Source: a virus
Length of the DNA: 39,125 nucleotides
Strand: one strand, 5' to 3'
Virus record (IMG/VR): IMGVR_UViG_3300025846_000007
Span: 1 to 39,125 of that record
Made by a program: the position numbers and the translations under genes. The notes under the pieces were generated by a model that ran no database searches, was not told the DNA's origin, and saw nothing but the letters and a program-made list of their open reading frames with translations. Shown in pieces: positions 1 to 39,125 of the stretch. Position 1 is the stretch's first letter. Each line of letters begins with the position of its first letter.

Positions 1-127
1 CACAGGACGCGAAAGTTTCCGTTTGATAGATTCCGGTACGTTGTCATGATCCTCATTCCGTTTCTGTCCCGAAGGACGTTTGTTCTGTTCCTTAACTCAA
101 CTTCCAAACTATAGACCCAACATGTTC
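1..127. repeat. Terminal direct repeat, left copy (circular-assembly overlap)
   Basis: These bases are identical to 38999-39125. An exact overlap of this length at the two ends is the usual signature of a circular or circularly permuted genome assembled with a 127-base k-mer. It is therefore more likely an assembly overlap than a biological terminal repeat. It contains the start of the gene at 38797-39045, its leader and the -10 box of its promoter. Confidence 0.95.
66..77 (-). promoter_or_regulatory. UUCG tetraloop hairpin in the early mRNA leader
   Basis: On the minus strand this reads GTCC-TTCG-GGAC, a four-base-pair stem closed by a C(UUCG)G tetraloop, an exceptionally stable RNA loop. 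It lies in the leader between the early promoter and the first early gene, and may protect the 5' end of the long early transcript. The same hairpin is present at 39064-39075. Confidence 0.55.
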
Positions 128-136
128 GCTAGTCAA
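108..136 (-). promoter_or_regulatory. Early promoter, sigma70-like, leftward
   Basis: Reading the minus strand, TTGACT (131-136) is followed by exactly 17 bases and then TATAGT (108-113). Both are one or two bases from consensus. Transcription would start near base 101 (equivalent to 39099) and run leftward into the gene at 38797-39045 and the early block beyond. The -35 box lies outside the terminal repeat, so the promoter is whole only in the circular form. Confidence 0.75.
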
Positions 137-234
137 GTGATAAATACAAGAATTCTCGAAATCGTTGATTATCCGCCACTTTCATCGAATAATCGGGCGA
201 CGTGGAGACCATTTTCCTGGCGTCACGAATATGG

Positions 235-262
235 TTGACGCCCGGCGGGGAGTCGGTAAAAT
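235..262 (+). promoter_or_regulatory. Promoter, sigma70-like, rightward, for a probable small RNA
   Basis: TTGACG (235-240), a 16-base spacer, and TAAAAT (257-262) match sigma70 boxes well. No open reading frame with a ribosome binding site follows, but a structured segment and a strong terminator do. The expected start is near 269-270. The -35 box and part of the spacer recur in imperfect form at 1021-1037. Confidence 0.5.
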
Positions 263-335
263 AGCCTGCACCTGCATCGTGGTCGGTTTCAATCGGCCTC
301 AGGTCGCTCAGTCCAGCGGCCGCGATGCAGGATAT

Positions 336-395
336 GCGTGGAGCGTAATTGGACGCGGGGTCGGCCGGCCCAGTGGGTTCGAGTCCCATCCACGC
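336..395 (+). other. Shortened tRNA-like element (possible tRNA relic)
   Basis: GCGTGGA (336-342) can pair with TCCACGC (389-395) as a seven-pair acceptor stem. A T-arm has the canonical loop TTCGAGT (378-384) between GGG and CCC. A D-arm-like hairpin is GCGT-AATTGG-ACGC (343-356). The remaining hairpin has a GGCC loop instead of a seven-base anticodon loop. The total is 60 nt, too short for a normal tRNA, with positions 8-9 and the variable loop missing, and no CCA follows. It is best read as a degenerate or mimic tRNA. An attachment site derived from a tRNA 3' end is another option, but no integrase is present. Confidence 0.45.
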
Positions 396-424
396 TCTTG
401 GCCATGGGTTCATCCATGATCGCC

Positions 425-471
425 AACACCGCAGGCGGCCCCAATGTCTAAAGGCCGCCTGTGGTGTTTTT
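425..471 (+). terminator. Strong intrinsic terminator
   Basis: A 16-pair stem (425-440 with 453-468, one G-U pair) encloses a 12-base loop and runs into TTTTT (467-471). The T tract is on the plus strand, so it ends rightward transcription from the 235-262 promoter. No matching T tract exists for the leftward HNH gene. Confidence 0.85.
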
Positions 472-487
472 GGGGAAGGGCATCATA

Positions 488-503
488 TTGTTGACGCCAA
501 CAA
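488..503. promoter_or_regulatory. Inverted repeat, possible operator
   Basis: TTGTTG-ACGC-CAACAA is a perfect six-base inverted repeat between the terminator at 425-471 and the 3' end of the HNH gene. It shares the 9-mer GTTGACGCC with the -35 region at 234-242. A binding site for a phage regulator is possible but unsupported beyond the symmetry. Confidence 0.3.
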
Positions 504-537
504 AATGATCGGTTTGCGGGCGCGCGCAAGGGATCGC

Positions 538-900
538 TCATCTCTCCCTGGTCATGCGAATACCCAGCTTAGCGGCGCGTTCACGGTCGGCCTTGACCCA
601 TGGCATAAAGAGCTTGGCGTATCGTTCTCTTTTAGGCAGCCGTTGCCGTTTGGGTCGCTTTCGCATAACCCCGATCGGCTTTAGACCGTGGGTTGACCGG
701 TGGCACGCATTACAGAGGGTTTGCAGGTCTTCAAGCGGTTCATTCCCAAGATGCAGATATGAAAGATGGTGAACGTTGAGGAATCGATGCGAACCGCACT
801 TGACGCATTTTTTCTTGTCGCGGCTCAGGACTTGGCGGCGTTTTTCTTTCCATGCGGCCGAATTGATGTATGCGGTCCAGACTTCCCTTTGAACTCCCAT
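538..900 (-). CDS. HNH endonuclease
   Basis: This 120-residue protein has a clear HNH nuclease core. C32 and C35 (CVKCG) and C63 and C66 form the structural zinc site, VHHLSYLH (residues 43-50) carries the HH of the catalytic strand, and CNACHRSTH (63-71) the distal histidines. The C-terminal 45 residues are very basic. The ATG at 900 follows GGGAG with good spacing. It lies alone on the minus strand, away from the packaging genes, so a homing or free-standing HNH nuclease is more likely than a packaging role. The second HNH gene at 6220-6522 is the packaging candidate. Family assignment is firm; role is inferred. Confidence 0.9.
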   Translation of the reverse strand: MGVQREVWTAYINSAAWKEKRRQVLSRDKKKCVKCGSHRFLNVHHLSYLHLGNEPLEDLQTLCNACHRSTHGLKPIGVMRKRPKRQRLPKRERYAKLFMPWVKADRERAAKLGIRMTRER

Positions 901-1496
901 TGCGCGCTCCCTTTAAGACTTGAACCTCTTCAACTAATTAACGCGGATATGCTGGGGAAACAGTAGCCAGAGTCATGCATTGAAGACCCCCACGATCCCC
1001 CAAATAGAGCAAAATCACACTTGACGGCCCGGCGGGGTATTCGCTGCGGTGGATGGTGAGTCCTATTTTGCAGCTTGTCTCATTCGCCGGACCTGCCACC
1101 AGAAGACCCGTTGATCATGGGTGGGCTACTGATACCTCGCGTCTACGCTTGGGGTGTCAGCCAGTCAGGGCTTATTTATCGCCTGCCCTGATTCGTCTCG
1201 GCGGGTGGGTTTGAGTGCGTTCACCAACGCAAAATTTCTACGGGGGCAATCTTGCGCTTGCTCCAAACGGTTGTCAAGCCCAAAAACGACAAAATCCAGA
1301 TTTCTCTGGATTTCATCGCGTAGACGTTTCGCGTTGATCGGCCGTTGCGGCCTGCTTGTTGAACCCGTACATTATCGCCCCTTGCCCGGCATGTCAACCC
1401 CCTTCCCCAAAAATCATCCCGCCGCCAAATAAACAACCATTAGTAGTATTCGCCACCGCGATGTATACTACCCGTAGGCTATAGGAGAATCTTGCT
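901..1496. other. Long intergenic region with hairpins, no convincing gene
   Basis: No frame here has both a ribosome binding site and protein-like composition. It contains a near copy (1021-1037) of the TTGACGCCCGGCGGGG block of 235-250, a hairpin pairing TCAGGGC (1165-1171) with 1185-1191, and a perfect nine-pair hairpin AAATCCAGA-TTTC-TCTGGATTT (1292-1313) that resembles a weak two-way terminator. A promoter-operator region closes it at 1441-1471. It separates the leftward HNH gene from the rightward late block. Confidence 0.5.
1441..1471 (+). promoter_or_regulatory. Candidate promoter and operator of the rightward block
   Basis: TATACT (1464-1469) is a good -10 box, but the sequence 17 bases upstream (TAGTAG, 1441-1446) is a poor -35, suggesting an activator or a phage sigma preference. 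The perfect inverted repeat GTAGTAT (1443-1449) and ATACTAC (1465-1471) straddles both boxes, as expected for an operator. It is followed by AGGAGA and the ATG at 1497. Confidence 0.5.
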
Positions 1497-1973
1497 ATGG
1501 GACAAATGGCGATGATCCGGCGTGGTGAGGCGAGTCCGCAACCGCAATCGGATGATTTATCGGAAATGCGGGGGAAACGGGCACGGCGGGCACTGGCGAG
1601 GATGTCGCTGGCGTTGACCACAGACCCGGATAAACGCGGCCGGTATCTGGAACGTCATGCCGATGCGATCCTGCGGCAAGCGAAGATCCGGGAACGGCAA
1701 AGGTACGCAGGGGAACCGCGAATGGAGGCGGCGCTTGACCCTGGGTGCATTCCGATGGGGTCAATGCAATGCAGTTGCAGGAATTGCCGCGAAATAGGGC
1801 ATCATGGCTGGCCTGTTGGATATTCCCGCGAGGCACGGCAAGAGACGGCCGAAGAATTGCACGTGCGCGATGGGACTGAAGTTGGTTACGAGTGCTGGTT
1901 ACACGCGCAGAGTGAATGGTTTTTGCGATCATTGCCGCCGTCCGCCAGTTTCTTGCGTTTTGATGGAAGGTGA
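1497..1973 (+). CDS. Unknown protein, first gene of the rightward block
   Basis: The ATG follows AGGAGA (1483-1488) at eight bases and lies just below the promoter-operator at 1441-1471. The 158-residue product begins with a basic helical segment (residues 25-70, rich in Arg, Ala and Leu). It has a short Cys cluster, CSCRNC, in the middle. From about 1800 a second frame (1804-1989) overlaps its last 170 bases and looks equally protein-like, so the true C-terminus is uncertain. A single-base indel or a real overlap could explain this. I do not recognise a family. Confidence 0.6.
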   Translation: MGQMAMIRRGEASPQPQSDDLSEMRGKRARRALARMSLALTTDPDKRGRYLERHADAILRQAKIRERQRYAGEPRMEAALDPGCIPMGSMQCSCRNCREIGHHGWPVGYSREARQETAEELHVRDGTEVGYECWLHAQSEWFLRSLPPSASFLRFDGR

Positions 1974-1989
1974 ATGTGCAATTGCCTAA
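1804..1989 (+). CDS. Small putative zinc-binding protein overlapping the previous gene
   Basis: This frame encodes 61 residues with C19, C21, a CDHC pair at 41-44 and C51, spacing that suggests a small zinc ribbon. It overlaps the last 170 bases of the 1497-1973 frame in another register and starts directly after a stop in its own frame. Its ribosome binding site is weak, so it may be translated by coupling or be the displaced C-terminal part of the upstream gene. The Cys pattern is seen; function is unknown. Confidence 0.45.
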   Translation: MAGLLDIPARHGKRRPKNCTCAMGLKLVTSAGYTRRVNGFCDHCRRPPVSCVLMEGECAIA

Positions 1990-2104
1990 AACAGACTGCG
2001 CAAGATAACGGAACAGATTGAACGCATGGGAATCGGGAAATTGCTACTCTTGCAAGTTGCTATAGCCTAAGAAGTTACGACTGGAAAAGTGCCGTTTGTG
2101 GGCA

Positions 2105-2118
2105 GGTACTTAAGTACC
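2105..2118. promoter_or_regulatory. Perfect 14-bp palindrome, candidate operator
   Basis: GGTACTTAAGTACC is perfectly self-complementary. It sits 23 bases before the ATG of the small HTH-like gene at 2141, where an autoregulatory operator would be expected. A TATAG sequence (2131-2135) follows. Binding is inferred from symmetry and position. Confidence 0.5.
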
Positions 2119-2140
2119 CTCAACCATATCTATAGGGAGC

Positions 2141-2380
2141 ATGACCATTCCATCTATCCAACTCGCCGGCAACCACACACAAATTGCGGCATGGTATTGG
2201 TGCGATCGTCATTCAATCGCCCAGATAGCCGCGTGGCTCCGCACGTCCCGCCAGAAAATCGAGCGGGAGCTTTATGCAATTCGGATAGCCTACCGCTCGC
2301 ACGGCATTGAACTCCCAAAATACAACCTGACCGGAAATCGTAGCGCGATGCCTGTTTTATCGGACATTCCGCTCGCCTGA
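2141..2380 (+). CDS. Small HTH-like DNA-binding protein, possible late regulator
   Basis: The 79-residue product has a helix-turn-helix-like middle: the run around residues 25-47 (HSIAQIAAWLRTSRQKIEREL) shows the A-x3-G/L-turn-S/T pattern of sigma factor region 4 and small transposase or Trp-repressor-type HTH domains. The ATG is only one base from AGGGAG, unusually tight. A perfect palindrome (2105-2118) lies just upstream and a strong terminator (2404-2432) just downstream, making this a small separate unit near the start of the late block. A regulator of late transcription is plausible but inferred. Confidence 0.65.
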   Translation: MTIPSIQLAGNHTQIAAWYWCDRHSIAQIAAWLRTSRQKIERELYAIRIAYRSHGIELPKYNLTGNRSAMPVLSDIPLA

Positions 2381-2403
2381 TTCTATCTCCTCCTCCCCGT
2401 TCG

Positions 2404-2432
2404 CCCGGCGGCAATTGTGCCGCCGGGTTTTT
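2404..2432 (+). terminator. Intrinsic terminator
   Basis: CCCGGCGGCA (2404-2413), loop ATTG, TGCCGCCGGG (2418-2427), then TTTTT form a perfect ten-pair stem with a T tract. It separates the HTH-like gene from the genes that start at 2441, which would then need read-through or antitermination. Confidence 0.9.
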
Positions 2433-2440
2433 ATACAACC

Positions 2441-2632
2441 ATGCCCGATAAATGCGTCAATTGCGAGATTGCGTTGGTGAGCCAATACAGGCTCGCGGCC
2501 GGGCGCGACTTGCAACTGCAATTAACCGCGACACTCAGTCAACTCGCCGCAGTTACAGCGGAGCGTGACCTGTGTATGCGGTCGATTCACCGTCTCCGCA
2601 ACGAACTACAGCGACAAGAAGGGCGAAAATGA
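2441..2632 (+). CDS. Small coiled-coil protein with CxxC
   Basis: The ATG at 2441 lies just after the terminator's T tract; the longer frame starting at 2417 begins inside the terminator stem and was not used. The 63 residues start MPDKCVNCE, a CxxC pair, followed by a Leu/Gln-rich helix (residues 20-55) that looks like a coiled coil. There is no clear ribosome binding site. The stop overlaps the next ATG (ATGA at 2629), suggesting coupling to the membrane gene that follows. Function unknown. Confidence 0.55.
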   Translation: MPDKCVNCEIALVSQYRLAAGRDLQLQLTATLSQLAAVTAERDLCMRSIHRLRNELQRQEGRK

Positions 2633-3342
2633 TTCAGACCATCTACGAACCACAGACCTACAAACAGCATCGCCCCCCGCGCGGCCACGTATTCGGCCGA
2701 TCAACACGCGTTGCAATCGCTGGCCTGCTGGCATGGACGCTCGCGACGGCGATGATCCTGGCCGCGATATTTCTGGTGACGGGTTGCCGTTCAATCACCC
2801 CGGCGCCGACCACGCAACAGATTACCGCCCCCGCAACCGCCGTTGCCGCGAGCGCAGAAACGACCGTGACGCGGGTTGAGCAATTGACCCCATTTGTCCA
2901 GCCGGCTGGCTCTGTGCCGCTGGCGTCGGCCGTGGCGAGTGCTAAACAGACCGTGACCCTGGCAGATCGCGCGGTTGCATCAAGTGCTGAGTTTTCCGCG
3001 ATGGTTGACAGGTTGACGGCGGAACAGGTTGCACAGACGCGAAAACTGACCGAGACGATTGCTGATCGTGACGCGAAAATTGTCAGCCAGCGGAAAGAAA
3101 TCGTTGGGTGGGAGTCTAGTTGGTTCGGCGGGAAATTCTGGAGCACGTTGCGATGGATCACCGGCATCGGCGCGATTCTGGTTATTGCCGGCCTGATTCT
3201 AAACGCGAAAACTGACGTGCTTGTCTACGCCGCAAAACCCGCGATTTGGATATGGGATGGATTCTGGCTCGCCGTTGTCGGCGGTATTCGCGCTATCGGG
3301 CAGTTGTTTGGCTACAAGGCTCCAGCCACAGGGGCTAAATGA
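2629..3342 (+). CDS. Membrane or lipoprotein-like protein, possible lysis or virion component
   Basis: From the ATG at 2629 (preceded by AAGAAGGG) the product has 237 residues. Residues 28-50 are a hydrophobic segment ending in VTGC (Cys53), which fits a lipobox. An Ala/Thr-rich stretch follows, then a helical region (about 120-165) with coiled-coil character, a second hydrophobic segment (about 175-193), and a Trp-rich amphipathic tail. It overlaps the upstream stop and the downstream ATG by four bases each. Together with the small membrane gene at 3339 it may form a holin- or spanin-like lysis pair. No endolysin is beside it. This role is inferred. Confidence 0.7.
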   Translation: MIQTIYEPQTYKQHRPPRGHVFGRSTRVAIAGLLAWTLATAMILAAIFLVTGCRSITPAPTTQQITAPATAVAASAETTVTRVEQLTPFVQPAGSVPLASAVASAKQTVTLADRAVASSAEFSAMVDRLTAEQVAQTRKLTETIADRDAKIVSQRKEIVGWESSWFGGKFWSTLRWITGIGAILVIAGLILNAKTDVLVYAAKPAIWIWDGFWLAVVGGIRAIGQLFGYKAPATGAK

Positions 3343-3566
3343 TGCAGGTCCACGAATTAAATGAAGCCCGTGACGCGCTGAGGCCGTTTATCGAACAGGC
3401 CGCAACCGCTGCCGCGAATTTGGCTATTGCGAGTATCGAACCGCGTGTCGCGAAATTAGAGGGACAGCAAGGCCGGGCTATGTTAGGCTGGGGGATCGTC
3501 GCGGGCGCGGGATCGCTGGCGAGTGCTCCGTTGTGGGGGTGGATTAAGCAGAAGGCGGGCTGGTGA
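3339..3566 (+). CDS. Small membrane protein, holin-like
   Basis: The 75-residue product has a charged helical N-terminus (1-45) and one C-terminal hydrophobic segment, roughly GWGIVAGAGSLASAPLWGWI, ending in a short basic tail. Size and layout resemble class III holins or haemolysin XhlA-type proteins, which carry a coiled N-terminal part and a single C-terminal membrane helix. It overlaps both neighbours by a few bases. I see a membrane protein; the holin role is inferred from position and size. Confidence 0.65.
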   Translation: MMQVHELNEARDALRPFIEQAATAAANLAIASIEPRVAKLEGQQGRAMLGWGIVAGAGSLASAPLWGWIKQKAGW

Positions 3567-3964
3567 TAATGGACCTCAAAACAATCATCGCGGGAATGAC
3601 CGGGACAGACGCGGAAATCGCGACGGCTTTGAATTCGCCCACAATTGAAGTGCCGCAACCGTTCTATGTCAGCTATCGCACGCTCTTGGGAATGTTCCCG
3701 ATCCCCCGCGTTGAAGCGATGCGGATCATAATCGCGGCAATGTCACCGACCACTGACGAAATTATGGCGATACCCGACGCGGGTGGCATTGATGTGAGTA
3801 TGGAGATAACGCGTCAGACATTGCGGGCCATGGTTCCGGGCGTACTGACACAATTGGAGTGCGATGCGGTTCTAGCTCTGGGCGTGCGGATGGTATCCCC
3901 GCTGCAAGCCGCCGGATTGCCAGCCTACCAAGAAGGCGACATTGCAGCAGCGAGGGGTGAATAA
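3563..3964 (+). CDS. Unknown protein downstream of the holin-like gene
   Basis: A GTG at 3563 overlaps the preceding stop (GTGA) and lies seven bases after AGAAGG, a better placed start than the ATG at 3569. The 133-residue product has no membrane segment and no motif I recognise. It is mostly predicted helix, with repeated Met/Ile-rich stretches. Its stop overlaps the next ATG (TAATG). It links the possible lysis genes to the fibre-like genes. Confidence 0.75.
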   Translation: MIMDLKTIIAGMTGTDAEIATALNSPTIEVPQPFYVSYRTLLGMFPIPRVEAMRIIIAAMSPTTDEIMAIPDAGGIDVSMEITRQTLRAMVPGVLTQLECDAVLALGVRMVSPLQAAGLPAYQEGDIAAARGE

Positions 3965-4437
3965 TGGCATCAAAAAACATCCTTGACCTTGCCGCCGCCC
4001 GTGCCGACCTGACGATCACGCTGGCCAGCCTGGCATCCTCCGTGGCCGGCGTCGGCCGTCAGAGCACCATCGTCGACAACACGGCAACCAAGTACACCCA
4101 GGTGGACGTGATCCTGCAGGTGAAGACCCAGGCTACCACCGCGGCCAGCAGCGTCGTGAGCGTCTACCTGATCCGCGACGATGGCAACGCCAGCCCGAAG
4201 CGCACAGACGCCGCCGGAGCAAGTGACGCGGGTCTAACGCAACTGAATGCGGAGCTTATTGGCACGTTGACCACCGGGGCGACAACGGCCGCACAGACGA
4301 TAACGGGCATATTCCCCGTGCTGTCACCCGGCCCGAAGTGGGGTATTTTGGTAGTCAACTCGACCGGCACCACGTTGGATACGACTGCCGGGAATCACTA
4401 CGCCGGGTTCGTCGGGCATAACCGGACGGTGGGATGA
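3964..4437 (+). CDS. Putative virion surface protein
   Basis: The 157-residue product is rich in Thr, Ser, Ala and Val in alternating patterns expected of a beta-sandwich, for example QVKTQATTAASSVVSVYLI near residues 51-69. It precedes two longer adhesion-like genes with overlapping stops and starts. The first about 230 bases use almost only C- and G-ending codons, unlike the rest of the gene, where T- and A-ending codons return near 4200. This suggests recombination or strong codon selection. Structural role inferred. Confidence 0.7.
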   Translation: MASKNILDLAAARADLTITLASLASSVAGVGRQSTIVDNTATKYTQVDVILQVKTQATTAASSVVSVYLIRDDGNASPKRTDAAGASDAGLTQLNAELIGTLTTGATTAAQTITGIFPVLSPGPKWGILVVNSTGTTLDTTAGNHYAGFVGHNRTVG

Positions 4438-5180
4438 TGTTGCATGGGCTCACCTACGGCACGATTGCGAGGAACGCGAGTCAGGCGAAATACCCATCGT
4501 TGTGGAAGGGGCTCGTTGGGGCTTGGTATCCGATGCTGGGACGCACTGGACTGAGTATTCCCGACCTCTCTGGATGCAGGCGACACGCTGCTATCCCCAC
4601 CCCCGAGATTGCCGGCATTCGATTCGGACTCCCAGTCATCAATAACGACAACGACCGCTATCTGTCACTGGGGAACGTCTGGAAGAATGGACAGACAGCG
4701 GGAACGGTGTTTACGTATGCGGTTTCCTCCATCAATTACAGTGTATCGCTATTCTTGGTTTCCTCGTCAGCATCGTGGGGCACCGCCGGGTCGCTCGGGA
4801 ACGGCAGTGGGACAGTAGCATTTGCTGCCCCCGCGGTATTGCTGACTGCGCCATGGCTCGATCGCACTGGGTTCCATGCGGTCGCTGGAGCATTTTCCCC
4901 CAGCAGATCGGTTCTAATGATAGATGGGGGCCAAACCGCCTGCGTTACAGGTAATGGCGGCGGCGCATTAAGTGCAACAGGGTCAAATGTCACGAAGGCC
5001 GGTTACTCCAGCAGCGCGACAGCGGCCTTGTTGCTCTACTCCATTGACATCGGCGATGCGAACATGCTATTGCTCTCCGCCGATCCTCTCGCCCCACTCC
5101 GTCGCCGCGACGATTTCGATGATGTGACCGCAGGTTCAGCAGCCGCCGCGATCATTGCAGCATCGGAGGCCCAAGAATGA
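4434..5180 (+). CDS. LamG-like (concanavalin-fold) virion protein, possible adhesin
   Basis: The 248-residue product starts with the pattern LVGAWYPMLGRTGLSIPDLSG, which matches the opening strand of LamG/concanavalin A-like lectin domains (hydrophobic-AxY/F-...-D-S/L-SG). The following glycine- and serine-rich strands fit a jelly-roll sandwich. The C-terminal LSADPLAPLRRRDDF is a tail often seen after such domains in phage structural proteins. It lies in a run of three overlapping genes. Carbohydrate or surface binding is the family expectation; receptor binding here is inferred. Confidence 0.7.
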   Translation: MMLHGLTYGTIARNASQAKYPSLWKGLVGAWYPMLGRTGLSIPDLSGCRRHAAIPTPEIAGIRFGLPVINNDNDRYLSLGNVWKNGQTAGTVFTYAVSSINYSVSLFLVSSSASWGTAGSLGNGSGTVAFAAPAVLLTAPWLDRTGFHAVAGAFSPSRSVLMIDGGQTACVTGNGGGALSATGSNVTKAGYSSSATAALLLYSIDIGDANMLLLSADPLAPLRRRDDFDDVTAGSAAAAIIAASEAQE

Positions 5181-6217
5181 AAGCACCAGCCACACAGAAC
5201 ACGGCGTACAAATTCAATATCCGCGTAGTGGATGGCGATCTGACCGGAATCACCGGGTTGACGCTCACTGCCGCGATCCAATGGATGAAACCCGGCAACC
5301 CGAACACCATTGCCAACGCCGCTGGCACGCTACATGAACTCGCCAACGGGTTCTATGACTACACCACCACTACCGGGGAAGTAGACACTGTGGGCAATTG
5401 CCTGCTAGGCATCACCACGGCCGGGTATTCGATCATCGGCGGCGAGGTATCGGCTGGAGCGATTCCCGCGTCTGGCAACTGGAGCACGCTCACCCCGCAG
5501 GCAGTGGCCGACGCGATGCTGCTCATGCCGACAGGTGGGGCGTACTTCGGCGTGTTGGAATCAGTCTCGAATCTCGCTAGCAGTACGAACGATATTGGCT
5601 ATAACGTGACCAGCATTAGCGGAACACTCAGCGATATGGCCACGGCGACGGCACAGACCGCGATCCTCGCCGCAATCGGTTCGCTGGGCGTCGGGGCGTA
5701 TACTGTAACCCTAACCATCACAGACGGCACAAACCCGCTTCAGGGTGCATCCGTCCGCTTAATCTATGGAGTAACAGCCCTAACCGGCACGACAAACGTG
5801 AGCGGGGTAATCGCGTTTTCGTGCGATGCCGCAACGTGGAATGTAGCTATCTCTATGCCGGGGTATCAGTTCACGCCGACAACGCTGGTAGTGGCCGGGG
5901 CAACACCGCATGGTTATGCGATGGCTGCTGTTACCCATGCTGCCGCGCCGGCAGGAATGATTCGCGTTTACGGATATGCGAAAACTCTTGGCGTTGTTAC
6001 AAGCGGGGTTAAACACTATCTGCGTTGCAGCAACAATACCGGAGCAAATAGCGAGAGTCAGTCAACCGTGCTCGCTACAAGTGCCGCTGATGGGTACTTC
6101 TGCTGGAACGTCGATTCAAACGCTGCCCTTGAGTATTTGATACAGCGCGAATCGGGCGAGTGGAAGCATCAGCAGGGCGCGACAACGGATATCAATGTAA
6201 CCGGATTGCTAGGTTAA
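5177..6217 (+). CDS. Fibre- or adhesin-like protein with an Ig/carboxypeptidase-regulatory-like domain
   Basis: The 346-residue product has a beta-rich N-terminal third, a helical linker with NLASSTNDIGYNV-type repeats, and a central domain around residues 175-255. The latter (TVTLTITDGTNPLQGASVRL, then TTNVSGVIAFSCDA) reads like a carboxypeptidase-regulatory or Ig-like fold found in surface and fibre proteins. The last 80 residues are again beta-rich. It overlaps the LamG-like gene by four bases. A role in host attachment is inferred from fold and position. Confidence 0.7.
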   Translation: MKAPATQNTAYKFNIRVVDGDLTGITGLTLTAAIQWMKPGNPNTIANAAGTLHELANGFYDYTTTTGEVDTVGNCLLGITTAGYSIIGGEVSAGAIPASGNWSTLTPQAVADAMLLMPTGGAYFGVLESVSNLASSTNDIGYNVTSISGTLSDMATATAQTAILAAIGSLGVGAYTVTLTITDGTNPLQGASVRLIYGVTALTGTTNVSGVIAFSCDAATWNVAISMPGYQFTPTTLVVAGATPHGYAMAAVTHAAAPAGMIRVYGYAKTLGVVTSGVKHYLRCSNNTGANSESQSTVLATSAADGYFCWNVDSNAALEYLIQRESGEWKHQQGATTDINVTGLLG

Positions 6218-6219
6218 TC

Positions 6220-6522
6220 ATGCCGTGCTCCCCACAGACGCATCAGGCACAGGGCAGGCGGGCAGCGAATAGGCAGGCAGATAGGGATAGAGGAACGGCA
6301 ACAGATCGCGGATATGACGCGCGATGGCGTACGTATCGACTATCGTTCCTGCAACGCAACCCCCTGTGCGTACAGTGCAAGGGCGAGGGCAGGATCGTAG
6401 TTGCCACAGTAGTTGATCACATACAGCCGCATAGGGGCGATGATCGTTTGTTCTGGTTGGTAAGCAATCATCAGGCATTATGTGCAACGCATCACAATTC
6501 AAAAACAGCACAAGGGATGTAG
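6220..6522 (+). CDS. HNH endonuclease, probable packaging-associated nuclease
   Basis: This 100-residue protein has C50 and C53 (CVQC), VDHIQPHRG (residues 65-73) with the catalytic D-H pair, N83-H84, and C88 with HHN (91-93), a full HNH-zinc core. It lies two bases after the fibre-like gene and upstream of the small terminase gene. In HK97-like phages an HNH protein encoded beside terminase (gp74) takes part in cos cutting. The position supports that role here. The start at 6220 was chosen over an upstream in-frame codon that would overlap the previous gene by 58 bases. Confidence 0.9.
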   Translation: MPCSPQTHQAQGRRAANRQADRDRGTATDRGYDARWRTYRLSFLQRNPLCVQCKGEGRIVVATVVDHIQPHRGDDRLFWLVSNHQALCATHHNSKTAQGM

Positions 6523-6930
6523 GATTAACACGCCGATGGTACATGCCTTGGACGTGGGTTGCGTGGGCGACGCGCCGCCCACTTGTTGAAGGATGGATGC
6601 CGACAGTCAGCGGAGACATGCCTACAGAGATTCCAACGATGGAGTCTGCGGTAGACCGCGGTGGGACGAACGTAGGGGCACGATGTACGCGATAGGCACA
6701 GGATCATGGACAAGGGGCAATAGAACGCGAAGGCGAGCGAGTCACAGGCCATACGACAAAATGGCGTAGCGGATTTGACCGAAAAAAACTTGGGGCGACC
6801 GAAGCCCCCCCCCGACAAAATGGCAGTACGACACTATGGCTGGGTAGGTCTGGTTACGTTTCATTGCTGGCTATAGACCGTGCCGAGGCTTCCCGCGTTT
6901 TTTCACGAGTTTTGAGGCTTGAGGCCGAAA
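6523..6930. other. Non-coding region upstream of terminase, candidate cos or pac region
   Basis: This stretch lacks a convincing gene and lies between the HNH gene and the small terminase gene, the usual place of cos. It holds a seven-pair hairpin GTGGGCG-ACGCGC-CGCCCAC (6563-6582), two exact copies of CGACAAAATGGC (6754-6765 and 6813-6824), a GGGGC-GACCGAA-GCCCC hairpin (6792-6808) running into nine consecutive C residues (6805-6813), and several CGAC words. Such features are typical of terminase binding and cutting sites, but the nick position cannot be seen. Confidence 0.45.
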
Positions 6931-7416
6931 ATGGGTAGACGTGGACCAGCACCAGCACCGACAGCCGTTCTAAACGCGCGCGGAAGCTGGCGGGGCAAGA
7001 TCAATCCGAGTGAGCCATCTACGGTTACAGGCATGCCCCCATGCCCTCCCCGTCTGTCATCGGCTGCCGCAGAGGTCTGGGCATCGATTGCCTGCGTGGT
7101 TGCCCCCGGCGTTATCTCTCGCGACAACGGCCAGGCCCTTACCCGCTACTGTCATGAGATTGCCCGATGGTGGAAGCTGGCCGCGTGGTTGGATAAGAAC
7201 CCAGACGTTTACACGGTGACTGACCAGTTCGGGAATGAGCGGCACATGCGGCATCCAAACGTCATTACCTACGAAAATCTAGGTCGGTCACTATTGAGAC
7301 AAGAGCAAGAGTTCGGTTTGACGCCCTCAAGCCGGACCCGAATCCATGCAGAGGCAGTAAAACCGTGCGGAGAAAAGAAAAAACCAGCCCTCTACCCGAC
7401 GTTAAAAATAGCCTGA
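6931..7416 (+). CDS. terS: Terminase small subunit, P27 family
   Basis: The 161-residue product starts MGRRGPAPAPTAVLNARGSW, the diagnostic N-terminus of P27-type small terminases. The central helical part and the conserved FGLTPSSRTRI (about residues 134-144) also fit the family. The protein recognises phage DNA and hands it to the large subunit. The ATG at 6931 follows GAGG, and a TTG four codons earlier was rejected. Its last 52 bases overlap the large terminase gene. Confidence 0.92.
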   Translation: MGRRGPAPAPTAVLNARGSWRGKINPSEPSTVTGMPPCPPRLSSAAAEVWASIACVVAPGVISRDNGQALTRYCHEIARWWKLAAWLDKNPDVYTVTDQFGNERHMRHPNVITYENLGRSLLRQEQEFGLTPSSRTRIHAEAVKPCGEKKKPALYPTLKIA

Positions 7417-9116
7417 CCGCGTGGCAGGGTGCTATTGAAGCGGTTTTGCATGAGGTTCCCGGCTATAACCCATGGGATCAGCGGGGTGAATCGTGGCTTG
7501 ACCATAGCGCCGCCCTGTGCGCAATCAACTGGTTCGCCGATTATCTGAAGCACGTTGAAGGCGATGCGAGGGGCGAACCGTTTATCTTAGGGCGTTGGCA
7601 GGCGGCTATCGTCGGGAACCTATTCGGATGGAAGCGCCGCGACGAAAAGGGGCGCGAGGTCCGGCGCTATCGCAAGTCGCTTTTGTATGTTCCGCGCGGC
7701 AACGGAAAGACCCCGCTCGCGTCTGGCCTCGCGCTTTATGGTTTGTTCAACGATAACGAGCCGGGCGCGCAGTGCTATCTAGCAGCCGGAGCGAGGGAAC
7801 AGGCCGGTTTTCTGTTCCGCAACGCGAGGGGAATGGTTGAGCAAGAGCCGTTTTTACTCGATCAGGTGACGATTTACGGCGGCGATCAGCATCGCTCGCT
7901 GGTATTAAAGGCCGATCTGCTATCGTTTCTCAAGGTAATTCCAGCCGATGCGGCCGGGCAGCACGGCGGGATTCCGCATATCACGATCGTTGATGAGCTT
8001 CACGTTCAAGAATCGCCGGACCTTGTGTATGTTTTTGAAACGGCGATGAGCAAAAAGGTCCGCAGTCAGCCATTGCTGGTGATGATTACCACGGCGGATT
8101 ACGAACGATCTTCAATCTGCAATGATACCTACGCCCACGCCTGCCAGGTGCGCGACAACGGCGGCGACAAAGCGAAACCCGGCTACGATCCAAGTTTCTT
8201 CCCGGTGATTTACGAAGCGGGGCAGGACGCTGACTGGACGGACGAGAAGGTCTGGGCGAAGGCCAATCCGAACTTGGGAGTGAGCGTTTCGTTGGAGTCG
8301 ATGCGCGAAGCGTGCTTGAAAGCGCAAGAGCAACCGGCTTTTGAGAATGAGTTTCGCCGGCTACACCTAAACCAACGAACGAAACAGGACGTTAGGTTGA
8401 TTAGTTTGGCGACGTGGGACGCATCGGGGCGAGAGTTTGACATTGCATCGCTTACCGGGAAGGTCTGTTACGGTGGCTTAGACCTATCCAGCACGCGCGA
8501 TCTGTCATCATTTGACCTGTTATTCCCGCTTGAGGATGACTATCTTGCCGTGCTTTCGTGGTCCTGGTGTCCAGAACAGCGGATCGTCTACCGCGCACGC
8601 CAGAAATTCCCTTATGACGTGTGGTCTAAACAGGGCTGGCTTACAGGAACGTCTGGGGATTGGATAGATTACGAAGCGATCCAAACGAAGATTGATGAGC
8701 TCTACAAGCTCTACTCTATTCGCGAGATAGGCTATGACCCTCACGGCGCGGCCGACTTCATGCAAACCCTTATGCGGAAGTACGGCGACAAATTCGTGAC
8801 GCCGATTACTCAGACGTTTGGCAACCTTGCGGCCCCTACCAAAGAACTTTCCCGACGCGTGCATCAGGGCAAGGTGATCCACTTTAAGAACCCAGTATTG
8901 CGGTGGGCGATTGGCAACGCGGCGATTCACTATGACGGGAAGATACCGGCGGGTGGGAGTATCAGCGAATACCTCGAAAAAGTGCCGATTATGCTGAGCA
9001 AACGCAAGAGCGAAGAAAAGATTGACCCGGCCGCCGCACTGGTAAACGCGCTGGCGAGGATGCTTGTTGACCCGAATCCCGACCGTGGGCAGGGTATCTA
9101 TTTTAAGGCAATGTAA
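7365..9116 (+). CDS. terL: Terminase large subunit
   Basis: This is the ATPase and nuclease that drives DNA into the prohead. Of 583 residues, 109-118 (VPRGNGKTPL) form the Walker A loop, ITIVDELH (207-213) the Walker B with D210-E211, and GLDLSSTRDL (371-380) the start of the RNase H-like nuclease with its metal-binding Asp373. Length and motifs fit the Terminase_1/HK97 type. The start is a GTG inside the small subunit gene, and the overlap suggests coupled translation. The stop directly precedes the portal ATG. Confidence 0.95.
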   Translation: MRRKEKTSPLPDVKNSLTAWQGAIEAVLHEVPGYNPWDQRGESWLDHSAALCAINWFADYLKHVEGDARGEPFILGRWQAAIVGNLFGWKRRDEKGREVRRYRKSLLYVPRGNGKTPLASGLALYGLFNDNEPGAQCYLAAGAREQAGFLFRNARGMVEQEPFLLDQVTIYGGDQHRSLVLKADLLSFLKVIPADAAGQHGGIPHITIVDELHVQESPDLVYVFETAMSKKVRSQPLLVMITTADYERSSICNDTYAHACQVRDNGGDKAKPGYDPSFFPVIYEAGQDADWTDEKVWAKANPNLGVSVSLESMREACLKAQEQPAFENEFRRLHLNQRTKQDVRLISLATWDASGREFDIASLTGKVCYGGLDLSSTRDLSSFDLLFPLEDDYLAVLSWSWCPEQRIVYRARQKFPYDVWSKQGWLTGTSGDWIDYEAIQTKIDELYKLYSIREIGYDPHGAADFMQTLMRKYGDKFVTPITQTFGNLAAPTKELSRRVHQGKVIHFKNPVLRWAIGNAAIHYDGKIPAGGSISEYLEKVPIMLSKRKSEEKIDPAAALVNALARMLVDPNPDRGQGIYFKAM

Positions 9117-10460
9117 ATGAGCCTATACAGCATAATCAAACAAGCATTTTCTACTGACCGATACATGGCGGCATCAGTGCGCGAAGTCCCCGGCATGGGC
9201 AACGGGGCGAAGTCTCGGCCGTTTAACTATGAATCGGCGTTGCGGCAGTTCCGACATTGGGCCTACGCGGCCGCGATGATGAATGCAACGGCGGTTGCGA
9301 ACGTGCCACTGAGGCTCTATGTCCGCAACAGGTCTACCACAAAAAAACTCTACGGAACGCGGCCTGTATCGAAGTCGGTGCTTCGGCGATTGCATGGGCA
9401 TGGCGATGAGTTGCCGAGCAATTCCGCATATCGCAAGGCCGTGGAGTTTGGCGGCGATATCAGCGAGGTAGTTGAGATACACCCGGCCATGCAGGTACTG
9501 CAAACGGTCAACGGCTTTCAGAACGGCTATGAGTTGTCGCTACTCCGCATGTTTGACCTGCAAATCACGGGCAACAGCTACCTCTATCCAATCTATGGAC
9601 CTGCTGGCGTTCCGTCTGAGGTATGGCGTATGCCCCCGCAATGGGTCAAGATCATCCCGGACAAGGTGAATTTTATCGAAGGGTACACCTACGGCGCGGG
9701 TACGGAGATGGAAAAGACTTTCCCGCCCGACGAGGTTGACCACTTCAAGCGCCCGAACCCGTCTGACCTGTACTACGGAATGGGCTGGTTTGAAGCGGCG
9801 TGGCAGGCGATCGGCTTGCATGACTCAAAGCGAATCATGGACCTGTCTAAATTCGATAACATGGCCCGGCCGGATTACATCCTAAGCGTTGAGGGCGTTA
9901 CAAATCAAACGGCGATTGACGTGCTTGAAGACAAGATCAACAAGACGATCCGGGGCGTCAAAAATAGCGGAAAGTTCCTGGCGGTCGGGGCGAAGATTAC
10001 GGCCACCCCGCTAAATCAGGACATCCCCGAAGTCGGCACAGCCACTCGCGTAATCGAGGAAATCAGCGCCGTCTCGGGTGTGCCTGTGGCGATGCTACTA
10101 AGCAACGATCCGAACCGCGCCAACAGCGCCACGGCCCGCACTGGATGGTATCGAAGTACGATCCGCCCCTATTGCAAGTTGGACGAGGAAAAGCTTAACG
10201 AACGGTGGATACCACGGTTTGAAGGCAGCGAGGATTATTTCCTCGCCTATGACCTTGTGAGCTTTGAAGACAAAGACGCGCAGGCGAAGGCGCTGGTTGG
10301 TTACGTTGCCGGCGGCGTGCTCACGTCAAACGAAGCCCGTGCCGAGATCGGGTATGACCCGCTCCCCAATGGCGACACGGTATACCCGCCAAGTGGCAGC
10401 ACGGGCGGCGCGGCCGCAATCGCTGGCAATCTGGCAGTAGGGCAAAACGCAGGAGAATAA
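9117..10460 (+). CDS. Portal protein, HK97 family
   Basis: The 447-residue protein matches HK97/phi-C31-type portals. The N-terminus is followed by AYAAAMMNATAVANVPLRLYVR (residues 49-69), the typical entry into the portal fold. A stem and wing region follows, then the conserved SGVPVAMLLSND..ANSATAR block (about 319-341) and a C-terminal helical barrel ending in a Gly/Ala-rich tail. Twelve copies would form the DNA channel at the capsid vertex. It begins at the base after the terminase stop. Confidence 0.95.
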   Translation: MSLYSIIKQAFSTDRYMAASVREVPGMGNGAKSRPFNYESALRQFRHWAYAAAMMNATAVANVPLRLYVRNRSTTKKLYGTRPVSKSVLRRLHGHGDELPSNSAYRKAVEFGGDISEVVEIHPAMQVLQTVNGFQNGYELSLLRMFDLQITGNSYLYPIYGPAGVPSEVWRMPPQWVKIIPDKVNFIEGYTYGAGTEMEKTFPPDEVDHFKRPNPSDLYYGMGWFEAAWQAIGLHDSKRIMDLSKFDNMARPDYILSVEGVTNQTAIDVLEDKINKTIRGVKNSGKFLAVGAKITATPLNQDIPEVGTATRVIEEISAVSGVPVAMLLSNDPNRANSATARTGWYRSTIRPYCKLDEEKLNERWIPRFEGSEDYFLAYDLVSFEDKDAQAKALVGYVAGGVLTSNEARAEIGYDPLPNGDTVYPPSGSTGGAAAIAGNLAVGQNAGE

Positions 10461-10462
10461 TT

Positions 10463-11143
10463 ATGGTTATCACGAAACGATTCGCGGCAGACTTTGGCGT
10501 CAACGAAGGGGAGCGTGCCGTTGTTGCGAAAATCAACACGGCGGTTCTGGACCGCGATGGCGAAGTGGTATTGCCGGCCGGATGCGATGCCAGTGACTTT
10601 GAGAAGAATCCAACCGTATTTTTCATGCACGATTACAAGATGCTCCCGGTTGGGAAGTGTGTCAGCCTGAAGCGTGAAGGAGAGTTGCTTCTGGCAAAAA
10701 CCGTATTTGCAGCGCGGCCGGCTACGCACCCCGAGGGGTTGGAGTGGTTGCCAGACACGCTGCTGTCACTGTATCAACAGCGCGTAATGAATGCATTCAG
10801 CATCGGGCTTGAGCCAACCGAAGTACGACAGCCGAGTAAGAAGGACCTAGAGACATATGGCGGCGACTGTAAGCGGGTCATCTCGAAGTGGGGGATGGTC
10901 GAATACTCATGCGTCACTTTGGGCGCGAATCAGGAAGCGGTATCGCTTGCTGTGTCTAAATCGTTCGTGCCTACGCCCGCCCCCGACCCGGTTTCTGATC
11001 CAGTTCCCGATCCGGCCGAAGTCATTGTTCCCAAGCGGTACCTCTACGTTGTCGAATCTGCCCCGGTTCAGAACGCGCCGGACCATGCGGGCATGATCGC
11101 CGATGCGATGGCCAAGGCGCGCGGCAACATCTACCGAATCTAA
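10463..11143 (+). CDS. Prohead maturation protease, HK97/U35 type
   Basis: The 226-residue product has the herpesvirus-protease-like core of phage prohead proteases. AKINTAVLDRDGEVV (about residues 22-36) opens it, His56 (FFMHDY) and Ser113 (NAFSIG) form the catalytic pair, and MVEYSCVTLGANQEA is the closing family motif. The last 60 residues are Pro-rich (DPVSDPVPDP) and probably flexible. It lies between portal and capsid genes, as usual, and would cleave the capsid N-terminal scaffold domain. The ATG follows AGGAG. Confidence 0.93.
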   Translation: MVITKRFAADFGVNEGERAVVAKINTAVLDRDGEVVLPAGCDASDFEKNPTVFFMHDYKMLPVGKCVSLKREGELLLAKTVFAARPATHPEGLEWLPDTLLSLYQQRVMNAFSIGLEPTEVRQPSKKDLETYGGDCKRVISKWGMVEYSCVTLGANQEAVSLAVSKSFVPTPAPDPVSDPVPDPAEVIVPKRYLYVVESAPVQNAPDHAGMIADAMAKARGNIYRI

Positions 11144-11307
11144 CAATCAATCCGCGCCGGGATGTTCCCGACGCAAAACCACGTCAGGCAGTTTCGCCCA
11201 GACAGTCAGCGTCTACGCACGGGCAGAGCCGATAGGCAGCAGCGTAGGCAGGCGTAAGCGACTCCCAGCCAGCGACGGGCAGAAGTTCCCAAGAAAAGAG
11301 TCACATT

Positions 11308-12705
11308 ATGAAGCTCAGTCGAAAAGAGTTTGAAGCTCAATTGGCGTTGGCCAAGTCGCTTACCGGCGATGCAAAGAAGACGATGGTCGATAGCCTGAAG
11401 GCTGCCGACGTGTTTGATCTGGTGGAAGGCAAGGAAGTCGCTGTCCATATCGAATTGGATCTGATCGACGGCGACGGGCAGAAGGCCCTGGCCCAGCCCG
11501 GCCTGACCGCCGAGCAGGTGCAGGATATCGTCGCCAAGGCGATGAAGGGCGGGACCAAGGCCCCGGTTATCGGCCAGCCCGATGCCGGCGCGTTTGTTAT
11601 GCCCAAGAACGTGCGCCGGCAGGGCAACCTCAAGGCGTTTGTTGGCGAGATTGACGGCAAAGGCGCCATGGAACGTGCGTATCACTCCGGCCAGTGGATT
11701 CTCGCCGCGTGTGGCAATGAGAAGGCCAAGCAATTCTGTACTGACCACGGCATGGGCCTCAAGCTCCACAGCGAAGGTACGAACACCGCCGGCGGTTATT
11801 TGGTCCCTGAAGAGTTCGGGACCGATATGATCGCGCTGATGGAGAAGTATGGCATCGTCCGCCGTCTCTTCAAGGTCCGGCAGATGATGAGCGACACTCG
11901 CAGCGACCCGCGCCGCACTGGCGGATTGACCGCGTACTTCGTTGGCGAAGGCACGGCCGGCACTGAGTCTAACAAGGGTTGGGACCGCGTGGCCCTTGTC
12001 GCCAAGAAATTGATGGTCCTGACCCGCATTTCGTCCGAGCTTGGCGAAGACGCGGTGATCAACATCGCCGATGACCTGGTTGGCGAAATCGCTCTGGCGT
12101 TCGCAACCCTCGAGGACAATTGCGGTTTGGTTGGAACTGGCACGGCGGCCTATGGCGGGATCGTTGGCGTCTGCCAGAAGTTGACCGACATCAACGGCGT
12201 TGACGAAGGCGGCGGCGTGATCCTGGGCAGCGGTAACACCTTTGCCGAATTGGTCCTGTCTGACTTTAACCGCACCGTGGCCCGCATCCCGCAATATGCG
12301 GACAACGCGAATACCGCGTGGGTTGCCCATCGTTCGTTCTACTATGGCACGATGCAGCGACTTGAGCTTGCGGCCGGCGGCGTTACCGCCAGCGAGATTC
12401 GGCAGGGCAATCGAACCCCGTTGTTCCTCGGCTATCCCGTCGAAATCAGCCCGGTTATGCCCGCGTCCGATGTTAACAGCCAGATCGTCTGTACGTTTGG
12501 CGACCACCAGGCTGCCGCGACGTTTGGCGATCGGCGATCCACTTCGATCAAGTTCTCTGATGCTGCCAATGTTGGCGGCGAAAGCACCTTTGAACGTGAC
12601 GAAATCGCGGTCAAGGGCACGGAGCGTGCGGACATCAACGTGCACGACGTTGGCACCAGCACCGTCGCCGGCCCGGTTGTCGGCCTGATTTCTGCCGCGT
12701 CGTAA
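11308..12705 (+). CDS. Major capsid protein, HK97 fold
   Basis: The 465-residue product carries a charged N-terminal domain (about 1-110) expected to act as the scaffold removed by the protease. The HK97 capsid fold follows. NTAGGYLVPEEF (about 155-166) is the conserved entry, then an E-loop region and the SSELGEDAVINIADDLVGEIA helix. C-ending codons are very frequent, as in highly expressed genes, which also creates a long meaningless antisense frame. It follows a 164-bp gap rich in GCGTA/TACGC words. A hairpin at 12728-12758 closes the unit. Confidence 0.95.
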   Translation: MKLSRKEFEAQLALAKSLTGDAKKTMVDSLKAADVFDLVEGKEVAVHIELDLIDGDGQKALAQPGLTAEQVQDIVAKAMKGGTKAPVIGQPDAGAFVMPKNVRRQGNLKAFVGEIDGKGAMERAYHSGQWILAACGNEKAKQFCTDHGMGLKLHSEGTNTAGGYLVPEEFGTDMIALMEKYGIVRRLFKVRQMMSDTRSDPRRTGGLTAYFVGEGTAGTESNKGWDRVALVAKKLMVLTRISSELGEDAVINIADDLVGEIALAFATLEDNCGLVGTGTAAYGGIVGVCQKLTDINGVDEGGGVILGSGNTFAELVLSDFNRTVARIPQYADNANTAWVAHRSFYYGTMQRLELAAGGVTASEIRQGNRTPLFLGYPVEISPVMPASDVNSQIVCTFGDHQAAATFGDRRSTSIKFSDAANVGGESTFERDEIAVKGTERADINVHDVGTSTVAGPVVGLISAAS

Positions 12706-12727
12706 GCGGCTTTTATTCGAGAGTAAC

Positions 12728-12758
12728 GCCAGCCCGGTTCTGTATAGACCGGGCTGGC
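12728..12758 (+). terminator. Hairpin after the capsid gene, weak terminator
   Basis: GCCAGCCCGGT (12728-12738) pairs perfectly with 12748-12758 around a nine-base loop. The following bases (TTCCCTT) are only weakly T-rich, so it may attenuate transcription or protect the abundant capsid mRNA 3' end rather than stop all transcription. Confidence 0.6.
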
Positions 12759-12786
12759 TTCCCTTAAACAAACGAAAGGCATTCCC

Positions 12787-13218
12787 ATGATTCAAGCACA
12801 ACGAAACAAGGACACCCTTGTGATCGCGCCGGTGGCTATGACCAACAGTCAGACCGCGAGCGCCACGTATGACCTGCTCGGGTCCGACTATGCGACGATT
12901 CGCATTCCCCTGAGTTCGGCCATCAACACCAATGCCGTCGGCCCTACGCTCGCCGTGAGTGCCGCCGATACCAGCAACAGCACCGCATTTGTCACGATGG
13001 TTGCCACGCGCACGGCCGAAAGCATCGTTGCGGCGAAGGAAGTTGTTTATCACTTGGATACCAAGACGGCCAAGCGGTACATGAAGCTGAGCATTTCGTC
13101 CGGCACGACCACGAATGACAACGTGACCTGTGCGGCCATTGTCACGGCGAGCCGGCGGGAACAGGAACCCGCCAGCACGACCGATATGGTAGCCGTCGGC
13201 GCTGTCGTGATTGGGTAA
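12787..13218 (+). CDS. Putative capsid decoration or head protein
   Basis: The ATG follows AAAGGCATTCCC after the capsid hairpin. The 143-residue product is rich in Thr, Ser, Ala and Val with strands typical of a small beta-sandwich (for example SATYDLLGSDYATIRIPLSS near residues 24-43) and has no Walker, nuclease or membrane signature. Its codon use is C-rich like the capsid gene. The place directly after capsid is where decoration proteins are usually encoded. This role is inferred from position and expression-like codon bias. Confidence 0.65.
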   Translation: MIQAQRNKDTLVIAPVAMTNSQTASATYDLLGSDYATIRIPLSSAINTNAVGPTLAVSAADTSNSTAFVTMVATRTAESIVAAKEVVYHLDTKTAKRYMKLSISSGTTTNDNVTCAAIVTASRREQEPASTTDMVAVGAVVIG

Positions 13219-13229
13219 CGGAATAGGGC

Positions 13230-13258
13230 AGAGACGGATCGCGCATGCATCTGTCTCT
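13230..13258 (+). promoter_or_regulatory. Intergenic hairpin
   Basis: AGAGACGGAT (13230-13239) pairs with ATCTGTCTCT (13249-13258), ten pairs with one G-U, around a nine-base loop. It lies just after the putative decoration gene and before a second hairpin, so it may mark an mRNA 3' end. Confidence 0.5.
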
Positions 13259-13267
13259 CAATCCCCG

Positions 13268-13295
13268 GCAGGCGATGGCGAAAGTTGTCGCCTGC
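13268..13295 (+). terminator. Hairpin with short T tract, possible weak terminator
   Basis: GCAGGCGA (13268-13275) pairs with TCGCCTGC (13288-13295), then TGTTT. With the hairpin just before it, it separates the highly biased capsid and decoration genes from the glycosyltransferase-like gene and would lower downstream expression. Confidence 0.55.
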
Positions 13296-13333
13296 TGTTT
13301 ACCCGCGCGGGATCGCGGGCTTATAGGAGACAG

Positions 13334-14017
13334 ATGGCTTACAACAAAATGCAAGATATGAAAGTTGCTGCGATTCTAAGCCGCCCCCGGTTCGGCCTTA
13401 ATGATTTCTGGGATAGCGCCACTGCGGCGTTGCGCCCGTTCGGTATTCCCCTTCGCTCGTTTAAGGGCGTGTTTTGGGGACAGTGTATGCAGCGGGCGTT
13501 CAATGAATGCTGTGAGCAAGGAATCGACTGGATTCTGACCCTCGATTACGACTCGCTGATTACGGCCGAGAATATCAGCACGCTCTTTTGGCGGCTTGGC
13601 GACCGGCCGGATATCGACGCGATAGCGGCCCTGCAATGCAGGCGCGGCCAGCCGTTCCCGTTGTTGACACAGGGCGGCAACACGGCGATTGAACTGGACG
13701 GCCAGCCTATCAAAGTGACTACCTCGCATTTTGGATTGACTGTGTTGCGGGTTGACTCGCTTCGCAAGTGCAAAAAGCCGTGGTTTTTTGGCCAGCCCGA
13801 CAAAGATGGCGAGTGGGGCAATGACCGTCTCGACGATGATATATGGTTCTGGCATCAATGGAGGCTGGCCGGCAACACGATATATGTTGCCCCTGATTGC
13901 AGTATCGGGCACATGGAAGAAATGGTTGCGGAGTTTGGCCCTGACTTCCAGCCCAGGCACGTCTACGTAAGGGACTGGCGCAAGGCGGCCGGCCTTGATT
14001 CAAAGGTGACAGTATGA
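13334..14017 (+). CDS. GT-A-type glycosyltransferase-like protein
   Basis: The ATG at 13334 follows AGGAGA; an upstream frame to 13211 runs through two hairpins and was rejected. The 227-residue product has a GT-A-like layout: an N-terminal Rossmann-like part, then IDWILTLDYDSLIT, in which D71-Y-D73 fits the DXD metal and nucleotide-sugar motif. A conserved TSHFGLTVLR follows, then RLDDDIWFW and a C-terminal GH motif. It is clearly related to the C-terminal half of the protein at 14791-15945. It lies between capsid and connector genes. Virion or host glycan modification is inferred; substrate unknown. Confidence 0.8.
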   Translation: MAYNKMQDMKVAAILSRPRFGLNDFWDSATAALRPFGIPLRSFKGVFWGQCMQRAFNECCEQGIDWILTLDYDSLITAENISTLFWRLGDRPDIDAIAALQCRRGQPFPLLTQGGNTAIELDGQPIKVTTSHFGLTVLRVDSLRKCKKPWFFGQPDKDGEWGNDRLDDDIWFWHQWRLAGNTIYVAPDCSIGHMEEMVAEFGPDFQPRHVYVRDWRKAAGLDSKVTV

Positions 14018-14187
14018 AAATTCAACTCTTGAAACCGTGGGGTATGGCGACAGTTGGGCAGATACTGCCAAACGTCGGCGCGGGCGTAGCGGAGCAACTT
14101 ATCAAGCGGGGCGTGGCTAAGTGCGTTGATGCGGCCGCGATCCGAACCAAGCCCTATGTCGGGAATCTCCGTAACAAGGCTAGGTAG
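14014..14187 (+). CDS. Small unknown head-module protein
   Basis: The ATG overlaps the glycosyltransferase stop (ATGA), and the frame gives 57 residues, MKIQLLKPWGMATVGQILPN to a basic C-terminus (LRNKAR). The opening, with K-x-Q-L-L-K-P and a G-x2-hydrophobic turn, resembles small phage proteins that start with a hydrophobic strand and a GxxL/V loop followed by a helix of the EQLIKRGVA type. These are commonly found beside connector genes. No function is assigned. Confidence 0.65.
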   Translation: MKIQLLKPWGMATVGQILPNVGAGVAEQLIKRGVAKCVDAAAIRTKPYVGNLRNKAR

Positions 14188-14191
14188 AACT

Positions 14192-14764
14192 ATGCCAATT
14201 ATCATCGTAACCCCGCCGACGTTTGAACCTGTCAGCCTGTCAGAGGCGAAGCTTAACCTGCGCGTTGACGGCACTGATGAAGACTCGCTTATTCAGCGGC
14301 TTATCTCTACCGCGCGAAGGTATTGTGAACGTGAAGGCCGCATGACTATCCCGGCGACAACGCTCCGGTTGACTATGGATGTAATGCCGTGTGGATTTAA
14401 GGTTCTTCGCATTCCCAATCCGCCACTAATCAGCGTTACCAGCATCGTTTACATTGACACGGCGGGCGTATCGCAAACGATGTCAGCGAGCCTCTATAAG
14501 GTTGCACCCGGCGGCGCAGAGGAGGGTAGGATTGCCCCGGCGTTTGGACTGGTCTGGCCCGTCAACCGGATGGAAATCGGGGCCGTCCAAATTACTTACG
14601 TTGCGGGATACTCCACGGCGGCAGAGATACCCGTAACAACGGCACAGGCGATGCACCTGCTGATTGGGCAGTGGTATGCGAAGCGAGAGCCGGAAGGATC
14701 GGCCAGCGACGATATCGCGTCGGCGGTTGGCTCGCTGTTATGGTGTGAGCGCGTAAAGATTTAG
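14192..14764 (+). CDS. Head-tail connector, gp6/HK97-type adaptor
   Basis: From the ATG at 14192 the product has 190 residues. It begins TPPTFEPVSLSEAKLNLRVDGTDEDSLIQRLISTARRYCE, the hallmark of phage gp6-like DNA-packaging adaptor proteins (PVTLEEAKxHLRV..DDxLI). A helical core and a beta insertion follow, ending in QAMHLLIGQWYAKRE, also typical. It would form the ring bound to the portal. It lies between the two glycosyltransferase-like genes, so these are embedded in the structural operon. Confidence 0.88.
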   Translation: MPIIIVTPPTFEPVSLSEAKLNLRVDGTDEDSLIQRLISTARRYCEREGRMTIPATTLRLTMDVMPCGFKVLRIPNPPLISVTSIVYIDTAGVSQTMSASLYKVAPGGAEEGRIAPAFGLVWPVNRMEIGAVQITYVAGYSTAAEIPVTTAQAMHLLIGQWYAKREPEGSASDDIASAVGSLLWCERVKI

Positions 14765-14790
14765 GCGGGTGGGAACCCGTAGGAGTACAG

Positions 14791-15945
14791 ATGCTAAAGC
14801 TGAATATTGGAGCGGGCGCAATCCCGCTTGAGGGATACCAGAATATCGACCACAAGAGCGGCAATGAAGCTTTCCCGTTGTCTAACATCGTGGATGATTC
14901 TGTTGACGAGGTCCGGGCATCGCACATTTTGGAACACTTCGGACACCGGCAGACGATGGCCGTGTTGACGGAATGGGCAAGAGTATTGAAGCCGGGCGGG
15001 ATATTGAAGATTGCCGTACCAGACTTTGCCCAGATTGCAGACGGCTACTGCAAGGGAAGCGGTATTCAGGTGCAGGGCTATACGATGGGCGGCCAGGTAG
15101 ACGCCGATGACTTTCATCGCTGCCTGTTTGACCGCGACACGTTGTACAACGCACTGGATGCGGCGGGACTTATTGATATTGAGGTGTGGATAAGCGACGT
15201 TGAAGATTGTGCCTCGCTGCCAATCTCGCTCAACCTGCAAGGTATGAAGCCCCGTGCGTTTGAAGGCCGGGTGCAGGCGGTGATGAGTGTCCCCCGGCTG
15301 GGTTTTATGGACAATTTCTTCTGTTGGGCTGAGTCATTGGCCCCCCTTGGAATCAAGCCGATTATGGCCCAGGGCGCGTATTGGGGGCAGTGCCTTGAGC
15401 GGATCATGGAACAGGCCGCGCCGGAGTGTGATTGGTTGCTCGCCGTTGACTACGACAGCTTTTTTACGCTCGACAATATCAAGCACCTTTTGTTGATTGC
15501 CGCGAATCACCCGGAATGCGATGCGATCGCGCCGCTCCAAATGAAGCGCGGGACCGATACCGTCCCACTTATGACGCGGCTCAACCCCGATGGCTCGCTG
15601 ATGATGACGGGGAGCTTCGATGACTTCCGCAAGCCATTGATGCAAGTCAATACCTCGCATTTTGGGTGTACGTTGATCCGCAAATCGGCCCTCCTAAAGA
15701 TGGCGCACCCATGGTTCAAGGGCGAGCCAAACGCGGACGGGACCTGGGGCGAAGGCCGCGTTGACGATGACATTTACTTTTGGCGGAAGTGGAAAGAGGC
15801 TGGAAATACAGTCTATTCCGCGAATCAGGTAGTAATTGGCCACGGCGAATATACGATCCTTTGGCCAAACAAGAATCTGCGGCCGTGCCACCAGTTGCCA
15901 AACGACTGGCGCAAGAATGGCCCGACCCCTCAAGCATGGAAGTGA
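14791..15945 (+). CDS. Fusion of SAM methyltransferase-like and glycosyltransferase-like domains
   Basis: The ATG follows AGGAG. Residues 1-155 resemble class I SAM-dependent methyltransferases of the COG4627 type: LNIGAGAIPLEGYQNID (motif I), ASHILEHF, VLKPGGILKIAVPD. Residues 162-384 are a GT-A-like domain paralogous to 13334-14017. It has DWLLAVDYDSFFT with D220-Y-D222, NTSHFGCTLIR, RVDDDIYFWRKW and a GH near the end. The fusion suggests one enzyme that adds a sugar and methylates it or a related acceptor. It sits between connector and neck genes. Both domains look intact; substrate unknown. Confidence 0.82.
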   Translation: MLKLNIGAGAIPLEGYQNIDHKSGNEAFPLSNIVDDSVDEVRASHILEHFGHRQTMAVLTEWARVLKPGGILKIAVPDFAQIADGYCKGSGIQVQGYTMGGQVDADDFHRCLFDRDTLYNALDAAGLIDIEVWISDVEDCASLPISLNLQGMKPRAFEGRVQAVMSVPRLGFMDNFFCWAESLAPLGIKPIMAQGAYWGQCLERIMEQAAPECDWLLAVDYDSFFTLDNIKHLLLIAANHPECDAIAPLQMKRGTDTVPLMTRLNPDGSLMMTGSFDDFRKPLMQVNTSHFGCTLIRKSALLKMAHPWFKGEPNADGTWGEGRVDDDIYFWRKWKEAGNTVYSANQVVIGHGEYTILWPNKNLRPCHQLPNDWRKNGPTPQAWK

Positions 15946-15951
15946 ACAATT

Positions 15952-16332
15952 ATGGCAGTCGAAATCACAGTCAGCACGAAAGTCACTTGGGCAAAAGGCG
16001 AGTATTCCAATAGCCGATCAAAGCAATTCACTGCGGATTGGGCGGGCGATCATGTTTCTGATTTCGTGCAGGACATTGGCACGGCGACCCATGAGCTTAT
16101 CGTGATTCCCGCCGAAATCGCGACGGCCGGAATCTCTGTGTTTCATAGTATGAGCACCTCGACAAGTACCAGCGTGTCTGTGCAAATCGGCGTGGATAAC
16201 GCGGGTACTTTTGTTCCGTTCCAATCGTTCAAGTCCGGCGAAGTGTTCCCCTTGCGGTTGGCGACAACGGCGGTCTATGCGAAGGCGGAAACGTCAACGG
16301 TCAAGCTCCGATGCACGCTTGGAGAGGTGTAA
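15952..16332 (+). CDS. Putative small structural protein
   Basis: The 126-residue product is beta-rich with Ser/Thr repeats (STSTSTSVSVQIGVDN), no membrane segment and no recognised enzyme motif. It begins six bases after the fusion gene and precedes the head-closure gene. Its sequence style resembles the putative decoration protein at 12787 and the surface protein at 3964, but I cannot show homology. A virion surface or neck protein, possibly the substrate of the modifying enzymes, is a guess. Confidence 0.65.
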   Translation: MAVEITVSTKVTWAKGEYSNSRSKQFTADWAGDHVSDFVQDIGTATHELIVIPAEIATAGISVFHSMSTSTSTSVSVQIGVDNAGTFVPFQSFKSGEVFPLRLATTAVYAKAETSTVKLRCTLGEV

Positions 16333-16334
16333 CC

Positions 16335-16655
16335 ATGAAGGCCGGAATCCTTACGCATAAGGTGAATTTACAGCGGGCAACCGAAACGAAGGACGGCTAC
16401 GGGGCGACTTCGCCGACGTGGGCGACCTATGCCACGCCGTGGGCGGAAATCAAGTCGCCTTCCGCCAGCCAGATAGACCGGAGTAAGAGCTTCTCCGACA
16501 CCGTTACCGCTGTAATCCGCCTGCGGTTCCGTACCGATATTCTCAACTCTGACCAGATTGTAGATCGTACGCATACCTATCGCATTGAAGGTATTGCCGA
16601 TCCGGACGGCCTGCGAACGGAGCTTCTAATTTATGCCACAGAGCGAATCAATTGA
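16335..16655 (+). CDS. Head closure protein (SPP1 gp16-like head-tail joining family)
   Basis: The 106-residue product has the typical beginning KAGILTHKVNLQRATETKDGYGATSPTWATYATPWAEI, conserved in head-tail joining proteins (ritzy RHRVTIQ...D.xG...W). The ending, THTYRIEGIADPDGLRTELLIYATE, is typical too. It seals the portal-adaptor channel. It overlaps the next gene by 23 bases. Confidence 0.88.
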   Translation: MKAGILTHKVNLQRATETKDGYGATSPTWATYATPWAEIKSPSASQIDRSKSFSDTVTAVIRLRFRTDILNSDQIVDRTHTYRIEGIADPDGLRTELLIYATERIN

Positions 16656-17076
16656 GCTTGTTGGGGCGAAGGAACTTGAGCGAATCCTGCTTTCCCTTGA
16701 TGCCAAGGTAGCTCGGAAACTATCGAGTAAGGCGCTACGGGCAGGGGCAAAAGTAATTCAGGCGGAAGCTGTCAACCTTGCCCCCGTAAAATCGGGAGCA
16801 CTTCGCAACGCTATCAAGGTCCGCGCCGGGAAGAATAAAAAGGGCTTCCGCTCAATCAGGGTGGCCATCGGCGAGAAGTGGTTTACCGGCGACCAGTTCT
16901 ATGCGGCGTTTATCGAGATGGGCTGGAAACATGGAAGCCGAAAGCTTGGCAATAAGCGCAAACAGATACCGGGGCTCCACTTCATGGAGAAGGCCGCGCA
17001 TAACAAGATGAATGAGGCGGTTGCTGTTGTAACCGATACCCTCAAAGAACTCGCAAATACGGCAGTATCAGCATGA
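16633..17076 (+). CDS. HK97 gp10-like neck or tail-completion protein
   Basis: The 147-residue product contains the family pattern of HK97 gp10-like proteins: ELVGAKELERILLSLDAKVARK, then GAKVIQAEAVNLAPVKSGALRNAIKV (about residues 36-61), with APVKSG-LR the diagnostic core. The motif QFYAAFIEMGWKHG and a PGLHFMEKAA segment follow. It overlaps both neighbours slightly. Order and family place it at the neck between head closure and tail terminator. Confidence 0.88.
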   Translation: MPQSESIELVGAKELERILLSLDAKVARKLSSKALRAGAKVIQAEAVNLAPVKSGALRNAIKVRAGKNKKGFRSIRVAIGEKWFTGDQFYAAFIEMGWKHGSRKLGNKRKQIPGLHFMEKAAHNKMNEAVAVVTDTLKELANTAVSA

Positions 17077-17453
17077 GCGCAAAAGCATTCTACGCACGAA
17101 TCATTGATCAAGTTACCGCCTTGGGCGGGCGCGTGTACCCTCACGAAGTCCCCCCGACTTCCGCGCCGACGTATCCGCTTGCTGTATACATGGGCGGCGG
17201 CGTGCAGCCCGTGCTTGGCGGCGAGAGTGTAGTAAGCGAGTCAATGCAGGTCTGCGTTATCGCGGCAACCTATGGCGAGGCTCGCGATATATCGGCCAGC
17301 ATCCGCGCGGCGATCAACGTACAGGCGGGAACGTGGGGCGGCGTTACCGTTTTGCGGGCATTCTACGAATCCGGCAGCGAGGATGTCAACCGCATAGCAC
17401 AGAGCGATCTATGGACAGCAGAGCAGACCTTTACCGTGTGGTCAAAGGTCTAA
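17073..17453 (+). CDS. Tail terminator-like protein (DUF3168 type)
   Basis: The 126-residue product follows the gp10-like gene with a four-base overlap and precedes the tail tube gene, the canonical position of DUF3168 or lambda gpU-like tail terminators. RVYPHEVPPTSAPTYPLAVYM (about residues 21-41) and the DISASIRAAINVQAG helix match that family's pattern of a YP..P....P.Y..Y strand followed by a helix. Hexamers would cap the tail tube. Confidence 0.82.
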   Translation: MSAKAFYARIIDQVTALGGRVYPHEVPPTSAPTYPLAVYMGGGVQPVLGGESVVSESMQVCVIAATYGEARDISASIRAAINVQAGTWGGVTVLRAFYESGSEDVNRIAQSDLWTAEQTFTVWSKV

Positions 17454-17480
17454 TAGTAGGCATCTAGCAGGAGTTTCATT

Positions 17481-17912
17481 ATGAGCGTTTCCCCCAAAGT
17501 TGGTTACGGCATCAAGTTTTTCTACGGCAGCGCGGATACCTCCACGTCGGCTACCGCGACAACTGAGATTGTCGGCGTCCAGGACTTGACCCCCTCGAAA
17601 GAGAAGGGTACGAAAGTCACCGTCAAGTACCACGGTGCGCCCGGCGATCGCGCTGTTCAAATCCCCGGCCCGCTGACTGAGGATGACGATATCAAGGTCA
17701 CGCTGGTCTATGACGCCGCTGGGTATACCACGGTCAAGAGTCTGCTGAATACCAACCAGACTTACAAGACCAAGTATTCCGATTTTAGCAGCGACACTTT
17801 TCAGGGTTTCATCTATGAAATCGGAAAAGTGACGCCGCTCGAAAAGGAAATGGTTTACGAAGTGACGCTGGCGGTCAGCGGCGCTATCGCCTTCGCCACC
17901 GCTACCGTGTAA
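17481..17912 (+). CDS. Major tail tube protein
   Basis: The ATG follows AGGAG (17469-17473). The 143-residue product begins VSPKVGYGIKFFYGSA and contains EIVGVQDLTPSKEKGTKVTVKYHG, typical of siphovirus tube proteins (V.g...ig..s.e.d.idvT.h). A beta-rich C-terminal half and the closing VTLAVSGAIAF strand follow. C-ending codons are frequent, consistent with high expression. It precedes the frameshifted chaperones. Confidence 0.88.
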   Translation: MSVSPKVGYGIKFFYGSADTSTSATATTEIVGVQDLTPSKEKGTKVTVKYHGAPGDRAVQIPGPLTEDDDIKVTLVYDAAGYTTVKSLLNTNQTYKTKYSDFSSDTFQGFIYEIGKVTPLEKEMVYEVTLAVSGAIAFATATV

Positions 17913-17946
17913 GGCGGCGGGCAATTCACCTTCATAGGGAGAGACA

Positions 17947-18306
17947 ATGGCAGATGTAACACGCGCGGCTATCGCTGCGTACAAGGGCAAGGCACCTGAA
18001 GCGGTTGACGTCCCGGAGTGGGGCGGCACTGTTTACGTGCGGATCATGTCGGGATCGGAGCGGGATTCGTTTGAAGCGGAGACGTATAAGCTTAACGGTA
18101 AAAACGTTGAGTTGAACCGCCAGAACTTCCGCGCCCGACTCCTGACCCGCACACTATGCGCCGCGGATGCTACGCCGCTCTATACCGCGTCCGATGCCGA
18201 TGAGTTGGGCAAACAGCCGGCCGACATCTTGGATCGCCTGGCGACGGTAGCCAGCCGCATCAACGGCATGACCGCCAAAGATGTCGAGGAACTGGCAAAA
18301 AACTAG
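17947..18306 (+). CDS. Tail assembly chaperone, gpG-like
   Basis: The 119-residue product lies between tail tube and tape measure genes, where lambda-like phages encode the gpG chaperone. WGGTVYVRIMSGSERDSFEAE and the LLTRTLCAAD helix fit tail chaperones of the DUF1799/phage_TAC group. The last codons, GCA AAA AAC TAG, contain a textbook A AAA AAC slippery site, allowing a fraction of ribosomes to continue into the -1 frame (18303-18641). SD AGGGAGAG precedes the ATG. Confidence 0.88.
   Translation: MADVTRAAIAAYKGKAPEAVDVPEWGGTVYVRIMSGSERDSFEAETYKLNGKNVELNRQNFRARLLTRTLCAADATPLYTASDADELGKQPADILDRLATVASRINGMTAKDVEELAKN
18297..18303 (+). promoter_or_regulatory. -1 ribosomal frameshift site (A AAA AAC)
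   Basis: In the zero frame of the gpG-like gene the heptamer reads A-AAA-AAC directly before the TAG stop (18304-18306). This is an ideal X-XXY-YYZ slippery site. A -1 shift opens a frame that runs without a stop to 18641 and produces the gpGT-like fusion of about 231 residues. This arrangement is conserved in tailed phages. Confidence 0.88.
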
Positions 18307-18641
18307 CGTCGCTGCCTGAGCGGATGGAATGGGTTCGGATGTCCGCGAGGTCCGGCCGTTCTATTTCGGAACTGCAGGCAGCGTTTGACGCGAGAGAGTT
18401 TGCTGAGTTGATAGCGTTCCAGCGGTACTATGAGCCTGTCGGCGAGGCGCGGGACGATCTACGCGCCGCGCTGGTAGCCTATCACGCTGGTACTGCGTTC
18501 GGTAATCCCGACCGGCGCACAATGTCCGACTTCGTTCTCAAGTTCCGGGAACCATTCCAGGACTTGGAGGATGAGGTACAGCAACACGCGGAGCATGTCC
18601 GCGCGAAGATGGCGGCATTCCGCGCTCGCAGGAAAGCGTAA
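18303..18641 (+). CDS. gpT-like extension of the tail chaperone, made by -1 frameshift
   Basis: Reading from the slippery site in the -1 frame adds 112 residues beginning LASLPERMEWVRMSARS. The segment is helical and charged. An internal ATG at 18324 is possible but lacks a ribosome binding site, supporting translation by frameshift. In the fusion protein the G domain would bind the tape measure and the T domain would recruit tube protein. The stop lies just before the tape measure ATG at 18645. Confidence 0.82.
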   Translation, partial: LASLPERMEWVRMSARSGRSISELQAAFDAREFAELIAFQRYYEPVGEARDDLRAALVAYHAGTAFGNPDRRTMSDFVLKFREPFQDLEDEVQQHAEHVRAKMAAFRARRKA

Positions 18642-18644
18642 CCT

Positions 18645-20552
18645 ATGGCCACAATCGCAAACCTTATCGTCAACCTGGGCCTGCAAAGCGCCAGCTTCAC
18701 AACTGGTATCAACAGGTCTACGTCTACGCTGAAAAAATTCGGCCGAGATGTAAGCTCGTTTGCAACCTCTACGCAGGGCTTGTTGACGGGGGCGTTTGCT
18801 GCGCTGGGCGTAGGTCTGTCGGTACACGCGATCGAAGGCTACATTCGCGGCCAGATGGATGCGGTAGAGGCCACGTCGAATCTGTCGGAGCGCCTTGGAT
18901 TTTCCACTGAGGCACTTACCGGCTGGCAACACGCGGCGAACCTTGCCGATATTGACGCCGAGACGTTCAATGTCGCTATCCAAAAGATGGTCGTAAATCT
19001 TGGCGATGCTGCTACCGGCGGGGCAAAAGGGGTCGAAGCGTTCAAGCGGCTCGGCCTATCCGCTGTTGATATCGGCAACATGAACCCCGACGAAGCTTTC
19101 CGCCAGATTGCAGAGGGATTCAAGAATCTTCCCGGTCCGGCAGAACGTGCGAAGGCTGCCATTGCGCTGTTTGGCAAGGGCGGCGGGCCGATGGTCAACA
19201 TGCTATTAGATGGCGCGGACGGCATGCGCAAAATGGAACAGCGAGCGAAGAAACTCGGCCTGTCCTTTTCCGCGATTGACGGCAACAAGGTCAAGGCGGC
19301 CAACGACGCGATCAAAGAAATGGGCGCGGCCTTCGACGGCGTTTGGCGCACTGCCGCTATTCAACTCTCGCCATTTATTACCTATCTATCTGAGCAGGTA
19401 ATCGCGTTCGCAACTGATGCCGGCGGCATGTCCGTGCGCGTGGTCGCGGCGTTTGAATGGGTGATGCAGGCGGTTGCAAAGACGGCAGATGCGGTATCGT
19501 TGTTGCAGGCCGGCTTTTACATTATCAGCGGCGTTATGGATGTTGCCGTTGGCAGCATCATCGTTGGCTTTGGATTGGTACTGGAGGTAATCGGCGATGT
19601 TATGATCGGGCTGGATACGCTCGGAGAAAAGCTGGGGTTCGCTAACCAGCATTGGGGGGATGCAGTTGCGCAATCGGCGCAAACTACCAAGGCGGCTGGC
19701 GAGAGAATAGCCGGCGTTGGCGTACAGGACTTCGATAAGGCCGGCGCGGCGTATGACGCATTTACAAACGGGACAAATATCGCCAAGACAACTGCCGCAT
19801 TTAATGCGATCAAAAATGGTGCTGCATCGGCGGCACAGGCGGCACTCAATGCGAGGCCCGCGTTTAGCGGACTGGCCGCAGGTATCGAGGAAATCGACAA
19901 GGCTAAGGACAAAATGGAGAAGGCGGTCGAAGCTATCAAGCGCGACCTCGACACCTTTGGGATGAGCGGGTCAGAAAAGAAACTGTTTGACCTTAAGGCT
20001 ATGGGTTTCGATCCGGTCGCGCTGGAAGCGGCGAAGGCTGAACTTGCGGCCGCACAGAAGGTCATCGGTAAACAGAGCAATATCGACAACGCGCAGAAAA
20101 AGGTTGACGATCTTTCCGCGATGCAGGACCAGTATGGCCAGGCCGAGGGGTATCTTGACCAGTTGAGCAGCAAGGAAGCTACGCAAAAAATGGGTGCGGA
20201 TGCGCAGGCGATGGTAGATTCCGCCATGACCCCACTGCAAAAGTATCAGGCAGAATTGAAGAAGATCGGCGAAATGGCCGACGAGGATATTCTCTCACAA
20301 GAGGAATATTTGAATCTCGCTGGCAAGGCGCAGGACGATCTTAGAGGCGCGGTATCCAAGCCAATGCAAAAGGCGGCCGCAACTGAGCAGCGTTTTGCGT
20401 TTACCTACAAAGCGGATCGGACTATGCAAGACCCGGTTATTAACGTGGCTAAGTTGCAACTTGAAGAGCAGAAAAAACAGACGGCGGCCAATGAGCGAAC
20501 GGCGAAAGCCCTTGAAAAGAACCGGCTTGTAGTAGCCGAGATTGATGGGTAG
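18645..20552 (+). CDS. Tape measure protein
   Basis: This is the longest gene, 635 residues, directly after the chaperones. It starts with a short domain (NLIVNLGLQSASFTTGINRSTSTLKKF) conserved in tape measure proteins. Long Ala- and Lys-rich helices follow, with hydrophobic stretches near residues 45-65 and 275-325 (FYIISGVMDVAVGSIIVGFGLVLEVIGDVMIGL). Lengths of tape measure and tail are proportional, so the tail should be fairly short for a siphovirus, on the order of 90-100 nm by the usual rule. No lysozyme or peptidase motif is visible. Confidence 0.9.
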   Translation: MATIANLIVNLGLQSASFTTGINRSTSTLKKFGRDVSSFATSTQGLLTGAFAALGVGLSVHAIEGYIRGQMDAVEATSNLSERLGFSTEALTGWQHAANLADIDAETFNVAIQKMVVNLGDAATGGAKGVEAFKRLGLSAVDIGNMNPDEAFRQIAEGFKNLPGPAERAKAAIALFGKGGGPMVNMLLDGADGMRKMEQRAKKLGLSFSAIDGNKVKAANDAIKEMGAAFDGVWRTAAIQLSPFITYLSEQVIAFATDAGGMSVRVVAAFEWVMQAVAKTADAVSLLQAGFYIISGVMDVAVGSIIVGFGLVLEVIGDVMIGLDTLGEKLGFANQHWGDAVAQSAQTTKAAGERIAGVGVQDFDKAGAAYDAFTNGTNIAKTTAAFNAIKNGAASAAQAALNARPAFSGLAAGIEEIDKAKDKMEKAVEAIKRDLDTFGMSGSEKKLFDLKAMGFDPVALEAAKAELAAAQKVIGKQSNIDNAQKKVDDLSAMQDQYGQAEGYLDQLSSKEATQKMGADAQAMVDSAMTPLQKYQAELKKIGEMADEDILSQEEYLNLAGKAQDDLRGAVSKPMQKAAATEQRFAFTYKADRTMQDPVINVAKLQLEEQKKQTAANERTAKALEKNRLVVAEIDG

Positions 20553-20556
20553 TCTA

Positions 20557-21438
20557 ATGTCAACGCTACTTAAATGTTATCACACGTTCGGTGATTCCGG
20601 CGATGCCCAGGGCGATCATAGCGAGTATTTCGTCGAGTTTGCAGAGACTGCCGCCACGTCTATCGAGGCACGCAGCGCCGTCGGCATAACCTTCGGAATC
20701 ATCGAAGGCTCTGTAATGTTTGGTACTAACTGGCGGGCGCGGCTCAAGGCCGACCGCAACGCAGACGCGCCGACGCAATGGAAGGTGACGGTTGATTTTG
20801 CAAGCGCGAATCTAAACGAACAGCGTCCGCCCGGTTCTGGCGTCTGTTGGAATGTAGCCGTTGAAGTCCGGCCGATTCCCTACCAGCGGCCGGCGTATAC
20901 CGACCGCGCGGGCAAGTGCATCGTCAACTCCGCTGGCGATGCGTTCCAGCAGCAACCGCAGTACATCGCGCACGATTCAGCGATAACGGTCAACTTCAAT
21001 ACCGACTACGGCGATCTGGTCAACCTATTGCGGGCCAAGGTTGGGCTTGTAAACAGCGATACGGTATCATTCTCCTACAAGGGCACGGCGTTGGCGTTTG
21101 ACCCCGGGACGTTGCGGCTGGTCGATTATCAGTGGGGGTTTGACCACAACTACGCGAGCGACTCAACAGAAGAGACTTTCAAGGTCTCGATAGTAATGGC
21201 GGAGCGACAGGACGGCTGGCACGATATCCAGATCGAAAACAGTGGCTTCTACGATATTGACGGCAAGCGAATATCGGATCAGGATATTAACCCATCCGCA
21301 CCTAAAGATGATGATCGGGTAGAGGCGTCATTGTTAGGCAGCAATGGCTACCCGCTTACCGATACGTCTACGGCCTCGCCGCTCAATTTCGATATCAAAG
21401 ACCCGGTTACATTCTCTGATTTATTCGAGGGGCTTTAA
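20557..21438 (+). CDS. Putative distal tail protein
   Basis: From the ATG at 20557 the product has 293 residues; an ATG at 20545, overlapping the tape measure stop, is also possible. It is beta-rich with many Tyr, Trp and Asp residues, and contains the paired pattern GALAFDPGTLRLVDYQWGFDHNYA-like strand region near residues 180-205. No enzyme motif is visible. Position directly after the tape measure suggests a distal tail or tail-tip hub protein. Family not recognised. Confidence 0.78.
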   Translation: MSTLLKCYHTFGDSGDAQGDHSEYFVEFAETAATSIEARSAVGITFGIIEGSVMFGTNWRARLKADRNADAPTQWKVTVDFASANLNEQRPPGSGVCWNVAVEVRPIPYQRPAYTDRAGKCIVNSAGDAFQQQPQYIAHDSAITVNFNTDYGDLVNLLRAKVGLVNSDTVSFSYKGTALAFDPGTLRLVDYQWGFDHNYASDSTEETFKVSIVMAERQDGWHDIQIENSGFYDIDGKRISDQDINPSAPKDDDRVEASLLGSNGYPLTDTSTASPLNFDIKDPVTFSDLFEGL

Positions 21439-21836
21439 TGGCAGCCGGAGTAATACCATCGGAATCAGCGTGGAAGCGGACGGCGGCGGCGGTACGCGCG
21501 TATGAGCGCACTCCCGACGGCGGGCAGGGCGCGGATCGCAAGAAGATATTCTCATTCCCCGCCGATACAATCCCCGTCGCCCTCACCATCGATGGCACCG
21601 GCACCGCAGGCGACGGCACCACGGCGGCCAGCTTCACATACACGGTGACAGACCTTGACGGCAACGCGATCACAGACAACTCAGGCACAGCACTGACCGG
21701 CATTTCTCCCGCCCACAATCGCCCCATCGGCAAAACCACTGCCGCGGCTTTCGGCACGCTGGGCCGCAAAGCCGACGGCTCGCTGATTCTGTATCAAACC
21801 GATGAATGCCCGGGCACCGTAAAGCGAGCGTGTTAA
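21438..21836 (+). CDS. Putative minor tail protein
   Basis: The stop of the preceding gene and this ATG share bases (TAATG). The 132-residue product begins with a basic helix (SAWKRTAAAVRAYERT), typical of small tail-tip proteins that contact a neighbour. It continues in a Gly/Thr-rich beta part with DGTGTAGDGTTAASFTYTVTD, resembling an Ig-like strand pair. No family recognised. It belongs to the last run of overlapping late genes. Confidence 0.65.
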   Translation: MAAGVIPSESAWKRTAAAVRAYERTPDGGQGADRKKIFSFPADTIPVALTIDGTGTAGDGTTAASFTYTVTDLDGNAITDNSGTALTGISPAHNRPIGKTTAAAFGTLGRKADGSLILYQTDECPGTVKRAC

Positions 21837-22340
21837 ATGCCAAGCGATGCAGGAACAGCGATATTACAGGACGATGGCAGCATGACGCTGGACGAAGACG
21901 GCAACGTTTTGCTGAGCGACGGGGCGAGCGATTGCGATTGTTGCGGCGCCGTTTGTGGTTGTTGTGCCGACACGATTCCTACATCGTATGTCGTTACAAT
22001 TCCAGCTGGAACGGCTTTGCTATCGTACTGGCCGTACCCATCACGATGGCCTGCGCAATCTGTGACAATTACAAGATATACAATGTTCCCAGAACGGCCA
22101 TGTCTTTACGAAGGCATTGGGACGGGGGAGGTTCGAGCAAGTGACGGCAATTGGTATCCATCCCCTTTGGATGCAACTATAGAGTTTCAATGTCCCGGCA
22201 GCCAGTGGATGCTATATGTAGCTGTTCGCGCGGGCCCCTTTGGTGTTGGACCCGATGCAATGTACCTAGATACAAACCCGTGCGCCGCGCCGAACGGCGA
22301 TTACGGCGGGGGGTATTCCATCGGAAACCCACTCCCATGA
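21837..22340 (+). CDS. Cys-rich putative tail protein
   Basis: The ATG abuts the preceding stop. The 167-residue product opens with an acidic repeat-like stretch (AILQDDGSMTLDEDGNVLLSDG), then a striking cluster DCDCCGAVCGCC at about residues 32-43 with six Cys. The rest is beta-rich with Trp, Tyr and Pro. The cluster could bind metal (zinc or iron-sulfur) or form disulfides on the virion. Its position among the last tail genes suggests a tip or fibre component. Function unknown. Confidence 0.65.
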   Translation: MPSDAGTAILQDDGSMTLDEDGNVLLSDGASDCDCCGAVCGCCADTIPTSYVVTIPAGTALLSYWPYPSRWPAQSVTITRYTMFPERPCLYEGIGTGEVRASDGNWYPSPLDATIEFQCPGSQWMLYVAVRAGPFGVGPDAMYLDTNPCAAPNGDYGGGYSIGNPLP

Positions 22341-22612
22341 TAATCCCCTGCCAACTCAATCATCTTCTTCAGCGTTGTCGCCAGCGCAACTACGACCCCA
22401 CGGCCGCAATGGCCTGCATCATCGCCCGTGACGGCGACACGATTACAGTGGACACCGACCACCCGGCGTATCCACGCGCCCGGCCCGGCACAGACGTTCC
22501 CGCGTTCGTAGACAATCGCCCGGCCGGTGGCGGATGCAGCAGTTGCGGCGGGAATTCTGGATCGAATCAGACTGGCACGCCAGCGGGGATTGACGCGATC
22601 CTGCTAGGGTAA
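22337..22612 (+). CDS. Small Cys/Gly-rich protein, last late gene
   Basis: The ATG overlaps the preceding stop (ATGA). The 91-residue product has a helical N-terminus (MIIPCQLNHLLQRCRQRNYD), a hydrophobic middle and a C-terminal GGGCSSCGGNSGS motif with a CxxC. The CxxC and the upstream gene's Cys cluster may work together in metal binding or disulfide formation. The stop lies one base from the stop of the converging minus-strand gene. No family recognised. Confidence 0.6.
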   Translation: MIIPCQLNHLLQRCRQRNYDPTAAMACIIARDGDTITVDTDHPAYPRARPGTDVPAFVDNRPAGGGCSSCGGNSGSNQTGTPAGIDAILLG

Positions 22613-22613
22613 G

Positions 22614-22916
22614 TCAAGGCACAAACCGTCTCAGCTTCAAATTCAACACTTCGCATATCAGGTCTAGGCTACTCACGCGAATATCCCGCCCGGCGTGCAA
22701 CCATCCGTAAATCGTCGCCCGTCCGAACGCATCCCCGCGTGAATGTGCCAGCGCGGAACACCGTTTATACAGGCGATACGGGGTCACTTCTTGCCGATCC
22801 ATTTCGGCCACAATAAGGCGTTTAATCGCGCTTGGGACAACTGGCCAGAATTTCCCGCCATCCCAATATCCGTTACGCTCGCCAGAATCGTCGCGGATTC
22901 GCTTTTGTTTGATCAT
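22614..22916 (-). CDS. HTH regulator-like protein, last gene of the early block
   Basis: The 100-residue product contains a helix-turn-helix-like segment near residues 38-72 (MDRQEVTPYRLYKRCSALAHSRGDAFGRATIYGWLHAGRDI), where RATIYGWL resembles the recognition helix of Cro/CI-type HTH proteins. The C-terminal L-D-L-I-C-E-V-L-N-L helix is typical of that fold. The ATG overlaps the upstream stop. As the last early gene it could switch transcription to the late stage. This role is inferred. Confidence 0.75.
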   Translation of the reverse strand: MIKQKRIRDDSGERNGYWDGGKFWPVVPSAIKRLIVAEMDRQEVTPYRLYKRCSALAHSRGDAFGRATIYGWLHAGRDIRVSSLDLICEVLNLKLRRFVP

Positions 22917-23311
22917 CGCGCATCCCCCGCAATCTCAACAAGCATTGATCGGCTCCAAACCGATGGAAGCCGTTTGATTTTTTCTTCAACCTCGTCCCGG
23001 TTACTCGACATTCTGATACTCGCTGGCGAGGCCCATTTACCGTCAAATAGGGCAATACAGGCGTAAAATGTCGGGCGGGGGATGACGACCTGTAGTGGCT
23101 CCACGGTTCCGAATAGTTCTGTTTTCATAGTTGCGTCCTTCGCATTCTCCAAATTCCATCGCTTGATAATCGCATCGCCGCCCCTCGCCAACGGCACGCT
23201 GGTAGAGTTGTTGCCGCATTTGTCGCACGTCACCCAGCCGACGCCCTCTCGCGTGCTGGAGCGGGCAACTAGGTAGGTGCTGCCGCAGATTTTGCAGGGG
23301 GTGGGGGTCAT
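22913..23311 (-). CDS. Lar-like zinc protein with an extra C-terminal domain
   Basis: The start at 23311 was chosen over an upstream frame because it begins MTPTPCKICGS. Residues 6-50 match the pattern of Lar restriction-alleviation proteins: CKICG, W-V-TCDKCG (C29, C32), and AIIKRWN at the end. Lar relieves type I restriction in the host. A second part of about 80 residues begins MKTELFGTV and does not belong to Lar, so the protein may be a fusion. Anti-restriction activity is inferred from the family only. Confidence 0.7.
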   Translation of the reverse strand: MTPTPCKICGSTYLVARSSTREGVGWVTCDKCGNNSTSVPLARGGDAIIKRWNLENAKDATMKTELFGTVEPLQVVIPRPTFYACIALFDGKWASPASIRMSSNRDEVEEKIKRLPSVWSRSMLVEIAGDAR

Positions 23312-23652
23312 GGCTTCACCCTCCCCAGCTTCGCTACCAGGTCGCAGATCGCTTCGATGATGCACTCGGCCATGGGCGCACGCGTGTCGTCGCATATTCC
23401 GCGATGGACCGTGCATATACCGAGATAGGCCGTCTCTGGCCAAATCAGGCAGACCGTGTTATGCCCAGACGATTTTTGCATAGACCATATATTCAATTTC
23501 TTCGCCCGCAACCTGCGTTCCATGGAGTTGCGGCCGTCGGGGGATAGGAGCCATTCAAGCCTATGATGCGAATCGTCGATGATCACAAATCCATCGTTCT
23601 TGCTGCCTATCCCCAGGAACTTCGCCGCGATCTTCAGTTTGTCGATAGTCAT
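23308..23652 (-). CDS. Unknown small early protein, paralogue of 24792-25115
   Basis: The ATG at 23652 follows GGAGGTGAAACC, a perfect ribosome binding site. The 114-residue product matches the protein at 24792-25115: both have an opening AAKF-x-G, an L-x-SPDG-x3-M motif, an LRAK-x4-I segment and an AE-x2-I-x-AIC-x-L C-terminal helix. The arrangement (SPDG turn, LRAK strand) resembles small phage alpha-beta sandwich proteins, but I cannot name the family. Role unknown. Confidence 0.78.
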   Translation of the reverse strand: MTIDKLKIAAKFLGIGSKNDGFVIIDDSHHRLEWLLSPDGRNSMERRLRAKKLNIWSMQKSSGHNTVCLIWPETAYLGICTVHRGICDDTRAPMAECIIEAICDLVAKLGRVKP

Positions 23653-23930
23653 GGTTTCACCTCCGGCATTCCGTTGTGCTGCACGCTGGCAGGCTTCCGG
23701 CCTAGCGGCCAAGTTCGAAACCGCCTCCCACAATGCACGCATAATCGCCATTGCTCACGACATTTGCGAACGCCAACGGCCCACGCAAGCAGGTCCTGCG
23801 AGTACACGCCGTACCAATATATCTCCCACCAAATCAGCATCGCCGACAAGTGCCATTTGCGGTTATCCTGCAAGTGCGATATCGCCAGGCCAATCGCATA
23901 TTGTTGTTTACTCCGGTGTATCCAATTCAT
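23649..23930 (-). CDS. Unknown Trp-rich small protein
   Basis: The ATG follows GAGAGAAG at good distance. The 93-residue product is basic, with eight Trp residues and a CVHCGRRF motif near the middle, suggesting a small zinc-binding or nucleic acid-binding module. It overlaps both neighbours by four bases in the chain of coupled early genes. Function unknown. Confidence 0.6.
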   Translation of the reverse strand: MNWIHRSKQQYAIGLAISHLQDNRKWHLSAMLIWWEIYWYGVYSQDLLAWAVGVRKCREQWRLCVHCGRRFRTWPLGRKPASVQHNGMPEVKP

Positions 23931-24517
23931 TGCTTCTCTCCCGCCACTCGTTGTCTAGAACTATGGCAGCCCATGCAGACTCCCTCACCGCCGTCTAATG
24001 TGAACGCGACCATGGGGAGTCCAAGCTTCCCCTCCGACCATCGCACGCCGGGCAACGTGGAGATTCGCTGATGGTTGTTGGGCGCGATGATTGTTTTGCC
24101 GTAGAGCATGTACGGCATCCGATGGGAACCGTTGCACAGCACGCAGGTCGCTGAGTAACGGAACCCATCCACGCAGTCTATGCAGGGACTGCAATCCCAG
24201 TCCTCGCCAATCATCCCCTCGCCCTCGTCCGCGCACGTTTCGCAGACCGTTGCGCACTCCGGGCACACGTCCATATCGGCCATCGGCACTGCTTCGCTGA
24301 TTTCGTGGGTGCAGTTTGACGTGAAGCCACATTCCAAAATTTCCGCCGCCGGGAAAATCCCTCGCGTATCCTCCTCGCCAGGAGACGGAACCCGCACGCA
24401 TAACCTCGTATCGGTCGCGTAACGGTATCCGGCCCGCACAAATGGCTTATTCAGGGTGTAGCGGCTCACTTGGTCGCCGCTCAGACAGAACCGCTGTAAA
24501 TCAATTTCCATTTTCAT
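23927..24517 (-). CDS. Multi-CxxC zinc-finger-like early protein
   Basis: From the ATG at 24517 (after GGAGAGAAG) the product has 196 residues. The central part holds a dense array: CPECATVCETCADE, CSPCIDC, CVLC and a later CMGC, enough for two or three zinc sites. The N-terminal 40 residues and the segment MLYGKTIIAPNNHQRISTLPG are not zinc-like. The pattern resembles DnaJ-type or ribbon zinc fingers by spacing only. It overlaps its neighbour by four bases. Binding of nucleic acid or a host protein is possible; nothing more can be said. Confidence 0.72.
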   Translation of the reverse strand: MKMEIDLQRFCLSGDQVSRYTLNKPFVRAGYRYATDTRLCVRVPSPGEEDTRGIFPAAEILECGFTSNCTHEISEAVPMADMDVCPECATVCETCADEGEGMIGEDWDCSPCIDCVDGFRYSATCVLCNGSHRMPYMLYGKTIIAPNNHQRISTLPGVRWSEGKLGLPMVAFTLDGGEGVCMGCHSSRQRVAGEKQ

Positions 24518-24531
24518 CTTCTCTCTCCAAT

Positions 24532-24795
24532 TCAAAGAAAAATCCACACAGTCAAAATGCACGCGTAAATCAGCAGCATCGGCAGTGGAGCCATCCATAT
24601 GCACGCCATAGCCAGTGCCACAGCCGCCAGTAGCAACGCCGCGCGGAGTAGACGCCACGGCAGGGAGGGATGGTCGGTAACATATGGGCTGTGCGTTATG
24701 TACTCGCCGCAGCCTGAATAGCGGAGATCGTCGGGGTAGTCCTTGACACAGGCTCGCTTATACCTACATTTTTTGCAGAGTTCTGCTTGGTTCAT
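24532..24795 (-). CDS. Small membrane protein with N-terminal zinc-like motif
   Basis: The ATG at 24795 follows AAGGAGAAGAA. The 87-residue product begins with C-x2-C-x6-C plus a later Cys (LCKKCRYKRACVKDYPDDLRYSGC), and ends with two hydrophobic helices (LLRAALLLAAVALAMACIWM and PLPMLLIYACILTVWIFL). The cytoplasmic zinc-like head and membrane hairpin suggest an early membrane-targeted effector. Superinfection exclusion is possible but unproven. Confidence 0.7.
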   Translation of the reverse strand: MNQAELCKKCRYKRACVKDYPDDLRYSGCGEYITHSPYVTDHPSLPWRLLRAALLLAAVALAMACIWMAPLPMLLIYACILTVWIFL

Positions 24796-25115
24796 TTCTT
24801 CTCCTTCGCCAGTTTGCATATCGCCAGGATCATCGCCTCGGCCACGCTGTCGCCCGCGCCCTCGGCCCTGAAACCGCCACCAGCCCGAAGTACGATACTC
24901 ACGCGCACCTCGCGGCCTATGGTCATTTGTATGCTGTAATCCTTGGCCCGCAGCGTTTGCGTCATCGCGTGAATTCCGTCGGGCGATTTCAGCCACGCAA
25001 ACGGCCGCCATACGGATTCTCCGTTAACACGCAGGTCGCCTTCCGATGCGACCCACATTATCGTTTCCATGCCGCAGAATTTCGCCGCCGTTTTGAGTCG
25101 TGCTTTGGTTATCAC
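24792..25115 (-). CDS. Unknown small early protein, paralogue of 23308-23652
   Basis: A GTG start at 25115 overlaps the preceding stop (GTGA) after GGAAGTGGAAA. The 107 residues share with the protein at 23308-23652 the motifs AAKF-x-G, L-KSPDGIHAM, LRAKDYSIQM and AEAMILAICKL. The two copies now lie about 1.1 kb apart in the same operon, indicating gene duplication within the early block. Function unknown. Confidence 0.78.
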   Translation of the reverse strand: MITKARLKTAAKFCGMETIMWVASEGDLRVNGESVWRPFAWLKSPDGIHAMTQTLRAKDYSIQMTIGREVRVSIVLRAGGGFRAEGAGDSVAEAMILAICKLAKEKK

Positions 25116-25315
25116 TTTCCACTTCCTTCCTGATTAGGGCCTACGCCAGGCCGACACTGTTCCGCCGTTAAGTCACAAACGTCATTTGGGTATTTTGCTT
25201 TCCACGTTATTTCGCAATGCCCGTCCGGCGTGGCCGTGCTGGTCGCAATCGGTATCCATCGCGAGCAACGGCGGCAGAGAATCACAGGGTCGGTTCGATT
25301 GCTGGTAGTAGTCAC
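25112..25315 (-). CDS. Small Cys protein, tandem copy A
   Basis: The GTG at 25315 overlaps the upstream stop. The 67 residues read (V)TTTSNRTDPVILCRRCSRWI at the start and PNQEGSGK at the end, with a CRRC pair and two later Cys. The gene immediately upstream (25312-25515) has the same length, same start context and strongly similar residues, so the pair is a tandem duplication. A small zinc-binding domain is likely; role unknown. Confidence 0.75.
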   Translation of the reverse strand: MTTTSNRTDPVILCRRCSRWIPIATSTATPDGHCEITWKAKYPNDVCDLTAEQCRPGVGPNQEGSGK

Positions 25316-25515
25316 TTTCCACATCCTTCCTGATTTGGGCATATTCCAAGCCGGTCAAACATTTCCTGCACGTCACACACGTCGCCGGGGCACTTTGATT
25401 TATGGGTTATGCCGCATCGCCCTGCCCATGTAAATTTCGGGCACTCGCTGGCAACCCATCGCGAGCAGTGACGGCAAAGAAGAACGCTGTCTATTCGATT
25501 GCTGGTGGTACTCAC
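25312..25515 (-). CDS. Small Cys protein, tandem copy B
   Basis: Like copy A, this has 67 codons, starts with GTG overlapping the upstream TGA, begins (V)STTSNRIDSVLLCRHCSRWV and ends GICPNQEGCGK. It keeps the Cys pair and adds further Cys (C-x8-C-x6-C-x4-C). A longer frame to 25671 would add an Arg-rich shadow of the next gene and was rejected. The two copies have diverged clearly but keep length and ends, suggesting selection for both. Confidence 0.75.
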   Translation of the reverse strand: MSTTSNRIDSVLLCRHCSRWVASECPKFTWAGRCGITHKSKCPGDVCDVQEMFDRLGICPNQEGCGK

Positions 25516-25712
25516 TTCGCGCCGCCTTTCTTCTTCGGGACAATAGCCATGTATCGCTGGGCAACCCCAGTCCAGACTGCGCCGTCCGATACGCGACGTA
25601 CATCGCGTAGAATCTCGCCGTATTTGTCGGTGCGCGGCATAGTCAGAACCGTGTACGTTCGACCGTGCCATTCAACTGTTGTGCCGATTGGAGTTTTGTT
25701 CGTTACCCACAT
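25512..25712 (-). CDS. Small protein, paralogue of 26238-26450
   Basis: The 66-residue product begins MWVTNKTPIGTTVEWHGRTYTVLT and ends in Lys-rich residues. The opening matches the protein at 26238-26450 (TPVGTKVRWYDHTYTILT), giving a second duplicated family in this block. The pattern G-T-x-V-x-W-x3-T-Y-T suggests a small beta-barrel such as an SH3-like domain. Function unknown. Confidence 0.72.
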   Translation of the reverse strand: MWVTNKTPIGTTVEWHGRTYTVLTMPRTDKYGEILRDVRRVSDGAVWTGVAQRYMAIVPKKKGGAK

Positions 25713-26251
25713 TTCGCACCGCCTTCCACCGTCCCAAAATCCCTCGCCACGTTGTCGCGAAATACCGCTTCGGATATGTAGCAGGCGGCGGGGGTGACAG
25801 GGCTTAGCGCGTTAAGTGTTACGGCGTTTTCGGCCGGTTCTGTCAAGCAGATCGGTTGTCCGCTCGGCCCCTTCGGCATGCGCCGCACGAAAACCGGGTC
25901 TGTGTAGCTCAGGTGGCCGGGGCGGCCTAACTCCCTCGCCGTTCGCACGATGCATTGTTCCCGCCCGTCAATCGTCGCGTATGCGATGAACAGCCCGGCG
26001 TGCCAGTAGTCGCCGCGTTGGAACTGGCAACGCTGGCCATTTTGGAAACGGAACGGTAAAGGGGGCTGAGTGACGGGGGCGACAGGCGACACTGCCAGCC
26101 AGTATCCGTCGTCACAACCGCACGCGGGATAGCAGTCGTTGGAGTGGACCAGGGCACACCGCTGGCAGCCCTCAGACCCGCCGGCGTGTTTTACGAATTC
26201 GACGGCTCGGCCGGAGCGGGTTGTTGTAGTTTTTGGATTATCGTTTGGCAT
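25703..26251 (-). CDS. Cys-containing early protein
   Basis: The ATG at 26251 follows AAGGCGAAAC. The 182-residue product has an N-terminal C-x2-C plus C-x3-C-x-C cluster (CQRC, CYPACGC, about residues 30-47), then a beta-rich middle around FRFQNGQRCQFQRGDYWHAGLF that fits a small barrel, and a Pro-rich C-terminal part. It overlaps the genes on both sides by about ten bases. No family recognised. Confidence 0.7.
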   Translation of the reverse strand: MPNDNPKTTTTRSGRAVEFVKHAGGSEGCQRCALVHSNDCYPACGCDDGYWLAVSPVAPVTQPPLPFRFQNGQRCQFQRGDYWHAGLFIAYATIDGREQCIVRTARELGRPGHLSYTDPVFVRRMPKGPSGQPICLTEPAENAVTLNALSPVTPAACYISEAVFRDNVARDFGTVEGGAKCG

Positions 26252-26450
26252 GTTTCGCCTTCTTCTCGTAAATAGTTAAATCGTTCTGCGCAATGAGTAA
26301 CGTCCCGGCGGGGTTGCGGGTGTTTTGCACCAATCGCATTGACCCGTGCGCGGTTCGCTCCTGGTCAACAAATGCGTTGGTTAATATCGTATACGTGTGG
26401 TCGTACCACCGAACTTTCGTTCCTACTGGCGTGTCGTCTGTGACTGTCAT
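26238..26450 (-). CDS. Small protein, paralogue of 25512-25712
   Basis: The 70-residue product begins MTVTDDTPVGTKVRWYDHTYTILT, nearly the same pattern as the protein at 25512-25712, and ends with a basic tail. The gene pair flanks the 25703-26251 gene, suggesting duplication of a unit or insertion between copies. Its ATG overlaps a TAA in the candidate frameshifted gene upstream. Confidence 0.72.
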   Translation of the reverse strand: MTVTDDTPVGTKVRWYDHTYTILTNAFVDQERTAHGSMRLVQNTRNPAGTLLIAQNDLTIYEKKAKHAKR

Positions 26451-26610
26451 TATTCGTCGCTCCTATTCTGGGTTTGTTGCACCACTGTTTTGTTGCTAAT
26501 TTCGACCGTACTGATTTCCGCACAATCGGCCGATGCGGTAGTTGATGCCCGGCCGTGGATTTCAGCGTGTAGCCGTCGGGCAGGGGTTGCGGAATGAATA
26601 CGCCGCTCAT
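26450..26610 (-). pseudogene. Short gene that appears frameshifted
   Basis: From the ATG at 26610 the frame starts naturally (MSGVFIPQPLPDGYTLKST) but soon turns into Arg/Lys-rich sequence that runs on across the next gene to 26365. In another frame the same DNA reads ASTTASADCAEISTVEIS and on to RSDE, ending with TAA at the ATG of the next gene (26450), as every neighbour does. A one-base shift near 26545-26560 would join the two into a protein of about 52 residues. It could be a real mutation, a sequencing indel, or a programmed shift. Confidence 0.4.
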
Positions 26611-27254
26611 GGTTGCACCGCCCTGGGCGTGTAGGTGAATCCGGGAACAAGGCCGTCCAAAAGTTTTACTGCAAGGTCTTTGTCGTTGAATCTTGCACCA
26701 ATAGCCTCCATTATCGCCACAATGTTCCGCTCCCGTTCATCCGCCACCCGCGTCGCCTCGAGCGCGGCCGCAGCCGCCAACGCGCGGGCGTTCTCGATTT
26801 CCACGGCGGCGCGGCGTTCGGTTTCGATGTGAGCGTAGATCGCGAGTACCCACGCGGCGGCGAATGTTTCGCCATACTGACCGCATTCCTTGGCGATTCG
26901 CACGAGATAACGGCAGGGGCTTTCGCGAGGAACGTAAAGGCATTCATACGCCAGCCTGCTCGATTCGACCTTGGTTTCCATCAACTTGCGGCCGATTGCT
27001 AGAAACCATTCGGGGCTATATCCCGGATTCGCCCACTTCGCAACCGCCGCCAGCTTCTCATTGAACGTTGTTTCGTTTTCAGTCTTCATCGCAGTCTCCT
27101 TCGGTTTGATTCGCCACTGAATGCCAGAGCAACCTATGCCCGACGCACTCCAGAGCGAGCTACATATGGGCGATCTATTATCGAGTGCCGCGCATCCTAT
27201 GCATCCCTGTTTTTCAAATGACTCATACACCACGCCTTTTATCGTCGTTTCCAT
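26607..27254 (-). CDS. Early protein with a possible internal start
   Basis: The ATG at 27254 follows GGAAAGGAATT and gives 215 residues. The first 55 form a small Cys module (GCIGC and CSSLWSASGIGC). A second ATG at 27089, in the same frame, has an excellent AAGGAG six bases upstream and would give a 160-residue protein without the Cys module. That part is helical, with a long Ala/Arg/Glu-rich coil near its middle. Two products from one gene are possible, or the longer frame is a natural fusion of two genes. Function unknown. Confidence 0.7.
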   Translation of the reverse strand: METTIKGVVYESFEKQGCIGCAALDNRSPICSSLWSASGIGCSGIQWRIKPKETAMKTENETTFNEKLAAVAKWANPGYSPEWFLAIGRKLMETKVESSRLAYECLYVPRESPCRYLVRIAKECGQYGETFAAAWVLAIYAHIETERRAAVEIENARALAAAAALEATRVADERERNIVAIMEAIGARFNDKDLAVKLLDGLVPGFTYTPRAVQP

Positions 27255-27348
27255 CGCAATTCCTTTCCGGCCGCTGCCGGGGTTGATTTGCACATATTAC
27301 CGCATACGGCAATACACGCAAGGGGTAAATCCAATAAATTTCCGGACC

Positions 27349-27816
27349 TTACGCTTCCATCTGCCAGACCGTTATCGACGCGCCGACCGTTTCGCCGGGG
27401 TTCGCATAAAGTTTGATAACGGTCTGGTACGCGATGGCAGAATCATCTGACCATACGATTGCGGACAAAGCATCTTCGGTTGACCGCCACAATTTGGTAG
27501 CGTCCGGTTTGCTGGTATGGTACTTCGGCGCGTTTGGTTTTAGTTGCCCGTTGCTCCGGTAGTGCGATTTGGGTCGCGGCATAACCATCGTCGCGACTAC
27601 CTGCAACGGTCCGGTCAACAACACATTTCCGGCCTGTTCCCGCATCGCCATCGAACCAAAGAACGCCACTGCCTCCCGCCATTCTGCCGTATATTCCCCC
27701 GTTTCGGTGATTGCCACGTGGCCGCGAGCGCCATTGCGGCCGGGGATGTAAAAGCCCTTTTTCGATCCACCTGGTCGGGGAATGCCCGCAACTTCAAATG
27801 TAATTTCCATAGCCAT
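27349..27816 (-). CDS. rusA: RusA-like Holliday junction resolvase
   Basis: The 155-residue product fits the RusA family: an N-terminal EITFEVAGIPRPGGSKKGF strand-turn with the basic loop, KPDATKLWRSTEDALSAIVWSDDSAI (about residues 102-127) carrying the conserved acidic residues (D-x2-K...D-A-L...DD), and a C-terminal strand. RusA dimers cut Holliday junctions or branched replication products before packaging. An ATG at 27810 is an alternative start. It lies in the early block, consistent with replication or recombination functions. Confidence 0.9.
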   Translation of the reverse strand: MAMEITFEVAGIPRPGGSKKGFYIPGRNGARGHVAITETGEYTAEWREAVAFFGSMAMREQAGNVLLTGPLQVVATMVMPRPKSHYRSNGQLKPNAPKYHTSKPDATKLWRSTEDALSAIVWSDDSAIAYQTVIKLYANPGETVGASITVWQMEA

Positions 27817-27822
27817 GTCCCT

Positions 27823-28059
27823 TTATCGTCGAATTTTCCGCAGTTCCACGACCGCCGCGCGAACTTGGGTCTGCCGGTCCGTTTCATCGCGAGCATCGGC
27901 AGCCTTCACCAGCCTATACATTACACAAAACGCGGCCTTCGTTTCGTCGTTGTAGTACGCTCGACGCTTTAGGTTGTCGATCCTTTGGAGTTCTGTATAC
28001 GCCGCGTGCACACTGTCGCTTTGTTTCTTCGCAAACAACCATCGGTACAATCTTCGCAT
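27823..28059 (-). CDS. Small helical protein
   Basis: The ATG at 28059 follows GAGGAT. The 78-residue product is basic and almost wholly helical (RRLYRWLFAKKQ, ELQRIDNLKRRAYYNDETKAAF, then VRAAVVELRKIRR). It could bind DNA or act as a small adaptor. It sits directly upstream of the RusA gene, so a recombination partner is possible. No family recognised. Confidence 0.65.
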   Translation of the reverse strand: MRRLYRWLFAKKQSDSVHAAYTELQRIDNLKRRAYYNDETKAAFCVMYRLVKAADARDETDRQTQVRAAVVELRKIRR

Positions 28060-28089
28060 CAATCGATCCTCTGCCCCACGCGGGGGCGG

Positions 28090-28407
28090 TTAAGTGTTTT
28101 GGCGTCTGAGTATCGCCGCATATTCCGCCTTCGGTACGCGCCGCCATTGGCTTCGCGTTTTCGGGTCGGGAATTTTGGCGTAAAAATAGACCATGAATGA
28201 CGATCTCGCCATCCCAATTGAGTCGGCGGCGTCTGACAGAGTTCCGTACAGTTCGCCCGTGGTTACGTTCTGTGCCGGAGTTGCCCGCGCAAGCAACTTG
28301 CGGATTCGCAGGGCCTTCGCATCGTCGGCAATCCGTTGCGATGCGTTTCCCTGTTCCCGCTCGATCAACGCGGCGAGGCGGGCGGCGTGTTCGGTGGTGT
28401 ATTGCAT
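28090..28407 (-). CDS. Putative HTH DNA-binding protein
   Basis: The ATG follows AAGGGAAGAATC. The 105-residue product has a helical N-terminal half and a possible HTH at residues 56-75 (TLSDAADSIGMARSSFMVYF), where A-D-S-I-G-M-A-R-S-S fits a turn and recognition helix. The rest (DPKTRSQWRRVPKAEYAAILRR) resembles DNA-contacting tails. It lies beside the methyltransferase gene. Family not certain. Confidence 0.6.
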   Translation of the reverse strand: MQYTTEHAARLAALIEREQGNASQRIADDAKALRIRKLLARATPAQNVTTGELYGTLSDAADSIGMARSSFMVYFYAKIPDPKTRSQWRRVPKAEYAAILRRQNT

Positions 28408-28426
28408 GATTCTTCCCTTCGGTGCG

Positions 28427-29191
28427 TTAAAACAACTTCGCCGCCTCCGATGTGAATGTTAGATATCCGGGAAATTCGCAAAGCGTCCGCTGGATGCGCC
28501 GTTTTGCAAGCTCAAAATAGTCTGGGTCTCGTTCTATCCCCAGAAAACGGCGGCCAAGTGCTATTGCTGCTACGCCCGTGGAAGCCGACCCCATGCAGGG
28601 ATCGCAAACCAATTGTCCGGCGCGGCTATAGTCTCTGACAATCGCCGCCATCAGCTCCACGGGCTTGCCGCCCATATGATACTTCTTCCCGCGTTCTGTA
28701 TACCCGCCGGGAAGCGTCCCCCACCGAAGTTGCTTTGCAGTGCGGCTAACAACAATCCAATCAGTCCACGACGACGGTCCATCGCCGGAAAGCCGGACGC
28801 TGCGGCCGGGAACGTACCACGGGAGCGGCACAAACGTACACCGCCCGGCGCGTTCCATTTCGTTCCTCCACGCCGGCGCGAGCGTGGAGTCTGTCATGCA
28901 AACAAGCCACCCTGAGCAAGCACGCGCGGCTACGGCGACAAACTCAGCAACGGCTCCCTCGCTCCACGCTGCATAACCTAATTGTTTTCGATCCGCTCCG
29001 TCGCTTCCTTCTCCCGATTGGCCGTCCACTACCGAATTATGTCCGGCGTGGGTTCTGGCGGAATATGGCGGGTCTGTCGCGATGCAGTCTATCGAGCCGG
29101 GGGCAATGTCGCCCAACACATCCAGACAATTCGCGCACAAAAGCCTGACCCGCCCGTCTTCTGAGGTCCATTCCGATTTAATTACGCTCAT
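28427..29191 (-). CDS. DNA methyltransferase, N6-adenine or N4-cytosine, beta-type
   Basis: The 254-residue product has the catalytic motif IV, DCIATDPPYSARTH (DPPY at about residues 39-42), near the N-terminus. The SAM-binding motif I, VCDPCMGSASTGVAA (about 203-217), lies near the C-terminus, the order of beta-class amino-methyltransferases. The usual DPFMGSGTT is altered to DPCMGSAST. No restriction nuclease gene is beside it, so it is an orphan enzyme likely used to hide phage DNA from host restriction. Target sequence unknown. Confidence 0.92.
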   Translation of the reverse strand: MSVIKSEWTSEDGRVRLLCANCLDVLGDIAPGSIDCIATDPPYSARTHAGHNSVVDGQSGEGSDGADRKQLGYAAWSEGAVAEFVAVAARACSGWLVCMTDSTLAPAWRNEMERAGRCTFVPLPWYVPGRSVRLSGDGPSSWTDWIVVSRTAKQLRWGTLPGGYTERGKKYHMGGKPVELMAAIVRDYSRAGQLVCDPCMGSASTGVAAIALGRRFLGIERDPDYFELAKRRIQRTLCEFPGYLTFTSEAAKLF

Positions 29192-29442
29192 CGCGACACC
29201 TCTTTCCCATGCCCAATCGCCGCAGACGCCAGCCCTCCAGCGCGCCCGATCCGTGCCATATACCCCGCGCGTTTAGCCAGCACGTCGCCCCCGCGTTTCC
29301 CGGCGAGTGCGGCCGTCTCCGGCGTAAACTCATGGGCCGTACCGCGAAGGTGTGCAGTCCGGCCACCCTTGCGTGCAAGCTCGCGATGCCGTTTGGGGGC
29401 CATTGAACCGAAGCCACGCAACTTGATTTTGCTCTTGCTCAT
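29188..29442 (-). CDS. KGG-motif small protein
   Basis: The ATG overlaps the upstream stop, and the stop overlaps the methyltransferase ATG. The 84 residues contain repeated G-G motifs: RKGGRTAHLRGTAHEFTPETA, GKRGGDVLAK and IGRAGGLASA. These match the KGG/stress-induced small-protein type, which is common in phages and plasmids and thought to bind nucleic acid. Three GG-centred units occur. Role is inferred from family. Confidence 0.75.
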   Translation of the reverse strand: MSKSKIKLRGFGSMAPKRHRELARKGGRTAHLRGTAHEFTPETAALAGKRGGDVLAKRAGYMARIGRAGGLASAAIGHGKEVSR

Positions 29443-29666
29443 AATCCAGGTCCTTCCAGTGAGATTTCCGCATACGACGGCCGCTCATATCCGCAAAACA
29501 CTGCCAGCGATGCCTCGCCAGCATCTACAGGGCAGCGAACAATGTCGCCCGTGTCCCAATCCATGAACGTTGCTACCCACTGTGCCCGCTCATGCCGCGT
29601 GCGCGTCAACGTCTGTCTGATTCTCTGCCGCTGTCGCGGGGTGTATCCGGTGTTTGGCTTGCTCAT
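29439..29666 (-). CDS. Unknown small protein
   Basis: The ATG at 29666 follows AGAAGGTG and overlaps the upstream stop, and was chosen over an upstream TTG- or ATG-started frame. The 75 residues have a basic helical N-terminus (TPRQRQRIRQTLTRTRHER) and a beta-like C-terminal half with a conserved-looking FCGYERPSYAEISLEG. No family recognised. Confidence 0.7.
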   Translation of the reverse strand: MSKPNTGYTPRQRQRIRQTLTRTRHERAQWVATFMDWDTGDIVRCPVDAGEASLAVFCGYERPSYAEISLEGPGL

Positions 29667-30106
29667 TTTGGCACCTTCTGGCACGGTTCCCAATCCTCGC
29701 CATCACAGGAACGCTGGCAACTGTCGGCCAGTGTTTGGTATTCAAACCGGTGGCTACCCGTTTCGACGCCGGTTCCGTCTACACGCGACACCAGCTCCCG
29801 GCGTTCATTGGTCCAGTCCAAACATCGTACCCACCAGAAGCCCGACCAGTCGGTTACGTCCAGCGGGATCATCGCGGGCGGCTCGGGGATGTTGCGGAAC
29901 TGGTAGCCGCCAAAGCTCTCCCCTGAGACTGGAGATACGATCACGGCGCGGTCGTCATGCCCAGCCTCGCTCAATTTAACTGCCAGCATCATATTCCCTC
30001 TGGCAATCCAATCCGCCGCGATAATAACGCATGCGAACTGCCGCATCACTTCCCCGTTTTCGTCCATCATTTCAATCCGTTTCGCTGGATTAATTACATT
30101 GCTCAT
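29663..30106 (-). CDS. Unknown early protein
   Basis: The ATG follows AGGAGAATGCA. The 147-residue product has a mixed fold with WIARGNMMLAVKLSEAGHDD near residues 33-52, a stretch GYQFRNIPEPPAMIPLDVTDWSGFWWVRCLDW, and a Cys near each end. No enzyme motif or membrane segment is seen. It overlaps the next gene by four bases. Confidence 0.7.
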   Translation of the reverse strand: MSNVINPAKRIEMMDENGEVMRQFACVIIAADWIARGNMMLAVKLSEAGHDDRAVIVSPVSGESFGGYQFRNIPEPPAMIPLDVTDWSGFWWVRCLDWTNERRELVSRVDGTGVETGSHRFEYQTLADSCQRSCDGEDWEPCQKVPK

Positions 30107-30132
30107 TGCATTCTCCTATTTCTGTTCGTTGG

Positions 30133-30324
30133 TTAATTCGTCGGGGCTTCGATCATTAGCACGCCGCAACCCTCTTGCTGACTCATTGCGGCCAGGCCGT
30201 GGCGCTCTGCCGCGTCTATCCATGCGAGGAATGTCTCATATTGCTCGCGAGTAGATTTAACCCACCATGCGCGGGGCCTGCTCCGGTAGAAGTACATTGC
30301 CTCTTTAGGCTCAGCGAGCTTCAC
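30133..30324 (-). CDS. Unknown small protein
   Basis: The 63-residue product begins MKLAEPKEAMYFYRSRPRAW and has an amphipathic helix (STREQYETFLAWIDAAERHGLA). The ATG lies within the end of the upstream coiled-coil gene (14-base overlap), which suggests coupled translation. Function unknown. Confidence 0.65.
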   Translation of the reverse strand: MKLAEPKEAMYFYRSRPRAWWVKSTREQYETFLAWIDAAERHGLAAMSQQEGCGVLMIEAPTN

Positions 30325-30694
30325 TTTCCCCCCTCTCCGCGCGGTCCAAAATGGCGGCCAATGATTCGCCGATGGTCACCGGGCATTTGCACCGGCCGTT
30401 GCACGAAAACACGATCTCACCGGAGTTTCCGATCTCTCCGGCGAAAACGCGCACGTTGGCGAGGGCTTCCCTGACCCGGCCGTGGCGAGCTGCGGCGTCG
30501 GCCTGGCGATTGATTGTGGTATCCCGCTCCATGATGGTTTCTGCCCGCGCGTCGAGTTCTCTCGAATGCACCTTAATAACCTCGCCCTGATAGACAGCCT
30601 TCTGCCGTAGCGTCTCGATCACTGCCATCGCGGCCGCATACGTCGCCTCCAGGGCGGCAAAACGTTCCTTCAAATCAGATACTTCGCTCATCAT
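30311..30694 (-). CDS. Coiled-coil protein with CxCxC tail
   Basis: The start (ATG ATG at 30694 and 30691) follows GAGGAGACA. The 127-residue product has a long coiled coil (about residues 1-75) of heptads rich in Leu, Ala, Glu and Arg. After this comes a short beta segment with CNGRCKC at about 98-104 and a final helix. The fold resembles small phage coiled-coil adaptors. Function unknown. Confidence 0.7.
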   Translation of the reverse strand: MMSEVSDLKERFAALEATYAAAMAVIETLRQKAVYQGEVIKVHSRELDARAETIMERDTTINRQADAAARHGRVREALANVRVFAGEIGNSGEIVFSCNGRCKCPVTIGESLAAILDRAERGESEAR

Positions 30695-30725
30695 TGTCTC
30701 CTCAGGTTAAATTTTCGTAGTTGAG

Positions 30726-30908
30726 TTACGCCGTCACCAATGTGAGGCTGGCAATAATCGCGTCTTGCGCCGCTATGACTGATTCCCGTATGGCGAGCGT
30801 CTTTAGCAGCGCGTCGATTACTTTGGCCTGGGCATCAATCACTTCCGCCTGATCCAATGACTTCTTGGCCAGTTCCTTGTACTGTTCAAACTCTGTTTCG
30901 TTGCACAT
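30726..30908 (-). CDS. Small coiled-coil protein
   Basis: The ATG follows TAGGAGATC. The 60-residue product is a nearly continuous coiled coil (QAEVIDAQAKVIDALLKTLAIRESVIAAQDAIIASL). It lies between another coiled-coil gene and the helicase region. An oligomerising accessory of the replisome is possible but not shown. Confidence 0.7.
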   Translation of the reverse strand: MCNETEFEQYKELAKKSLDQAEVIDAQAKVIDALLKTLAIRESVIAAQDAIIASLTLVTA

Positions 30909-30942
30909 TTCGATCTCCTATCGGGTTAAAGTTTCCGTTCAA

Positions 30943-31275
30943 TTACTGGTCTTGCAGTCCCGCGTGCATCCTGAATTTGCGAAGCTGGATAGCCTTTCGC
31001 CTCAGCATATACACATCCCAATACCACTCATCCGGCCAGCCCAATGCGGCCGTTCCAATATCCCCCTTGCCAATTGCCATTTCCAGCATATTCAAAGCGT
31101 AATCCCGGCTCTTGGCGACTTCCGCAATCGCCCACACCAGCCGCCGGTCAATGGTTGAAAACCATCGTTCACAGATTCCGCATTGTTTCGCCATCGCGAT
31201 TCCGGCCGCCGGTGTAGAGTTCTCGGCATAGATGATCTGTAAGATCGTTCGCTCGCAGTCTTCACGTTTCACCAC
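30943..31275 (-). CDS. Small protein coupled to the helicase gene
   Basis: A GTG at 31275 or 31272 overlaps the helicase stop. The 110-residue product has a C-x2-C pair (KQCGICERWF) and a helical domain (RRLVWAIAEVAKSRDYALNMLEMAIGKGDIGTAALG) that loosely resembles a DnaB N-terminal helical bundle. As it sits directly after the DnaB-like gene it may be a helicase partner or loader. The resemblance is weak. Confidence 0.65.
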   Translation of the reverse strand: MVKREDCERTILQIIYAENSTPAAGIAMAKQCGICERWFSTIDRRLVWAIAEVAKSRDYALNMLEMAIGKGDIGTAALGWPDEWYWDVYMLRRKAIQLRKFRMHAGLQDQ

Positions 31276-32636
31276 GTTGGCACCTCTTCCTGTTGCTGGT
31301 TCAAAATCTGATACCTTGTGTCAACAAGGTACGGCACCGTCGCCCCCGTCCCCGACTTGTTTTTCGCGATGATAAGCTCTATCTTATTCGACGGTACAAA
31401 CGTGCTCATATTTCCATTGTTCAACCGCGCGTGTTCCTGCTGCCGATAAAAATCCTCGCGATACAAAAGAATCACCAAGTCCGCGTCATTGAATTTGCGG
31501 TTGGTTCCCCGCAAGTCGCGCTCAGTGGGCCGCACACTCAGGTCGCCCGATTTGTTCAATTGGTCCAGCACCACGCCGGCGACGTTGTGTCGCTGGAAGG
31601 CGCGTTTGAGTCGGCCACTGATGCCGGACTGTGCCGACGTTTCATTTCGGGAGTCGCCAACGTCAATCAGGTGAAAGTGGTCAATGACGATGCACTGGCA
31701 TTTGTGTTTTACTGCCAGGATCGCAATTGCCCCCTCAATTTGCTCAATGGTGCTGGCGACGGTTTCAATCTGGATCGGCAACCCGGCAACGGACGGGGTC
31801 CATTCCCGAACCGCTTCCCGCTCATCCGCAGTCATCCGCCCGCTCATAATCCGGCGCGATTCCACCATTGAATCGTGAGCCAGCGAATTGCTCGCGATTT
31901 TGCCCGGCGTTTCCTCCAGCGCGATAATCCCGCCGGGAAAGCCGCGTTTGGCCATGCGGATCAGAATATCGCGCGACACCAGCGACTTGCCCGTGCGCGA
32001 ATCCGCACCGATCAGGGTGTAGCCGCCGATAGGGAAGCCGAATACCGCATCGTCCAACAACGCCAGTCCGGTTGGCAGGAAAAGCGATTGCCCGCCGTCA
32101 AGGGTTTTTATCAGTCCTTCAACCGCCTGTCGCATACTGACAATTGAATCCGCCCGCCCGGTTGCCGCTGCTGATAGTAGCCGGTTGCTCGCCGTGGTAA
32201 GCATCTCAGAGGCCTGGTCGCCATGCTGGGGGCCATAGCAACGCCGTACAACGTCTCGGCAGGTGATTATGGCTTCCCGTAACTTCCACTTGCTCAGGAC
32301 CGTCTGCGCGTGTTCTACGCCGGTTTCCTCAACGTTGGTGAGCATTTGGATCTTTTGGAGGTATTCCTTGCCGCCAACTTCATCGAAAACGCCCCGCGAC
32401 TTCAATTCATCGGACAAAACAATGGAATCGATCCCTCGCCCGGCGTGGAACAGGTCAATGATGCAGCGGTACATCAATTCGTGGTCGCGCTGAAAAAATG
32501 ACTCCGCAGGCAGTCCGGCGATGATTTCGGAGATTTGCATTTTGTCGCCGGCGATCAGCAGCGAGCCGATGACCTGTATCTCCGCGTCAATGGAGTGGGG
32601 CGGGAGGCGTTCAAAGTCTGTGGGGTCAATGCTCAT
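31269..32636 (-). CDS. dnaB: DnaB-type replicative helicase
   Basis: The 455-residue product has the DnaB layout: an N-terminal helical domain (residues 14-115, with PHSIDAEIQVIGSLL), a linker, then a RecA-like ATPase core. GADSRTGKS (210-218) is the Walker A, and CIVIDHFHLID near residue 310 the Walker B. VLDQLNKSGDLSVRPTERDLRGT is the DnaB motif 4 region, and the DNA-binding loop follows. Hexamers unwind DNA at the fork. It overlaps the initiator gene upstream by four bases. Confidence 0.94.
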   Translation of the reverse strand: MSIDPTDFERLPPHSIDAEIQVIGSLLIAGDKMQISEIIAGLPAESFFQRDHELMYRCIIDLFHAGRGIDSIVLSDELKSRGVFDEVGGKEYLQKIQMLTNVEETGVEHAQTVLSKWKLREAIITCRDVVRRCYGPQHGDQASEMLTTASNRLLSAAATGRADSIVSMRQAVEGLIKTLDGGQSLFLPTGLALLDDAVFGFPIGGYTLIGADSRTGKSLVSRDILIRMAKRGFPGGIIALEETPGKIASNSLAHDSMVESRRIMSGRMTADEREAVREWTPSVAGLPIQIETVASTIEQIEGAIAILAVKHKCQCIVIDHFHLIDVGDSRNETSAQSGISGRLKRAFQRHNVAGVVLDQLNKSGDLSVRPTERDLRGTNRKFNDADLVILLYREDFYRQQEHARLNNGNMSTFVPSNKIELIIAKNKSGTGATVPYLVDTRYQILNQQQEEVPTW

Positions 32637-33598
32637 ATTAGGCTCGTTATTGTGTGATCGGCGATGCGGCGGAACTCTGGCTTGACTGGCGATGCCGGGT
32701 TGGATCGGGGGTTATTCTGTGCTCTTGATAGCCAACTATTCAAAAACGTCTTCATGCCTTTCGCTGTTTTTATCTTCGCCGGGTTGCATTCACACCACAC
32801 GCGGGCCTTTCGACACTCCGACAAAATGTCGATGTTGGGGAACCCCAATGAAAACATATCAACCAGCGGTTGCGTCAATTCCCACGTCGGCGGCGTGTCC
32901 CGACAATCAAACGTCAAAAGCGGGAGGTGGCGGTCTAAACGCTCGTGGCTCAAACGCTGGGCCACGTCCATTACGTCGGTTGACTCGGAACACGGTTTTA
33001 CGGCGAGAGGGGGCGTAGCGTTCGTTTGGCTGGGGGTGGCTGGCTTTTTGGGCGGGTTGTCTTGGCATGAATGAGAATCAGCGGCCGCCGGCACCGAGCC
33101 GGAATACCGACTCCGTGCAAGCGTACTCGCCTCGGGTAAAGGATATGTACTCATATCAAGAGAAGGTAAAGACAAAGACGAAGATGAAGAGCCATCGTTA
33201 GCCATAGGCTTAGCCATAGGCTTAGCCATAGCTGAGCCATCAGGCTTTAACTGCTTATCCCATAATGCTTTAGCCCCCTTTTTCCCGCTCTCGGACCTCT
33301 CTTTTCGGTACGCCTGTTGCTTTTCGACCTCCATTGCGAGCCTTTTGTTGATGAGCCTCGATGGGGTGTCGGTGGCTGAGCTAAAGCATGGGCCGATGGC
33401 TGACCATAGCTGAGCCATCTCTATTTCCGGCTCTCCACACAGGCGGGCGATCTTCTGGTTGTCAGACGGGATAGAGCCTTCTCGCCAGCAATAGCAAAGC
33501 AGCTTGATATAGCAGCCGATCTCCCGGTTGCTCATCAAGGCAACGTTTTCGTCCGCCAGAAAGTCGGCTGGGTAAAACTGAAATGCAGGCGAGGTCAT
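32633..33598 (-). CDS. Replication initiator-like protein (DUF1376 type) with internal origin-like repeats
   Basis: The 321-residue product opens with FQFYPADFLADENVALMSNREIGCYIKLLCYCWREG, the DUF1376 domain found in phage replication proteins beside DnaB helicases. A low-complexity linker with MAKPMAKPMA and a Ser/Leu-rich run follows, then a C-terminal domain (RLDRHLPLLTFDCRDTPPTWELTQPLVD to NSWLSRAQ). The linker DNA consists of 12-bp direct repeats (33198-33245), as in lambda O, whose gene contains the origin. The gene has its own promoter and complex leader. An initiator role is inferred. Confidence 0.85.
   Translation of the reverse strand: MTSPAFQFYPADFLADENVALMSNREIGCYIKLLCYCWREGSIPSDNQKIARLCGEPEIEMAQLWSAIGPCFSSATDTPSRLINKRLAMEVEKQQAYRKERSESGKKGAKALWDKQLKPDGSAMAKPMAKPMANDGSSSSSLSLPSLDMSTYPLPEASTLARSRYSGSVPAAADSHSCQDNPPKKPATPSQTNATPPLAVKPCSESTDVMDVAQRLSHERLDRHLPLLTFDCRDTPPTWELTQPLVDMFSLGFPNIDILSECRKARVWCECNPAKIKTAKGMKTFLNSWLSRAQNNPRSNPASPVKPEFRRIADHTITSLI
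33198..33245. repeat. 12-bp direct repeats inside the initiator gene, candidate origin
   Basis: TTAGCCATAGGC occurs at 33198-33209 and 33210-33221, TTAGCCATAGCT follows at 33222-33233, and a degenerate GAGCCATCAGGC at 33234-33245. They encode MAKP repeats. A separate 16-bp word CCATAGCTGAGCCATC occurs at 33226-33241 and again at 33404-33419. Tandem repeats within an initiator gene are the hallmark of lambdoid-type origins. Confidence 0.6.
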
Positions 33599-33625
33599 TT
33601 AGCTCTCGATTCGATCTTGCAGCCC

Positions 33626-33737
33626 CGAATCCCTGTCACTGGCCTGAGCGGGCAAGAGTGACCAAACCGATGCCGTGCTTTGATGCGCAGTGGCAGGGAT
33701 TCGAGGTTGGAAAATAAACACTTCATCGGTTTTGGTC
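33626..33737 (-). promoter_or_regulatory. Structured leader of the replication genes with interleaved inverted repeats
   Basis: In plus coordinates arm A is CGAATCCCTGTCACTG (33626-33641), and its partner is 33688-33703, fifteen of sixteen bases complementary. Arm B is GACCAAACCGATG (33660-33672), lying in the loop of A. Its partner is CATCGGTTTTGGTC (33724-33737), complementary except one extra base. The order B'-A'-B-A in the transcript means the two helices are interleaved: they can form a pseudoknot or exclude each other. B' begins at the predicted transcription start. This points to attenuation or a regulatory RNA switch, or an origin structure. Confidence 0.6.
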
Positions 33738-33744
33738 GCCCGCC

Positions 33745-33772
33745 ATTATCCCGCGCCGGGTCCGATTGTCAA
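33745..33772 (-). promoter_or_regulatory. Near-consensus promoter of the replication genes
   Basis: On the minus strand TTGACA (33767-33772), a 16-base spacer, and GATAAT (33745-33750) form a nearly perfect sigma70 promoter. Transcription should start near 33738, about 140 bases upstream of the initiator-like gene, at the edge of the interleaved repeats. Confidence 0.82.
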
Positions 33773-33797
33773 GCGGTCGGGGGACTAAATCTTAAAT

Positions 33798-33825
33798 CCC
33801 CACGGCCGCGATAAAACGGCCGGGG
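33798..33825 (-). terminator. Hairpin between two early units, possible terminator
   Basis: CCCC-A-CGGCCG (33798-33808) pairs with CGGCCGGGG (33817-33825) with a single bulged base. On the minus strand the stem is followed by ATTTAAGATTT, a weak T tract. It lies between the small coiled-coil gene (33835-34017) and the promoter at 33745-33772 and would separate transcription of the recombination genes from the replication genes. Confidence 0.5.
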
Positions 33826-33834
33826 AGAGTATGG

Positions 33835-34017
33835 TCAAGCTTCGACGCCGGGAAGCGACAATTGGCCGGACTGTTTTTCGTCCAACAACTTATTCAACTG
33901 CTTGCGATAATCCTTCAATTGCTGGCGTAGGTCTGCCGTTGAATCTTTCACGTCGGCCTCAAGTTTGCGGATCGCCTCGGCCTGGTCTGCAATCTCGGTA
34001 TCTATGCTGGGTTTCAT
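33835..34017 (-). CDS. Small coiled-coil protein
   Basis: The 60-residue product is a coiled coil (IADQAEAIRKLEADVKDSTADLRQQLKDYRKQLNKLLDEK) with a short tail. Its ribosome binding site is weak, and a GGCC-loop-GGCC element (34030-34045) lies just upstream. It is the last gene before a hairpin. Function unknown. Confidence 0.7.
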   Translation of the reverse strand: MKPSIDTEIADQAEAIRKLEADVKDSTADLRQQLKDYRKQLNKLLDEKQSGQLSLPGVEA

Positions 34018-34029
34018 TGTCTGCCTGTC

Positions 34030-34045
34030 TGGCCATATTGGCCGG
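34030..34045 (-). repeat. Recurring GGCC hairpin element, copy 1
   Basis: TGGCCATATTGGCCGG on the plus strand, followed by TTAA. It precedes the ATG at 34017 by 13 bases. Related elements lie at 36747-36763, 37237-37253 and 38142-38163, each just before a gene start. Confidence 0.55.
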
Positions 34046-34106
34046 TTAAAGCCGCGCGTCGAGCGTTAGCCCGGGCGCGGTGGTCGTGCCTTAAAGCAAT
34101 GATGCG

Positions 34107-34427
34107 CTAAAATGGAATGTCGGACTCTGTAAACTCCGGCTGCTCGCTCAGCGGCGGTTGATCGTCGCGGTCCGGGGCCGGTCGCTGCATTCCCGCCAAA
34201 GGGGGTTTATGCGAGTCCGGGGAGGGCTGGTTCCCCTCGCGCTGTTGCGGCTCGCGTACTGCCAGCGACATAAACTTCACGCCGCTTTTCCCGGTCTTGA
34301 TCCACGCCGACAGGTTGTAAAGGTGCCCCTCAACCATGATATTGCCGGTATAATCTGGCTGTTTGTCAGTGGTCTTCCGGTCGTTCTTAAACAAGCTACC
34401 TTGCCCGTCACGTTGTTCAAATGCCAT
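34107..34427 (-). CDS. Single-stranded DNA-binding-like protein
   Basis: From the ATG at 34427 (a GTG at 34433 overlapping the RecT-like stop is also possible) the product has about 106 residues. YTGNIMVEGHLYNLSAWIKTGKSGVKFMSLAV fits a small OB-fold seen in phage SSB-like proteins. The Pro/Gln-rich tail ends in ESDIPF, close to the DDIPF tip through which bacterial SSB recruits replication and repair proteins. It follows the RecT gene, as often in phage recombination modules. Confidence 0.75.
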   Translation of the reverse strand: MAFEQRDGQGSLFKNDRKTTDKQPDYTGNIMVEGHLYNLSAWIKTGKSGVKFMSLAVREPQQREGNQPSPDSHKPPLAGMQRPAPDRDDQPPLSEQPEFTESDIPF

Positions 34428-34429
34428 AA

Positions 34430-35311
34430 TCACTTACCACCTTTCGCTTCTGCCGCTTCCCGCTCCAGGATCGCGGTTTTCTCCGCATCGCTCATTTCCC
34501 CGCCACCGTCCGGCGCGATCTCCGCGTCCACAAAATCGTCCAACTCGGATTTCGCAGGGCCATCGGCCGGAGCATCAACCATTCCGGCCGGCACTGACAA
34601 CGGTTGCGGTTCATCGGTTTCCTGCAACTCATCGGCGCGGATTGCTTCGGCCAGTTCCGCAGACAGTGGCCATGTCTTGCTGGCGTCAATGATTGCGGTC
34701 TTACGGGTCATCGCGGCCTCGTCCGTTGCCCAGACGTTGCCGGACTTGCTGGCGGCCTTGGCGCGGGCAATGCGGGCCGACGATACAACGTGGAATAGCG
34801 TTTGTCCGCTGGTCATGTCCCTCCACGTCACATACGCGCATTTGATTTTCGTCGGCGCGGCCAATCCGGTTGAGTACCACGGCTCATGGTGGACCTCGCG
34901 ATGGGTGCCAAGCCTGACAAAGAACTCTTCCCCTTCGTAGACCACTTCGGCCTGAATGTCGGCGATGCCCCGGCTGTTTCGGGCGAGCTTGGTCAACCCG
35001 CGATAACCGGGCTGGAACTGCGCCGCCTTGACCCATTTTGGGGCGGCCTTGCTGCCAATGTTCACGCTTCGGGGAAGTACATATGCCTCACCGAAAACCG
35101 GGTCGGGGTCCAGCCCCAATTTGGCGATGCGATAGACTGCATCTAATTTGCTGCTGTCGGTACATTCCGCCAGCGCCCGGTCCTTGCAGATAGCGATTGC
35201 CACGGCATAGAACCGCTCGCGGTCTACGTTCTTCGGAAGGACTGCAAGGAACTGGTCCTTTTTGTCGGCCAGGATCATATCGGCCGTTCGTTTGACGATT
35301 GCGTTGCTCAT
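34430..35311 (-). CDS. recT: RecT-family single-strand annealing protein
   Basis: From the ATG at 35311 (after GGAGTGACGCA) the product has 293 residues. FYAVAIAICKDRALAECTDSSKLDAVYRIAKLGLDPDPVFGEAYVLPRS and QFQPGYRGLTKLARNSRGI are the conserved RecT core, and the DELQE and acidic Pro-rich tail is variable. RecT anneals complementary strands with the 5'-3' exonuclease RecE. The RecE-like gene lies directly upstream with a four-base overlap. Family assignment is firm. Confidence 0.93.
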   Translation of the reverse strand: MSNAIVKRTADMILADKKDQFLAVLPKNVDRERFYAVAIAICKDRALAECTDSSKLDAVYRIAKLGLDPDPVFGEAYVLPRSVNIGSKAAPKWVKAAQFQPGYRGLTKLARNSRGIADIQAEVVYEGEEFFVRLGTHREVHHEPWYSTGLAAPTKIKCAYVTWRDMTSGQTLFHVVSSARIARAKAASKSGNVWATDEAAMTRKTAIIDASKTWPLSAELAEAIRADELQETDEPQPLSVPAGMVDAPADGPAKSELDDFVDAEIAPDGGGEMSDAEKTAILEREAAEAKGGK

Positions 35312-36237
35312 TGCGTCACTCCATTCCGGGTCAGCCATCGGCTCGGCCCATCAATTTCCTGCGTGTCGCTGTCGCCGGACCAGTCGCCGGATAAGAGACA
35401 CGCTTTGTAATCCATCAAGATACGCATGTATTCGTTGCGCCCGGCGGCCAAGCAAGCGTCTGACGCGCGGTAGGATGCCGACGAAAACGGCTCGGAGTCT
35501 TCTATTACCAGCCAGTACCATCGGGGCATAGTCCCTGTGACGGATTGCACCAAATCGCAGTAGAATGCCGCCCGCATTCCATAGCCGTATTTGTCGATGC
35601 TGTACTCGAATTTATCCAGCCCAATCTTGACCTCGCGCGGCGACGTAGGCGCGGCGACTTTTTTCAGGTCAACGATTGAAAACGGCGAGTTAATCAGCTT
35701 GTCCAATTTGGCCTTGCATCGCACGCCGTGAAGGTCGCCGATAACAACAACCTCGAATTGTCCGGGGGCTTTCCGTTGATTGTTCACCTTCCGCCCGGCA
35801 ATCGCGGCACACGCCCGCTCGATATTGTCCGCATCGGCAGGCGTGATATATTCCCGATCATCATCCAACGTTGCCGCATCGCCGGCGTGTGTACCGCAGA
35901 GCCAATGCCCGTCTGCCATGCCCTTGCCGCAAGCTCCGCAGGTATCGCCCTTGCGCGGCCCCGATTTCAAGACAGATTCACACGGTCCAATGATCCGCAC
36001 GCGGTCTGCGTAGAGGGCAGGCTCTAACACGCGAATATGGAACGCCCGGCCAAACTCGAGCGCATCGGTGTCTTTGCGCTGCAATCGGCCGTCAATGGCG
36101 GCTTTTAAGTGATACATATCCGAACTTCCCCAATCTAATATGGAGCAATTCATGGCGGGGATTTTGCGGTACACCTGCTCTGTCATGGGATAAATTCCGG
36201 GGCCGGGACAGGTCGGGGGTGTAGTTGTCTCACTCAT
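35308..36237 (-). CDS. RecE-like PD-(D/E)XK exonuclease with a zinc-like insertion
   Basis: From the ATG at 36237 the product has 309 residues. NCSILDWGSSDMYHLKAAIDG (about residues 29-49), the GRAFHIRVLEP helix, and GVRCKAKLDKL...SIVDLKK (D..D-x-K) are typical of RecE/exodeoxyribonuclease VIII-type nucleases of the PD-(D/E)XK superfamily. Unusually, a Cys-rich segment, C-x14-C-x2-C-x10-C-x2-H (about residues 87-118), is inserted. It would produce 3' tails for RecT. The Cys cluster may bind zinc or an iron-sulfur centre, as in Cas4/AddB nucleases. Confidence 0.88.
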   Translation of the reverse strand: MSETTTPPTCPGPGIYPMTEQVYRKIPAMNCSILDWGSSDMYHLKAAIDGRLQRKDTDALEFGRAFHIRVLEPALYADRVRIIGPCESVLKSGPRKGDTCGACGKGMADGHWLCGTHAGDAATLDDDREYITPADADNIERACAAIAGRKVNNQRKAPGQFEVVVIGDLHGVRCKAKLDKLINSPFSIVDLKKVAAPTSPREVKIGLDKFEYSIDKYGYGMRAAFYCDLVQSVTGTMPRWYWLVIEDSEPFSSASYRASDACLAAGRNEYMRILMDYKACLLSGDWSGDSDTQEIDGPSRWLTRNGVTQ

Positions 36238-36736
36238 GGCCGCTCCCTTCCGTCGCGTCCGCAACCGCGTTAACCCGCCCGGCCCCGCAGACAAACCCCG
36301 TGAGAATATCCTTGATCGGCGCGGCGACATTGCCAACCGGGTCGACCGCCGGCTTGTGAGCGGCTTCGTAATCGTCGGCGGCCTTGGCGGCAGCATCGTA
36401 CCGTTCCTCCATTCCGCAATCGCAAGACGTTGACTCTTGCGGAGCATCAGATCCGCATCCAGGGTTATGCCACCCCGACCCGCACAGATCCCGGATGGCT
36501 TTCACCATCGCGTCCGCAGTCGGCCCGGCAACGGTATCGACCGGCTCCGGCGTCACAATCGGCTGGCCGCATGCCGGGCAGGGGGTGGGGGCATGCAGAA
36601 TAAAAACGCCGCCGATGCAATCTACAGGATGCAGCCCGCATGCCTCACCTGCGAGACCGGCGCAGTTATCGCATCTTGCGTATGTGGTAAACTCGTACAC
36701 TTTCCCATTTCGTTCTACCATCTCTCCATGTTTCAT
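36230..36736 (-). CDS. Cys-rich early protein
   Basis: From the ATG at 36736 (after AAGGAACG) the product has 168 residues. It contains CDNCAGLAGEACG, CPACGQP and C-x4-C-x9-CDCG clusters, three or more likely zinc-binding pairs, plus a C-terminal Ala-rich tail. The upstream element 36747-36763 belongs to the recurring GGCC series. It overlaps the RecE-like gene by eight bases. Function unknown. Confidence 0.72.
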   Translation of the reverse strand: MKHGEMVERNGKVYEFTTYARCDNCAGLAGEACGLHPVDCIGGVFILHAPTPCPACGQPIVTPEPVDTVAGPTADAMVKAIRDLCGSGWHNPGCGSDAPQESTSCDCGMEERYDAAAKAADDYEAAHKPAVDPVGNVAAPIKDILTGFVCGAGRVNAVADATEGSGHE

Positions 36737-36746
36737 CTTCGTTCCT

Positions 36747-36763
36747 TGGCCAATCGGCCGGTA
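36747..36763 (-). repeat. Recurring GGCC hairpin element, copy 2
   Basis: TGGCCAATCGGCCGGTA on the plus strand (minus: TACCGGCCGATTGGCCA). It is located between the upstream gene's stop and the ribosome binding site of the gene starting at 36736. Confidence 0.55.
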
Positions 36764-36767
36764 AAAG

Positions 36768-37220
36768 TTAATCAATCCGCTCACTCGCCGCGTGAATTTC
36801 TTCCCACCGCGACATAACCAGCCGAACCGATTCCTCGTGGGAATCGTTGGCGATGGCGTCAACGTTGTCGGGCAGGTCGCTGGCGTTCGACGTGGCAGGC
36901 GTTCCCGCCCAATGGTCAATCCCGGACGCGCCCGTCACATCGCACAACACGTCGGCGTCAATAAACGGGCCCTCCTGTTGGCCGATAAATGCCATCGTCT
37001 CGTAAAATCGCCGATAGCCGATTTCTCTGACGCTGCGCGGGTTGCTTTCGATCAGTTGCCCGACCGTGGAGACGACGATATGCCGAGTGCCGTCGCTGAC
37101 CAGTGTGTTGCGGCGAAATAAGCAATCGGCGGCACAGATAAAATGGCCCGCCCAGCCTCGTTCTGTTCGCGTAAGCTCTGTTTTAGGTTCTATCCGCATG
37201 AGTTCTGTGTCCGTTGCCAT
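36768..37220 (-). CDS. Conserved-looking early phage protein
   Basis: The ATG follows GGAGAGGGAC. The 150-residue product contains TERGWAGHFICAADCLFRRNTLV and TRHIVVSTVGQLIE, a pattern that I associate with uncharacterised proteins widespread in phage early regions. The C-terminal part is acidic and helical (ESVRLVMSRWEEIHAASERID). No catalytic motif is certain. Element 37237-37253 precedes it. Confidence 0.75.
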   Translation of the reverse strand: MATDTELMRIEPKTELTRTERGWAGHFICAADCLFRRNTLVSDGTRHIVVSTVGQLIESNPRSVREIGYRRFYETMAFIGQQEGPFIDADVLCDVTGASGIDHWAGTPATSNASDLPDNVDAIANDSHEESVRLVMSRWEEIHAASERID

Positions 37221-37236
37221 GTCCCTCTCCGGTTTC

Positions 37237-37253
37237 TGGCCAAATGGCCGGTA
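37237..37253 (-). repeat. Recurring GGCC hairpin element, copy 3
   Basis: TGGCCAAATGGCCGGTA on the plus strand, flanked on the left by GGTTTC. It is located 17 bases upstream of the ATG at 37220. Confidence 0.55.
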
Positions 37254-37255
37254 TA

Positions 37256-37573
37256 TTAATCCGCGTTGTCGCGTTCTGACTCGCCGCGAAGTCGCGCACG
37301 TTCCTGCAATTTATCCTGATTCCGGTCACACCAGTCGGCGAGTTTGTCGAGGTTGCTTTTGCGAATCCCCTTCAGTAGCACGACCGCGTGCTGAATGTCT
37401 CCCTGAGTCGCGGACTCCAAAGCCTCTACAATCTCGACAATATCTTGCTCCGCCGATTCGACAATGATGTCATGGGCCTCGGTGGTGTATTCTTCAAGGA
37501 ACTCATCCCACGCGAGCCAGTGCTCCGTTCCGTCCTCGAAATCGTTGTCGGTGACGCCGGGGGGATAGCTCAT
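37256..37573 (-). CDS. Unknown acidic early protein
   Basis: From the ATG at 37573, after GGAGGTGAAATA, the product has 105 residues. It is acidic (EDGTEHWLAWDEFLEEYTTEAHD) with a C-terminal helical and basic part (LLKGIRKSNLDKLADWCDRNQDKLQERARLRG). The ATG overlaps the stop of the RHH gene (TAATG). It might be a partner of the RHH protein, as acidic proteins often are, but this is speculative. Confidence 0.68.
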   Translation of the reverse strand: MSYPPGVTDNDFEDGTEHWLAWDEFLEEYTTEAHDIIVESAEQDIVEIVEALESATQGDIQHAVVLLKGIRKSNLDKLADWCDRNQDKLQERARLRGESERDNAD

Positions 37574-37743
37574 TATTTCACCTCCATCCGGGCCATCAAA
37601 TCCCTCATTGCCGACCGAATAAACGCGGACAGACTCAGGTCGTATTGCGCGGCGACAGATTCGCATCGCGTTTTAAGCTTGGGCGGGCACTGGAATGTAA
37701 TCGGGATGTTGGCCCGAACGACGTTTTTCGTTGTCTTTGACAT
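37573..37743 (-). CDS. Ribbon-helix-helix transcription regulator
   Basis: The 56-residue product reads as a compact RHH domain: the strand VRANIPITFQCP, helix 1 (KLKTRCESVAAQY), the turn DLSLS and helix 2 (FIRSAMRDLMARM). This is the Arc/MetJ/CopG fold, which binds palindromic DNA as dimers. Its promoter region holds a perfect eight-base inverted repeat (37763-37794) around the -35 box, so autoregulation is likely. It lies near the promoter end of the early block. Confidence 0.8.
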   Translation of the reverse strand: MSKTTKNVVRANIPITFQCPPKLKTRCESVAAQYDLSLSAFIRSAMRDLMARMEVK

Positions 37744-37762
37744 GGCGGTATCCTACAGCTTG

Positions 37763-37794
37763 TTTATTGCGTGTCAACGGTAGAATGCAATAAA
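37763..37794 (-). promoter_or_regulatory. Candidate operator and promoter of the RHH gene
   Basis: TTTATTGC (37763-37770) and GCAATAAA (37787-37794) are perfect inverted repeats separated by 16 bases. Between them, on the minus strand, lies TTGACA (37772-37777), a full-consensus -35 box. A TAGGAT sequence 16 bases downstream could serve as the -10. The repeat overlaps the end of the preceding gene. Regulation by the RHH protein is inferred. Confidence 0.6.
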
Positions 37795-37979
37795 TCTTTA
37801 GTAATTTTACGGGGTCGCGTTTCCCCCCTCGCTCCCGGCCGGGGCCTGCTCGCATTCAGCCGCGCCGCCGCCGTTTTCGCCGCTGATTTGACCTGCCCGG
37901 CGCGGCGAGTGTGGGCGGACAAAACGGCCGCGATGATCGCGGGGGATACGCCGGGGATTGTTAGGGGTTTGTGTTTCAT
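37764..37979 (-). CDS. Small basic protein
   Basis: The ATG follows GGAAGAGGAATC. The 71-residue product is basic, beginning MKHKPLTIPGVSPAIIAAVLSAHTRR. It has an Ala/Lys/Arg-rich second half (AAKTAAARLNASRPRPGARGETRPRK) that resembles DNA-binding tails, and a hydrophobic P-G-V-S-P-A helix start. The stop lies inside the RHH operator. Function unknown. Confidence 0.7.
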   Translation of the reverse strand: MKHKPLTIPGVSPAIIAAVLSAHTRRAGQVKSAAKTAAARLNASRPRPGARGETRPRKITKDLLHSTVDTQ

Positions 37980-38131
37980 GATTCCTCTTCCGTGGTTAGA
38001 ATTTCGTCGGGCGACACCCAGCCCATAACTGCCGCAACAAGGCGGTTTTGGTAGTGGAAGTTTTTGTCGGCCGCTTCTGCATTCAATCGGGCCATGCGGT
38101 CGCGGTCTGGTTCGTTTTGCGTGGGGTCCAT
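37976..38131 (-). CDS. Small unknown protein
   Basis: The 51 residues run from MDPTQNEPDRDRMARLNAEA to DEILTTEEES. The ATG at 38131 lies just after a GGCC element (38142-38163) and the stop overlaps the next ATG (ATGA). The protein is acidic at its C-terminus and helical in the middle (ARLNAEAADKNFHYQNRLVAAVMGW). Gene-like spacing and overlaps support it. Confidence 0.65.
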   Translation of the reverse strand: MDPTQNEPDRDRMARLNAEAADKNFHYQNRLVAAVMGWVSPDEILTTEEES

Positions 38132-38141
38132 AATCATTCCG

Positions 38142-38163
38142 TTTCTGGCCGGGCTGGGCCGTA
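38142..38163 (-). repeat. Recurring GGCC element, degenerate copy 4
   Basis: TTTCTGGCCGGGCTGGGCCGTA on the plus strand keeps the flank TTTCTGGCC of copy 3 and the final GGCC-GTA, with a longer loop. It lies 11 bases upstream of the ATG at 38131. A further diverged version (TTTTCTGGCC at 38434-38443, then TGGCTGGCCGG) precedes the gene at 38423. Confidence 0.5.
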
Positions 38164-38165
38164 CA

Positions 38166-38423
38166 TTACATCGGGATTTCTTCGGCTCCGCACCGCGCGC
38201 AATGCGTTACAGTCGCCGCCAGTCTCGCCGCATCCTCTGCGACGAATCGTAATAGGCGATGCTGGCTCAAAGATGCGTCGGTAATGCGCGCCGCCTTCTG
38301 CAATGCAAGTTTTTCCTCAAGCGTGCTCGCCGCTCTCGCCGCTTTTGAGAACTCGGCTTCCATCGCCGCTAGTGCCTTGTAGCAAGCGTCCCAAGTTGGC
38401 TCAGTTGTTTCAGTCGTTTCCAT
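38166..38423 (-). CDS. Helical protein with terminal Cys pair
   Basis: The 85-residue product starts METTETTEPTW, continues as a long helix (AMEAEFSKAARAASTLEEKLALQKAARITDASLSQHRLLRFVAEDAARLAATV), and ends HCARCGAEEIPM. The coiled coil plus CxxC resembles small phage adaptor proteins. Function unknown. Confidence 0.7.
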   Translation of the reverse strand: METTETTEPTWDACYKALAAMEAEFSKAARAASTLEEKLALQKAARITDASLSQHRLLRFVAEDAARLAATVTHCARCGAEEIPM

Positions 38424-38474
38424 GATCGTTTGGTTTTCTGGCCGTGTTTTGGCTGGCCGGGCCGTGGGGGTTGG

Positions 38475-38726
38475 TTATTTGTGGGCAAACGACGCCATTC
38501 CAAATGTCGCGGTGCCAGGCCGATTTGATCGGCGAGCAGTCCAGCGAACAAAATGCTCGCCTGCGAGTGGTGCCGGGGGCGTCAACGTTTCCGCGAATTT
38601 TTGAACGTCCGCCCGCGATCCCATTTGCTCCGCGATCACCACTGCGTCTCGGCTCATTAGCTGGTGGCAGTCGGGGGAGAGTCTTACCAAATACTCAAAC
38701 GTCGCGAGAATATCAAAGTTTCTCAT
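38475..38726 (-). CDS. Unknown early protein
   Basis: From the ATG at 38726, after GAACGAGACA, the product has 83 residues beginning MRNFDILATFEYLVRLSPDC. A longer version starting with GTG at 38765 lacks a ribosome binding site. Helical N-terminal half, basic C-terminus; no motif recognised. Confidence 0.65.
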   Translation of the reverse strand: MRNFDILATFEYLVRLSPDCHQLMSRDAVVIAEQMGSRADVQKFAETLTPPAPLAGEHFVRWTARRSNRPGTATFGMASFAHK

Positions 38727-38796
38727 TGTCTCGTTCCATTTCTGCCTTTCGGCGTTAAAAGCCACCGGCCGGAGTTTATCCCGGCCGGGGGTGAGT

Positions 38797-39045
38797 TCAC
38801 TTCGACAAAAACAGGCCGATCAGTTCACTAAAACCGACGATAAACTCTCCGCTCGTCGGGGCAGTCTCCCCGTCCAGTTCGACACCATTCTGAATCATCA
38901 CACCGCGCGGGCAGCGCGAAAGGAATACGTCCCGATCCACGATGATTGAACCGGATCGCACGCCCTGCACCGAGTAGCCGTCTTGGTTCAGCCCATCGCA
39001 CAGGACGCGAAAGTTTCCGTTTGATAGATTCCGGTACGTTGTCAT
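38797..39045 (-). CDS. First early gene, unknown protein
   Basis: From the ATG at 39045 the product has 82 residues (MTTYRNLSNGNFRVLCDGLN...); an ATG at 39054 is also possible. It is probably a beta-rich small protein (GVRSGSIIVDRDVFLSRC, GEFIVGFSELIGLFL). It is the first gene after the early promoter at 108-136, with a leader of about 50 bases containing the UUCG hairpin. First-expressed small phage genes often act on host functions, but nothing in the sequence shows this. Confidence 0.7.
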   Translation of the reverse strand: MTTYRNLSNGNFRVLCDGLNQDGYSVQGVRSGSIIVDRDVFLSRCPRGVMIQNGVELDGETAPTSGEFIVGFSELIGLFLSK

Positions 39046-39125
39046 GATCCTCATTCCGTTTCTGTCCCGAAGGACGTTTGTTCTGTTCCTTAACTCAACT
39101 TCCAAACTATAGACCCAACATGTTC
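38999..39125. repeat. Terminal direct repeat, right copy
   Basis: This is the second copy of the 1-127 sequence. Collapsing the two gives a unique genome of 38,998 bp. The minus-strand gene ending at 38797 begins in this copy, and its promoter is complete only when the sequence is continued into base 128 and beyond. Confidence 0.95.

Follow-up and report, generated by a model that had tools for sequence, protein, structure and literature searches.

To our knowledge, glycosylation of virions has so far been documented only in a few phages, some mycobacteriophages among them, and in archaeal viruses. Among the former, Che8, Corndog and Myrna glycosylate their capsid and tail tube proteins with glycosyltransferases (GTs) of their own, according to Freeman et al. 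2023 as cited in PMC12363180. In the archaeal virus STIV the coat protein is glycosylated, and A197 is thought to be responsible; A197 is essential, and its D151E mutation delays replication (PMC10551542).

The window studied here, meaning the whole 39,125-base stretch of DNA that was analysed, is an IMG/VR virus record that protein-family profile searches assign to a tailed phage. Its plus strand carries genes for the small and large terminase (TerL), portal, a probable protease, an HK97-fold capsid, connector, head completion and neck, and its minus strand holds the replication module, in which a DNA methyltransferase lies at 28427–29191 (minus strand, phrog_67). Two GT genes, GT1 and GT2, flank the connector and are co-oriented with the head genes, as the initial annotation had it: the gene between them matches PF05135 and phrog_442, and TerL, portal, major capsid protein and head completion are all encoded on the plus strand. 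The features of this region are as follows.

11308–12705, plus strand: major capsid protein (MCP), HK97 fold (PF05065, 3e-36; phrog_10)
12787–13218, plus strand: predicted capsid decoration/cement protein, jelly roll of the Bbp16/Carin1 gp42 type (profile and Foldseek matches)
13334–14017, plus strand: GT1, predicted stand-alone GT-A glycosyltransferase, 227 aa, ancestral N-terminal methyltransferase (MT) deleted
14126–14764, plus strand: head-tail connector (gp6-like), between GT1 and GT2 (PF05135, 7.9e-10; phrog_442, 1.8e-23; also phrog_40); longest open frame, the real start possibly lying further in
14791–15945, plus strand: GT2, whole gene, 384 aa, predicted MT-GT fusion
14791–15258, plus strand: GT2 N-terminal domain, predicted class I SAM methyltransferase, motif LNIGAG
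15262–15945, plus strand: GT2 C-terminal domain, predicted GT-A glycosyltransferase (AlphaFold2 model; match to STIV A197, 2c0n)
15952–16332, plus strand: small Ser/Thr-rich protein directly 3' of GT2, without a Pfam or PHROG match
16311–16655, plus strand: head completion protein (PF05521, 2.8e-20)

In addition, a short reading frame at 14014–14200, whose ATG overlaps the GT1 stop codon (14014), precedes the connector gene and is possibly a small coupled gene.

The locus resembles the described systems in part. Like the window GTs, A197 is encoded beside virion structural genes; unlike GT2, it is without an MT domain, and it comes from an archaeal, membrane-containing icosahedral virus. In Che8, gp108 (L243:4172-5347) fuses a GT2-type glycosyltransferase to a TylF-type MT, a second and independent instance of a GT–MT pair, whereas the Che8 GTs lie near the genome end and not beside the capsid gene. 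In a comparison that covered the GTs of Che8 (gp108–110), these were rejected as homologues (hhalign E 0.18–0.79). The family appears to work in the manner of virion glycosylation; we do not assign it to one of the known virion GT families.

Sequence and predicted fold of the two glycosyltransferases

Both reading frames are open, at 13334–14017 and 14791–15945, and the description of their products as two related GT-A-like glycosyltransferases with DYD, TSHFG and DDDI-FW motifs holds. GT1 and GT2 align over 217 residues with 39% identity (E 2e-51; 41% and E 4.6e-50 in a second comparison), a likeness that is not due to chance, since E is about 1e-50 over this length. The motifs are intact in both, reading LTLDYDSL, TTSHFGLT and DRLDDDIWFWHQW in GT1, and LAVDYDSF, NTSHFGCT and DDDIYFWRKW in GT2. 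Across 72 non-redundant family members, filtered at 80% identity, 16 positions are 100% invariant (GT1 numbering: R19, D71, D73, R104, H132, F133, G134, T136, P149, W150, D167, D169, F172, W173, G192 and H193), and these include the DXD pair, the HFG motif, both outer Asp residues of DDDI and a late His. All 72 members therefore have the DXD metal/donor site and the catalytic acids (D71, D73, D167, D169, H193), and the invariant set would suit an active GT-A enzyme, one that probably depends on a metal.

Structure prediction, suggested in the initial annotation as a check, was run on GT2 and yielded the GT-A and SAM MT folds in an AlphaFold2 model built from 34 family members, with a mean pLDDT of 91. 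The second half of the model matches GT-A enzymes, the best being STIV A197 (PDB 2c0n; Z 18.8, rmsd 2.5, 177/191 residues), and the GT-A domain matches SpsA (1h7l) at Z 12.9. Beyond the shared GT-A core, the catalytic Asp is in register, with A197 D151 placed on the invariant last D of DDDI; this alignment scores 10.8 bits, against 4.4 for the best of 2000 shuffles. Similarity to A197 at the sequence level is marginal (hhalign E 0.0024, probability 12%, and no match in the PDB profile search), and the GT sequence profile returned only chance reverse-transcriptase matches from the PDB. A structural match to LH3 was set aside as functional evidence; it covers LH3 residues 294–539, which we take to be the accessory GT-like domain of that protein. 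PHROG 1574, whose function is unassigned, matches both GT domains weakly (4e-5 and 6e-5) and with partial domain coverage. By their motifs and modelled fold, the GT domains are GT-A fold glycosyltransferases with intact catalytic motifs and a predicted activity.

Methyltransferase fusions in the family

The N-terminal part of GT2 matches Methyltransf_11 (5.3e-5, above the curated cut-off) and the methyltransferase family phrog_6636; residues N5, G7, G9 and D20 of the domain are invariant, pLDDT exceeds 90 in most blocks of its model, and SAM methyltransferases match it at Z 13–14. With a SAM-binding motif and a modelled Rossmann fold, the domain is a class I SAM methyltransferase of predicted activity. 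The MT domain noted initially is thus real, but the view that it had been added to GT2 has to be reversed, because in L001, the closest relative of the window, both GT copies are MT-GT fusions. The relatives of GT1 found alongside L001 are also mostly MT-GT fusions. Alignment of the window with L001 runs to 13305 and resumes at 13361, the roughly 575 missing bases corresponding to the MT, and the Shine–Dalgarno-like GGAGACAG before the ATG at 13334 corresponds to the ribosome-binding sequence of the fused L001 gene. The L001 fusions, the gap of about 575 bases and the retention of GGAGACAG from the fused gene together indicate that GT1 lost its MT cleanly, and fusion is the ancestral state of the pair, with the MT missing from GT1 and not added to GT2. 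GT-only genes are also common in more distant clades, and the fusion-first state is stated for the GT1/GT2 pair only. Although it is without an MT, GT1 is under strong constraint, given that it retains 81% identity to its L001 relative at saturated synonymous change, as against 62% for MCP and cement protein.

In the family tree, GT1 groups within a clade of 35 rows, whereas GT2 belongs to another of 10 rows. The two copies thus come from two old clades and did not arise by a recent duplication. Looking for the pair in other phages, as had been proposed, showed the family to be common in IMG/VR, but two GT copies occur only in the window and L001 among the loci examined for copy number.

Elsewhere in the family, the GT has MT partners from three or more families. 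The commonest arrangement is a Methyltransf_11-type MT on the N-terminal side of the GT, and in L085 and L086 an MT of this type sits at the GT C-terminus. The GT is fused to a Methyltransf_9/DUF1698-like MT of about 290 aa in L083:4221-5792 and L330:5161-6684, and triple fusions of FkbM, a Methyltransf_11-type MT and the GT occupy the same place in the head operon in L003:3888-5663 and L241:5012-6997. A stand-alone MT lies about 1 kb upstream of the MCP gene, with a GT without fused MT, in L255 (1067-1666) and also in L256, L257, L249 and L258, and some family loci have the GT without any MT. That MTs of several kinds have become attached to one GT time and again suggests that the sugar, or the product once glycosylated, is what is methylated.

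The cement protein, gene order and distribution

The gene at 12787–13218 stands directly after the MCP gene, the place that its counterpart occupies in Carin1, and it is of the same jelly-roll cement type as Carin1 gp42, BPP-1 Bbp16 and the epsilon15 protein. Its profile matches the Carin1 'Capsid Decoration Protein' (8cjz_B) with E 4e-4, the hhalign comparison with the Carin1 cement protein gave E 1.2e-4, and its model is a beta-sandwich (pLDDT 79) for which Foldseek ranks Carin1 and BPP-1 second and third. The Carin1 cement protein belongs to Pfam PF21190 (Bbp16) and is likewise encoded directly after the MCP; the window protein itself fell below PF21190 in the Pfam search. From these profile and model matches, 12787–13218 is taken to encode a Bbp16/Carin1-type jelly-roll cement protein. 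Unlike the window, Carin1 and epsilon15-type phages yielded no relative of this GT, and Carin1 gp39, which is also 384 aa long, was rejected as a relative.

The order MCP, GT, connector was found in 135/135 loci having all three genes, a count that includes some overlapping pieces of one contig. Searches seeded with the cement protein found the GT downstream in 72/72 and 65/65 loci with enough sequence (137 in total). These seeds all came from GT-positive loci and are therefore biased, so the search was repeated with capsid proteins. The MCP-seeded loci comprised 25 with cement and GT, 19 with cement only, three with neither and none with the GT but no cement, and the 19 cement-only loci refute the notion that cement never occurs without the GT. 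The cement proteins lacking a GT number 20 sequences in four clusters at 75%, and no GT was found elsewhere in the GT-lacking records, most of which are fragments. Three loci, L081, L082 and L084, gave no sign of a cement gene next to the GT, which may reflect divergence or fragmentation. In the MCP-seeded sample, a GT that accompanies cement, together with a cement protein that can lack the GT, is what one would predict were the acceptor the cement protein or the shell to which it binds; the cement-only loci further indicate that the modification is dispensable in some lineages. Within a conserved module, shared descent can also cause such an association. Among the cement proteins encoded in GT-positive loci (63 sequences), no position is richer in Ser/Thr than 63 and 66, both at 94%; the two sit in a predicted loop between strands, a hint that they may form a glycosylation site.

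GT1 relatives were absent from 50,697 phage records and 72,556 plasmid records, and among GenBank phages and plasmids GT2 gave MT-only matches. A bacterial genome scan with GT1 alone returned nothing; with the MT-GT profile it gave for the most part cellular matches to the MT only, and in addition four phage-like contigs from bacterial MAGs (L090–L093). In IMG/VR, one query retrieved 136 GT1 relatives, and the family there comprises 72 clusters at 80% identity. A search of open-access full texts found no description of the GT family, which belongs to a large and apparently uncultured phage group.

Proposed function and alternative acceptors

Homology, motifs, predicted fold, gene order, cement association, the loss of the MT from GT1 and strong constraint are all read from sequence, and from them we infer an enzymatic activity, its donor, acceptor and linkage, the order of its steps and a benefit to the phage. 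We think it probable that the family glycosylates, and usually methylates, a protein of the capsid surface, probably the cement protein. GT1 and GT2 would be made together with the head proteins and would take a sugar from a nucleotide sugar of the host and attach it to Ser/Thr residues on the surface of the virion; the likeliest acceptor is the cement protein (12787–13218), whose gene immediately precedes GT1, and failing that the MCP. The MT domain of GT2 would then O-methylate that sugar, giving a capsid with a methylated glycan coat. No nucleotide-sugar pyrophosphorylase family was found in the window, consistent with a donor supplied by the host.

The initial annotation had offered modification of a capsid, neck or fibre protein, or a late change of host surface glycans; folds, placement and the match to A197 best support glycosylation and methylation of a capsid protein. 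The main remaining alternative is a different virion acceptor (MCP, neck, tail tube or fibre), with the cement link arising from shared descent of the head module. We rate this as a lesser possibility, itself a sub-case of virion glycosylation whose weight overlaps that of the preferred reading. Cement does occur without the GT, and the glycosylated mycobacteriophage proteins, as given in PMC12363180, are capsid and tail tube subunits; yet the GT lies nearest the cement gene and was never found without it in the MCP-seeded set, and two positions of a cement loop are 94% Ser/Thr across 63 sequences. Neck or fibre acceptors in particular are weakened by the GT tracking the cement protein.

Late alteration of host surface glycans (LPS or capsule), by which adsorption would change or superinfection or progeny re-adsorption would be blocked, appears unlikely. 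Bacterial genomes contain many MT homologues of this type, and surface polysaccharides are common substrates of GT2-like GT-A enzymes and of class I MTs, but the GT behaves as a fixed head-operon gene and not as a moveable extra: it keeps its position between capsid/cement and connector in 135/135 loci, did not turn up as a mobile gene among GenBank phages or plasmids, and never occurs without cement in the MCP-seeded set. Very improbable is modification of phage DNA bases against restriction, in the manner of glucosylated hydroxymethylcytosine. Phages do glycosylate DNA, and the window has a separate DNA methyltransferase (28427–29191); against this, the 39 kb record contains no thymidylate synthase/hydroxymethylase family (a control search was positive in 9/14 genomes), the GT and MT are placed in the head operon, and the closest fold belongs to a viral enzyme believed to modify a coat protein.

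If glycosylation of the cement protein is correct, capsid glycosylation would be a widespread trait across many environmental phages, a defined enzyme–acceptor pair would be available along with a marker for finding such phages, and PHROG 1574 would gain a likely function. We give even chances to a broader reading, namely a head-operon capsid-glycosylation module in which one GT family, tied to cement, has repeatedly been joined to different sugar-MT families, making methylated glycans standard on these capsids.

The Ser/Thr-rich protein at 15952–16332 is a possible second acceptor; the first 87 related loci contained no homologue of it, and the idea of a second cement protein found no support, as the protein is unrelated to the cement profile. 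A related phage clade (L360, L363 and L364–L395) has the same MCP and cement genes without the GT and provides a natural control group.
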